From NCBI GenBank assembly GCA_963920765.1, contig OY987243.1:34843060-34907059 (forward strand): a stretch of DNA of 64,000 bases, written 5' to 3'. The notes under the pieces are model-generated. The model ran no database searches, had not been told where the DNA came from, and was given only the letters and a program-made list of their open reading frames with translations. The stretch is from Ulota crispa (taxonomy: Eukaryota > Streptophyta > Bryopsida > Orthotrichales > Orthotrichaceae). Position 1 is the stretch's first letter; each line of letters starts with the position of its first letter. Below, one piece after another: positions 1 through 64,000 of the stretch. The translations under genes and the position numbers were made by a program.

Positions 1-717
1 TTGCAATGTGTTTCTTCATTTGTGTTTTGTATTTACAAAGGAGTGTTGTATATCATTCTTACATTTTGCACATGGTAACAATGATAGCTTACATGAAAGT
101 CAAATATCTCATAACCTAACAATATGACTTGTTTAACTTGATGAGAAATGGGGTCATTTCTCCACTTGACATTCTTTATCTATCATGTGATTAGTATAAT
201 TCCAATGGTTGGATAATTTGATCATGGCCACAATCATATTCCACTCTTTTGAGAGCATGGTGCAAGTTCCCCAAGCAAGGTTTGTAATGGCAAATTCACT
301 AGAAGAAAACTGTGTTGAAGTCAACATAAACTACATGATGTTTTCATGCTTCTAACACAAAAAAATTGCGTTAGCAACATGAAAACATCATGTAGTTTAT
401 GTTGACTTCAATACAGTTTTCTACTAGTGATTTTACTATGTATTTTCTCTATAAAGTGATAAAAGAGTTTATTGTTTCTCCATACAATTCTTGTCTATTT
501 GTCATAGAAGTTGTGCCACAAAATTTACATGATTGGTTGACTTGGCTTAGCATAAACAACCACCTCTCATCTCTTATGAGCAAAGCTACAATCTTTTACA
601 AGTAGCTTTCACAATCTTATTTTCATGTATGACAAATATAATTACATTGTTACTCACAATATCATAAGAGAATTACACAAAATCACATGCACTCTATTAT
701 TGCATGTACTTGAACAA
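1..717. other. gene-free AT-rich stretch with one small MITE
   Basis: No coding region with recognisable similarity was seen. The only clear structure is the palindromic CACTA-type MITE at 297-429. The rest is AT-rich non-coding DNA next to the 3' end of the kinase pseudogene on the minus strand. Confidence 0.6.
297..429. mobile_element. CACTA-type foldback MITE, 133 bp, ATT target duplication
   Basis: The element begins CACTAGAAGAAAACTGT and ends with its near-complement ACAGTTTTCTACTAGTG. The arms pair over about 50 bp around a short loop. The trinucleotide ATT flanks both ends (294-296 and 430-432), matching the 3-bp target duplication of CACTA (En/Spm) transposons, whose termini start CACTA. 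There is no coding capacity, so mobilisation would need an autonomous CACTA element elsewhere. The class call rests on termini plus duplication length. Confidence 0.85.
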
Positions 718-3700
718 CTACCTACCAATGTGCATGATGCTTAATTCAAGAGTAGCATTGCCTTTTGTAAGCGGGCCTCTATCACTTTGAGAGGTTGATG
801 ATGACAAAAGAAACAAAGGGCACTCACTCTCAGAGTCAACACTAATGCAAGTCATGTCTTGAGACAAGTCATCATTGGAGATAAGTGCTTGGACTTTAGC
901 ATCGCCTTCCAACATGGCTGCCACTCGAAACATGGTGGGACGCTTCTCAGGTGCATTTTGCACACACAACATGGCTATTTGTAGCACTTGTTGCACTTCC
1001 AACGCTTCATTGCCACTCACAAGTAGAGAAGCATCTTGTAAATCCATGAGTCTACTTTCTCTATGCAACTTCTTTGCCTACAATAATATCAAAATAAGCC
1101 AAAACTTTATTTCCTACGTAGCCCAAGTTGTGTAAGTAACACATTCATTGCATGTTAAATATTGCAAAAACAACTACATAAGGTCTAAAATAAAACATTT
1201 TGCATTCAACAAAAAGGTGGAGAATGTTGTTGTTAATGCACTTGAAGTTTACACAAACTAAACACACTATTGCTAACATGCTTCAAATTTCTCTTTTCAC
1301 CACAACTTTAAAAGTAAGCTTTTTTTCTTTAGTGAGTTTCTTCATGGGTTTTTGTTCTACCAAGAGTTAGAGAGGTTGTTGTGGTTACACTAGACCATTG
1401 TTGCATTGTGATCTCACTGACTCTATTGCATATACAAGATTCTTCTTTAACCCCTCAATGCCCGTGGAATTTTGGAGTATCACAAAATTTGCTTGAAAGT
1501 GAACAAAAAGCTAGTATTTTCATCAATCTTATCAATTTTCTTTCAAATGTAACCGTACAAATTCAAAGTAGACATGTTATAGATTGCATACAAAAAGAAA
1601 CCACAACTACTTCACTTATGGATTGAAAGATTATAATGTTTGATCATGAGGGTGTTAAAATTGTGAAAGTGATTTGAAGTCTTTCAATCCTCTTTTTGCA
1701 TCTCAAACCTAAAATTGAGGATATCAAAAAAATATGAGTATGTAAAGTACAACATGCATAACCCCAATCAATTTATGGCTTCTCAAAATCTATTCTACAA
1801 TTTGTTTAAATGAATTTTAATGCAATTTTTTCTCCAAGTTCTAGTGTACTTGAGGCTCATTTCCAAGAGCCTTCAACACTAGAAAGTGAAGATTTGCAAT
1901 GGACACCCTTGCACAAAATCTTGAATAGACAAATTATATTAATTCATTTTCAAGATCAGACTCTTGATGCTGAAACTAGATTTCAACAACAATTTAGATA
2001 TAATAATAATCACAAAAAAAATCTTGAAACAACTTTTGGCATCTCTGAACAAAATTCCGAGGGGCACAATTCGTGCCCCTCAAGCGTTGAGGGGTTAATC
2101 TAGCTTTCATTCAAAAGACATAATTTGGATGTCAAAAACAACTAATGCTTCTAGGTTGCTTCACCCATTGTAAAGTTGTTGAAAGATGATGATGCTTGGA
2201 AGGGTTGGTAGTCTTGTATAAAGGTAAGACTAGTAGAAGCTTTGCTACAATGCTTTGAACTATGTGATGCTTCACCACATGACTTATTTTCACCAATTTC
2301 TTCTCTTAGACTTTTCAAGTAGCATGTTTGCAAACCTCTTTTTCTTTTACATATGTGACACATTGCTGTGAAGCTTGCAATATACATTCTCTTGACTCTA
2401 ATAACTTTGTTGCATATAAAAAACTTACTCAATTGGATAGATACACTTCATCATCTAGCATTGTGACGTCTGCTTTTCTCTTCCCACTCACAATCTCTAG
2501 AAGCACAACACCAAAGCTGCAAACGTCTGCCTTTTCACTTAGTTTGCCATTGCATGCATATTGAGGTGCCAAATATCCCCTGCTCCAATCAAAGTTGACA
2601 ACGTTGTCAAACTAACCATGCTGCAATTTGACAAGCTACAAGATGCTAGCCAATTATTAAACTACTATGTTAATATTAAATAGGTGACATGCAACCACAA
2701 ACTAACAATTTTTAACACTAAAAGTTTTGCACTCATGATGCTCATACCAAACACACAAGCTCTACAACTTTGCTTCCAAACTCCAATCAACAACACTCAA
2801 CTTCTTTCATGTGAAACAAATCAACATGAATGCCTAGAGTCATGGATGGAAATTGTGCACACATTGTTCCTGCACATTGTTGGGTATAGATGATGCTCTT
2901 TGTGTCCATTGGCCAGGCCAATCCAAAATCAGCTATTTTTGGATCAAAGCTCTTGTCCAACAAGATGTTGCTTGCTTTGATATCTTGGTGGATGATTCGG
3001 GATTGGGATGATGCATGCAAGTAAAACAATCCTTGAGCCACACCTCAACACACCTTCATCCGTGCAAGCCACGTCATCTTCATATCCAAGTCACCAAAAC
3101 TATCACTTGCAAGATTGTGGTGACCTATGCACATAATTGTTCAACTACACAATTAGTTCTTCCATGTTAGATGATAGATATCCCCTTTGAAAGGGCATTG
3201 TGCATCCAAAGAGTGATTCCAAAATTACACACAATGTTAGCTTGGTTCCTTAGCATCATTCTTGTTATGGTAAACATGCAATTCCCTCTACATACTATTC
3301 CTTGCTAAATCTGAAAAGAAAGTTAGACTTCCAATGTTTGCAAAGCTCTTCAAAGGCAATGCTTTAAAGGACTTCATATGCATTGAACTTGAACCTTCTC
3401 TATCAATTTTTTTGCACTAAGCTCAAATAGTGCACCAACAACATCATAGACACTTGTCACTACTATCTCCATTTTGTGAGCAATTTCATATTGGTTTCAA
3501 ACTTTTAGGTGTTGCAATTCTTGCAAAGAGAATCTACAAAAAAATCATAAAATTTATGCAAGGAATACATGCCTCATTTATAGAAGTATTTTGGAAATTC
3601 TCAAATGTGGTTCATTACAACTAGAAAAGATAGTCATCAAAGTTTGAGATATGTTTTTCAATGTAGGAAAATAGTGAGGTTTCACAAGGCATATAGTGAT

Positions 3701-4971
3701 AATAAGATTGGGTGACTTACTCAAGAGCACCTTGTCTAGATCGCAATTGTCTACAAAGTCATAGATAAGAAGAGTTTGTTTGCCGTGGAGGCAATATCCT
3801 CTCAAAGTCACCAAGTTTCAATGTTGAAGGTTGGAAATGAGGAAAACCTCATTGAGGAAGCTGTCCTTGCCTTTGTTTGTTTCCAAAAACAATTGCTTTA
3901 CAGCTACCACAACATTGTTCTCCAAGATGCCCTACAAACGATAGACAATATCAATTGTTGTGAACACCTCTTTGTAAATGTTTGATTGGCTTACTTGACT
4001 AAATGTCATCATTCATGTCAATGCACTTCATAGTTTGAAAAGAGATGCATTTCTACCTTTCATTGTAAACATTATGGAACAAAACTTGAGTGTCTAGTTC
4101 AACATAGGTCATTTATTTGCAAAATTTGCCATGTGAGTTTGCTCCTGCAAAAACAAAAACTACGTACTAAAAGATAGACAAGGATGTGGTGACTATTTCA
4201 AACCCTAAAATTTTGAACAAACAAGGCCAATAAAAGTTGAGCACTTACCAATTATCTCTAGATTTGGACAACTATAAAGTTGCATACCAAAAATTACATA
4301 TGTTTTGGCACCTATTTGTCAATATGGACAAAGCACGGCCACCTTTGCATCTAATGGAGAGTAAAATATTGTTTGGAAAGCTCTAAGGAAGATTCCATCA
4401 ATTTTGAAGTGAAGAAGAAACCATGCCTTGCCCTCTTCATAAATTAAAACCTGATCTAACATTTACCTTTGTTGGCTATGAGCTTCCAAAATAGACTATC
4501 CACTAATTAGGAGCCCACTTGTGTATTGGAGGGATAGCACCCAGGATCTCAATATTGCAATCAAAAGTTGGCAAGACAAACGCAAATAAAGCACTCATAG
4601 CATGCAATAAATTACCTCTTGAATGGCCCATTTTCAAAATTAGTCAATTGCACCCACTTTGATTACACCTAGTTAGTCATCCTACAATTTCTTTCATCCA
4701 ACCAAGTCTCACACTCTCCACAACCTTCTCAAGCATGTAGGCAACCTAAAAATTAAGCTTTAGAGAGGTAGAATCTCACTCAAAGTTCTTACACATCAAT
4801 CACCACACTATCTTTATAAAAAAGTATTTCAAGACAAAGTTGGGAATCTGACCTTGTACACAGCACCAAAAGCCCTTGCACCCAATTTCATCTCAAGAGC
4901 AAAGTTTCTAGTGGCCACCCGAAGCTGGTTGTATTCAAATCGTTTGGCACAAACATCAGCTTGTTTGATTA
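718..4971 (-). pseudogene. receptor-like Ser/Thr kinase pseudogene (kinase domain only)
   Basis: Five exons of a plant receptor-like kinase read on the minus strand: 4853-4971, 3721-3931, 2863-3106, 2429-2579 and 718-1077. They resemble the cysteine-rich or LRR-VIII RLK type. Visible motifs are FEYNQLRVATRNF, a drifted glycine loop (GARAFGAV), VAVK with the beta-3 lysine, HQDIKASN (HRD altered to HQD), DFG, YLAPQY (APE altered to APQ), [12 protein letters not shown] and a C-lobe ending RPTMFRVAAML. Exon phases fit, but three in-frame stops break it: TGA at 3818-3820 (after NLQH), TGA at 3045-3047 (after RMKVC) and TGA at 2429-2431, where a tryptophan is usual. The acceptor before 3106 reads CAA rather than CAG. 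No signal peptide, extracellular domain or membrane segment was found upstream; a piggyBac relic lies there instead. A working kinase is unlikely. Confidence 0.8.
1451..2094. mobile_element. TTAA-flanked piggyBac-type MITE, 644 bp
   Basis: TTAA stands at 1447-1450 and again at 2095-2098. The left terminus reads CCCCTCAATGCCCG; the complement of the right terminus reads CCCCTCAACGCTTG. A GC-rich subterminal palindrome (GAGGGGCAC..GTGCCCCTC) lies near the right end. The interior from about 1575 to 1990 is similar to 18425-18800, so it belongs to a dispersed family. It has no transposase and lies inside an intron of the kinase pseudogene. TTAA duplication with CCC-starting termini is the piggyBac signature; assignment is by that signature only. 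Confidence 0.75.
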
Positions 4972-5191
4972 CTGCAAGGAACCAAGGCATCAAGAGAGAA
5001 TTACTTGTTTCTCTTGTAGCATGACAATTTCTTCTATTTGCAAAAATGAAGCAGTGTCATGCTACATGGAGAGTGAACATTTGATTTGAGTAATGGACTT
5101 CACATTTTGCAAAGTTAAAGAAGCAATTCACAATGTGTTTCATGTCTGAACTTTACAAGTCCCAACTCAACTCCACATCTGAACTTTCTAA

Positions 5192-6142
5192 ATGGGGAAT
5201 AAATCACTAAGTAAAACCTTGAACACTATACAAGTGATAGTTACTCACCTTGTTTCAAACATTATTGTGTACTTGGAGGCAAATGAAGCGTGCTTGGAGG
5301 GCGACTCGGTGGGTGAATCTGTAGTTCTCATTGCAATAGTTGGCTTGGAAGCCCGAGGCCATGTCATTATAGCAGACAACTTCTTCACATCTCCGCGACT
5401 ATTTCTGGAACTTTTGAAGCGGGGTTTTTGGGCAATAGGGACATGCAAGAAGAATTGGCATGGATTTCCAGCGAGTTTGGCCGGGTTTCCAAACACCCAC
5501 TTGCCCAATAGAGGACACCTAGTGATCAAGATGCATCGCAGCGATTGTCTAGCTGCTATTTGTTGGATGGATGCAAAGCCAGTCTTCCTTCTGTCCACCA
5601 CGTGTGATCTAGTTGGTGAGGATTGTTTTGTAGGGCGTTGGGTGGGCCGTGAACGAGTGCAGTTCCCTACCTCTCTTATTTTATTGCAGTACGAGGCTAG
5701 GATGAGAGGTGTGGATGTCGTCGATCAACAACAACAGGAGTATACTACCTAGCTGCACTCCCAGAACTGGTGGCATTGGCTGTTCATATTCATATTAGAT
5801 TCACAGTTATTGAATTTTTACATACTGTATGTCATAGATTGTAGTGCTACAAGCCTTCCAATCCAGCCACGGAACCATTAGCACTATGATGTAGCTAAAG
5901 ACGTCATCAAACATCAGATGAAGGTTGGCTGTTTCTAGGGACCCATTCGTAACTTGGCCAAGGGAGGTGTACATTACAGCATTAGCCACCTAAATAAGCG
6001 TCAAAACTGCGTCGTTTGCGGCAATAGGACCAAGCGGATGTGTCCTGGGTGTTGTGGCCAATTCCAGTGTGAGGGGGCGTGCTATCTGGCCACGCATACA
6101 CAACAGGGTTATGAGGCAAACATGCAAGCACAAAGAGTGTAG
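5192..6142 (+). pseudogene. piggyBac transposase relic (DDE_Tnp_1_7) with C-terminal cysteine-rich domain
   Basis: One reading frame from 5192 to 6142 matches the central and C-terminal parts of piggyBac-derived transposases. ARGHVIIADNFFTSPRLF carries the second catalytic Asp. YEARMRGVDVVDQ carries the third. WWHWLFIFILD follows, and then the terminal zinc-binding domain (CVVCGNRTKRMCPGC..CEGACYLATH) that piggyBac proteins use to bind their ends. Similarity starts at about 5260; the N-terminal domain and first catalytic Asp are missing. In-frame stops lie at 5750-5752, 5879-5881 and 5936-5938; no frameshift is needed. The first replaces an expected residue just after QEYTT and would fit CAG to TAG. 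The product would be inactive. It lies just upstream of the kinase pseudogene on the opposite strand. PiggyBac transposases are uncommon in land plants, so this copy explains why TTAA-type MITEs occur here. Confidence 0.88.
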
Positions 6143-6255
6143 CTCGCCTTTGTGCTTTGAGATTGTAGGGTGATGTTGCATGGTGGCTCCTCAGGTTGTA
6201 GTTGCTATTGAGGATACCTATAGTATATGCCTCAAAACCAATTCACAATCTTTGA

Positions 6256-6324
6256 CAACGGCACCGTCATGGAACAACGGCACCGTCATGGAACAACGGC
6301 ACCGTCATGGAACAACGGCACCCT
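6256..6324. repeat. 19-bp tandem repeat, about 3.6 copies
   Basis: The unit CAACGGCACCGTCATGGAA is repeated almost without change, with the last partial copy reading CACCCTCGTG. It lies just downstream of the piggyBac relic's C-terminal domain. Subterminal tandem repeats are common in DNA transposons, but this may also be an unrelated minisatellite. Confidence 0.85.
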
Positions 6325-6869
6325 CGTGAGTTTCATAGACTATTAGGAACTATGTACCGTCTATGGATAGGATTGCATTCGTAGATTTCTCCTACAACCT
6401 TTATGTTTTCAATTCCCCTTTACTCTACAATATCATATGCAAGTTTTTGTTGCCAAGCATGTGTTTGAGAGTTTGTATTCTACTTTGTGAATGCCATGGT
6501 CAAGTTCATGAAGCAAGCAGTTACTGGAGTCCTGGGCTCCAGAAGAGTCACCAACATGAGTCCCTTGAGAGCTTTTTGCCCTGCGTAAACCAACTCCCCC
6601 TCCTATTGCTAGCTCAGCCGCTGGCACACCAAAATCAAGAATCTGGAAGCCAATAGGGTCGCCACAACTAGCCATAGATAAGGAACAGCCGGCCTCATCT
6701 CCGAGCGGCCCAGTGCTGCTTGCATACGACAGGGATACTAAGAATTGACGACACCGTGCTTTGGCATTCAAGCCCAAAAAAATTACTGTAATTGAAGAGC
6801 TAAATTTGCAAGCCTCCCACCAGAGCAATTGATGATCTACCCTTTGCCGGAATTACTAAAACTTGAAAA

Positions 6870-6919
6870 CCTCAAATACGGTCCCGTATCCAGAAGCCCG
6901 AGGGCCTTTCAAGGGTTAA
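6870..6919. mobile_element. right terminus of a TTAA-flanked element (CCCTTGAAAGG type)
   Basis: Read on the minus strand from the TTAA at 6916-6919, the sequence is CCCTTGAAAGGCCCTCGGG followed by a small palindrome (TACGG..CCGTA). The same terminal type borders the complete element at 22856-23080 (CCCTTGAACGCC..). This could be the right end of the element that carried the piggyBac relic at 5192-6142. No matching left end was found, so that link is inference. Confidence 0.5.
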
Positions 6920-7456
6920 CCCCTAAAGGACCAACTGTCCCCTCGAGGGACAAATGGATTTCGGGCATGTACCTACAACTAATCTACTTTCTGTGATTTT
7001 TTAAAACTTTTATTGAAAGTGTGGAATTCAAATATCTACGTGGACATCTAATTTTTTCTTCATTCTAACATTTATTGAAGAAGTTAAAAATGAATTTCCA
7101 AAAACGGGCAAGATTGGGCAGCCCAAAAACTTCTTTAAAAATTTCATTAAAAACAAATAAAAATATGGAATAGGTTCTTTAGACTTATATATACATAGGG
7201 ATCTTTGAATCACTCAATTTTGATTGATGAGATGAAAGTTATGAGAAGTTTTTGTTTGTAAGTAGGTGTGGTTTCTCTCAAAACCACACCTGCCCGTAAA
7301 CAAAAACTTCTCATAACTTTCATCTCATCAATCAAAATTGAGTGATTCAAAGCTCCCTATGTATATATAAGTCTAAAGAACCTATTCCATATTTTTATTT
7401 ATTTTTAATGCAATTTTTAAAGAAGTTTTTGGGCTGCCCAATCTCACCTGTTTTCC
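6920..7456. mobile_element. TTAA-flanked MITE relative with internal foldback, no clear right end
   Basis: From the same TTAA (6916-6919) a left terminus CCCCTAAAGGACCAACTG runs rightwards. It matches the termini of the complete elements at 18923-19840 and 40388-41299. Interior phrases are shared with those copies, for example TTTGAATCACTC and GAAAGTTATGAG. From about 7095 the sequence folds back on itself to 7456. The expected right terminus with TTAA was not seen, so the copy looks rearranged or truncated. Confidence 0.6.
7095..7456. repeat. long inverted repeat (arms about 170 bp)
   Basis: The left arm (about 7095-7272) and right arm (about 7290-7456) are near-perfect complements. Examples are GGGCAGCCCAAAAACTTC at 7117 against GAAGTTTTTGGGCTGCCC near 7421, and the complementary AGAAGTTTTTGTTT pair either side of a short GGTGTGGTTT centre. 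Transcription across it would give a long hairpin RNA. Confidence 0.88.
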
Positions 7457-8994
7457 TCAATTGTGGAGCAATAAGAAAGCTAATAGCTCAATGACAAATT
7501 GGATTGGTTCATAGCACTCACTGCCATTATCGTTTGTAACTAGCCAATCGCACAAATTGAAACATGTGACAATTTATCATGTCAGGACAAGAAATGGCTA
7601 TCTGATAGCCATTATGCACCACAAAAAGAATGTCTCTTTTATGATTATGGTTGATGATGGGTCACTTGCAGCAATCCAAGCAAGTCATGTTGTCAAAATT
7701 TGTGCTGTTGCCCGTTACAGATCGTCTCACAAGAGAAGGGTGTGCATAACCCTGTGTTGTGGTTTTATTCAACACATGAAATTGGTTCTTTCATATGAAG
7801 CCACTATTGCTTTTCACACGTCTCATAGAAGTTCTTCCTGAAAATGTGTGCAAGTTCACCAGTTAGAAAGTGATGATCACTAGGTGCTACTACATACAAA
7901 GAGGCTCCAAAGGACTGGTGCGGATAAAACATTACTTGCAGATGCATGATTTAAATTGTCGGCCGTTTTTTAGATCAATCTTCCCTTCCTCGAGCTGCTG
8001 CCCACCTGCTCTCATTTTACAAACAAATTTACAATCACTTTTAGATGCCGATTCCTTTTTTCTTGAATTTTATACATAACCTTCAGGCTCAGGCTTCAGT
8101 GGGCACTGACGGTATTCTCCTCTAAATGATCATTCAAAGACTGGAAGTGGTGACATGCACCTCACCTTATCTGGCCTCGCAGTGGCTCCATTGTCCACTG
8201 TATAGCCACCGGTGACTCTGAAGGATGGAAGATGATTCTTAGTCAGGACTGACTTGTTGCAGTTTCACTGCATTACCACTGGCCCTCCTGCAAAATATTT
8301 CGTGCCTCCACAGCACCTCCCTGTTCTAACTTCCAAAAATATATCTGATTATTAGCTACTAAAGATATAGTGTCTTGTCCCGCTCAGTTTTAGTCAAAGA
8401 ATACATTGAAGCAGCTCATAACTAGCCTCTGCAATCATACGGAAGATAAAGACTTCTCATTAACACCGTGGTTCACCATATTTGGTGTAATCCTTGTCAA
8501 ACCAATGGATTGAAACTGTGACAGTCACTATACAATGGCGAGTGCGTCTAGTAAATGTGAGAATGCTATTGAGAAGCACTGCAAATCAAGCAAATAAGTC
8601 GTCTATCTACTCCAGAACGTGAGAATTGACTAATTCTCGGGATTCTCTTCGTAAGTTGCACCGTGAAACCCTCCTGTTTATCCGAACTAAGACGAAGAAA
8701 ATCGATGTTGGTAAATACCTGATTTTATGACGCACGACCAATTCAGAAACACTTGCACTCAGCTTTCCATAACTTGACAACGGTGGCTTCCTGAAAGGGC
8801 CACCTGTTCTGCATTGTCAAAGCCAAAACAGCTATACTTTACCATCATCGCTTCCAATAGCGGAAAACAAAACACATCCAAAGGAAATACAGTGAAAAGA
8901 TTCACTAGCACACAAGTGCGGTACCATTTGAACACATTGATAGCTAAATTCCCCACAATGCAGTGGGGAGTCGTCTCCAAAGTCTCCAAAGACT

Positions 8995-11900
8995 TCAATG
9001 CAGCTCAGGCTGATTCTCTGGATTGTATACACTGAACTCGCCAAATTCTCGACGCCCACTGCCAGCACACCAAAGCATTGACTTAGTTACGTTTTCTCAT
9101 GAACCAAGTATAGGAGCGCCCTTAGAAGCATCTCAAAAGGCAAGAATCTACATAAGAGGACAATCTTTGAAGAGACATAAGAGGTGCATGCAGACCTATG
9201 AGTCACGTCCCATCCAGGTGGAAGAAATGCCGGTTGCAAAGCATCCACAAACACTGCCCTCCACAATTGACAAAACTGACGAATGCCTTCATCTCCTTCC
9301 TTCTCCATGATCATATCCACCACCTGCTTACCATGAGGACCGTGGCCAAGAAGAGATTCCTTGTTGATCGACCTCCTGGAATGCCTGCGTGCACTTGGTT
9401 CAGCGGCAACAGTTGCTGATTGTTTGGAATCCTCATCACTACCTAAAACGTCCGCATTTTGGTTATCGTACGGTACGTTGTTATTCTCTGTCTTGTCACA
9501 GTCAGATTTCTCTGCCTGGTCCACCTCAGAGGGCAGAGGGGGTGTATACGGACCCTCTACTTTACTTGGGATACAAGGCTTAGGATCCGAGATAATGTCG
9601 CCATCTGATGTCTGTAAGATGCACTGTGCTGAGTTTACAGTTAGTTCAGCATCAGTAACATTGAGGCCTTGGTTCTCACTGCTAGGAATGCTGGAACGTT
9701 GTTGTCTCAGGAATCTCTTCTTCATCAAACGGCGATGCTCTCGTGGTCCCATTCCAACTATAAGAGCCGCTTTCAAATCCTTTGGGGTGATATCCCTGCC
9801 TCCATAATACGTCCTTAGAACCTGCAGAAGCACAAAAGCCTCAAAAAATTAGGCCGCTTCATTTCCAAATGTGGCTTTGCAGCACGGTTTCGCTGATGGC
9901 TGGCACATATTTTACTTGCAAGAACATGAAAGTCCACGTGAAACACTACCTCCTCCAGTTGCTTTCGGCGTTCAACGGGCATTGTTGGCCCGTGACGAGT
10001 GAGAGCCATGGCAGCCGTTCGAAGCTGCAATGGCGAGACACCGCCTGATTCTCCTTCCGCCACAAAGGACACTTCGTTTTCATCCGTAGCTTCGTTGTTA
10101 CCGGAATCCACCACCCGATGGGCAAAGAGAGGAACCCCAAACTGAACCACAATTTCACGCTTGTGTTTCTCGGCAGCCTTGTGCGCAACTTCGTGGCAGT
10201 CCACACAAAGAAGCACTATGTCATGTGACCGGTGGCTCTTGAGATGCTCTGGAAAATGCTGACGATAACATGAAGGAATGATCCGGTATCGCAGGTAGTG
10301 ACTGCTCTCCCCACAACCAACACAACAGTTGCTTTTGCGCGATATGTAAAACTCGTTGTTCTCGTCTTCAGGTCGCCCTTTTGGTTCGAACAGCAACCGT
10401 ATGGCTGGAGGTTCCTCCTTCATGTCCTCTGCCAAACCCCGTTTTATGTACCTAAAACAAAACATAACACTGCGGTCATGAATCTAACCTTCTTACCCAA
10501 TACCAAACCTGAACAAGGATACTTAGATATATGGGAGAGTCATGTTCAATTCAACTCACCATTCGAGTTTTTTGCGGTCACAGAAGCAGAGAAGACGGCC
10601 ATCACCTGCGTATATACGACAATTATGATAAACAGGTGCTTTGCAAGAAAACTTCTTCACAAACTGCAAACGCGCCTGCTCAGCGTTGCCAAGACGCCAT
10701 TTCTTGGGAATAGTTCTGCGCATCCAACTCTCCTCTCCTCTGGCTTTGCTAGATTTCTCATCCTTGCTAGTGATGAAGACTTTAGCGTTTGAGCTTGTCT
10801 TATTAGCGCATAAAATCCACGTGGAAGGAATGCTGAGCATACCGAGGATTCTCCCATAAAGAGAATCAGCGGAGTTGCTTACAATATTTGTGCTGGACCT
10901 CCAAGGCCACACATCATCCTTTGAATCTTGGGCAACGTCCCACAGTATATCACAAAGAATTGCAACATAATGCTGCACAACCGGAGATGGCGATGGTAAG
11001 GGATGCAATCCTGGCACTACCGTCTCTGATGCTCGTGACGATTCATCTGCAGCCCTAATTGTACTGAAAATGGATTCTTCAGTGAGAGGTCTCTCTTTGG
11101 CCAATGCAAGCACAGCTGTGTCTGATATCACAAAACGCAAACTCTCGTCTTCTGCACGTGCCTGCAAACACGCAAGCTCCACGCTCAATGACAACACAGG
11201 ATTTCAATGAAAGATTTTAGTTAACTTAGCTGAAGGTAAAAAAAAGAACCAAAATCATGGAATGATGCTCACCATTGCATCCCTGCATTCAACAAGTCTC
11301 TGAACCAACCTCCGCAAAAAGGCATCCTCCTGTACAACAACGCCCAATAAATTACTGTAGGGGGTTTCCACACACTTCGGAAGGTATGAATGATAAACAG
11401 GCCATGACCAGCGTCAATCACATTTTGCATCGAACAGGAATATACTCCCAACCTCATTTCGGATTGCAGAACTTGAGTTATTATACAATCGACCAAATAT
11501 TGATGCCACCGTTGTAGATGAGGAGACCCCAGCTCCTTCTTTCTCATAGACTTGCAAACAAACTGCGCTTGAACGACGAAAGACCTCCAATAAAAGCTCG
11601 TTGTCATTGCATATTCCAGCATTGCCAATCTTTGCTGCAAATGACAAACATGAAATTTAGAATACACGTTAACAAATTGTTCTCTCAACACATTTTATCT
11701 ACTTTTTCTGTAACTTGGTGCAACCACATCGACCAAGTGATTGTAATTGTAGGTACTATTCAAGATGCTAAGATGTTCATGACAGTAGATTCTGATGAAC
11801 ACTCGTCGACAATTTGAGGCAAAATGCTCTACACCAAAGAACATTTCATAAATTTACAAGGTAACAAAAAGAACCACACAAATAGCAAAAATGAAATGGT

Positions 11901-14900
11901 TCACAATGAGGATTGAGTGTTACAAGATTGAATCAAGTCGGTTTGCATGCATTGAGCAATGTACAGTAAGTAATGCGCATCTGTTCGTGCATATTGCTCC
12001 ATCTCCGCTGGCAACGGCCGAACTCGCCAGTCTGCCCTCTGGTCACCCGTGAGTATCATCATACTAGCTCATCCTACAAAAGGTTTAACTCTCAAGAAGG
12101 CTGAAATGAAAAATCCATTGAAATACACAAAGCTTAGGCTGCCTTTACCTGGTACACTTTGTTGGTTGACACACCACAGTACAACTGCAATAAGTACGCC
12201 AAAGATCTCTGTGGCTTCCCTAGAACATCGCAAGCCTGCACCAATATACAAACACACCGTTTCTTTTAGTAGTCTTGAAAAGCACCCTAACCTAGCGAAC
12301 ATAATATTCTTGAAAAAAACTGCAAACACCTTAGCCCCAACTGCCAATTCAATGAAGAATCTGGGTATCCGAAATGCTCTGGTTCTCAGACATCTTTCTT
12401 TGTAGGGCGCAAACCTAAGAATATCTTGAGATCAAGGGTGAAATTGTTGGTACCCAACCAACTACTATAGCCAAGTGTGGTTCACACCAAGCACAATGCA
12501 GTTACATTAATAAGGAAGAACAGGGGGTCAACATGTCTCTAGAATGATACGTTGACACCTGACACACACAAAAACGACATCACCACTCCATGAAAAGAAT
12601 ATGGTCACAAAACACTCACACGAGCAGTATCAAACAAGTTCACGATATAGATGTGAAAATCTCGCTGTAACCAAAGACTATCGCTATCCGCACCATGAAA
12701 GACCTGTCACATCCTAGCACCCACTGTAAGTCAAGGCCAGAATCCAGGCACACTACAAGTGGCACAAATTCATATTTCCATTCAACAATCCAATGCCTAA
12801 CTAAAAACAAAGCTATTTCAACACTTTTTGCAGATGAAAAGACGACTAACTGTGATATCTATCTGAGCCCAAAGACAACACCATCACCTCTCTACACCAG
12901 TACCTTCAAAATAGCTGGATTTGCAAATATCGGGTGAAGAAGGTGCATGTCATCATGCAAAGCAATTGCATCCACCAAAAAGTCGGTTGTGTAAGTCGAG
13001 ATCTGTTTCATCCCCGGTAGATACATCACGCTTCTAGTCAGCTACAGCAGCACATCACCAAATACAAAACAGCATGTTTGGCATCACTCCCTGATATACA
13101 CGGCATTAGAAAGCCAGTACTGCTCCTACAAATAAAATTTTGATTTTCATCCCTACAAGCCTAAATGACAAAAAATGACCACTTCCATATCTATAGAAAC
13201 TGAAAGAAACCATTTAGGAAGCTTTGTAACAAAGCGTACTAAAAAAAGGAAAAACTCATACCCCACATTCTTATCAATAATAGAAATATGAATTGAAACT
13301 ACTAACATAGAGTATTAGCTTCCGAATTGGAGTTTCTATATCGGTTTGGGCATGTAGGCGTTAGTTTCCCAAGGAGCCCTTCCTACTAATGTTGGACAAC
13401 ACGACAAGGTGTGTGTCCTCCCTGTACCTGAACAAGAGATGTGAAGCCACGAAATGAGCGCACGTGGTGATGTTCAATGTCCACTCCAATCTCGTTTTCC
13501 TCCTTGAGCACCTCCACAAGCGCCTCCAACTGACTCCTAATTTGCACCCAAACACATGGCCCCATCATGCCAGGTGGCATCACATCGCCACCATAGTAAT
13601 GAAGAAATGACGGCTTTGGATCCTCGGCAAGGAGCCGAATCACACCTTCGTAGGGATGTCCCTCTTGCAATCCTAGAGAGAATACACGCCACTTATTTCA
13701 TAAAAAGTACTCTAAACACAAAACCCCCGTTCATATCACTCAAGTAGAAAAATAAATAAATGAAATAGATGCTTTAACTTCTGTAAGCCCAATTATTGCT
13801 AACACTGAGAGGAGAAGATACGGAAGGATTGAGAGGCAAGTGTAGTGAGAGCTTGGCCATTACAAAGATTGAGAGCCTCCCTAGCATTAGATCAGAAGAG
13901 AAAACCTTAAAGGGACTTGTCACAAGGATAGAACAAGTCTTTACAAAAAAAAGGGACATACAGAGGAGTACTAGATTTCATACAAGACAAGTTGATCAAC
14001 ATCAAATAAAACATCAAGATCAATATTCAATTATATTGAAGAGCCTTCAAACAGTCAAACACTTACAATCAACAACTATTGGCCAAACAAGAAATACTAA
14101 AGCACAACACATATACTCATTAGCTCAGAAGTAATTCCACCACCAAGCGGGACAAACCCTAAGCTTCATCTTGGTGGACTTGAATTTTTGATAACTTTTT
14201 TTTTGACAAAACCTTAGGTTAACCACTTGAATTGGGAGTTGTTGTTTATAAGTGTCATGCACCAAAGTTCTTCCAAGAGACACACAAACTACTAGAACTT
14301 TAGTTTCTCTCAAACCCATGCAGCTCCTTTGGATTAGTGGCATGCTTGCAGAGGTCTAATTAAACCCTAAAACCACGAGTGGCATACTTCCGCTAGTGCA
14401 TTGTGCAACTTCCAATGTAATTCTCTCCAAATAACACAGGAACCTTAGATGTAACGAATCATAAATTTTCGTTATACTACCAGTTTTCAAATTAGGTGTT
14501 TTCGAGATCGTTTAATAGAACGCAATCGTTCTGATTCCCAAAGACCCGAACAAAAGACAGGAATATGGAAACGGTAAAAAGGAAAAGCACACATCTAATT
14601 TCATCACCATACCCTAAAATCCTAACCACTTATGAGATCTTTCAGATACACACTAGAATTGCAAGACCCGAAGGGAAAGACTTAGGGATGCCGATGAGAC
14701 GAACCGGTGACAGGAGACGGGAAATGCTGAAACGGGGAATCGGAATTATCAGCCAACACGCGCTTAAACCATTTCTGAGGTTTTGCATCCCATTGCAGCT
14801 GCTGCTGCTTCTGCTTGTGACGGTGATGAGTGTAAACAATCGCTCCAGCGGCCACACACAAAGCAGCAGCAGTCGCAACGACCGCTACTCTGCTGCAGCT

Positions 14901-14942
14901 CGGGCGGGCATCCTCCATTCTCACTCTCAACCGCCACTTCAA
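8995..14942 (-). CDS. RRP6-like 3: DEDD-family 3'-5' exoribonuclease with N-terminal membrane segment
   Basis: Twelve exons: 14705-14942, 13428-13672, 12904-13002, 12620-12703, 12149-12235, 11924-12038, 11453-11634, 11273-11329, 10560-11161, 9950-10451, 9196-9821, 8995-9058. All junctions are GT/AG with closing phases, giving 966 residues, or 958 from the second Met at 14918. Residues 19-37 form a hydrophobic segment, so a membrane anchor is likely. The DEDDy nuclease core is complete: D144 and E146 (GVDIEHH), D202 ([10 protein letters not shown]), Y267 and D271 (YARTD). A C-terminal part carries [25 protein letters not shown], an HNH-like zinc region, then a conserved tail ([36 protein letters not shown]). 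This order matches plant RRP6-like 3; relatives digest RNA 3' to 5', though the plant protein's substrate is not known to me. Introns are 100-1,030 bp. The gene looks intact. Confidence 0.93.
13673..14704 (-). other. intron 1 of RRP6-like 3 (about 1.03 kb)
   Basis: The donor ACCG|GTTCGT at 14705/14704 and the acceptor TCTCTAG|GATTGC at 13673/13672 join in phase to make a glycine codon. The intron is AT-rich; no separate gene or clear transposon was recognised in it. Confidence 0.75.
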
Positions 14943-15374
14943 ACTCCAACAGAAACCACGTCAACCGAAATGCAAGCTAAAATCCTCTCGGGCTTTGCTA
15001 TTGATCTCTCTCTGATGGACTTGCTCCGTTCTTCTATTTTAGATCTGGTGCTGTACGGACGCAAGTTTGTAACACATTGCAAAAAGCACCTGCAAAGCAT
15101 GACCGAGCTTTGTTAACGCTCGAGGAGTTTTCGATGATCAAGACGAGTGAAGATGGTGCATTGAAGTCTACCTACCTCTAAAGTAAGAGGCTCATGAATG
15201 GATAATCATCTAAGGGCTGAAACTGAATTTAGGGGAGGTGAAACTTCTTGAAATATTTTTCAGTAAATTTCTAAACAAAGAAAAGAAGAATTGGTATTTG
15301 ACCCAAGTTGTTTCATGATTTTTGGAGTTTTGTGAAATTAGTTATAAAAAATTTGAAGTTGAAATGGCATAGAG

Positions 15375-15520
15375 CTCTAAAATGAATCACCTTCTCAAAT
15401 GTACATTTTCTGTACGTTGTTGAAGCCTATGAAAAACATTTACAACATATGAAAAGCATGTACAACATATGAAAAGCATGTACAACAATAGTTCATTTGA
15501 GAAGGTTATCCATTTTAGAG
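15375..15520. mobile_element. 146-bp foldback MITE with internal 20-bp tandem repeat
   Basis: The ends are CTCTAAAATGAATCACC and its imperfect complement GGTTATCCATTTTAGAG, with arms of about 30 bp continuing into CTTCTCAAATG/CATTTGAGAAG. The centre holds about three copies of CATGTACAACATATGAAAAG (15427-15487). No convincing target duplication is visible, so the superfamily is unassigned. Confidence 0.7.
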
Positions 15521-15912
15521 ACTGAGCCAAATTAGAGCTTCCTACCTTACCTTGCACCTTCTGCTTTCTGCACATTTACGTATGGCCCACACCTTATTTT
15601 TATTTTTCAAAAACGCTGATTAATCAATTCGAAATCAACATACGAAACGAGACAAAGTAAGGTAACGCAGTCGATAGCCTCACGATTGACAAACATACTC
15701 ACGAATGTTATTCATGAAATATCATATATCTCAAATATTATTTCTATTTTTTCTATGACACGAGGTCAGCACCCTAACTCCGAATGAGCATTTCATGTGA
15801 GGCGAAGGCTGGAGTTGGCTTCAGTTCTGAGTAGTAACAAAAACATGGCACTCACTTCAAACTCCTTCAGGCAGTCTCACATCATCACAACTATCCTCAA
15901 AACCAGCACTAA

Positions 15913-16377
15913 GGTAGGAACACCCCTCTCCGTGAGTGTCCCCATCCCGGATACCTACTTGTGTCAGTGATGTAGTGATTGACAATTTAAAAAGAAATGG
16001 TTATGGGTGACAAAGTAATGGTTTTGGGTGGTTTTGGGTGATAACGTGATGATCTTCGGTGATAAAGTGATGATTTTGGGTGATTGACATGACGATTTTG
16101 AGTGCCCATCTCACTATTTAAGAACTCCTCAAGTTAGTACTATGAGCGTATGAGCACACTAAAGACATCTCCTACACACAACTATACATTTTCAGTGATT
16201 TAGGACTTTGAAAAATCTTTGTAAACAAATACTTACAATTGGAGCTTTCAACTTGATGCCAATATTTTTAATTTCCTCTTCCGTGCTTAATACCATTTTT
16301 TTCAAAATTCACTAACTGGTTTTCCTACTCCAAAATCCTTAGTTTCACGCTTATGGGTGTTCCTACCTAATTTCCAA
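15913..16377. mobile_element. GGTAG-type MITE (465 bp) with near-TTAA flanks
   Basis: Left terminus GGTAGGAACACCC and right terminus GGGTGTTCCTACC are perfect complements; flanks are CTAA and TAAT. The same terminal type with perfect TTAA flanks occurs at 40076-40383. About 15999-16105 holds an imperfect tandem repeat of roughly 21 bp built on TGATGATTTTGGGTGATAA. Confidence 0.6.
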
Positions 16378-18424
16378 ATTCATAATTCGATTTACCAAAG
16401 CTGGATGAACACCTTGCAATTCTTCGGTGGGAAGGACTGAAATCTGGAGTTGGGTAAAATGTGACATCATTCACTCAGACATGGCGATGCTGATGTTCTA
16501 TGCTTAAATTGTTTCGAGTCTTTTTGAAACAACTTGGACACGTGTTTCTTGCAGGCTAGCAAAGAGGTGTGAGATTCTCAAACTCGGTTTGAATTGCGGA
16601 ATTCCAAAACTTTGGCTGCAAGTTCCGGGACCCGCTACCCAAAACCCTAAATCCATACCCTAAAGTCACAACTAATTAGTACACGCTCTTCAATTGGAAG
16701 AGCAAGGTCAGACTGCGTTGCACAGTACGTTACTTCAGACGCGCGAAATCTTTCCGGAGAGCTCCACCAAAGAACTCCATTTAAGTTAAGGACTGAGTGA
16801 CAAACAGCCAGGGTCACTGACAGTAGGAATATCCTAAAGCCTCATAAACTTAGTACTAAGTTATAGTAAAGAACATTTCAAAAAGGGAGAAAAGGAATAC
16901 TGTATGGGTTTCTTGCACACGCCAGATTGGGCAATTGGGCACGCACCTGAGTGAGTGAAGAGCCGCTGGCGCGAGATCAACGAAGACCGCAAGTGCTTTT
17001 GCACCAAGCCAGCCAAGGTTTACGACTCGCCCTGGTCACCAAGAATTAGGGTTTGTATCCGTCACTAAAGTTTATGGGGTGCCTGCATCAACCACACAAG
17101 AAGTTGGCTCCCAGCTGTGGATTAACCCCTAATTTTTTTCCTAAGGCCTTTTTTGATCATCTGAGAATTTGCTCTCAATTGAACAAAAGCCAACATTTTT
17201 ATGAGCCTTCCCATTGGTTTTGGATTGTGATTGCATAAACTCAAACTGTACAAACTGTACAATAGACATGTTACCGATAAAATTTATATACGAGCACATG
17301 TACAATTGTACCAACGGGGGCAATAGGAATATTCTTGCAATAAAAGAATTCTACACTAGCAATTTTATCACAAACTATAGTCAATTTAAAATTTTAAACT
17401 ATAAGTGATTGGTTAATTCACACATGCCACTAACTTGATTCAAAGTAAAAGCTTAGTTTAAAGCACTTTATGCATGTATCCCTCTCTTCATTCCATGCAT
17501 GTACCCTTCTCTCCACTCTATGCATGTACCCTTTTCTCCCTTGTAAAAATATGAACTTGTCATTGGAAGTTGCATCATGACACTCTCTCTCAACCAATCT
17601 TTATTTTTGGCTGTATTCTATTCTTGGTTGCATTTTCCTATATATAGAAAATGTTGTATTCTATTATTTATAACGATAGGAATTGATATATGTACCACCC
17701 CTTTTTAATATTCTATAACACCTATTATATATGGCCAATATTTATAATATTAAAATAGATGTGGACTACAAGCAAAACATCACTAATTTGAAATTCAACT
17801 TGACATAGAAGCTGCAATTTTAATTTTTTTTAGCTCCTAATCCCACCCATTGTATTAATTTAAAAATCTAAATTATGCTTAGTTTAATTTAGATTTTTTC
17901 TAATTGATACTATGAGCAAGATCTAGAGCTAATTTTTTTTAAGGTTGCAACTTCTACATCAAGTTGTACTTTCAAATTAGTGATGTTTTATTTGCGGTTT
18001 ACGTATGTTTTAATATAGTAAACTAGCTTACATACCCGTTTGTACTAATGGAGGCAATAAAAATATCCTTGCAATAAACAAATTGTGCAATAGCAATCTT
18101 ATCACAATATGTGCCAATTTAAAAATTCAAATTGTTTCACTCACCGAATTTTGTACTTTGGTTAAACTTGCACTTTACTCTATTTTAAGGTATACACTTG
18201 TTAAACTACCTCCACTCTTTTTTTAGGTATGTACTTGTTGAACTATTGTTTACTGCTACACGCATGGAATGCAACTCATAGTTGCACCAAAACTCTCTCT
18301 TTTTCATCCAATATGAGATTCTTTTATATAAATTAGATTAGATTGATTAGGTTAGATATCATTCACATATAGTAGGTGTTGTAGAATAGTAAAAAGGAAG
18401 TAATACATATAATAATTTACCACA

Positions 18425-18800
18425 TATATATAAGTTATAGATTGAAAGAGTGTAATGTTTGATCATTGGTGTGTTTTAATTTTGAAATTGATTTGAAGTC
18501 TTTCAATGTTTCTTTCACATGTTTAATCTAAAATGTTGGTCACCAAACAATACAATGTTAAAGGGCATTACATGCATAATTCCAATCAATTTATGAGTTT
18601 TCAAGATCTAGTAATCTACTCTACAAGATTTTTAATGGGTTTCTTATGTGGATTTTTCTCCAAGATTTAGTGTATTTGAAACTTATTTCTAAAACCCTTT
18701 AAGTAAATCAAGATTTGTAATGGACATTTTTGCTCACAATTTTGAATAAGAAAATAAAAATCATTTGCTTTTAAAAGCAATCTTTTTGATACTAAAAATA
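18425..18800. repeat. dispersed repeat, diverged copy of the 1451-2094 element interior
   Basis: Phrases appear in the same order as in 1575-1990: TATAGATTGAAAGA, AATGTTTGATCAT, GATTTGAAGTCTTTCAAT, CCAATCAATTTATG and TTTTTCTCCAAG. Termini were not identified, so it is either truncated or has diverged ends. Confidence 0.7.
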
Positions 18801-18922
18801 GACTCTAAAAAGAGCTTTCCATATTGCAAGCTTGCGTCCAAGACCAAAACCAAAGCTGCAAAGTTTGGGCCCCAAAGTCATGAAGTCTAGGTTCATAGTT
18901 CTTTTGCTTTTAGTGAACTTAA

Positions 18923-19840
18923 CCCCTAAAGGACTAAGCCTCCCTTTTTTAGCAACATATTGATTTTGAGCAGATACTTGTGATTGGAGTTTTTTGTATT
19001 TTCAGTTTAAATTTTAAGAGAATGTGGGAACAAAGTTTATCTTTCATACGCATTAAATTTCATGACATTTGGAATCATGAGTAAAATGCTATGATCTCAT
19101 ATGTTTTTTTTGAGGGCGGGCAGTCTAGGTAGATTTAAAAAAATCATTTGCTTCAAAAAAGAATTTGAAATTGGTTTAGGAGATTTATGTGAATGTGGAA
19201 AGCTTTGAATCACTCTGTTTTGATTTATGAGAATAAAGTTATGAGGAGTTTTTGTTTGGGCAGTTATGGATTCTCTACTCTAAAATATACTTTGAAGTTC
19301 TTTATTCTACTCAATTTTCAATATTTTTGAAAAAAATTAAACCCGAGGAAGTGGATTGTTTATCACAACATTTTAACCATTGGGATTTCCATTTTTCATT
19401 TCAAAAATTAAATTCTTAACAATTTAGTGTTTTGACTCATTCTCTAGTTCTTTTTATGTACTATTTTTTTCCCATGTGTTGTACAGTTCCAATTGATTTG
19501 AAAATTCTCCCACATATACCTAACTTGATATCCCACATGGAAAAATAAAAGCACAACTTTGGGTAGAGCAATTTTTTTTCATGTAAGAGTGGTCAAAGGC
19601 TTTTGAAATTTACTGGCAGTAAGGAAAGAAAACCTCTTCCCTTCACTTTTGATGTAAATATCTCCCTCCTCTCCATCTAGAATGACCTTGTTTTTTCTCA
19701 TAAGTACCTCTTCTAGTCTAAGGCAAGATCCTATGGTTGGATTTTCAAATAAATAAAATAAAACCTACCTTCTTACTCATCTCCTCAAAGTGGCAATTTT
19801 CAGTGATTTTGGGAGAAAAATGGGCTTGGTCCTTTAGGGG
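18923..19840. mobile_element. TTAA-flanked piggyBac-type MITE, 918 bp
   Basis: Perfect TTAA at 18919-18922 and 19841-19844. Left terminus CCCCTAAAGGACTAAGCC; complement of the right terminus CCCCTAAAGGACCAAGCC (17 of 18 identical). The interior has no long open frame and aligns along its length with 40388-41299, for example GAGAATGTGGGAACAA against AAGAATGTGGGGACAA. This is a complete copy of a dispersed non-autonomous family; TTAA plus CCC ends point to piggyBac-type mobilisation. Confidence 0.88.
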
Positions 19841-20108
19841 TTAAGATAAGTACTCTATTAATATGCTATCCACTATAATTAACTAGAGTTTACTTTAGTA
19901 AAGGAATTGCATGGACCAATAGTAGAGAATGACTTTTACTTAATATCCTCTCTACTTGGAATAAGATCTTTACATTACTAACCCTCTTGTTACTTTTTTC
20001 TCCTTGCATACTTTGGTTACATATATCTTTTTGTGTCTTTGTTATGTTTTCTATTCCCAACAAATTTCAAATTTCATAGCTAGAGATATCCAAGCTAGCT
20101 AGCAATAA

Positions 20109-20478
20109 GGTAGAAGCACCCATCACCGACACTAGCCGTTTAGTGACATCTAAAATTAAACTTGAAAGTAAGTACTCTTGCACCCAAATCAGACTCACAA
20201 GTTGACATAAGGGAACATAAATTATGTAAGTGGTTGTTTATGATTGGATGTGACATGGTCTTTTTGTTGTCGCTTTTCAGGGGTATAGTGTACACAATAG
20301 ATCAATCTAAAGAGGTATCTTCAACAATTCATAATTTATTCAAACAATCTCAGAAAATTCTGAAAACAATTTTGCTTAAATCTATACTCATTTCTTAACA
20401 AGCACATGCCATTACATTCTCAAAAGACCCTCCAAATTACCACGTGTGAGGCAAGTGTCGCTAATGGGTGCTTCCACC
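20109..20478. mobile_element. GGTAG-type MITE (370 bp) just upstream of dyskerin
   Basis: Terminus GGTAGAAGCACCCATCACC pairs with the right-end complement GGTGGAAGCACCCATTAGC; pairing continues into CGACACT. Flanks are ATAA and TTAG, one base from TTAA on each side. Its right end is only 74 bp before the dyskerin ATG, so it lies within the promoter or 5' UTR region. Confidence 0.7.
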
Positions 20479-20511
20479 TTAGACGGCTTACATGCCGTAG
20501 CGCTAAACCTT

Positions 20512-20520
20512 AAACCCTAA
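20512..20520 (+). promoter_or_regulatory. telo box upstream of dyskerin
   Basis: AAACCCTAA lies 32 bp before the ATG at 20553. Telo boxes are known in plant promoters of ribosomal-protein and ribosome-biogenesis genes expressed in dividing cells, which fits dyskerin. A second similar run (TAAACCTTAAACC) overlaps its left side. Activity is inferred from the motif and position. Confidence 0.6.
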
Positions 20521-20552
20521 TTCTGTACTGTACTTAGGTGAGGGGTCGAGAT

Positions 20553-22221
20553 ATGGCAGACTCGGAGAGGAAGAAGAAAAGAAAAGACAAGCAGCGAGAG
20601 GAGGAGGATGACCCTTTGTCAAATGAGCAAGCGGACACGGACTACGTGATCAAGCCGCGGGCAACGACGCCGCCTTTGGACACCTCCAAGTGGCCAATTT
20701 TGCTGAAGAATTACGATAAGCTGAACGTGAGGACGGGGCATTACACTCCATTGCCGACGGGGCACAGGCCGTTGAAGAGGCCGCTACATGAGTACGTGCG
20801 CTATGGTGTGATCAACTTGGACAAGCCGGCGAACCCGTCGTCTCACGAGGTGGCGGCATGGATTCGACGCATCCTGAGAGTAGACAAGACCGGCCACAGC
20901 GGGACGCTCGACCCCAATGTGACGGGGAGTTTGATTGTGTGCTTGGATCGTGCGACGCGCCTCGTCAAGGCGCAGCAGGGCGCAGGCAACGAGTACGTGT
21001 GCGTCGCCCGGCTGCATTCCGCGGTGGAGTCCGTCGCCAAAGTCGCGCAGGCGGTCCAAACCCTAACGGGCGCTCTCTGGCAGCGACCCCCTCTGATCTC
21101 CGCGGTCAAGCGGCAGCTCCGCATCCGCACCATCTATGAAAGCAAGTTACTAGAGTACGATGCGGAGCGGCACTTGGCTGTGTTCTGGGTGTCGTGCGAG
21201 GCAGGAACGTACATGCGAACGCTGTGTGTGCACTTGGGGCTCATGTTGAGCGTGGGTGGCCATATGCAGGAACTTCGTAGTTAGGTCGGGTATTTTGGGC
21301 GAGAAAGACAACCTGGTGATAATGCACGATGTTCTCGATGCGCAATGGGTGTATGATAACCACAAGAACGAGAGCTACTTGCGGCGCGTAATTATGCCTT
21401 TGGAGGTTCTGCTTACGAGCTACAAGCGATGTATTGTGAAAGACAGTACTGTGAATGCTATTTGCTACGGTGCCAAGTTGACGATTCCTGGGTTGTTGAG
21501 ACACGAGCAAGGAATCGAGGTGGGCGAGGAAGTTGTGCTGATGACGACGAAAGGAGAGGCCATTGCTCTCGGCGTTGCGCAGATGACCACTGCAGTCATG
21601 GGCACATGTGACCATGGTGTTGTTGCCAAGGTGAAGAGGGTGGTCATGAGGGACACGTACCTTCGGAAGTGGGGATTAGGTCCTCGTGCTACCACGAAGA
21701 AGAAAATGATCAACGATGGCCTTCTCGACAAGCATGGCAAGCCCAATGAGAAGACACCCGCGGAGTGGCTCAGAGTGCCTGTGTTTGATTCCGCCCCCGC
21801 CAAACGTCCTGAACAGGTTGAGGAAGTCCAGCCAATAATGGAAGCTGATCTAGTAACACCTGTCAAGGCGAAGAAGGAGAAGAAGAAGAGCAAAGCGGAG
21901 CCAGCAACACCTGGCGCAGACGATGCAGAGAACGACTCCAAGAGTGAGAAGAAGCGGTCGAAGCAAGCAGCAGCATCAAGTCCTGTGCAACCAACGCCTG
22001 AAGTTTCGCACAAGAAGTCCAAGAAGACCGATTCGGACGCTGAGGAAACACCAGGAGCAGCCTCCAATGGAGAAGCCACGTCGGAGAAGAAGATGACGAA
22101 GAAGAAAAAAGCCGTGGATGTGCAGATGGAGGAAGTGACTGAGCTGTCTATTAGCGTGGAAAAGAGTGTAGAAAAGAGTGAGAAGAAGAAAAAGAAGAAA
22201 TCATCTGAAGCTGGCCAATAG
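20553..22221 (+). pseudogene. dyskerin/CBF5 (H/ACA snoRNP pseudouridine synthase), intronless, one frameshift
   Basis: Dyskerin is the catalytic subunit of H/ACA ribonucleoproteins, which convert uridine to pseudouridine in rRNA and snRNA in nucleoli and Cajal bodies. The start ATG at 20553 gives MADSERKK, a basic N-terminus. The DKC N-terminal region ([20 protein letters not shown]) follows, then the TruB catalytic motif GHSGTLDP with Asp120, and [19 protein letters not shown]. The PUA-side half is [25 protein letters not shown] and KWGLGPRA, with a Lys/Glu-rich nuclear/nucleolar tail from about 21860. Frame breaks after Arg242: the family motif ELRRVRSG needs two more bases at about 21279, where CGT-A-GTTAGG stands, and the first frame stops at 21282-21284. 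Everything else is intact and about 556 residues, close to the usual size. It is either a very recent pseudogene or a real gene with a sequence error. Confidence 0.9.
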
Positions 22222-22749
22222 AGTTCCATTCTCTTTTTTCTTTTTTTCTTTTTGTTCTTATTACTACAGTAAGAACTCCCCTAGAGCACCCATACATGAG
22301 CAGTCCCCAAAGTGGGGCCCTACTTTTGAGGTGTTCACCATTCATTGTGAACCCAAAGTGGAGCAGTGAATGTCCCTTGCACAAGAAAATCTTGCCACTT
22401 GTTAATTGTTAAGTTGTTGTGAGATGGTTGGGATTGGGACCGTCAAACACATGTATAGGAACACATCAAAGCAGCTTCAAGGGTAGTCTAGAGTTGCTAA
22501 TAGAGACTTATGAGTTGCAACTTTGCCCTTTAATATAAAATAATCTACAATACTTTTTTCCACAAAAATTACGTTCCATGATAGCTTGTTGAAAGGCTAA
22601 CCCTACAAAAAATATTCCTGGATTTTCCAAGACTCTGAAGTACCCTAAACCCTTAAACGTCCTTAAATGCTCAAGTATGGATGCGGTTACCTTAATATCA
22701 CCTAAACTAATATCTTGTATGTCCCAACACTATCCACCTCCTTCCCACC

Positions 22750-22818
22750 CCAATGTATAATAAAGAACCTCCAATATATAACAAAGAATCTCCAATGTAT
22801 AATGAAGAACCTCCAATC
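22750..22818. repeat. 21-bp tandem repeat, about 3.3 copies
   Basis: The unit CCAATGTATAATAAAGAACCT is repeated with a few substitutions (ATATATAACAAAGAATCT, ATGTATAATGAAGAACCT). Confidence 0.8.
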
Positions 22819-22855
22819 CCAAGCACATTAGTTTAGAGTTCTATTGTAGGTTTAT

Positions 22856-23080
22856 CCCTTGAACGCCTATCGGGCTCTTGGGATATAGCACCACATTCTA
22901 CCCATTTTCAAGCATTCCTTTGCATATTTTGTGCCGCCAAAGGTCGCATTGAAAGCACCTTTGCAGCAGAGACCACTTCCATTTACATTGTGACCCCTAA
23001 TTCCATCTCAGACCCCCTCGCATCCATCATATATAGAGAAATATAGTACAACCACAAAGGGCCTTCCCGGTGTTCAAGGG
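22856..23080. mobile_element. TTAA-type MITE, 225 bp (CCCTTGAAC ends)
   Basis: Left terminus CCCTTGAACGCC follows TTAT at 22852-22855. The complement of the right terminus, CCCTTGAACACC, precedes TTAA at 23081-23084. Eleven of 12 terminal bases match. The left end also resembles the element end at 6915. It is a short non-autonomous element, with one TTAA copy changed by a single base. Confidence 0.7.
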
Positions 23081-23186
23081 TTAACTTATTTCTTGGTATA
23101 GGAACAAGCTGACCTTTGTATTCTGGTTCTAGGAATGATGAAGCAATTTTTAGATGGTGCCATCACAAAGGAATAGAGATGTGTAA

Positions 23187-23487
23187 GGTAGGAGGCTTGT
23201 AAACCGACCATCTAAGGGAAAGATGACATTTGTACAAAAATCAAGCTAGTCTAGCAGCTTGGAAATGTTTTTGGTGGAAAGTCAAAGAAGAAACAATTCT
23301 ATGGCCATTTAGTTTGAAATTTTTTGAGTTGGTATGAATTAACTACAAATTTTCAAAGCAAAAGGGGCATAGGTAGGTGTTTTTGATCATAGGTGGTAGC
23401 ATTCATGATGCAAAGGCAGCTTGTAAATGGAGCGCATGAGTCCTAAAAGCAATCAATACAAAGTTAAGAATGTTCCAATAAGGCTCT
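23187..23487. mobile_element. partial copy of the 39157-39757 element, opposite orientation
   Basis: Starting GGTAGGAGGCTTGTAAACC after GTAA, the sequence follows the complement of 39430-39757 in order (ACCATCTAA.GGAAAG, GAAGAAACAATTCTA, GGTATGAATTAACTA, GAATGTTCCA). It then meets the TTAA at 23488-23491, where a CTCCTAAAGGACTAAGCG terminus of the other family begins. Confidence 0.65.
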
Positions 23488-23491
23488 TAAC

Positions 23492-23560
23492 TCCTAAAGG
23501 ACTAAGCGTGCCGCTGCAACTAGTACAATACGGGGTATTTTTCTTGTATTTGGGATGGAT
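23492..23560. mobile_element. solo left terminus of the CCCCTAAAGG TTAA family
   Basis: TTAA at 23488-23491 is followed by CTCCTAAAGGACTAAGCG, which matches the left terminus at 18923 with one or two changes. No paired right end was found downstream, so this is probably a truncated copy. The right limit given is arbitrary. Confidence 0.4.
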
Positions 23561-25603
23561 CCACACCTCTACTACATTTGAGATCAACAAAGAAGTTGGA
23601 GAATAGATCAAAGCGGTAATAGTGAGCTACTTGAGATCCAAATTAAAACTTCTTACTGGTAGCAAATACCGATTATACGGCAGCGTATATACTATGCCCT
23701 ATGGTCCTTTAATCACAATTGGTAACGTCAATCTTTCACTCACAAAGGGACAAATCAAACTTTATGCTTGGTTATCATACATTTGTACAAGACAATCTTA
23801 TAGAATTTGCTAATATAATAGTAATACCATCAAATACTCTTCATTTCTTTGTATTTGAAGACAATGTATCACAACGTTTCCTAAAGACAAGCTTATGTTT
23901 AATCTTGCATGTAATATACATGTTCCAGAGCACTATCTTGCAATGAATTCATTACAAGATATGGAAGAAAAATATATATCTCTAGACAATTTACCATAAA
24001 TATTTGTTAGAAACCAAACATATTATTACAAGTTTAAAAGAGGCAATATCATAAGAATAAAAAGAGATTGCTATAACAAGGTTTATTACAACGTGATTTT
24101 TTATAAAGTAGTAACATAAAAAAGGTATAAAATGTTGACATAGAAAGGTACTTTTTGGTTGGTGCTCTTTGTACACTATGTGTACTAGTATTATTTTTGG
24201 CAGACACAAAGCCCTACATAATAACGTTTCCACAATTTGCATATACAAAGAGATTTGTGGACTCACAAAGATATCATTGTCTAAACTTCAAACTTCATGA
24301 TGTTGCAACACATATTCTAAAACTAAGACATGAAACAACATAACATGGAGGGCTAAGCAAATTGCCAACATACACAAAACAACCAAGTGATAGAGATGAA
24401 GGTCTTAGCTCCATTAGCTACGAGAGAAAATCTTCTTTACACACTCCGCATTCTTGAGATTTGCACACTACTAGAATGCCCATTGCAAGCCCTAATCCCT
24501 TTCATTCCAAAGTCAATGAAGTTCTCAAATAAGTGTTAAGAGCTCCATTTCACTGACCCAATACTCCATTGATTACTCAATCTTGCATCTAAATTTTCAG
24601 TGCGCCTTGCTAAACATGGGTACCGCTATACCAGTGTGTTTTTTGGTAAATGTTTAACATTTATTCGTCAGTGATTTAAAAGTTGAGACTTGATGATCTC
24701 CTGAATCACATCCCTACCATTACTAATACTCTTCTACTGGGCAAGTGCACCTGCTCTAAATCAAATCCTGCCGCTCTCAGAAAAAGGACAGAAGTTTTTA
24801 AAAAGAGACCCGACCCAGATAAGTGCAGGCATCTATTGTTGAAACAAATATTTCATAGTTTCACTTCATAAAGAGATTTTGATCTCCGCTTACAGTGTGA
24901 TTGAATTGAAAAGATAACCTCAATTGAGTAAGCATTGAATCTAATGACTTTCCACTGAAATTCTACAGCAAATTTCGTTCACACCTACTTAACCTGTAAA
25001 CGACTGTTTTATTGCGTATTGCAACATCCGGCACCTTGAAAGTGCACAAGATCTCATGTCATATCAAGCTCAAGAAGGTGCAGGAGGAGACTAAGGACAA
25101 CAATTCCCACCTAAGCGTAAGCTGGAACAAAGCGCTGCGATATCCCAGAACGATCACCACCAGCATTCTTCCATTTCAGGATATGTACGCGTTATTAAAA
25201 AATTAAGCTCGTCCTTGCAATTAAATACCTATCAGTTCCACAATGCACAAAAATGTCAGCTAGTGATAGTATCCAAAAGTCCTAAAGCGAGTGGAAGGAT
25301 CTCTACTCTTCTTCCAGTAATTAATTACCTGTGATGCGAGCCAGCTCAGATATCAGGGCTAATAGCATTTCACCCTGCCTATCAGTCGTATTCCAAGAGC
25401 GTTAGATAAACTCTGAATAACTTCATGCAGCGAAAAGAATATCTTCAATAATTAAACTAGATCGGGATGAGATTAGCGGGTCTGCAGTACTACTCAAGTT
25501 CTGCCTCAATTGTGTGACATATACATCTATGAACAGCAAACCTGAGACGTGCTTGAGATCGGAACATACTTCTACGAAGCAAGTCAAACCTGGTAGTCAT
25601 AAA

Positions 25604-28600
25604 CTAGGCTTGCCCGCATTTTCGCATACAGTTCAAGCCTTCTTCTTCATATTCCTGTTTGGTGATCCAGAAGTCTGGCTGGTCCTGAAACACAATTGTC
25701 AAAGGCGCAGTAAGTTTCTTAGCAAAACATAACTTGTGATTTAGAGCTAGAATTAGCTCAACTTCCTCAAAAGCCCAGCCTCTGAAACCCCTCTACAGCC
25801 CACCTCCCCACCACACACACACATACACATCAAGCGACAGTGCAGATGTAAAAGTAGGAGATAATTTACGGTGTTTTCCAATCAGAGCAAAGCAGTCAAA
25901 TGTAATACTAAGAGGTACACTTTGCAGGGGCAAAATATGGGTGAAACTAACCTTCATAATGCCAGCAAGAACAGCGCCTCCTAAGTAAACCATATGTTTT
26001 CGTCTTGGTGGATCCTCTATTCGTAATCTCAATTTCTGAAATGCCGGAACAAAACTTCATATGAACAAACTTGTACAATTCGCAGCACACACAATGTGTG
26101 GAACTCTGCACGTAAGATCATGAATCAACGAAGAAGGAACAGAAAGTGAAGCTTTGCACCTTTAGACCCTCTCTGTTCCCTTTCAGAACAACACGCACAT
26201 ACTGCTCACGCACTTCCTTCTCCAATCTGCTCAGTTCCACCATGCAATTATCAGGGCTCTGCATGACAGGGGCATGCGATTCCTTGTGGAAATGAACACA
26301 CTAGTACCTCGTGCTATTCCACTTTAAAAAATTGCCCAGTATACTCTCTTAGATGAGATACAATCAGTGTATGAGGTTAACCAAGACAACTTTTATTAAT
26401 TCCAAGGAGCAGCCATATATTGTCTTTCGGGCTGATGCCCTATAAGCCCTTTGGGATGGTCAACAAGCACGAATTTAAAAGGATACCTGCTAGGAAGGCC
26501 AGGATACATTGTACTTCCACCACTCAAAACAATATGTTGATACAGCTGTCATAACACCAACCTCATTCGTCAGCAATGTGAGTACACAAATAAGGTGCAA
26601 GGTACACAAACCGCAAAGAGCGAATATCACAGTAAATTCATTCCCCAAACAGTAGGTAAGATCTAGCAGATCACAGGTTTTTTGGTATGTACTGACCGAC
26701 ATTCGATTATCAATGTCCATTTCTTGGATGCAACGAAATACAGCACCAGCTAATCCGTCACCCTCCATGTCTATCAACTCCTGCAAGAGTACAACGCTAA
26801 CAAAAGTGAGGAAAATTATAAAAAAGCGGCTTTCCTACCTAAGAGCCATCTCAATGGGCAAAAGATTTGGAGAGCAAGACCACTAACTCGAGCCCCAAAT
26901 GACTTAAAGTTGCTATTCCTTGAACATAAACATTACCGGTGTAAAGAGAGCCTCGGGAGCTTGGAAGCGTTCCGGGCCAATTTTAATCACCCTCCCATCA
27001 GGTAACTGCAATGCAATGACGCCAGAGTATGAGAGTCAAGGTGAGTAACTCAATGATACTCCACATTACCGTATATAAATCGCAATACATAAAACCAAAC
27101 AATATATAAATACATGATTGACCATTACCTAGATTCAGTAACTGATTCAAGTGTTACGGGTTCCCTTAATCAGAATTTTGGATATTCAACAAGTACAAGT
27201 TCCTTCTCATCCCGGATGCTGCTTGATAATCAACAAAAGCTTTACAAACTTACCGTGTATTGTTTAACCAGTATTGTCGTTTCAAGACCAAGTTGGTACT
27301 CACGTTTATAATCGATACTGCCACCCAAGCCAAACCATAAGATTATTTGAAAAATACTCTGGCCAGAACAAGTTCAGAAGCACTGGCAGATCATTTCTGT
27401 GTTCAAATCAAACATGGACATGACTTGTGATGAGGCAAACAAGTTGAATACTCTCTATGATTCAACTTAAAACGCCCAACGTTAAGAACGGAGATAGAGG
27501 GACCACACCAGAGTAAATGTAAACATTATATATACTTGAGCAAGAAAATTACAAGGCAATTCAATTCTATTCCGACCAAACAAAAGCCGTTCTTCGAACG
27601 GTAAAAACAGAAAATTTTCATCGAAGTTAGTGGTCTAACAAAATTAACTCGACAAGCAATATACCAGTTAGCAACAAATGATTCAGAAGGAAGTTAACAA
27701 AGAGTGCCTCAATAACACTAACCTGGCACAAATTTTATGAATGCATCATACAAGAAACGAGAAACCTCAGATAATTTTATTGTTGTTGATTACAGGAACA
27801 TGCGTCAACCGTTATGTACAAGAATCAACTCATGGCCAAAGGCAACATGGTCGTGGCAGAAAACAGTACAAATTCCAAACTTTACCTTACATAACAAAGC
27901 TTCTCCTTGATCTCTCTGGCCGTCTCAAAATCTGCTGTTCTATTAAAAGCGTACCTGCAGGTCATAATCGAAGAAGTCAAAACAAGTAATCTTTTCTAAA
28001 CTTCTTCAAGACGGCTCTTTCTACACAAGAGCAAAGCGGATTGCTCATCATCGTCAAGAGAATTTAACGTACCCACGACGAAGAAGAAGATCAATGAGAT
28101 AAGAAGTGATATGACGCCCTGCAATATTGAGTCGCTTAGTCAAATGTGGGAATGAGTACCCATCCACCACCGGTACCTATCCAGCACATCACAAAGCAAC
28201 AGATCCAGTGAAAATCTTGCCAGTTGTGGCCTAAAGTGTACAATGAGAATGGCCCTCTCGACAGATTTGAACATAGATAAATCATCTGAAAAGGAATTGA
28301 GCACAACTAAAAACATTAAAAGTTTACGGCCAAACTACATGCAGGTTACGCATACCACATGTGTGACACCATCGCCGGAATCAACAACCAAACCAGTCAG
28401 TAATCCTGCCAATCAAGCCACCCAATTGATGTTTAAGATGAAAGCGACCTTATGTCACTCATGATATCGCATTATCACAAAGTCCAACTCAACTGAAACG
28501 CTGTCAACTGAGAATAGGACAACATAATTTCAGATTCTCATTACATGTGCGTTAACCATGCGAGACAAATCTACATCAATAGACCTTAACACTTTGGTAG

Positions 28601-31079
28601 ACATACCCTCTCTTTCAGGCCTTGTCTAACAAACTGAGAAACAAAGTCTGCGACATTCAGCCTTTAAGATTAAATGATAAGAACTAATATTCAATGAAAG
28701 TTTCAGCGAATGGATTAATTTCCACATTAAACCTGCTTAAAGCACTTTGAAGATAATTATGAGATGCCATTTCCTTCAAAATATTAAGCAGTTGGAAGAA
28801 CCAGAAAATTATCATTCCTCTGTTCAAACACCCACTAGGAGATCTGAAAAACCTGCAACTTCTACTGGTCTAACATAAACTCAATCTCTTATAGCCTCAG
28901 GAATTTTGCACAGAATAACGGTTTCACCTTGTGCATACAAGGTAAGTACTGCTTGAATCTGAATAAAGACAGCGCCAAAATTGTATGTCTCAAACATTGT
29001 TTCAATCTGTCAGATGACCACACCATTCAAGTCAAATGAACTCCGAGCTCAGTGTTCTGCAAAAATTGGGTCTATAGCACAAGCATGTTCACAAAGCCGA
29101 CTCTGGAATTGCAAAAAGGATCTGCAAGAGAGTAAGCATACCATTTTCTCACGATTCTTGGTAGGGTTCAAAGGTGGGTCGGTAAGCAAAATTTTGCATT
29201 CTGGGGGATCCACCTGCAACGAACATGGATAATGCAATTAACACGTGGGGAGGAAACTGAGGTGGACAGACTCGTGCGATCTTGTGCGATGAGAAGTGGA
29301 CTGAAGTGGATGAAAGAATGATTTTGCGGCACTAGAAACATTTAGTCACGGGCTATAAACTCAAAAACTTTAACAAGTTAAAGAACTTACTTTAAGAACG
29401 TTGTAAAATGTGTGGTCCCATATATGACCCATATCTTCCCAGTTTTGTACAATGCCATTAGAAATAGGGTAGGTGATTTCCAGTTGCTTTCGTTGTTCGG
29501 AAGCTGCTGTTCCCACAACTATGTCCTGTCCAATATAATATCAACCATAAGCATAGAGACAAAATTATATTCCATGATAAATTCCCTACCTGGATCAACT
29601 CAGCATAACAAAGAAGCGAGTCTCGTGCCTATCTTATCAGAGAAGAGAGATGATCCACAGGGAATTTGGACATATGTTATTCTACGATGATTGCAATATT
29701 TTCCTTACAAGATCCTTTACAAATCAAGCGATAACCACGTTTGGATTACAGAAGGTAGTTCTAAGTCAAAAATCATCAACTCCAAGAAACCTGCAGTCCA
29801 CAACATTATATTTCCATATCCAGTTTGTTATGCCAGGATGAAGCAGGATACTACGTCCACAATAAAACTCAGATGACTGGGCAGGTCCTAATCATGCAAC
29901 CTCCATCAATTATAAATGCAAAAGCTAATTGTATAGGAGGACTGAAGAGCTTACAGTTAATTTTTGGTCTCCAAGACTTTCTTCATACCGCAACATAGGT
30001 CGACCCACTAGACATGGAAACACAGCAGCTGGAAAGTTGTCCCCCGCAAATCCACACTTCACAAACTGTACATAAAAAAAAATAGCACATTGGAAAGGTT
30101 CAGTGTAAGCCTATTGTATGACACCATGAAATTTGATTTCCTCTCTTCTCATTTTTTCCAGGGAGACGAAAAGACATGACTTGTAAATTTGAACATCCCT
30201 CACCATGGAAGTCCAAATATCAAAGTGTGAACGGATTGTTATAGAAGTACAATAAATCAAAAGGATGGACATCGCTGGAAGGACGAATAATCAACTGCTC
30301 AATGATTTACCGGGTGCCAAATTCAGCTAATCCGACCAAGTGACAACTATTACGTAAATCTAAAATATATCTAATATTTATCAGAGTGATCAAGATGATC
30401 ACAAGAAGCCAACAAGGGAAGGGCTTCGTTAATTTTCGAATGCCACATTCGGCTGAACTGGCAAAACAAGGAGACACGAGCCTTCACAAATTTTTCCACT
30501 CGCAAAAAAGGCTGAATCTGAACAAAATGCTCGATTTTTTTTAAGTCATTTCGGATCAAGAATTGAGCTTCAGATGTACCAACTCTCATCTACACTCAAA
30601 AACGCACAATGGCGCAAATTCCTCATATCAGCATAAAAATTCGTATTAAATTGCAAGGAAAAATCCGCTATACCGACAAAGGGGAAAAAAAATGGTTCAA
30701 GAGAGATCAAAGATTATCTCTGCACGTGGATTAGGTTCATCAATCAAGAACATGAAAACCCTAAAAAAACACAAAACTCTCGTATCAAATGCTCCCACAC
30801 AGTCCAACTCCGCCATCGGGATGGACCAAACATCTCAAATCGAAGGAAAAAGCGTCTCCGATCCGATCCATCTGAAAAGAAGCCGGCATCCGGAGCTAAA
30901 CGAAGCTGACCAGGCAAGAAATGCAAATTCATGGCCACAGGCGGGGCAATAAGTCCAGAGACCCGAAGCATAAAAAAATTGGAAGGGAGCTGGGAAATGA
31001 AGAAAGGCAGCAGGACGGATGCAACGTAACGTACCCCAGTGCCATTATCGCACACAATAACATTGCGCGACGAGGTCAT
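25604..31079 (-). CDS. actin-related protein 2 (ARP2), Arp2/3 complex subunit
   Basis: Fifteen exons: 31035-31079, 29955-30065, 29391-29525, 29142-29213, 28928-29006, 28356-28405, 28073-28176, 27886-27954, 27254-27317, 26937-27005, 26697-26780, 26487-26545, 26160-26226, 25952-26035, 25604-25684. All introns are GT/AG and all phases close, giving 390 residues, the normal ARP2 length. Signature stretches are VIVCDNGTG (phosphate 1 loop), [39 protein letters not shown] (phosphate 2), [30 protein letters not shown] and [23 protein letters not shown], the last typical of ARP2 rather than actin. ARP2 binds ATP and with ARP3 forms the base of branched actin filaments, acting at the plant cell cortex under WAVE/SCAR control in cell shaping and tip growth. 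No disruption was seen. Confidence 0.97.
30066..31034 (-). other. intron 1 of ARP2 (969 bp)
   Basis: Donor GGG|GTACGT follows the 15-codon first exon; acceptor TGTACAG precedes TTTGTGAAGTGT. A long first intron after a very short first exon is common in plant actin-family genes and often enhances expression; that role here is only an inference. No other feature was seen in it. Confidence 0.7.
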
Positions 31080-31454
31080 CGTTGCAGCAAACGTGAGGGA
31101 GCTTGGAATGGGAATTGCTGGCGAGCGCAGGCCTGCTCTGCTTCACTCCCGATCTGCTGCACCGAAGCCCACCTTGCTGCTGCTCCGAAATCATTCTGCC
31201 GTCTTCGTATCTATATCCGGAGCTTGTCTGCTCCATAACATCTGTCGGGTATCCGGAAGGGGTATCAACCAGTCAACTAATCATCATGGTATCACACATA
31301 AGCCGGTAAATGAAGGTAGTCGCGCCTGCTGCGCTGGCGGAGCAAACGGAAATAGTCAAACCGTGAAAGTGACGGGTGGCGAAGTTGAGCGGCCTCTCCA
31401 CACCTGCCAGCCATAAGGTAAAGTTAGGAGGCTCTAAGTTTGTTTAGGTTCAAA

Positions 31455-31857
31455 GGGCATCCCCAATCCAGCCGGGATATGAGCTGCGGAAAGTGTGTGA
31501 CTTGGACTCAGGTACAGAGCAGGGCCATTTCTTTAGTACAATACCTTTAATGTAAATTAGATCTGACACACAATATGAGTTTTTAATAGTTTATGTATTT
31601 TTTAAGTGCTTATGTGTGGCTGATTCATGTCAGAAGTATTTGAAATTCCCTACAATTTTGTAAGAGTCAAAGTTAGAGTGGTATGCAAGAGTTTCCAAAT
31701 AGTGAAAATTTGCAAGGGAGGGGCTCTTATGTGGGGAGCCTTGAAAAATGTAGTATGGTATACCTGTTGCATTGGAGCCCATGTTTTTGCTAAAGTCTTG
31801 TTTAAAGCACTGCACAAGCTTTTGCCTGCCTCTCTTACGATTACGTTGGGGATGCCC
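31455..31857. mobile_element. Tourist/PIF-Harbinger-like MITE, 403 bp
   Basis: Left terminus GGGCATCCCCAATCC and right-end complement GGGCATCCCCAACGT match over 12 bases. Flanks are AAA and TAA, fitting the 3-bp TWA target of PIF/Harbinger elements with one change. Its right flank TAA (31858-31860) is also the left flank of the next element. Confidence 0.6.
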
Positions 31858-31860
31858 TAA

Positions 31861-32395
31861 GGGCATTTGTAATGGCACCGGGAAAAACCCTGACAACAGT
31901 CCCAGCAATCTAGTTTGATTTTTTAATAGATAGTGAATTTGACCATAATTTTTTAATGATTTGAAGGGTATTGAAAATATTATTGTGAAAACGTAATAAT
32001 ATTTGGGTTTGGACATTATCTAAATTAGATATATCCCATCAAGTGTTAGCTAACTTCCAAAAAACTTAGAGGCCCCTCCAAATCAAGCCTAAATAAGGAA
32101 ATTTTTGTAAAGGGGTTGGTAAATTGCCAACCATTTGCCAACCCCTTTACAGAAATTTCCTTATTTAGGCTTGATTTGGAGGGGCCTCTAAGTTTTTTGG
32201 AAGTTAGCTAACACTTGATGGGATATATCTAAGTTAGATAATGTCCAAACCCAAATATTATTACATTTTCACAATAATATTTTCAATACCCTTCAAATCA
32301 CTAAAAATTTATGGTCAAATTCATTGTCTATTAAAAATCAGACTAGATTGCCGAGACTGTTGGCAGGGTTTTACTTGGTACCATTACAGATGCCC
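31861..32395. mobile_element. Tourist-like foldback MITE, 535 bp, TAA duplication
   Basis: Left end GGGCATTTGTAATGGCACC pairs with right-end complement GGGCATCTGTAATGGTACC. The arms are near-perfect complements for about 250 bp each around a short loop near 32125 (AATTGCCAACCATTTGCC). TAA flanks both ends (31858-31860, 32396-32398). Its near-identical arms produce open frames on both strands that encode matching nonsense peptides, so those frames are not genes. Length, termini and duplication fit PIF/Harbinger; a transcript would form a very long hairpin. Confidence 0.85.
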
Positions 32396-34249
32396 TAATT
32401 GCGTTCACAATCTAGGATCAAGTGATATGTTCCTTCAAACACCTATTTCTATTAGATAGGCTTAGTTTGCTTCATCATGCTATTGCTGATCTTGTCGCCC
32501 TCAACATCATGAATTCTTGGAGTGATTCACAAATTGCCCAGCCACTGCCAGCTTGTACTAAATTAGAAGGATTCGGCAAGAGCCAAGGTTCCAATTTTGT
32601 TCACATCTCATTTGCTTCCCTAAACCCCAAGGCTTGTAGGTCACTTCATCTCACTCTGTGTGCAAATGCAGTGGGCAGTTAGTTAGAGCCTTTGTGTTAT
32701 CATTGCTTTTGTTTCACGTTCGGATGTTCACACCATGCCGGCTGAAGCGCATCTACAAGCAAGGATGCAAGTATCTTGGTACGGGAATTGTGGGTTTAGT
32801 GCAAGGTTTGGCGTTGGAATGGCATGCTGTTGCTTCACTTTACATAGAGGCTCTCTACCTTCAATTGCAAGTCATTTGAGTGGTAATAATAAACCCAACA
32901 TTGCTTTTGCAAGATGGTTTGGAATTGCCTTCATTGTTTCCAAGCCAAGGTTGCACTCATTCTTGGATGCCGCTGGTGGCGCCGATGGCGGTTGTGCTAG
33001 GAGCATTCTATTTAGGTTTCAAAACTAGGGTTTATGCTAAGTTTGTCTGCATCCTACCTGCTTGCCCAGTCCAATTGTAGTCCAATTGTTTCTCTTTGGA
33101 TACACATGTTTGAAATGCTGAACAAAATGTTTTTGGTGCAAGAGCTGGTTCTAGGGTTTAATCCGATAAGGAAGGTGCAAGATTTTGTATTAGGTTGACA
33201 TGAACATTTGATTAGAAGGAAGGTGAGAGGATTCAATTTGTGTTCTGGTCCTGAAAATGTTACATTTTTTTGCTAAATGTGGTGGTTTTGGTGAGACAGT
33301 GGATTCTTATAAACCGACCCTTGCAATAGGCTGTGCTCGCAAGAGCGAGTAGTAGTTTCTGCTACTGATAATAGCTATTTGTCACAAGACAAAGCTGCAA
33401 GCTGTACTTAAGTTCACTGAACGCCACACAAGACTAGCAGTTCCTTGGCAACGCATACATCCAATGCATCTGGCTTGCCAAGCAATGTTGATACTGAAGA
33501 GTTTAGCTGTTGGCAATGTGCTCAGTGAGCATAAGCACAACCGTGTTGCTCTCCCTCTCTCAAGTGGGGTCAGTTAGCCACTCGACTTGGACGCTTAGTA
33601 GATATGTTCTTATGTAGCTGCTTGTCTTTTGATGTCTCTGTACTTGATCTTGTAGTTGCATGTAGCTTTAGCCATATGTGTAGTCACATCCTTGAACCCC
33701 AATGTGCTAGCCATGTTAAACCCTAATGTTGGCTAGGTTATCACAGGATGCCTCTTGCCTAATCTGGGCCTCCAACTCATGTGGATTCTATAAATATTCC
33801 CTCAAGAAAGGTTCTCTCTTTATGCTAGTGACAGGGATATGTTTGTTGTGTCCAAGTTGGAGCACATGAGAATTTCACCATAATATAGGGGTAAATTGTG
33901 TGGGTGGAACTGGGTGGTCTGCATGGTCCAAAGTCACAATTGTTGTTCCCTCATTTGGGTAACAATGTTCTATATGTAGGGATAGGAGCTTGTTAGTAGT
34001 GAATGGATTAGATTGATGAAGTTGGCAAATTCAATAGCTATTCTTGCTGAGAACCGTGTCTCTAGAATTGCAATTGAAATGAATTGTCATATGTGATTGT
34101 ATGAATATTGTGGCATGTGTTTTGGACAATAGTATGCCTGGACCCTACAAATTATAATTTTGACATTCATTATTCGTGTGCACAAACTGCCACACAAGGC
34201 GCAGCAAATCTTTTGCTAAAGAAACTAAAGCTCAAAAGAAGAAGCAACC

Positions 34250-35483
34250 ATGACAAGTGCAGCTCTACATTTGAAGCATGTGTGTAGAGAACTCCTTGAG
34301 GAGATACTGGTGTCTAATGTGCTGCCGCATTTGCCCATGACATCTCTTTATTGTTTTTGGGCCATATGCAAGAAATGGAATGCCTTGCTAAACCAAAGTG
34401 ACTTTGCAACACGACACACCCTCATCTCCCCAGCAGAAGAGTTCATCCTCATCAACTTGCAATCAATGAAGCCTAGCAATTGTCTTGGAGGTTGGAACGT
34501 CTTTGATGTGGCCAACAGTAGAGTCTTCCCCTTGAGCCGCATCTTCCTGGCAACTTCAACAAGGTGTGATAGTGACCAAAGGAGGAAAATCGTAGCAGCT
34601 GATGGATGCCTTCTTATTTTATGGTCTAGCAATAGGGAGGAGCACTCCCTTGTTGTTTGCAATCCAATACTGAAGGCTGTGAAAATGATTCTTTTGCTGT
34701 AGGATAGGGGTCACTGCAACTACAACCACATGGTTATGTCCACGGACAGGGTCTCCATGGAGTATGAGATAAAGGTGTATCATCCGTATCGCCACTATCA
34801 AGCCAATTACATGGACATTTTTGAGTTAAAAACTAGCAGATGGAGAAGAGTTGTGCACACTAGCCTGCCTTCTTTGGGGTGGTGGTACAGATTACCCAGG
34901 TTGGTGAAGTTCAAGAACGCCTTGTATCGGTTTAACTTAAGTGCAGACGACAATAATCCCCACTTGATCCAGTTTGACAAGACGACCGTCGTGGGTTCCA
35001 GACTCGATATCATTGAATTGTTCTCTGGTGACAAAGAGTACAACGCAAGTTCCCTCAAATTGGTGGTGAGTAGGGAGCGACTGTTCAACGTGTGTAGGTT
35101 AGTTTTGAAGGGCCAAAAGATTAAGCAAGAAGATTTGGAGATTTTTGAAATCTTCCCATGGTAACTCTTGTGTAAAACCCTCGTGAGGATGCCAAGGGCG
35201 TTGCTACATTGGCTTGACGGCAACAATATAAACCCAAACTTGCCTTGGAAATTGGGGTTGGTAGACCATGTATACTACGGCGTAGACCTTGTTGTGCCCA
35301 TCAGATGTGCGTCATCCATTTTGTTTTGCTCGAGCATGGGCTTGGTTTGTGGCTTATGATCTGGTAGACAAGTCATGGCACCAATTCTCCCACGACCGCC
35401 CCTTGCAATCCCACAAGCTTGAAAGTCAGTCCTTTTTGTACCTTTATTGTAGCAACTTTGGTTTTAGCATGTGCCCTCCTTAG
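34250..35483 (+). pseudogene. F-box protein gene, broken (F-box/kelch type)
   Basis: F-box proteins are substrate receptors of SCF ubiquitin ligases. The ATG at 34250 has a good plant context (CAACCATGA). Residues about 12-50 form an F-box (ELLEEILVSNVLPHLPMTSL..CKKWNALL), followed by an associated region like plant F-box/kelch proteins (VVCNPILKAVK, YHPYRHYQANYMDIFELKTSRWRRV, FKNALYRFNL). In-frame stops at 34700-34702 (TAG) and 35162-35164 (TAA) interrupt the same frame. The last part (FVAYDLVDKSWHQFSHDRPL) is in another frame, implying a frameshift near 35310-35330, and ends at 35481-35483. No intron fits the first stop; the second overlaps a possible donor (G|GTAACT) without an obvious acceptor. 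Most likely a pseudogene, though the F-box half could still be translated. Confidence 0.75.
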
Positions 35484-36824
35484 CGTCGTCATCAATGCAA
35501 TGCATAGAAAGAGTCAACCGCCTTGAAAGTTAGGAACAAGAGTTTCTTCCTAAACCGCTCCAAAATAAGTGTAACACCAAATTCTAGTTTGTCCTTTACA
35601 CTGTGAAGACCAAGACAGACATGTCTACTACAAGAGTAGAAAACCATTTTTTCATGTTAAAAAGTATGAAACCTACATCATCACAAGTGCTAGGTGAATA
35701 GAGGAAGCTCCAGGCAAGTAACTCTCAAAAATCTTCTTATACCCCGTGAAGTACCGCAAATCTTGGCATCACATAAGTACCATTTTCCAAGTCATATGAG
35801 TCAATGCCTCCAATTGAAATGAAAAATATTTCAATAGTAGTGGCACACCGCCATTTTTTGGAAATTGAAGTTTTGTGCCATTTAGACAAAGTGTAGTTTA
35901 AAATCAAAGGAGGACCAAGTGTTAATCTTGCAAAGAAGGGGCTTCTGAACGCTTTTTGGTGAATGATTTTGCAATCGCTCTCAAGCTACATCAGGATGAT
36001 GACCTTGCATGAGTGTGATAGTTTAAATTGCCATTTTTTTGTTTCTCCATGGGAAGTGCAAAAGGGTAGGACAGTAACCCCACTCCCCACTCTTTGAAAA
36101 AACATATTCTACTTCACGTTTGTTTTTCAGGATCCTTCAAAAGTTCATGCATAAAGTGCCATATGGCTATTCCTAATGGAATGGTTACAAGCCACACTTA
36201 TTGTAAAACTTTGTTGCGTGCCATTCTTCACAATGCATTGCCCCACATCTCTCCAACCAAAGGAACAAAACAAACACCGCTTGGAGAACTAGCTCAATTG
36301 TATAATATCCTTTAAAAATGCTTGCAGTGCCATGTAGCATCCAAGTTTATCTCTAAGATGACCGGATAAGAGACCGTGGCAAACGATGCTAACCACTTGC
36401 ATCACTTTATAGATGGTGGGTGTTCTCGTTACATGTATCAGAAACTATCTTGGCAAACTGATAGATTCTCAATTGTCTTAGTTGTGCCAGATGTTGTAAT
36501 ATAGCCAATGCTACCCTCTTGAGCCATTTTTCGTAAGCTTACTTGTTGATGATTGTTGCATGTGCTGGGGGAAGTAGAATTTCCACCCTACCTTGTTGTG
36601 TTTAAATTATCATGCTTGAAGGTTGTTTAATTAGTACTAAATGGTCTTGCTATTATTTGACTCTAGGCAATTTGACAACCACGTACATAGGCCAGTATCT
36701 CACCTTATAGCTTGCAAATAGCTAGCTGTATGATTTGTAAATAAGGAGCCATAAGGTTTTTCCATGCACATTATTGTTAGATACATGTAGTAAGGAAGAT
36801 TGTTAGGGAAACCAAAAAATAACT

Positions 36825-37052
36825 AACACGATATTTGTTAATTCAGGAAATAAACTTTCCTACAATAGATTTTGGGATTCTAAATTTTGTATTTGTGAGA
36901 ATATTTTGGTGATTTAAAGTGAATTTTTTTGATAATTCCTTCAAGTCTCGAAGAAATCATCATAAAATTCACTTAAAATCACCTAAAAATTGTAGTGAAT
37001 GAAAAATTCAGAAGTCCCAAAATTGGGGGTTTTCCCCAAATTAACAAACAAC
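36825..37052. mobile_element. palindromic MITE of the ATTGGGAAA family (diverged copy)
   Basis: Left side AACACGATATTTGTTAATTC and right side CCAAATTAACAAAC are imperfect complements, and an inner pair (AAAGTGAATTTT/AAAATTCACTT) also folds. The layout matches the better copies at 47446, 54485, 55332 and 58573. Confidence 0.5.
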
Positions 37053-37271
37053 CAGTTCTTACTAGTTGAACAGCCAAGGTCACTCTTTACTTTTTTGTGG
37101 AGGGTGTACCACCTTCATCTCAGAGAGTTTCCAAAAAAAATCACAAACTTGGGGTGCAGTTTTAAAATGTGAAGGAACTCTATGTATGGTGGAATTGGGT
37201 GTGAAAACAAATGGACGGTGATTGTCAAGTTTTCTTTTATACATGAAAACTTGTTAGGCTTTGGTGTTTAA

Positions 37272-37939
37272 CCCTTAAATTTTTCATCGACCCAAGTTGG
37301 GTCGATCGGTTTTTAGCAATGCCATTCATGACTTTAGGAATGCAAAGAGTCACTTGAAGTTTGACTCATTTGAAAGATAAACAAGTTAGCTATGTAGAGG
37401 TGTTTTCAAATTTAGAAGAAGAGTCACCATTGAATTTACAGAAATTTTTAAACCATGGGTGGTCTTGGAGTTGTAGTGTTAACTTTTGGCCTTAGATTTG
37501 TGAAAGTCTTCAATTTTGCTCACAGTTTTTGAAATTTAAGGGTAAAGAGGTCACTATTGCAAGACCATTTTCTCACTCATTTTTTACCTCAAAAATACAA
37601 AACTTGTTTCTATGCGTGTGGAACTTGATTACCTTGAGAATGAGCGTAAGATGCCAACTTTTTAAAATGTTATGTGTCCAAAAGAGCCAATCAAAGCACA
37701 ATTTTACCTACTCCAAAACATTGGTTTCCTTGTAGTACCATTCACATTTTTGTTATAATCTTCCAATCAAACCCTTGGATTGAAACCAAACTTTGCAGAG
37801 ATGATAAGGACTTGGCTTTCTATAAGATCTTACAATTACTTTGGCCTAAAAATGACTCATCATTCTTTAAGCTTCACCCTTTCATAAATTACAAAATTGA
37901 GGTCCAAAACACCTTCAAAATGGCTGAAAAATTTAAGGG
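37272..37939. mobile_element. TTAA-type MITE, 668 bp (CCCTTAAATTTTTC ends)
   Basis: TTAA at 37268-37271 precedes CCCTTAAATTTTTC, and the exact complement GAAAAATTTAAGGG ends at 37939, followed by TCAA (TTAA with one change). A subterminal palindrome CGACCCAAGTTGGGTCG lies 20 bp inside the left end. No coding capacity. A third variant of TTAA-flanked, CCC-ended element in the window. Confidence 0.72.
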
Positions 37940-39156
37940 TCAAACAGCTGAAGTTGACATGAGATAGAGATGATCTGAAGTCCTTGCTTGGTAGAATTGC
38001 TGGTCTGTCTACAAATGATGCTCCAAGTCTTTGGAACAAAAGTACTATTTTTGACCTCAATCCATGACAATGGCCAATTTCACTAATTATGAACTATTCA
38101 AAGTCTACAAATGATAATTACAATATACATAGTTTGAATATATATGCAAAATGTTTGGAGATCTTCCACCATTGTGGAGAGTTTATAATCACATGAATAG
38201 TTCATACATAAATAAATATGTAATGATGCAAGATTGCAAGTATCTATATCTTATTTGTTTTGCAGTCTTCTAATTTTTGTAAAAAATATTTCAATGAGAT
38301 ATTGTTTGGTTTTATATTTGCAAATTTATGTTTATGTATTGTAGTGGATACAAAAAATAGTTGACATATATGAAATTATGTCAAGCAAGCGTATCAAGAT
38401 CTATCATTTTTATCCATATTACTTTTTCCTTCTCCCCTATCTTCTAATTTTATACAAAATGAATGACAAGAACATTGGCATGGCATTAAATGTAGATTCA
38501 AAATAAAGCCTTCCTAAATCTCACTAAAAATACTCAATTAATTAAGAAGCTACATTGAGGAACTTTGAATGAGTACTTAACCCAAAAAGCAGACTAGTAT
38601 TACAAGAATAAAGCCTTTTATAACAAAGCTACTTATATATCCAAATGATCTTGGAAGCTTGTGAGTGAGAAGTTTGTTAGCCATGGAAAAGGAAGACCCA
38701 CAAAACTCCAAAGTACATGGCACTTTTTTTTTGCATTGTGGCGTGGACTCTAAAATCTAGCTATTGAACAAACTTCCACGACCAGGCCAAGGTCATACTG
38801 GCCAAAGTAACCGGTGGAACAAATGAAGAAATTAAACTTATTTTTGGAGTATTGGAAGACAACCACTGCTCAAACTTCCATATCTTATTTCACTAAGAAT
38901 ATCCTCTTTGTTATTCAACAATAAGAGTTTGGAGATGATAATTTTAAAAAACTCAAAATTTACTAGTTTGAAATGGGAAATAACTATGAGTTTAAAAATT
39001 CAAGGGATCTACTTTTACACAAAAAGTAAATACTTGTTGATTTTTACAAAATATCGTTGTGCAACGTCACTTTATTTTGGTGTGGCCCAACCTTCAATCC
39101 TCACTCCTCACTGGCTCACTCCTCACAATTAGGTTCTGACTCCCTTGGAGATTTAA

Positions 39157-39757
39157 GGTAGGAGGCTCAAATTTCATTTGGTCATTTTGAACCGCTCACA
39201 TAGAGCCTCCAAAAACAATGCACAAAGACTCTTAAATGGGTCACATTATCTCTGTTCAAAAATTGTACTTATGCATGCATGGTTTTAGGAGCTTAAGAGA
39301 GTGACATGAGCCACTGTTGAGTGTGCTTATTGGTCACAATTGTGTTCAGATTTTTCTTTCAATAAAATATAGATACATGTTATACTAAATAAATGAAAAA
39401 TTGTTCTCAATCATGATTTGAGTATTAGAATATGGAATGGGTGCTTGCATGCTTTAAGAGCTTTAGTGGAACATTCTTGACTTTGTAATGGTTGCTTTTA
39501 GGGCTCAGGTGCTCCACTTACAAACCACTTTTGCATTATGAATGCTACCACTTACGATTCAGAATAGCTACCTATGCACCTTCTGCTTTGATAAATTATA
39601 GTTAATTCATACCAACTCAGAAAATTTCAATTTAAATGGTGGTAGAATTGTTTCTTCTTTAGCTTTCTACCAAAAATATTATTGGATTGCTAAACCGGCC
39701 TGATTTTTGCAGAGAGGCCAGCTTTCCGTTAGATGGTTGGTTCATGAGCCTCCTATC
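39157..39757. mobile_element. GGTAG-type TTAA element, 601 bp
   Basis: TTAA at 39153-39156 precedes GGTAGGAGGCTC. The right-end complement GATAGGAGGCTC is followed by TTAC (39758-39761). A second, inverted partial copy is at 23187-23487. Confidence 0.65.
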
Positions 39758-40075
39758 TTACCACTTACTCAGCTAAAAGACTAATAAACAATGTCAAACA
39801 TTCACACCACTGATCCAGCTGAGTTTGGGCAGACCACCAGTCGTGGCCTGACACGTCACTGTAGAGCATTCAAAGTTTGCGAGCTCCGAATTCTCCAAAA
39901 AGCAGAATCTATCTGCTCAAATCCCCAAATGAATTTCTTTGGAAACTGGGCCGAAATCGCCATTGAAGCAACCTACACATGAGTTTAGGTCGCTTTACTC
40001 TAGGAGTGAAGGTCATGAAAGCTTGGGGGCAACTTGGGGATATTTCAACCAAAATTTCATCCTAAACGGTTTTAA

Positions 40076-40383
40076 GGTAGGAGCACCCATAAGCATTAGT
40101 TTAAGAGTTTTGAACATGATCAGTATCAATAAACAACTAGAAAATTATAGGATCCTATTAGGAATAGAAAAAAAATGGGTTTGCATTTTCAAATGTATTA
40201 TTTGGATACTGTGAGAATAAGTTAAGAATTAAGAGCAAATCGCCATTGCACCCATAACCACTTTTAAGAATTCATGTTCACATGTTGTACATTCTTGTCA
40301 TTACATCTATTCATTTTCACAGATTTTCCAAGATTTTAGAAGTGATGGTTATGGGGACATTGATGCTTATGGGTGCTCCTACC
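40076..40383. mobile_element. GGTAG-type TTAA MITE, 308 bp, perfect ends
   Basis: TTAA at 40072-40075 and 40384-40387. The terminus GGTAGGAGCACCCATAAGC is repeated exactly as its complement at the right end, 19 of 19 bases. The right TTAA is also the left TTAA of the next element (40388). This is the clearest member of the GGTAG class and shows that its target is TTAA. Confidence 0.85.
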
Positions 40384-40387
40384 TTAA

Positions 40388-41299
40388 CCCCTAAAGGACC
40401 AGATCTCCTTTTTTAAAAACATAGTGATTTTAGGCAGGTACCTGTGATTAGACATTTTCATATTTTAGGCTGAAATGTTAAAAGAATGTGGGGACAAGGT
40501 TTATCTTTCATACGCACTGAATTTCATGACATTTGGAACTATGAGTAAAAAGTTATGGCCTAATATGTTGCATTTTACGATTGTCGGGCAGCCTTGGCAG
40601 ATTTTTAAAAATCACTTTTTTCCAAAAAAAAATTCAAATTGGTTTAGGAGATTTATGTGAATGTAGGAATCTTTGAATCATTCCGTTTGGATCAACAAGA
40701 TGAAAGTTATGAGGATTTTTTTGTTTGCAGGCAATTTTGGATTCTCTACTCCAAAATAAAATTTGAAGTCCTTTATTTTACTCAATTTTTAACATTTTGG
40801 AAAAATAAGAAAACCAAAGGATGAAGATTGTTTATGAAAACAATATGATCATTGGGATTGGCATTTTTCATTTCCATAATTAAATTCTTAACAATTTAGT
40901 ATTTGAATCATTCTTTATTGCATTTTACATACTAATTTTTTTCCATATGTAATACAACTCCAAATGATTTGAAACTTTTTGGACATGTATTTTACTTAGG
41001 TGGGATAAGGAATTTAGAGAAGCACCACCCACATGGCCTTTTTTCCTTAGGAATTTCACCTTCTAAAGGGTAGCTGCCCGGTTTTTCACAAGACGTTTTT
41101 GAATATTCAAACCATTCTAACTTCCAATCCATGAGGTGGAAAACTCTAAAAAAAATTCCACATCTTCTAAAACAATTCTTTTACAAGATCCTACTGTCAC
41201 ATATGCATAAAAGTGTTTTTATTTTCAAATTTGGTTGATGCTCTAAAAATGGCAGTTTTGAAGAGTTTTTGGTGAAAACTTTGCTTGGTCCTTTTGGGG
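40388..41299. mobile_element. TTAA-flanked piggyBac-type MITE, 912 bp (second copy)
   Basis: TTAA at 40384-40387 and 41300-41303. Left terminus CCCCTAAAGGACCAGATC; right-end complement CCCCAAAAGGACCAAGCA. The interior aligns with 18923-19840 throughout, including TTTATCTTTCATACGCA and TTTGAATCATTCCGTTT. No transposase frame. Confidence 0.87.
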
Positions 41300-41431
41300 T
41301 TAACAATGACCCCAAGCACCCACAATAGGAAGAGTATAACGGAGCCAATCACCTTGTGTGTAACAATCATGAAGCAAAAGGCTGATGTCATTATTGTAGA
41401 TTAGGTATTAAGAAGAAAAAAAAACCAAGTA

Positions 41432-41606
41432 CATTAGTGCCTCCCTAAGATGAACCTTTATAAGGAAAAATGCTTGGCTAAGATGAAGTAGATGACTGTC
41501 CTTGGTGGTTGGGGAGCTACAAAAGCTTGTTTAGTTACAATGTATGTTTTCCTTACATGAAAGGAATATGTCGTCCAAATACCTTCATCGTATCTAGGCA
41601 CTATTG
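41432..41606. mobile_element. pogo/Tc1-mariner-like MITE, 175 bp, TA duplication
   Basis: TA precedes CATTAGTGCCTCCCTAAGATGAA and the right end reads TTCATCGTATCTAGGCACTATTG before TA. The full-length interior is repeated at 62496-62671. The termini (CANTRGTGCCTCGATAAGATGAA in consensus of the four ends) and TA flanks resemble pogo-type elements. Class assignment is by this resemblance only. Confidence 0.7.
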
Positions 41607-42992
41607 TAAAGGAATTGAGATTTCCATTCCGTATTACAATATTGACTATCTCAAAAGAGAATTATTTATTCAAATAATTATATTATAATGAAATTTGACA
41701 ATGGCTTTTAGGTCAAGAATTGGCCTTCCATTTTTGGAAGAATCAAATATTTGGAGTTAGGACACTGCTAAATATTATTTTGTTATTATTAAAATAATTT
41801 TTGTAAACTTTTACCTTTACTCCTAATGTAAAAACCTTGGACCCTTTACAAAAATTAGCCTATAGAAGGGGGCTCAAAAACAACCTCAACAAAGGGACAT
41901 TCATAAAACAACTTGTTGCGATTGAGGTAAATTCTATTTATTGTAGGCTATATTTATGAAATAGTATCTTAAAATTATGACAATTATCATGATTTTGATA
42001 AGATTTACTAAGAATACAAATTGATCAAGGAACTGATTCAACAATCAAGTGCCCAAAATCTCGGAAAGGTTTTATGAAGATACACCTTAAACGGAGAGTG
42101 TGAGAAGGATGTCACATCAAAAATAATGCTAAGATTGTGTTGCCAAGACACTTCTTTTAACCCGTAAGCGTCCAATTGATCATTTTTTGGTAGTTGCCAA
42201 TTTTTTTCGAGTTGCCCAAAATATTAAAAGAATTTCAATTTTTTTTTTTTTTTTCATGTAATAGAAAATCAAGTCTACTTTCCAACTTAACTTGAACCAT
42301 AACAATCCAAGTTAAACTTCACCAAGGTGAATTTTTCAAAGACAAACACTTCAGTATTTGCTAGTGTTGTAAAATTTACTATTTGGGAAACTAATGATGT
42401 TCTCTTATTTCAAAAGATTGCATTTCTAAAGTTTAGGATAGAATTTATATTTTTAACCAATCATATTGAATTTTGAAATATAAGAGTAAGATTTGTAATT
42501 TTGGTGAATATTAAATAATAAATGCTTCTAAATTAATTACTTAAAAATCCAAAACATTTTTTGAGTGTTTGACTGTATGGATAATTGTAAAATAGTATAA
42601 TTCTTATTTTCTCTTTTGAAGCAAACTTCATCAATATTACAAAAATACCAATTTATAACACATCTATGTTTTGCCCTTACCCCTTGGGCTTTTAGGAATT
42701 AAAGAATATTAAAAGATTGTGACAAAAACCTTACTTGGAAAATAAGGATGGGAAGCAAACTACCCCTTCAATTAATTATTCCAAATTAGAAATTCTCCAA
42801 AATTCATTGGTCATTACTAGGCAATTGGTATTCCAAAAGCACATTTAAGCAAAATGAACCAAGAATTTTCTCTTCAGAATTGTGTGACGGGAATTTTAGT
42901 TTCAAAAACTAAAATCTGGCAGTTTCTATTTTCAATTGCTGTTTCTTTAGATTGCATCGACTATTTCTTTTATTTAAACCACAATAAATTAT

Positions 42993-43394
42993 GGGAATTG
43001 CTAAAAGCACACCCAAAATTGCTAATGCCACACCCAAGGTGTGCTTTGCGCATGAAATGTGAGAATTTAATGTTAATATTTTTGATTTGGATCAAAAGAT
43101 TTGTTTCACCTTTATGATTCTAAGGTTATACCCAAAAAATTGGAGGTGCTTGAATTTGATACTAAAAACATAGGACTTTTGAATTTCTTAAAACAAAAAT
43201 AAATAAATAAACAAGCAATGCCCCAATAAATGTTCAACAATTTTTTTATTTGTTTTTCTTTCTTTCATGAAGGTGTTAATGTCGTGATTGAATGAATGTA
43301 GATCACTTGAATTATTAAAAAACATTAAATTTTCAAATCACATGCTTATAGGGGTGTGACATTAACAATTTTGGGTGTGGCTTTAGCAATTCCC
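42993..43394. mobile_element. MULE- or hAT-like MITE, 402 bp, perfect 8-bp duplication
   Basis: TAAATTAT stands immediately left (42985-42992) and right (43395-43402). The ends GGGAATTGCTAAAAGCACAC and GTGTGGCTTTAGCAATTCCC pair, and pairing continues for about 43 bp through CCAAAATTG. GGGAA-type ends with 8-9 bp duplications are typical of Mutator-like MITEs; hAT elements also make 8-bp duplications. Confidence 0.85.
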
Positions 43395-44053
43395 TAAATT
43401 ATAACTAGACTTTTTTGAAGACATTGCTTGATTTTAAGCAAATAGGTTCAAATTCAACTAGTTTTTTGCAATTTCAACTAGTAACACACTAAAGGTTGCT
43501 TTATACTAGATGTTGAGTCAATTTTGAAATTGAAAAAAGCAAAAATTATCTCTTTTTATCGGTGGAATATTTGAAATGGTCCCAAGAATTTACACTAGAC
43601 GCCTACATCAATTTTTCAAAAATTGTTTTATTGTTTGAAAGACATTACTTGACACAATTTTAACTTCATAAATTAGATTTATTGAGAATGGGAGGCCAAT
43701 TTTCGGCAATGGAACCATTGTCAAATCTGAATAATATATCTCTTTTAGTAAAATTATATGTTTTCATATATTGATCATTATAAATTGGAGCCAAGATCTC
43801 AATGACTTGCACAATTCTCCTTTTTCATTCATGCTTTGTCTTTCTTCTTCTCTCATTCTTCTGTTCTTCCTCCTTACTTCTTTATTGTTGCAAGAATTTG
43901 TGACCTTTTTGTTTCTTGTCCAAAGGAGCGTATACGTAGTAAACCATGTGAAATTCTAATATTTGAAGAGTTGCATGCGCCTCCAAGTGGCTAAGCAGTG
44001 AGTGATGAGATATATTTCCAAGGAAAGGTAACCTAATTGTCAAGGCAACCTAA

Positions 44054-44850
44054 GGGCCGCTTTACACTATAAGTGGAGGTTGGTTTCCAACCTTTCACAC
44101 ATCCAGTTTTGGAATTTCATTGGCTCATATTCTAAAATGGCCTCAAGGCCTTTGCAGTAGGAGTCAAGGCTAATTTGCAAAACATATTTTAATATTCAAA
44201 TGACAAGATTTGACAGGGCCCCAACTCCAAAAATGTAAAGCCAATTCTTGACTTTGGGGCTATTGTTAAACTTTATTAAATATGAATTTTTGAATTAAAA
44301 GCATTCTTTTAAGATACTCAACACCATAGGATGGAGTTAAGATATCAACAATTACCTTGGGTTCTTTTTATTATCCATTTTCTCTCAAAATTTTCAAAGT
44401 TTGCTCTAGTGGCCTCAAGTTTTTGGCCTCAATTCCATTATACACAAGAGAATTAGCCCCCACTATAGTCATGTTATGATGAGTGCTTAGAGTTGTTATA
44501 ACATTCAATAGCGCCTCCCTCCGGATGAAATGGTTTGGAATATTCCACACCCATCTTTAGCTATGGGGACACTTGGCTGAATTTGTCAGAGAGTTTATGA
44601 AAAAGAGACTTAGTTTAGTGCACATACGTCAATGTGGGGGCTAGCCATGTCAGAAAGTTAATTTAATTTAATCTAATTTAATTTAATTTTTTTTGTCAGA
44701 ATGAAGTTCGTGGATGATACTTGAAGAGAGGGAAAGGCAACCTCTCTTCAAGCTACTGAATGTTATGGTTCATGAGACCATTTGAACTAAAATTTTAATT
44801 GAAATGGCCCCAAGTTTTCATGTCCTTGATTCCTAGTGTAAAAGCGACCC
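44054..44850. mobile_element. Tourist-like element, 797 bp, TAA duplication
   Basis: TAA (44051-44053) precedes GGGCCGCTTTACACTATAAG. The right-end complement GGGTCGCTTTTACACTAGGA is followed by TAA (44851-44853). A further partial copy of the end (GTGTAAAGCGGCTC) follows at 44854-44867, suggesting a terminal duplication or nested insertion. A related solo end is near 39989 (GGTCGCTTTACTCTAGGA). Confidence 0.65.
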
Positions 44851-47445
44851 TAAGTGTAAAGCGGCTCTATATGCCTGTGTATCCAGTACATTACTTCGAA
44901 CCATTGTTGCAAAACATAGGGAAGACAAGACGCCAGGTGGCAGGTGCCCTGATTGACTTTTTGACGTCGCCCCACTTCAGACTCCAAATTAAATACCAAC
45001 CAGGACTCGGAGGACACTTTGAATATCCTGCAAAGTATTCATACCTCGAACCCCCTTTGGGCTTTGACCCTTTCTCGTATGAAGTGAACATACTAGTATC
45101 TGGTTCTCCGGCTTCCGAGAAGTAACTAAAGTTTACGACGCCAACAATTCACGTTTCTACAGTACCGTTATTGTACCGAAGTACCGAATCTACAAATTCT
45201 TCTATTCATCGAAGTTTTAAGTTGACAAGCCGTACTGCTGTAGGTTGTCGCAGAAGAATCGAATCAGGAAGGTCGGATTCGCATTACTGTATATCTTTGT
45301 TGACTTCCTCACAGGGTTCCTGACTTTTTACTTCAGTTGCTTCGTAAGCAGGGTTTTTTTTCTTTTTTTTCCCCATTTTACGAGGGTAGAGCGACCCGCA
45401 CCCAGCCACCCACCAATGCAAGCAGGTAAGGAAAAATAGACAAAATTGGATAGAACCGTCAACATGTGGATTTTCATCCATAAATTGTATTAATGTCAGT
45501 AAAATTCATTCAAAATCTGGCAAATTTAGTGTTGGCTTGGGGGAGGATTTGGTGATTTCATCCATTTTTTTAATGAAGTTTTTTAGTGTTACAGTAGCTA
45601 GTGGCCATCTAAGGTAAGATTTTGGAGAATTTTTGCCAAAAAAACAGAACCTTGTTAGTAAGTGGCGTATGCTGGGAGTCTGGGACGTGGCAAAGCTGGA
45701 CCGTGCTTCACAAGAAATTTTGGAGGCGTTAGCCGGGGCTAATCCTTCAAAGGTTTACCCCCACTCTAGCCCCCTCTTACACAACACTTGGAAAATCTTG
45801 GGTGAACATTGTACACTGAGTTTAGCCTCAAAAAATGTTCATCTTGCTTATGCTAAAGTGCATTAGCCAAGGCTAATCCTTTGAGGGTTAGCCCCAAACA
45901 AACTTTAGCCCTTAGAGCTAACGCCATGAGATCTCCATGTGCCAGTGTCGCATTGCACAGTCAAATGTTTGTATTTGAGAAAACTGTGACTTTCAAATGT
46001 CATGCGCTTCAGAAACTAGGACTGGTGTAGATTTGCGGCAACACAAAATTTGCCAATTTATCAAATACTCCCTTGGTCCCTCTAAAAAGCTCCAAATTAT
46101 ACACATTCCTTAAACCACCAAAAAAACAACTCCCTTTTGCTAACTTCAAATGTTGAGAAAGCGTTTGTCATGTTCAATGATCACATGGGGTGATGGAGGC
46201 AAGTTAAGCAATTAGAGAGCATTCCTCTCCTACCAAGCTTGGCTTTGCCCATATGAGGTACCATTATTGCACTACTAACCTATAAATCATGGAGAAATTA
46301 CTAAATGAGTAACAAAAACAAAGAAATTACAATTTGGATAACAATTTGAAAATAATTACAATTTGGATAACAAAATTCAATAACCACAATGAGTTGTGCA
46401 ACTGTCAAGGGTGCAAGTTGTAAGTGCCGTTGAAGCTAGCATTGACGCCATCACTAGGGTGATTACAAGAAACACTTTTACTATTTCTTGTCCCCTTCAC
46501 CTCCTGCAGGTGCTTTTTGGCTCGTAACTTTTGCACAGCACGTTCTTTTGAGCTGAAATTTTAGAGGAAGGTACATGTCATAGTTACAGACCTTCTCTAA
46601 TTTTTTCAGTTTTTTTAAAATTATTTTACTATTTTTGAACAGCTCCCAAATAGGTGTCTACTTTGGCCATTTTGAGGATTTTTAGTACTATTTTGGGTCT
46701 AGAAAAGCTTTTCTAGGGTTATAAATCAAAGGTGTTGTTTATGGAGCATGCTTACACGCGTTTTTAGAAGGGTTTTGCAAAATTATAAATTCCATGGCAT
46801 CTACATTGTCTCAAAGTGGGCATCCTATCTCCCTTCATTGGCAAAATACAAAAAAATTCTTCAGCAAAGCAATTGTACTATGTGAATGTGTTTAATGGGT
46901 TTTCAAATGGCCAATTTTTATTTTATTTTTTTGAATTATTTACTATTTTCTAAAAAGCAAGAAAGAAATTGGCTTTTTGTAGGTGATTTTGTTTTGCACA
47001 TAACTTTTAGAACAAACTTTTTCTAGGTTTGAATTTTCACAAATATGCTATTTTAAGTGCTTTACAAATTGTCCATATTTTATTTTATTTTTTAAAAAAT
47101 TATTCCAAAAGCTCAGTAGTACTACTAGTACTACCAGTACTAAGGGTGTTTGAGACAAAACTGTGAAGTGTTTCTTGCAACTACCCACCGGTTGTTTGCT
47201 GCAACCCTTGTTTTCTCTGTGGCTTGTTCTATCAGTGGTGCAACCCTTACTAGCACCAAGCAGCCAAAGTTTACCAAACAATTATAGATTGCACAATGCC
47301 ATTGAAAAATCGCTTGCCATTTGCTTGCTTTGAAGCTTCAACGCTCATTGTTTGCTTCTCACTTGCAAACGCCAATCTCCCATCATCTTCTATTCTTTTT
47401 GCTTGCGATCGTTTGTAAGTATCGTTATCTACTATTTGCTCTCAA

Positions 47446-47699
47446 CACCATATTGTTTAAATTGGGAAAAGCAGGGGTACCATTTTGTATTCCACCTTAA
47501 ACCCAAAAAGTTACCTTAAACCAGATTTGAAGGCATTAGATTTAGTCTGAGCCACTAAGATTTTTTCCCTTGCAATTCCTCCTCTCAAGTGAGGGCACCT
47601 GTACCAAAAAAAAACTCTGCAAGTTAGGTTTTAGGTGACCACCTAAAACTTTTGAAAGTCCCAAAATGTACTATTTTTCCCAATTTAACAAATATGGTG
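47446..47699. mobile_element. palindromic MITE of the ATTGGGAAA family
   Basis: CACCATATTGTTTAAATTGGG at the left pairs with CCCAATTTAACAAATATGGTG at the right. Inside lies a smaller palindrome (TTTTAGGTGACCACCTAAAA). Shares ends and inner palindrome with 55332-55571, and ends with 54485-54746 and 58573-58830. No clear target duplication. Confidence 0.72.
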
Positions 47700-48205
47700 T
47701 TTCTCTCTTCCGGTTGTTTAAAGGTGTAAATTGTTTACAACTTGGAACTTGTTCAACCACCAATTGCATGTTGTTTCTAACTCAATCTTGCACGCCATCT
47801 CTTGCTATGCTCTAGCATGGAACTAGGACAACACTTACAGCTTGTGCCCTTGACAGTTGCACAATCCATTGAGGTTATTGGATTTTGTTACCCAAATTGT
47901 AATTCTTTTCAAATCATTACCCAAATTGTAATTTCTTTCCTTTTTGTTACTCATATTTTAATTCCCCATAAATCATCAATAATAATGACCTGGTAACATG
48001 CACAAATATGGTACTTTTTTTTCATGAAATTTAGGTGCCTATACGGCGACATCAAATTTGAAGATTTTATATACATTTGGTAGATGATATGTTAATTTCT
48101 AGAATGCATGTGTAACTAGCACAAAGATTAAAAACATAACACAATCATTCCATCACAAAGAAGCTTTTTGGATGTTTTAAGAGGGACAGAGGTAAAAGGG
48201 AGCAA

Positions 48206-48679
48206 GGTAGACATACCCAATCCTGTTCATGAGCCTAATGCCGCTCATATGTATGTAGGGTGTACATTTGAAATCTCAAATTTAGGCCAACCATAAACAA
48301 CTCATCTTTTGTGTCATAGAACATAAGTTTTCTATGGATGACCTAAATTCAAGATTAAAATGTACACCTTACGTACATATGAGTAACACCATATTCATTA
48401 AAATGGGAGATTTTCACTAAATTGAGAGATAGTTGAAAGGAAATTTGATGAAAGATTTTATTGCAATTTAACACTAATTGAGCTAAATTACAATAAAACT
48501 TTTCAAAACTAATTTAAAATTAGAAGATTTTATGTCAATTCAGTTGAAAATTCTACTTTTAATAAAAATTGCTGATTTATATCGAGATCAACATGGTTAT
48601 TTAGAGAGGTGCCCAATCTCCTATTTTAAATGGAGTTTGAGCGGCATTAGGTTCAAGAACATGATTGGGTATGTCTACC
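48206..48679. mobile_element. GGTAG-type element with nested foldbacks, 474 bp
   Basis: GGTAGACATACCCAATC at the left and its exact complement GATTGGGTATGTCTACC at the right continue to pair through CATGA and GCCTAATGCCGCTCA. A second palindrome (48233-48400: CATATGTATGTAGGGTGTAC against GTACACCTTACGTACATATG) is nested inside. Flanks GCAA and TTAC are near-TTAA. Confidence 0.65.
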
Positions 48680-49635
48680 TTACATGAGTTTTCTGTGGGG
48701 TTACTGTACGTACAATTTAGTTCGATCAAGCATAATATTACAGTCAGCAAGTTACTTCCGTGCCTGCTCGTGCGGCGGCCGGCAGTTGGCGAAGCTCGTG
48801 GTCGGTCGGTCGTGGGCAGCGGTGGTTGGCCCACACGCACGTGAGCGTTTACGGAGTTGCGAAGATCTTGCCATGGAAATTACCCCAAGTTCAATCCTGA
48901 GAGCTTTCCGGTGGATTTGGCGTACAGGTCATGATTCGCCGGCAGCTAACTTAGTCGACGACAAGTACAGTACGTGGTTTTATTTCAAAGCAATTTGAAA
49001 GCTGGTGTATATCAAGTCTCTGATTCAAGCTGGTCTCACTTGCGAACGTTGAAAAAGGCTGGAACTGGAGCTGGATATATCACATGGTACGGATCAGTCT
49101 TCCAAGGGTTGATTCGGTGCGTCTATAACGTAGTATCGAGCGGCCAGCTTGCATGTCGATCTGGGAAGCGCATCCAATTCGACATATCACGAACAAAATG
49201 AATTATAGCTTCATTGCATCCATGCGAAGTCAGATGCGGATCAATCTGATCTGCAGGTCCCAATGGTCGAAACTATCGTTAGGAATTCAGCTGATTGAGT
49301 GAGTCTATATTAAACTTGTGGCCTTTTTTCAACAGCTGAATGCGACCTTCTCTCCACTCTTAACTGCTAAATTCATCAGGATATATACCTCCATAAGCTC
49401 GGCGATCGATCGGGCTTTCTGCGTCTCGTCCTTTGGGTTTCACACACTCATTTCCGTGGAAGGCAAACGCTTATAGCACAGAACTTTCATACCGAGATCA
49501 GACGATACGTGATTCTTCTCGCCTGATTAGCTAATGCGTGGTAGAGTTTTGAGTCCACCGAAGCTTGAAACTAGCTCTTTGAAGCCACGAGTGTGGAAGT
49601 TAAGCCATATCTGGTGATCAGGAAATGAGTAAAAA

Positions 49636-52600
49636 ATGACGGGTTGGTTCGGGACGTCGAGGGAAGAGAGACAACGATCCGCCAGCGTGTCCGGAGGTGC
49701 CACAAAGGGCCATGGAAGAACTACCAGCACCGTCGACATCGCATCGCGAGATTATTCCCTGAAGCTGCTGTCTAACAAGCCCGTGGAGCTTCCGGATCCG
49801 GATCGTTTGCTGGCGCTGCAATCCGTCGCATTCGAGAACAAGCACTGGTCATCAAATCATACCAAAGCGGCCGTTGCCACGCGACCTCGATTCTCAGTTT
49901 CCGAGAGACCAGTCGCCTCAAGGGTTGCATTGTCGGCTCCGCTCTTGAGCATCACCAAGCACGAGGATGTAGTTGACTTCTCATCTCGATTGCAGCTGCC
50001 GCACGAACTCGCCTCCTGCAGTGATGTCGATGGTGGAAAGGCGATCGTGCGTAGAACGCTGAAGCGCGCTGCGAGTTTCGGAGGGCGCCCGCAGCCACTT
50101 CCTCTTCCCATCGAGGACGTGCCACCAAAGCAGTTACACGAAAAGAATCTGCCTCGTCCAGCTCTCGTCGCGTCCATGTCAACGCGGATACAGACGCCAG
50201 CCACGAGGCCATTCAAATCGGAAGCTGGGAACGTGCCCTCTCGTGGAGGTAAGCGAGTCGTCACAGCCGTCATGACGGAAGGGCTACCGCTGCCTCCGCC
50301 GTCGCTTGCCACCGAATTGGTGCGCCCCAGCCTTGCTGCATTCGAGTTTCGCCAGCTCGTGCTGGCCACCGACGATTTCGCAGCCTCACGCTGCCTGTTG
50401 AAATCGGCTTCGGGCGATGTCTTTCGTGCCAGGGTTGAGGATTCCAGCGGCGCCACTACAACTCCTGCCAGTGTGTACGTGGCTGTGCTTCGTCTTCCCA
50501 AATCCACCCCACAGGTATCCATCTGATTGCTTAACTGGATAATAGATTTTCAGAGTAATTCATGAGGAAATGCATCTCATTGATAAGATAAACCGTAACA
50601 TGCCATTGTTAGCGATTACTTTAACACATTTGTCGCTTTGGTTTTCCACGAAATCTGGTCACCCGCAAAATTCATCATCTTTGGTCCAGAATCTCGTAGA
50701 CCTGAAAGCACTTGTCAGCCTGAAGAGATTTTCAACTTACATTGCCCGAATCGCCTCCTTTGTCGGAGTATAAGTATCAAACATTGCTCTCCCCCCCCCA
50801 ATTGAGGATATCCGGGTTTTCGTTTTCAGTGGGAGGCTGCTCTTTAATTGCTAATTCAATTTGGCTGGTGGGATTTTGTATCCCGAAGCTCTGTGGGAGA
50901 TATTGGCATTTAAATTAGAAGTGTGATTCTCATTTTGGACCCCCTTCTCCTTTGCAAAATACTGGCATTAGTGGTCCTCAGGACTGGAACTTAGAAGAAA
51001 ACATTGCAATTTCTGGTAACACGAGGCGCTTCAATGTAGAGAGAAAACCTAAAAAGAACAAATAAACAAATAACCTTGATGCACACGTTATAGCTATATG
51101 TAAATAAACAAAGTTTTAATGGCAAAGGGAAAAGACACAACAAAAAGAGGTTCGAAATATTTAGAGAAGATCCTCAGATTCCAACCTCTCCCCCTAGCTT
51201 TTCAGAAAACCTAAAAAAGGCACGGTTGGGTACTCTACTTTTCAAATGATAGTTTTTGAGTTTTCCATGTGAAGTTCCAGTCCTAGCACCTCTATTGAAA
51301 AAGGAGGAAACTTTTTAACCATGCAAGGCCGGATTCTGAAATAAAACAGAAGTTTAGTGAGGCTAGAAAGAATCATGAAATTGTGTACTCGTTGTGATGA
51401 TCTAATTTGGCCGGAAATTTTGAATGTTTAATATGCAATTCTTTGCCTCTGCTGATCGCAAGGCCTCACGAGGAATCATGACTTCTGAGTTTTGTCTTTG
51501 GACATATTACTTCCAGGGAGCCACGGAATGGAAAACCAAGGTGCAGCTGCTTGCACAGATATCGCATCCCAATGTGTGCACCGTCAAGGGGTACTGTGCA
51601 CATGAATCAGGCTTTCGCTTCAGTCCGAGATCGAGAAGGCGGCAAGAGCGTCTGCTGGTGTTTGCGCAGCCATCGAATGGGAGCCTCCACGACCATCTCT
51701 TCGGAATTCGGACTTCCTTGAAGTGGACGACGAGACTGGACATCGCACTCGGAGCAGCGCGTGGATTGCTGTACATTCACGATCATGCGCCTCTGGAGAT
51801 CGCTTTCAAGGAGTTCACGGCATCGACTGTGCTACTGGAGAACGACTTCGCACCTAAGTTGGCTGGCTATGGCTTGTCGGTGATTGTGCCGCTCGTTCAT
51901 CGAAGCTCGTCGTTCGCCACGGTAAGCTTATGGCTAAACCCCAAATTCATTAACCCCTAAAGGACTGCTACCCATTTGAGATACTGAAATGTTGCACATT
52001 ACACATAGCAGTTGACTAACCTGATGAGCACTGTTGCTAAAACATGATACCCATCATTTGCAATCTACATTTCGTTAGTTGTTCATGCAAAGAATATCTC
52101 ATCTAAGAGCATCCTCACCTGCACTCTCACAAAAGGTCCTAAAGGTCCTAGTTTGAGAACTGCAAACCTGGTCCAGTGTACCCTGCATGTGGGACGAGAT
52201 CTTAAAGGGATAGCAAAATTTAGCCCACATATAGTAGTTTCAGCGGTCTCAAGAGTCCTTCAAATTACTCTGTATATCAATGTTAAAGAAATGATGTCTA
52301 GTTTGCAAACCAAAAATAGAGTGTCAAAAAAGCTTGAAAAAAACAAAGTTTACATTCCTCTCTAGTGGTGTGCATTGGGATAGAGGAGCCAATGTGTTGC
52401 CTGCTTTGCTTGAAGTCACGCAACAAAGCTTTGTAATTGCGTTATTGAGCCCCAATGCATGGTTTGGATTGAGGATGCCCTAACATTCTGAATCCTTACA
52501 AATGAAGGAATTAGCTCGTGCTTGTGATTGACAGATGGTTTGTTTGTTTCTGTTTGTTTTTCAGGGAATGATGCTGAGCCAAGCGCAAGCGAAAGTGAAC

Positions 52601-52996
52601 GTCCGGAGCTTCGGAGTCGTGCTGCTGGAGCTTGTGACGGGCCAGAACAGCCGAGACGCCATGTACTTCGGGGACGACGCCAACTTCGTCCGCTGGAGAC
52701 GAGAGTGCATGACAGATGACGAGTCGCGGCTAGAGCACATCATCGACCCGCGCATGCACGGAGAGTGTCCCTCGGAGCGAGCCATGGAGCTCGTGAGGTT
52801 GTCGCTGCGATGTGTGAGCAACCGGGAAGCGCAGCGGCCGAGCTTGTCGGAGGTCGTCGGCACCCTGGAAATGATCCAAGCAAAGCAGCAGCATTGTAGC
52901 GACAAGCTGCGAGTAGAGGCCAGTCGAAATCCCGAAGGATTTCGCCCGCCGTCCCACAGACTTGTCACGACTCGCAGCTGTCGTCATCAAAACTGA
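49636..52996 (+). CDS. receptor-like cytoplasmic kinase family pseudokinase, three exons
   Basis: Exons 49636-50514, 51517-51921 and 52565-52996 join in phase through GT/AG introns to 571 residues. No signal peptide or membrane segment; residues 1-225 are low-complexity, rich in Ser, Pro and basic residues. The kinase-like domain starts near residue 226 (FEFRQLVLATDDF) and keeps the RLCK-VII layout ([54 protein letters not shown]). Every catalytic element is altered: the glycine loop is LKSASGDVF, the beta-3 Lys is Leu285 (VAVLRL), the HRD Asp is Glu392 (FKEF), the catalytic-loop Asn is Thr397, DFG is GYG (Gly410) and APE is absent. Yet all frames and splice sites are intact, suggesting selection as a non-catalytic scaffold or decoy. 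Intron 2 carries a MITE. Upstream limits of the transcript are not visible. Confidence 0.85.
50515..51516 (+). other. intron 1 of the RLCK-like gene (1,002 bp)
   Basis: CACAG|GTATCC at the donor and TACTTCCAG|GGAGCC at the acceptor, phase 0. Contents are AT-rich with a short C run near 50791; no mobile element was recognised. Confidence 0.75.
51954..52010. mobile_element. solo terminus of the CCCCTAAAGG TTAA family
   Basis: TTAA at 51950-51953 is followed by CCCCTAAAGGACTGCTACCC, matching the left end of the 18923 and 40388 elements over 13-14 bases. No partner end is found in the intron; a truncated copy. The right limit is arbitrary. Confidence 0.4.
52107..52480. mobile_element. Tourist-like MITE in kinase intron 2, 374 bp, TAA duplication
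   Basis: GAGCATCCTCACC at the left and the complement GGGCATCCTCAATCC at the right, flanked by TAA at 52104-52106 and 52481-52483. The termini are of the same type as 31455-31857 and 63024-63350. It makes up more than half of intron 2 and does not disturb the splice sites. Confidence 0.78.
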
Positions 52997-54484
52997 TGCC
53001 GAGGCCACAAAGGTGAAAACACAGCCGGTTTGAAATGGATGAAGAAATAACTTATATTTTTGGAAAATTGGGAGACAATCACTTTTTCAAGGTTTCATTT
53101 AGTGTTCTTTTTCTTGGTGAAATTTGCCAGTTGCAACTAATTTCTGCAAATGAGTTTCAGTCCCTCTAGATATTCTCTAATGGAAAGGTGATAGGGCAGC
53201 ACTTGTTCGCCAAGAAAAAAACGCTGGTTTCATCTACTATGTCCTATTAAAGATAACCTCTTCACCATTCTAGGGCAGCAGATTTGAGACATTGGTTTGT
53301 GAGTTCTCAAGAATGTTAGTTTTAATAGAAAAGCAAGCATAAAAGATCAAAGAATCTGCTTTTACACTAGGTAGTAAATGCCACCACCTGTTTTTCACAA
53401 AAGAATGTTTTGAAACACATGGTTGTGGTATGTGTGGCCTAGCTTTGAGGTCAATAGTCGACATCAAAGGCTCTGAAGGAAATGGCCCACGAGCTTGAAG
53501 AGACAACACTCCCATCTCCCCAAGGGCCTCCTTGAAAAACGTGCTCTAAGTTCTTTAGAAAATAAGTAGGTTCTAAAGTCAAGATGAACAAGTCAAGTTA
53601 CATCAAAAATAGGGTTTTGGTTTTAGAAGTCTTTTAGGTTTGCTTTTGAATATTCACAATTCATTCTTATGTTGTTTGACAAGCACACAATAAATTGTTT
53701 AGGAATCTTTTTTCAAATTGTTCAAAAGATTCAATTACTACAAAAAACATTCTTGATAATGCAATAGAGACAATTACTTCTAATGACTTATATGTTAGAC
53801 TTGTCTACCATTGTGTGAGATACATGAGGATGAAACAATTTGGTTGAAAAATGTCTAGCAAAGAAGGCAATGCTTGACAAGGAGGGTAAGGGGCAAGGAT
53901 GTTTTTTTTCCTAATTGCATAGTTTTTTGGAATTTAATGTAGAAATGAATGTCAATTGTGTTACCTCCTAGCTAAATCCATGTAACAAATCAATATTTTG
54001 TTTTTAGATATCATTGTGTATCTCATTGTAAGATTAGTTTTAATATTTGGTTGAAGTAAGGATGTAATTAATTGAGAGTCAATAGACTTGGACTAATTTT
54101 GGAAGCACCTTTGGATTGTGATAAATAAAAACATCTTTGGATGCAACATGTTAATGGTGTAAAACTTTGATGTTGAGAAGAAAGAGTTCTAAAAAGAACA
54201 TGTAAAAATGTATGCACTCCAAGTATATCACATTGACACAACTATTCACAACTAATAAAAAATGGGGGCTTATATGATTCAAGTTTTCTTTTTAAATTTG
54301 AGATTATCATTTGTGCTTCCTTCTAGAAAGATGGTACTTTGTATAAATTGGTAATTGATATGACTTATATATGGTTTAGGTATAGTGAACTACATTAATT
54401 TCAACTTTAAAAAAAAAAAAACTGAAAGTATAAAAGTTGTAAGAAACAAGTAATATCATCCTTGAATGCAATTCGGTAAATTGT

Positions 54485-54746
54485 CATGAACACAATATTC
54501 ATTAATTTGGGAATTCAAGCACATTTTGGGACTTTTGGCCACATTTTCATTTCATGCCACTCCCATTTTATTTCCACTTCTTCATGACTAATTTGGATTT
54601 AGACATCTGTCATCTGTAAAATATCTGTAAAGTATAAGTTGTTTTCTCACAGGTGTGCTAAACAAGATTAAGATGATAGTTTCAAATTAAGGAGACCTAC
54701 AAATTGGGAATTGCCGTTTCCCAAATTAATGAATATTGTGTTCATG
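54485..54746. mobile_element. palindromic MITE of the ATTGGGAAA family, 262 bp
   Basis: CATGAACACAATATTCATTA at the left is the exact complement of TAATGAATATTGTGTTCATG at the right. The adjoining ATTTGGGAAT/TTTCCCAAAT continues the pairing. Fits the 47446, 55332 and 58573 family. Confidence 0.75.
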
Positions 54747-55331
54747 GCCTAATGCGCATAGAAGTGCAATTTGACTTGGTTAAAAATCATTGATACATCA
54801 AGAGATAAGTAATAGTTGTGTTTTTCTCTTGCAATCAAACTTGTATTACAATTCAAATTAACAACTCTTGGTGTGTTACGGACCAAATTTTACATACCGA
54901 CTTTCCTAACTAGGAGCAAGTGTGTATATACAAATAAATGTCTACTACCTACACATAACCCTACTTTTATATACTTTGCTGAGAAACAAGAATCATATGC
55001 CTCAATTGAGGCAACAATAAATAAATAAACAATTTCAGATCAGTTTTACCTCTTTCAGTCAATTTTGAATTTACACTACTTTAAACAATAGAAGTGAAAA
55101 AACCCGATCAGCCCAAGACTGCACTTTAAAGAATTGATCACGAAGACATGATTCATGCTTAGCCGGTATTTGGCATGCTAAGATCATTTGAAACAACAGG
55201 GGTTCAAGCTCCGACAGCAGTGTTTCTTTGCTGGAACTGAAATTCAACTATTGCAACATCAGAAATGGAGGTGAAATCCACAAAAATGGCAGGAATCTAA
55301 CAAGAAGCCAACTACAGCGAAAGATCAGAAA

Positions 55332-55571
55332 CACCAAATTCGTTAAATTGGGAAAAAGAGTACATTTTAGGACTTTTGAAGGTTTTAGGTGATCACCTAA
55401 AATTGAGCTTGCAGCGTTCTTTTTGATACATATGAGGAGGAATTTGCAAAGGAAAAAATCTTAGTGACTCAGACTGAATCCGATACCTTCAAATATGGTT
55501 TAAGGTAATTTTTGGGATTTAAGGTCGAGTACAAAATGATACCTCCGTTTTTCCCAATTTAATGAATAGGG
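55332..55571. mobile_element. palindromic MITE of the ATTGGGAAA family, 240 bp
   Basis: CACCAAATTCGTTAAATTGGG pairs with CCCAATTTAATGAATAGGGC. Internal palindrome TTTTAGGTGATCACCTAAAA. Shares TACATTTTAGGACTTTTGA with 58573 (complement in 47446). Confidence 0.72.
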
Positions 55572-56189
55572 CTCTGAGAGCCCCATCAAACCAGAAGCTC
55601 CGGTCTCTGTCAAAGAAACAGGCATTGTCAGCTCAAAAGAGAATCTTCACATAATCAAAATGTACAAGACGTGCAGCATGTAATAATTGCTCTCAAACAC
55701 AGGTCTAGTTGCATGTTCTCAACTTCTCATATGTTGGTTCTTATTTGGACAACTCTATTTTGTGAGCGTAAAACGGCGAGGCATGAGCTGTGAGCTAAGA
55801 TTTTTATAAATGTAACCAATTTTGAGGGGTAATCAATTTTGAGTTCAAAATCAATTAAAAAAACTAAAAAAATGGCAAGCTTTTCAAGAGATGAAAGTTC
55901 GTGATGCACAATTATAGGTTCCTATATACACAACTATATACACAACTAGAAGTGAAATTTAATATTCTCACAAAATTCTGGGCTCACTACTCACGGATGC
56001 CCGCTCACGATATAACATTCCCCGTTCTTATCCTACAATGCAAGCCACAAACGAAGCTCAACAGAGCCTCTTGAGTACTCAATTGTGCGGAGAAAACTGT
56101 CAATTGCTGTGTCCAGTTCCGGAGTTACTGCCAATGACAAATTGGAGCATGGTCTCTCAACATTAGTGAGCCCTAATTAACCATGAGAG

Positions 56190-58984
56190 AGAGCCCATTA
56201 GTTCAAAACCTCACTGTCAAGTATGCTTAAGAGTGTGAGACGCTCCGTAGCACTAGCATTATCTTGTGGCCAACGAGGACAGCGCAGGTCAACCAAGGCA
56301 CACTCCTACAAATAAATCAAGTTTCATTTTTTTTAATTCGATGTTCTATGAGTGGAAGTGACAAGAATGAGCGTGAAGGGATGACCTTGACGTAGCTCCT
56401 ACGTATTATGCTGAAAACATTTAAGATAACATGGTTTGAAGCTATTTCTTTGGAGTGGATTGGACACTTTCTATGTATCATAATGTGTCAGAAATGCAAC
56501 AGATTCCAGGTTTAAGCCCTTTGCTTTTGCCTATGCAGCCCTTATGAACACTCGAGCTTACTGTCCTTGTTTACTATGTTCACCACTTACAATGAAAAAG
56601 TTGAAATACCGGAATCACCGGCTCTTCTTGAATTGAACTGCAACAGCAAAAAAATTAGGGTGTGAGCCCACCTCGAGGCCTTCGTCATCCTCCAAGAAAC
56701 TAAATGGCTGTTCTTGTGGCTGCTCTGTCATCTCTCATGTTCCCAAAGGATTTCAAGATCTGGTATCAAGGAATAACGTCCAGAGTCCTATGTCAACCTA
56801 AATAATAAAGTCTAAACTTTAATTCGATCCTCATTAAGGATCATAGTCCGCATGGTCTCTTTAAAACATGTGAGGTACGGATGTCAAAACCACTAGGAAA
56901 TCGATCCTAAGCTTACCTCCCTTACAACAACAATAACAACAAATGTAATCACACAGTTGGATTGGCTAGATAGTAAACCGTGATGTACGAATTGCTTGAC
57001 TATATTCCTATTTTCATAGACCTTGGATGCACAAGGGGTTATCTTGATAGAGATTATGACAGATTTTTCTCTTTGTAACCAAATAGATGTCTCCACAACT
57101 CCAAAAAACCACACTTCTACATATGTTAAAATGCTTAAAGCGATGCAGATATTATAGTTTACTTTGATGTTAGACAGTTGTGGCACCCACCTGTGGAGCG
57201 AGAATTCAATGTAACGCTCCGAAGGCAGCCTAGGCAAACAAAAAAACCAACCATAAAGTGACCAGCACCGCCTGTCACTGGAGCATCGTCACAATATTGT
57301 CAGTTCCTGCAGGCCATGGTGCCCGTTCGTTCGAGACGCAAGCACGCACTGCTGGACACCAGTGTTGATGCCTCAAATAATTCAAACCCTAATTACAGAA
57401 GGTAAGCCCAGAGAGTTCATCAACTTTGCTTACCTGTACTGGACGACACCAAAGGTCGGCGACCAGAGACAATTGATGACCAAAAGCGTGTTTAAGAGAC
57501 CCTCTGGAAAGCCTTTGCAATTGTGTCACCTGCAAACCACCGAAGCATTCGTCACCACATCCACCTCGTCTGGAGAACTTGATGTCGAGCAAGAATATTC
57601 AAAAAACATAAAAACAGAACGTCTCACTCGTTCAACACCAGTCAATTAAGATTTCAGACATCAGACATCAGAAAGTCCTCGTTTCCTCATTCCATGGAGA
57701 ATTAGGGTTTGGTGCAAGACACTGTTGAAATCTCGAACTTGGGAGAAAATCATCGAAATGAATGTCAGATTAAGTACCGTCACTCTCACTACGACCACAT
57801 TATATCAGGAGTTTTGAAACAATCAAAACCACAATAAACCACGACAACTGCCACCCATGGATTGAACAAACCAAATGCACGTAAATCCTAGGGAAAATTT
57901 CATGAATACCCTTGAAGTTTGCAATATTTGCATAGATACCCCTGCTTTTTCAGAAATTGCACAAATACCCTTGGATCAAGATTTTTAAGCGTTTGTTTTG
58001 TTGTGCATGCCACTTCCCTTCTTCCATTGTGCACACGTTGCTACTTTTTTATTTCATTACATTCCCTTCTTCAACATTGGTCAACATTGGTCATGAAGGA
58101 AGTACAAGCACAACAAATAAATGCCTAAAGATTATAGTCCAAAGATATTTGTGCAATTTCTGAAAAAGCAGTGGTATCTATGCAAATATCGCAAACTTCA
58201 GGGGCATTTACGAAATTTTCCCTAAATCCTAAACCTAAAACACTAGAAACTCCCGATCATCAAGAGAAGAAAATCATGCACCTGAAGCAAGAGCAACAGT
58301 CCTTGCTGCTGCACATGATCACTGCAACGTGGCAGTTGCCATCAGATCAGGACCACAGCAATAACAGACGAAAACTTGCAATTGGTATAAGAACGAGGGA
58401 AGGATGGCAGTACTTGCTCTCTCCGAGGCTACATTCTTCTCCCGCACCATTGCAGCTTTGATTTCGGACCAGACAGAATATTCTTTAAGAAAGTCCCAGA
58501 GTCTGATCCGCATTTGGTCGAGAGTTTGTGTCAAGGTTGCAGATTCTTGCTTGCAGGCTGCGAGAGAATAAACACCATATTATATTAGGTAAATTGGGAA
58601 AAACAGTACATTCTGGGACTTTCAATTTCTGTTAAAATTTAGTATATTACAAAAAAAACACGCAGGCAATTTCTTGTACAATATTGAAATCTCATTGATT
58701 GCCTCCAAGAATTTCAAATATTTAGAACTTTGACATGTAACTATGCCTACATTTATTGTATGTATGTAAAATTACGGTGGGACACAAAAATGGTCCCTCT
58801 ATTTTTCCCAATTTACCTAATAAAGATATTTAATATCTTTCTTATATATTCTTAGTATTGTAATTCGAAATTTTGAACTGGAGGGTTACTTTGCAGCTTG
58901 AGAGTGATTAATTACCTTCCAAGAGTTCGCAGAAACCGAACGAGGAACTGGTTTTCCTGAAGGCCAACTCGGAGACGAAGACAT
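56190..58984 (-). CDS. candidate multi-exon gene, family not recognised
   Basis: Several minus-strand pieces look like exons. 58916-58984 opens with ATG (MSSSPSWPSGKPVPRSV). 58414-58549 (or from 58557) encodes a helical stretch (LDQMRIRLWDFLKEYSVW). 58282-58321 encodes a Gln/Leu-rich piece (QQGLLLLLQ). A piece ending with donor CAG|GTAAGC near 57433 encodes LQRLSRGSLKHAFGHQLSLV, possibly coiled coil. Further AG/GT-bounded pieces are near 56590-56640 and 56190-56308. GT and AG borders are present, but not all phases close: the 58414/58321 junction needs an alternative donor or acceptor. A MULE-like MITE (57891-58222) would sit in an intron. I do not recognise the family; the limits are approximate and the gene could be a relic. 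Confidence 0.35.
57891..58222. mobile_element. MULE-like foldback MITE, 332 bp, perfect 9-bp duplication
   Basis: TAAATCCTA lies immediately left (57882-57890) and right (58223-58231). The ends GGGAAAATTTC and GAAATTTTCCC pair, and arms run on for over 100 bp (AGTTTGCAATATTTGCATAG and its near-complement). A 9-bp duplication with GGGAAA ends is the Mutator-like pattern. A diverged second copy is at 61538-61863. Confidence 0.88.
58573..58830. mobile_element. palindromic MITE of the ATTGGGAAA family, about 250 bp
   Basis: ATTAGGTAAATTGGGAAAAA at the left pairs with TTTTTCCCAATTTACCTAAT at the right; the left flank also begins CACCATATT like 47446. Shares AGTACATT and GGGACTTTC with the other copies. 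Confidence 0.7.
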
Positions 58985-59309
58985 TGCAAGAGAAGTTGGT
59001 TGAAGGAGATTTCTCTCTCAACTGGCATCATGGAGTGAAAGGACATTCAGAAATTGTAAAATTATAAAAATATTCAGTGGAGATGCGCAAGGAGCGGTAT
59101 CGTCGACACCGAAGACAAAATTTTGTGGAATGTCCTTGATAGATAGTCCAAGCATTTGCGGTAAACGTAGCGGCTCAGCAACGGATCTGAAGAGCTAGAT
59201 AGTAAGAGCTTCGACTTTGGAGACGCTACTGTATTATACTATACATTACTAGTATACTGCTCGTCATACCAACAGGTTTATATCTTCACTCTCTATTTTC
59301 ATGCTCCCT

Positions 59310-59488
59310 GGTCTTTGTGTCCCCATATCCCCGTGCCCTCTATCCCCATGCCTCTATGCACGTGCCCCCATATCCCTGTGCCCTCTATCCACGTGCCTCT
59401 ATCCAAGTGCCCCCTTATCCTTGTGCCCCTTTATCCCCGTGTCCTCCTATCCCCGTGCCCCCTTATCCCTGTGCCCTCTTTGGCCAAG
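59310..59488. repeat. pyrimidine-rich minisatellite, unit about 14-15 bp
   Basis: Roughly a dozen variants of TATCCCCGTGCCCYC follow one another with strong strand asymmetry (C/T on plus). All three plus frames stay open through it, which creates overlapping repetitive open frames with no coding meaning. Confidence 0.88.
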
Positions 59489-61537
59489 AGAAAGTTGTGG
59501 TGCAACTGCCAGTGACTTGTTGTTAACATCTAGTGAAGTAGATAAAAGAGAGTCATAGGTGATTTTACTTTATCCATTTATACCTTTTTGATTCTAGTCA
59601 ATCAAAAACCTAACTTATGCCCGACCCTAACTGATTGAACTCTATTATATGATAGGCCCTAACTAACTGAACGCTATTCTTTTATTATTATAGATGTGGT
59701 AATAATCCACTTTTGTATTGTATCAAATTGCGTATCAGAACTAGATAGTGTATCAAAAATGAACATTTTGTACACCATTGTATTTCAGAAAGCAAATCAA
59801 GTGATTGCAACCTTGGTATAAGGGCCACTTCACACAATGGCCAACCGAGTCAAGAGGACGTGGGATTGAGTGTTCAATGTTTGTTCACAGGTCAAAGAAA
59901 GGAACTAAAAATAGATAATGAAATATTGTTTTTAAAATCTTTGACCAACCTTATTGCAAAATCTTCATACATTAGCATAATTATGAGCCCTCCTAATGTT
60001 CTTTAATTTGTGACTCTCTTAAAATGCATTGAGCCTAGGCTAGGTATATTAAAAGTGTGTGTGAAGTCGGTGGTTGCCTTGTATGAATTTCCTATTCTAT
60101 TGTACAAGTACTAAGTGCTACAAAGGCATGGATTTAATATGGTATTTCAAACTTGAGTTGACACAATCAAGTACCATGCCACATTTTTATGATTTCTTGG
60201 TGTTGTGCACCATCATGCTTGAATGGTTGCCTTATTTCCATTGAAACCCAAGGTTTTAATAGCCTTGGAAAGTGTCACATAGGGGAAAAAAAATCCAACC
60301 ATATACATGACATTTCAAAAATATGACAATTTGCCAAATGGTAAACAAAAATGACAAATTTAAACCAAGAAAAAAAAATGAGCTTTAGGCAATAGATGAG
60401 TGAAAAAAAAAAAACCACACCCTTGTCAACAAAAGTAAGACTTGAGCCAAATTTTTAGCAAAACTTCCTAGATTGTAATGGGGACATCTACAAGATTTAG
60501 TATTTTGCTAATGGACCAAGTTCAAAGCCTAAACTCTTGGCAATGAATTTTCAGGACTTCTTGACTTGAATAGGTAATATGAAGCCTCCAAAGACCAAGC
60601 CCAAAGTCCCAATCCATGACATTTATTAGACCTTCCAAACTATTGGCCAAGATCTTAGATCTTATCAAATTTTGATAGTTTTATAAATAAAAAGTTGACA
60701 ACCTCTTGATCATAATTTGGGTTTCCACTGTTGCTTAACCCACAATTTTTTTGGGAAGCCATTGCTTTGGCTAAAAAAGTGATGCCATGTAAAAACATAA
60801 CATGGATTTTGGCCTCCAATATGAAGGATCAAGAGGCCAAATCTTGGTTTCTTGCAATTTGGTGAAAATTGATGACCTCTTGAGCCATAGTGTGATGTGG
60901 CCCTTGAAAGATTATGGAAACAACAATACAATTCCAATCTACATAGGTTGCTTGGGAGGCCTATATGTTTTTCTATTTCTAGTACCCTGTAATATATTAT
61001 ACATATCAGTTATTATCATTCTCATGACAGCTTCTATCTCTTTACTCTAATTCTAAAACTTTGTTACAAAATGATCTTTTTTGAAATTTTATAAAACAAA
61101 ATTTACTAAGTCTAGTTTCTACTTCAATCTCAAAAGCGAAAAGCCTCCAAAGTTTGAATAATGTATCGCAATTTGAGCTTTGGGCCCAAAATCAAGGATT
61201 ATTGGATTTTCAATTATAGTTGTGCATAAAAACTTAGTTTGTGCCACATTATTCTATGCTATAATACACACCTATGGTAAAGGATTCTCAAAGTCAAAAA
61301 GCTAACTCTAATTTAACATAAGATTCATTCACCTTTTTTTAATAATAATTCACAACATTTTACAAATCTAAAATAAATCTGGAATTTTATGACTCACAAG
61401 AGCCATGTATATCAATCGTTCAAAAATAAAACAAAAAATATGATTTGAATTTAATTGCAAAATGGATCATATAGATACAAGGATTTTGAAATTTCACCCA
61501 CATGGTCATAGACTCCATTATCTAATATTTAATAATA

Positions 61538-61863
61538 GGTAAACATTTGATGGGGGCACCCTTGAAGTTTGTCATATTTGTATAGATACTCTTGGTTTTT
61601 CAGAAATTGCACAAATATCCTTGGAGCATAATTTTTGGGCATTTGTTTGTTGTGCTTGTCACTTCCTTCATAACCAATGTTGAAGACGGGGTGCAATGGA
61701 ACAAAAAAGAAGAAATGTGCTCACAAAAGAAGAAGGAAATGACTTGCATAACAAAACAAACGCCTAAAAATTATGGTCTAAGAATATCTGTGCAATTTCT
61801 GAAAAAACAGGGGTATGATACAAATATTACAAGCCTCAGGGATGTCCATCAAATTTTTCTTAC
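61538..61863. mobile_element. diverged second copy of the 57891 MULE-like MITE
   Basis: CACCCTTGAAGTTTG, CAGAAATTGCACAAATA and GCATTTGTTTGTTGTGCTTG repeat the layout of 57891-58222, with complementary arms up to AAATTTTTCTTAC. The ends have drifted and no exact duplication remains (TAATAA is seen near both ends). Confidence 0.7.
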
Positions 61864-62286
61864 TAATAACATGCATGTATGTACATTACATAGTCAATCT
61901 CTCCATTGTGCATGTCGAGATAATGTCAATGAACATTGGCATTCTTTGTCGATACCCTCTCCTTCCTTTTTGAGCATTGCCAGCATCTTTAGCCCTATTG
62001 GAGAAGTTTGGTTTGATATACGAGAACCATGTTTGAAACGTAACCAGCTTTTCAGATGGTCATGTGCACGTGAAGCAGAGTGCCACGTTTTCTGATGAAT
62101 GCAGGAAACCTTTATTGCAAGGCTTTTCAGCAGTCCCTGGTAGCAGTGGTGGCTGTGGAGAAATGCAACCACTTTTGTGCTGTGCTGTGCTGAACGAGTA
62201 CAATCATAACTGAGCACTCTGCCAACGGAATTTGAGTGTACTAACTTAGTGACAAAACAGAAAGTCCACACGCCCATAGTTTCCAT

Positions 62287-62445
62287 CGGTGTAAGTGCAA
62301 GAATAGCCTTTGATTTGTCAATGCATAAAATCATGCATGGTTTACACCGGTGCAAGTATAAGATAAGCTTTTGATTTGTCAATGCATAACATTATGCATG
62401 GTTTACATCGGTATAAGTGCAAGATTAGCCTTTGATTTGTCAAAG
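62287..62445. repeat. 63-bp tandem repeat, about 2.5 copies
   Basis: The unit runs CGGTGTAAGTGCAAGAATAG, CCTTTGATTTGTCAATGCAT, then AAAATCATGCATGGTTTACA. It is repeated with about 10 percent change and includes a small ATGCAT palindrome. Confidence 0.82.
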
Positions 62446-62495
62446 TAGTGTGCAATGCACTGCATGCACTTTCCTCAAATTAGCTACACCAAATA

Positions 62496-62671
62496 CAGTA
62501 GTGCCTCTTTAAGATGAACCTTTATAAGAAAAAATGCTTAGCTAAGATGAAAGAAATGACTGTCCTTAGCTGTAGGGGAGCTACAGAAGATGTGTTTGGT
62601 TACAATGAATGCTTTCCTTACATGAAATGAATATGCTGTCCGGATACCTTCATCTTATCGAGGCACCATTG
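62496..62671. mobile_element. pogo-like MITE, 176 bp, TA duplication (second copy)
   Basis: TA (62494-62495) precedes CAGTAGTGCCTCTTTAAG; the right-end complement CAATGGTGCCTCGATAAG is followed by TA (62672-62673). Nearly the whole length matches 41432-41606. Confidence 0.75.
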
Positions 62672-63023
62672 TAGTGCATTTAGGTTGCCTTAACAATTAG
62701 GTTGCCTTACCATGGAAAGTTACCTTATGGCTCATGGCTTAGCCACTTGGACTGAGGTGCATGAAATTGTTTAGCTACTAAGATTTCACATGGTCTATCA
62801 CGGGGACTTAGCTAATTTGTCATCTTGCACCTATGTTGTTGTTGCCAAGGTCTTTAAAATTTACTTATTGTAGTAATTATTGCTGAAAATTACTGTAGCA
62901 ACAATAAGTATTTAAATAGTGTGAAATGTCAAGAAATTAGTATGGGGCAACCTAAATGCACTATTTAGTGTACTCAATCTCTTGGTGTAAATTAACCTAA
63001 TGCCTTTACGCATGGTTGTCTTA

Positions 63024-63350
63024 GAGCATCTCCATTGATGCTTGCCACACTTGGCTCGTTTCAAAGGTTTTTCATTTATTTTTGAAAGGCCCTCAAATTC
63101 CTTGATCTCCATCCATGCTTTTTAAAAAGGTGGCCCCTTTATTTCAACATGTCCCACAAGTAGTCCTTTGATCACTCATCAAGGGGAATATACATAGAAG
63201 TCACCAAACTTAAAATGAATAGTGTTTTGAAGGGCCATTGCTAAATATGCTATAAATGAGTGCTTTGAGAGGGTTTTGAAAGGGCCCAAGGCACTTTTCA
63301 TCCACTTATGACAAGTGTCAAATCCTAGGAGGGCACCAATGGAGATGCTC
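63024..63350. mobile_element. Tourist-like MITE, 327 bp
   Basis: GAGCATCTCCATTG at the left is repeated exactly in complement at the right. Flanks are TTA (63021-63023) and TTC (63351-63353), a 3-bp duplication with one change. Similar end type to 52107-52480. The window's last bases (GAGATGCTCT) may be the edge of another copy. Confidence 0.72.
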
Positions 63351-64000
63351 TTCATGCATCTTCACTTATATGGAAAAACAACAAGTCATGGAGAATTTTG
63401 GATGAAGGAAGCAATTAATGTGTAAACTTGCCAAAACATTTTCCTTGACATGGTAAAGATTGGGATTTTATTATTGCACATACATGTTTAAGGGATCAAG
63501 GTGAAAAGTTTTAGTTTTTTTTACAAACAAGGGTAAAAGTAACAATTTGCCCCTATATTGGTGTTGTTCAATTGTATCCTCCTTTGTGATTCTAGTCTAA
63601 ATTAGAGTCTTTGTATCCAAATTTGGATTCAAAATTCCCTAATTCAATTTCTTGATAATAAATATCAAAACTCTTACATGTTTTGGCTGGTGAAAAATTA
63701 AGGCTTTTTCACTTTAGGACCACATTGACCTATCTACAATACACTAAGCCCAAAAAATTTGTATTTTCATTGTGCACAACAACTTTTAAATGTTGTTTTT
63801 CCTTTTATAAAATACAGTTTGAATTATCAATGATGGAGGATTTGTTGGCTTTTGCAAAAAAGAAAACTTGACATTAGTTAAATCTTAATTATCAAATTGA
63901 CCTAGTGAGAGAAATAAGTGGTCACCATATGAAACAAAAATACACTGTTTTTGTTTTTGTAGTGACAAAGTTTTTGAAGTCAACTAGAGATGCTCTTGCA

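Follow-up and report, generated by a model that had tools for sequence, protein, structure and literature searches.

The closest described counterparts of the sequence analysed in this work are found in the piggyBac superfamily of DNA transposons. For the piggyBac transposase, the roles of the residues D268, D346, D447 and D450 are described, together with a cysteine-rich (Cys-rich) domain in the C-terminal region (PMC2533014), and a dimer of this domain is reported to bind a palindromic internal repeat of the transposon end (PMC7351741). Short elements linked to piggyBac-like transposons and to TTAA (piggyBac-type MITEs) are described in corals (PMC2872659). PiggyBac is also counted among the superfamilies found in all taxonomic groups of a comparative study (PMC4438587), and the repeat table of the fern Ceratopteris richardii includes a PiggyBac line (1,230; 122,417 bp; PMC6890710), so that the superfamily is known in land plants at the level of repeat tables. 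In mosses, DNA transposons of unexpected affinity are described for Physcomitrium patens, whose Mariner-like elements are placed with fungal ones (PMC7466625); these belong to another superfamily, and piggyBac is absent from the main text of that paper. The word piggybac occurs once each in two other moss papers (PMC5253467 and PMC6137984), and only as "piggybacking" in a third (PMC10619864). Among the top-ranking papers of the open-licence literature searched, none describes a piggyBac population of a moss down to its ends, introns, Cys-rich domain and MITEs.

The locus presented here is a land-plant member of this known superfamily, read in detail. It shares with piggyBac the transposase domain, the DDD motifs (at the family level), the C-terminal Cys-rich domain, TTAA, ends starting with CCC and a palindromic repeat inside the end, and differs in its moss host, in the introns of the gene copies read (L010 and L064) and in the distance of the palindrome from the tip (about 28-41 bases, vs 17-33 in piggyBac; PMC7351741). 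In comparison with the coral MITEs, the short elements described here are from a moss and fall into several families, some of them fold-back forms about 700 bp long; in comparison with C. richardii, where a table line is given, the motifs, ends, copies and MITEs were read here. The copy under study is an ordinary dead transposon copy, which points to a large, old and varied piggyBac population in the moss; a land plant thus once harboured a busy group of transposons of which most examples come from animals. With at least 120 matches to the transposase, and a great many MITEs whose ends are similar, the superfamily is documented in detail in a land plant, and plant biologists gain endogenous TTAA elements for study.

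The window, i.e. the whole stretch of 64,000 nucleotides that was analysed, corresponds to C2:34843060-34907059 in an assembly of 274.8 Mb and 157 contigs, and lies inside a contig of 36,975,619 bases with plant-type genes (a dyskerin-type pseudouridine synthase and kinase pieces). The receptor-like kinase pieces adjoin the relic on the opposite strand; those at 4829-5056 (without a Pfam match) and 718-1068 were assigned by eye. Scanning the window for Rfam families and tRNA genes gave no match. Contig C157, by the reading of its frames, carries chlB, chlN, ycf1 and ycf2 and represents a plastid genome; rpoA is absent there between petD and rps11, the order being petD followed by rps11, infA, rps8, rpl14, rpl16 and rps3 (about 10 kb elsewhere in this contig are masked). 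Loss of the plastid rpoA is generally taken as a mark of most mosses. The order petD-rpoA-rps11 is conserved in land plants (PMC9038950), and in Physcomitrella rpoA was lost from the plastid to the nucleus (Sugiura et al. 2003, by its title as cited in PMC2841679). The host is very probably a moss. Elsewhere in the assembly (L054, C97:115001-121000), stretches resembling plastid accD and the 3' part of rbcL are embedded in other DNA with a long open frame, which suggests an organelle insertion or a chimaeric contig.

Contamination of the contig from a non-plant source had been named in the preliminary description as one finding that would overturn a plant piggyBac, and the superfamily is indeed reported mainly from animals, fungi and protists (PMC12732532). 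Nevertheless, given a 37-Mb contig with plant-type genes and a moss-like plastid contig, the derivation of the relic stretch from a contaminating fungus or animal is very unlikely, close to negligible; it is further contradicted by the presence of PF13843 matches on contigs C1-C11 and by the interleaving of the relic with high-copy elements of the moss genome.

The frame at 5192-6142 had been described from the letters alone as a piggyBac transposase relic, broken by three stops, in which two catalytic Asp motifs (the second and the third) and the terminal Cys-rich domain survive, and each of these points was borne out (Table 1). Its first 186 residues (window 5192-5749) match the Pfam profile PF13843 (DDE_Tnp_1_7) with an E-value of 3.2e-14, over profile positions 165-323 of 349, and the score of 53.4 bits, against a family cut-off of 22.4 bits, places the relic in this family; the piggyBat transposase is its sole PDB match at E<=1 (E 1.2e-4). 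The frame is open except for three in-frame stops, each of them TAG, and finishes with a terminal TAG (6140-6142). From the D268/D346/D447 triad, the second and third Asp are retained, the first one falling in a missing exon, and the Cys-rich domain follows in the same reading frame.

Table 1. Features of the window, with the GGGTTAACCC junctions of other fetched loci in the last line (positions within each locus).
Feature	Position	Strand	Basis
Receptor-like kinase exon pieces adjoining the relic	718..5056	-	Pfam kinase matches at 2787-3044 and 2429-2611
652-bp TTAA-CCC MITE between kinase exons	1447..2098	+	paired ends; repeat over whole length
Decayed last exon of piggyBac transposase gene, 5' exons missing	5251..6142	+	PF13843 match; homology start at 5250-5255
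Second catalytic Asp codon (piggyBac D346 equivalent), in IADNFFTS	5375..5377	+	alignment A2; motif numbering of PMC2533014
Third catalytic Asp codon (D447 equivalent), in MRGVDVVDQ	5714..5716	+	alignment A2; motif PxxxxxxYxxxxGGVDxxD of PMC2533014
D450 equivalent codon	5723-5725	+	alignment A2
In-frame TAG stops of relic	5750-5752, 5879-5881, 5936-5938	+	frame reading
C-terminal Cys-rich domain, C-x2-C-x7-C-x2-C-x5-C-x3-C-x4-H	6008..6097	+	spacing follows alignment A3
Subterminal palindrome, 11/12 to TACGGTACCGTA	6877..6888	+; read on - strand	scored in 18 right ends
Right terminal sequence, starting with CCC	6896..6915	-	24-mer including TTAA abundant in own genome
TTAA at right end of relic, shared with abutting MITE	6916..6919	.	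sequence reading; end pairing
Fold-back MITE starting TTAACCCC, 3'-truncated copy, begins at the relic's TTAA	6916..7455	+	genome search; matches L030-L038
Stretch bounded by paired inverted TTAA-CCC ends; repeat part from about 216 bases in	18919..19844	+	end pairing; genome search
920-base stretch with paired TTAA-CCC ends	40384..41303	+	end pairing
GGGTTAACCC junctions in other loci	L012 3286; L030 1505; L031 1579; L035 1535, 2258; L037 1983; L056 123, 4136; L058 50; L062 47		

Judged by its pattern, the Cys-rich region of the relic would be the C-terminal Cys-rich cross-brace domain of the piggyBac superfamily. The six Cys are invariant across the ten sequences aligned (alignment A3), a looser Cys/His pattern is present in the window and in 16 of 30 other copies, compared with none in the antisense strand of the same DNA (112,299 residues), and a profile of the domain ranks piggyBat 532-574 third in the PDB, weakly (E 0.15) and below two other zinc-finger proteins. 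Taken alone, the domain of the window matches nothing in Pfam at E<=1, its PDB search brings up no transposase, and none of the domains of three other copies tried exceeds a Pfam cut-off.

The extent of the relic is where the earlier reading stood only in part: the frame 5192-6142 exists, but homology begins at 5251, and the element runs on past the frame to its right end at 6915 and the adjoining TTAA. A genome search with window 5057-7000, and a BLAST of 3000-9000 against 37 fetched loci, delimit the homology to other copies to 5251-6919; in the BLAST comparison, the first 20 codons or so (5192-5250) align to none of the 37 loci, and the window from 3000 to 5250 matches no other copy. The left edge lies three bases inside an exon that follows an intron, and an AG, in L010, and L064 has the same exon start, preceded by an intron with GT and AG edges; L064 also has a middle exon bearing the first Asp, as well as an N-terminal stretch. 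The window copy therefore lacks everything before the last exon, the first Asp and the left end being gone, and its only TTAA is at the right end. The right edge of the homology is the end of the element, whose last bases read TTAA-CCCTTGAAAGGCCCTCGGGC on the minus strand; L010, 86% identical over 5251-6919 (1,671 aligned columns), ends alike at its own TTAA, with different DNA beyond. A tandem 19-bp repeat (3.6 copies, window 6255-6322) lies in the 3' part of the relic past its frame, with fewer copies in L010. We are highly confident that a piggyBac DNA transposon of a moss nuclear chromosome has left its 3' remnant at window 5251-6919, with the history proposed below.

The relic is one of many. 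The genome-wide search with the DDE_Tnp_1_7 profile, suggested in the preliminary description, yielded at least 120 matches, each over the family cut-off and the best with an E-value of 1.3e-73 (116 of 528 candidates scored), which excludes an absence of profile similarity. One of these copies, L063, matches PDB 9c0f (piggyBat) with an E-value of 5.6e-17 and PDB 6x67 (labelled Transposase, and which we take to be the piggyBac structure) with an E-value of 4e-20. In the eight-sequence alignment A2, the protein identity of seven copies to L063 amounts to no more than 32-37%, hence several old lineages coexist. Among the copies scored, the nearest copy is 86% identical for the window relic, 77% for L063 and 74% for L064, the three for which this search was made. 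All three Asp motifs are kept in other copies (e.g. L064 and L004). L063 has an open domain but an Asn at the third Asp (in piggyBac, D447N strongly impaired excision; PMC2533014), and L064 is open over two exons with a frame break before the Cys-rich domain; both open-frame copies read are thus defective, and give no proof of an active copy. The earlier suggestion of a plant piggyBac lineage once active in this genome gains support from these relatives, at least 120 in number, and from the abundance of TTAA-CCC elements; for recent activity, the three copies searched, with nearest relatives at 74-86%, gave no evidence. Some PF13843 matches occur in pairs of near-equal score and stops, in opposite orientation and 15-110 kb apart (C7:18203169/18223004, C2:36765124/36779670 and C10:676128/785346); these are probably local inverted duplications, and near-identical copies may exist.

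The same population bears on the possibility that the element was acquired by recent horizontal transfer from fungi, for which the fungal-like Mariner elements of P. patens provide a precedent among mosses. From comparisons of the moss copies among themselves, we consider this quite unlikely, because the divergence of the seven copies from L063, the intron edge common to the diverged copies L010 and L064, and the distance of the nearest relatives indicate an old and varied population and not one recent entry. Searches for relatives outside this genome gave no confirmed match, either in viral contigs (5 pattern matches with L063 and 147 with alignment A2, 0 confirmed in both cases), in phages and plasmids, or in genome contigs with the L064 exon (13 pattern matches, 0 confirmed).

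When a third copy is used for polarisation, C>T and G>A make up most of the changes accumulated in the relic. Per site, such changes are commoner at CG and CHG than at CHH: they affect 4/25 CG, 10/61 CHG and 14/240 CHH sites when L010 and L011 serve as reference, and 3/27, 13/60 and 11/228, respectively, with L012 replacing L011; L010 shows the same tendency (9/37, 7/47 and 20/243). Plants methylate transposons in CG and CHG contexts, and the spectrum fits deamination of methylated cytosine at these sites. Such decay is not what would be expected if the relic were part of a domesticated, piggyBac-derived host gene, a reading that could appeal to the 10 rows without an internal stop among the 120 PF13843 matches listed, and to L063 and L064, which, as in single-copy host genes, have no relative closer than 77% and 74%, respectively, among those scored. 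Yet the relic has three stops, no first Asp, and its own transposon end and TTAA, in addition to a decay spectrum of the kind expected for a methylated repeat, while L063 and L064 have defects of their own, in the third Asp and upstream of the Cys-rich domain, respectively, and we consequently regard domestication of the relic as highly improbable.

The right end of the transposon remnant recurs in its relatives. A TTAA-CCC right end was found in the window and, within the stretch examined, at 17 of the 28 other fetched transposase loci (L001-L008 and L010-L029), the stretch examined at the other 11 (L002-L005, L007, L008, L014, L019, L021, L022 and L025) containing none. Exact matches to TTAACCCTTGAACRRC number 569 genome-wide, vs one for the reversed pattern, and the 24-base end of the relic, searched as a slightly degenerate pattern with at most one mismatch, occurs at 750 places vs 0 for the reversed control. 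For the left end there is one candidate, at C1:1530693 (L067), which has TTAA-CCC and lacks the palindrome described below. With right ends in the window and at 17 of 28 loci, and one candidate left end, the elements appear to carry the CCC-starting terminal repeats of piggyBac. Relatives with TTAA and CCC ends, which the preliminary description proposed to look for, thus exist as far as right ends are concerned, but none of the copies was seen to be intact from one such end to the other, and the loci read include no full element in which a transposase lies between two ends. Two candidates were rejected in this search: C1:1530124, taken as the left end of the element in L025, is a MITE (the next TTAA-CCC, at 1530693, being the better candidate), and a TTAA-CCC pair 4 kb apart (C2:2670825-2674841) consists of TTAA-bounded stretches, nested in each other, that enclose a run of N and in which no transposase was seen. 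The locus around this pair (L056, C2:2670700-2675000) shows, besides the nested stretches and the run of N, two direct copies of about 1.7 kb.

Inside the right ends there is a palindrome near TACGGTACCGTA, found in 14 of the 18 ends with at least 9 of 12 letters and at position 32-34 (the first T of TTAA being position 1), and missing in the other 4. When bases 17-60 were shuffled, 0 of 1000 shuffles reached the summed palindrome score, and likewise for a palindrome score free of the motif; because the motif itself had been picked by eye in these very ends, the motif score is inflated, but the constancy of place is unaffected. Since the dimeric Cys-rich domain of piggyBac binds a palindromic internal repeat of the end, we propose, by analogy, that the subterminal palindrome is a candidate binding site of the moss Cys-rich domain.

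A further property of these elements is their poverty in internal TTAA. The relic has none between 5251 and 6916, vs 7.4 expected from dinucleotides, and the 4.5 kb around L010 have one, vs 19.1 expected; the window as a whole has 346 TTAA against a dinucleotide expectation of 529, hence this expectation overstates the effect, and composition-matched controls matter more. In the 18 element bodies with a right end (from exon match to right end, 34,972 bp, leaving out the 11 loci named above), there are 17 TTAA vs 594 occurrences of the other five tetramers with two A and two T. The corresponding counts in matched bins of the window are 44 vs 268 (GC 0.42-0.50) and 25 vs 203 (GC 0.44-0.60), which gives TTAA odds in the bodies of 0.17 and 0.23 relative to the bins (Fisher p 4e-10 and 7e-6), i.e. 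a 4-6-fold rarity, calculated from bodies that share ancestry and hence do not count as independent. TTAA is entirely absent from eight of the 18. In the 1,500 bases that precede the matches, which comprise both element and flank, the counts are 28 vs 554, in the flanks beyond the right ends they are 35 vs 235, and the MITE at 6921-7455 has 6 TTAA vs 7.8 expected. The poverty is not general, since L003, L004 and L008 hold many internal TTAA. Autointegration of piggyBac into its own TTAA is demonstrated in HeLa cells (PMC3952818, in whose main text the words depleted and underrepresented are absent), and selection against self-insertion is the explanation that we favour, with composition and the shared ancestry of the copies as possible alternatives. 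These elements offer natural material for testing whether cut-and-paste elements evolve to avoid self-insertion.

The presence of many TTAA-flanked MITEs, as stated in the earlier reading, was also substantiated: paired TTAA-CCC ends bound three stretches of the window, and another such element abuts the relic. The stretch at 1447-2098 is the only one confirmed as a full-length repeat, with 39 other full or near-full copies (1-652) at 91-93% identity among the matches listed (40 of 4,418 candidates scored), and is short, paired-ended and high in copy number, as MITEs are. For 18919-19844, 38 of the 39 other places listed start at query base 210-278 and one at 45 (40 of 8,380 candidates scored); no listed place covers the whole of it, hence the full stretch is not itself the repeated unit. 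In the fold-back MITE at the relic, the inverted arms (7101-7274 and 7281-7454) are 94% identical, its first part occurs at 20 or more places in the genome, and in L033 and L034 the start is repeated in reverse 640-720 bases on.

Six smaller MITEs, of 218-242 bp (L057-L062), were read, with both ends present and TTAA at each. Their ends, and those of the MITE in L067, were compared with the transposon ends over bases beyond the 16 shared by choice, using 20,000 shuffles. For L059-L062, the second ends agree with the right end of L010 at 15-18 of 30 bases (reached by 0-16 of the 20,000 shuffles), and the first ends agree with the candidate left end at C1:1530693 at 11-18 of 24 (0-132 shuffles, L062 being the weakest), a likeness that depends on a single candidate left end, whereas the crossed comparisons are near chance (at least 1,800 shuffles). 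Against the right end of the window itself, only L061 (15/30; 51 of 20,000) and L062 (13/30; 260 of 20,000) stand out. With two matched ends each, four of the six MITEs look like internal-deletion derivatives that keep both ends of an L010 relative; one of them, L061, has 42 other listed matches at 76-92% identity (40 of 2,085 candidates scored). It could be argued, instead, that the TTAA-CCC MITEs are unrelated to piggyBac and came to resemble it in target and CCC by convergence: L057 and L058 show no clear likeness to either transposon end in the shuffle test, the larger families (1447-2098, 18919-19844 and 6916-7455) share, by eye, only about 8-16 terminal bases with the transposase copies, and the MITE ends, taken together, do not exceed shuffled ones in palindromicity (matched by 114 of 1000 shuffles), although they do in the motif score (2 of 1000). 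Convergence would not, however, account for the two different ends of L059-L062, one resembling the L010 right end and the other the candidate left end well beyond chance, or for the half palindrome that L061 and L062 have at the same place, and we think it unlikely. Descent from piggyBac may extend to the three larger window families, to judge from their target, first bases and abundance.

Taken together, the TTAA-CCC ends, the palindrome at a fixed place and the short MITEs (218-242 bp) indicate a family that moves by cut-and-paste and has given rise to non-autonomous derivatives, for which we infer the transposition chemistry, the mobilisation of MITEs, the order of events and the role of the palindrome as follows. 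The ancestor would have had an intron-bearing transposase gene, with the N-terminal part and the first Asp in upstream exons and with a last exon that encoded the other two Asp as well as the Cys-rich domain, followed by a TTAA-CCC right end with its subterminal palindrome. As in piggyBac, the transposase, aided by the Cys-rich domain, would bind the ends, excise the element and paste it into TTAA, and short derivatives retaining the two ends only (MITEs) would have been moved to high copy number by the same enzymes. The window copy would first have lost its 5' part and afterwards have accumulated point mutations, among which C-to-T changes are enriched at CG and CHG sites, as plant DNA methylation would lead one to expect; a MITE adjoins its right-hand TTAA. 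As a broader conjecture, possible though doubtful, mosses may keep an old endogenous piggyBac population, from whose bodies TTAA was purged against suicidal self-insertion, whose Cys-rich domain and palindrome co-evolved across lineages, and whose products are the thousands of TTAA-CCC MITEs.

The meeting of two elements at one TTAA, as in the window, is found elsewhere. The junction GGGTTAACCC (window 6913-6922) is present in eight further fetched loci (L012, L030, L031, L035, L037, L056, L058 and L062), so that the end of one element is often the start of the next; the count is favoured by the choice of L030-L038 through matches to the junction region. A TTAA-CCC element that begins exactly at the terminal TTAA of another looks as if the ends were preferred landing sites. 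Further long inverted repeats, perhaps other fold-back elements, are located in the window at 31920-32337 (205-nt arms), 57889-58224 (110) and 46314-47944 (113).
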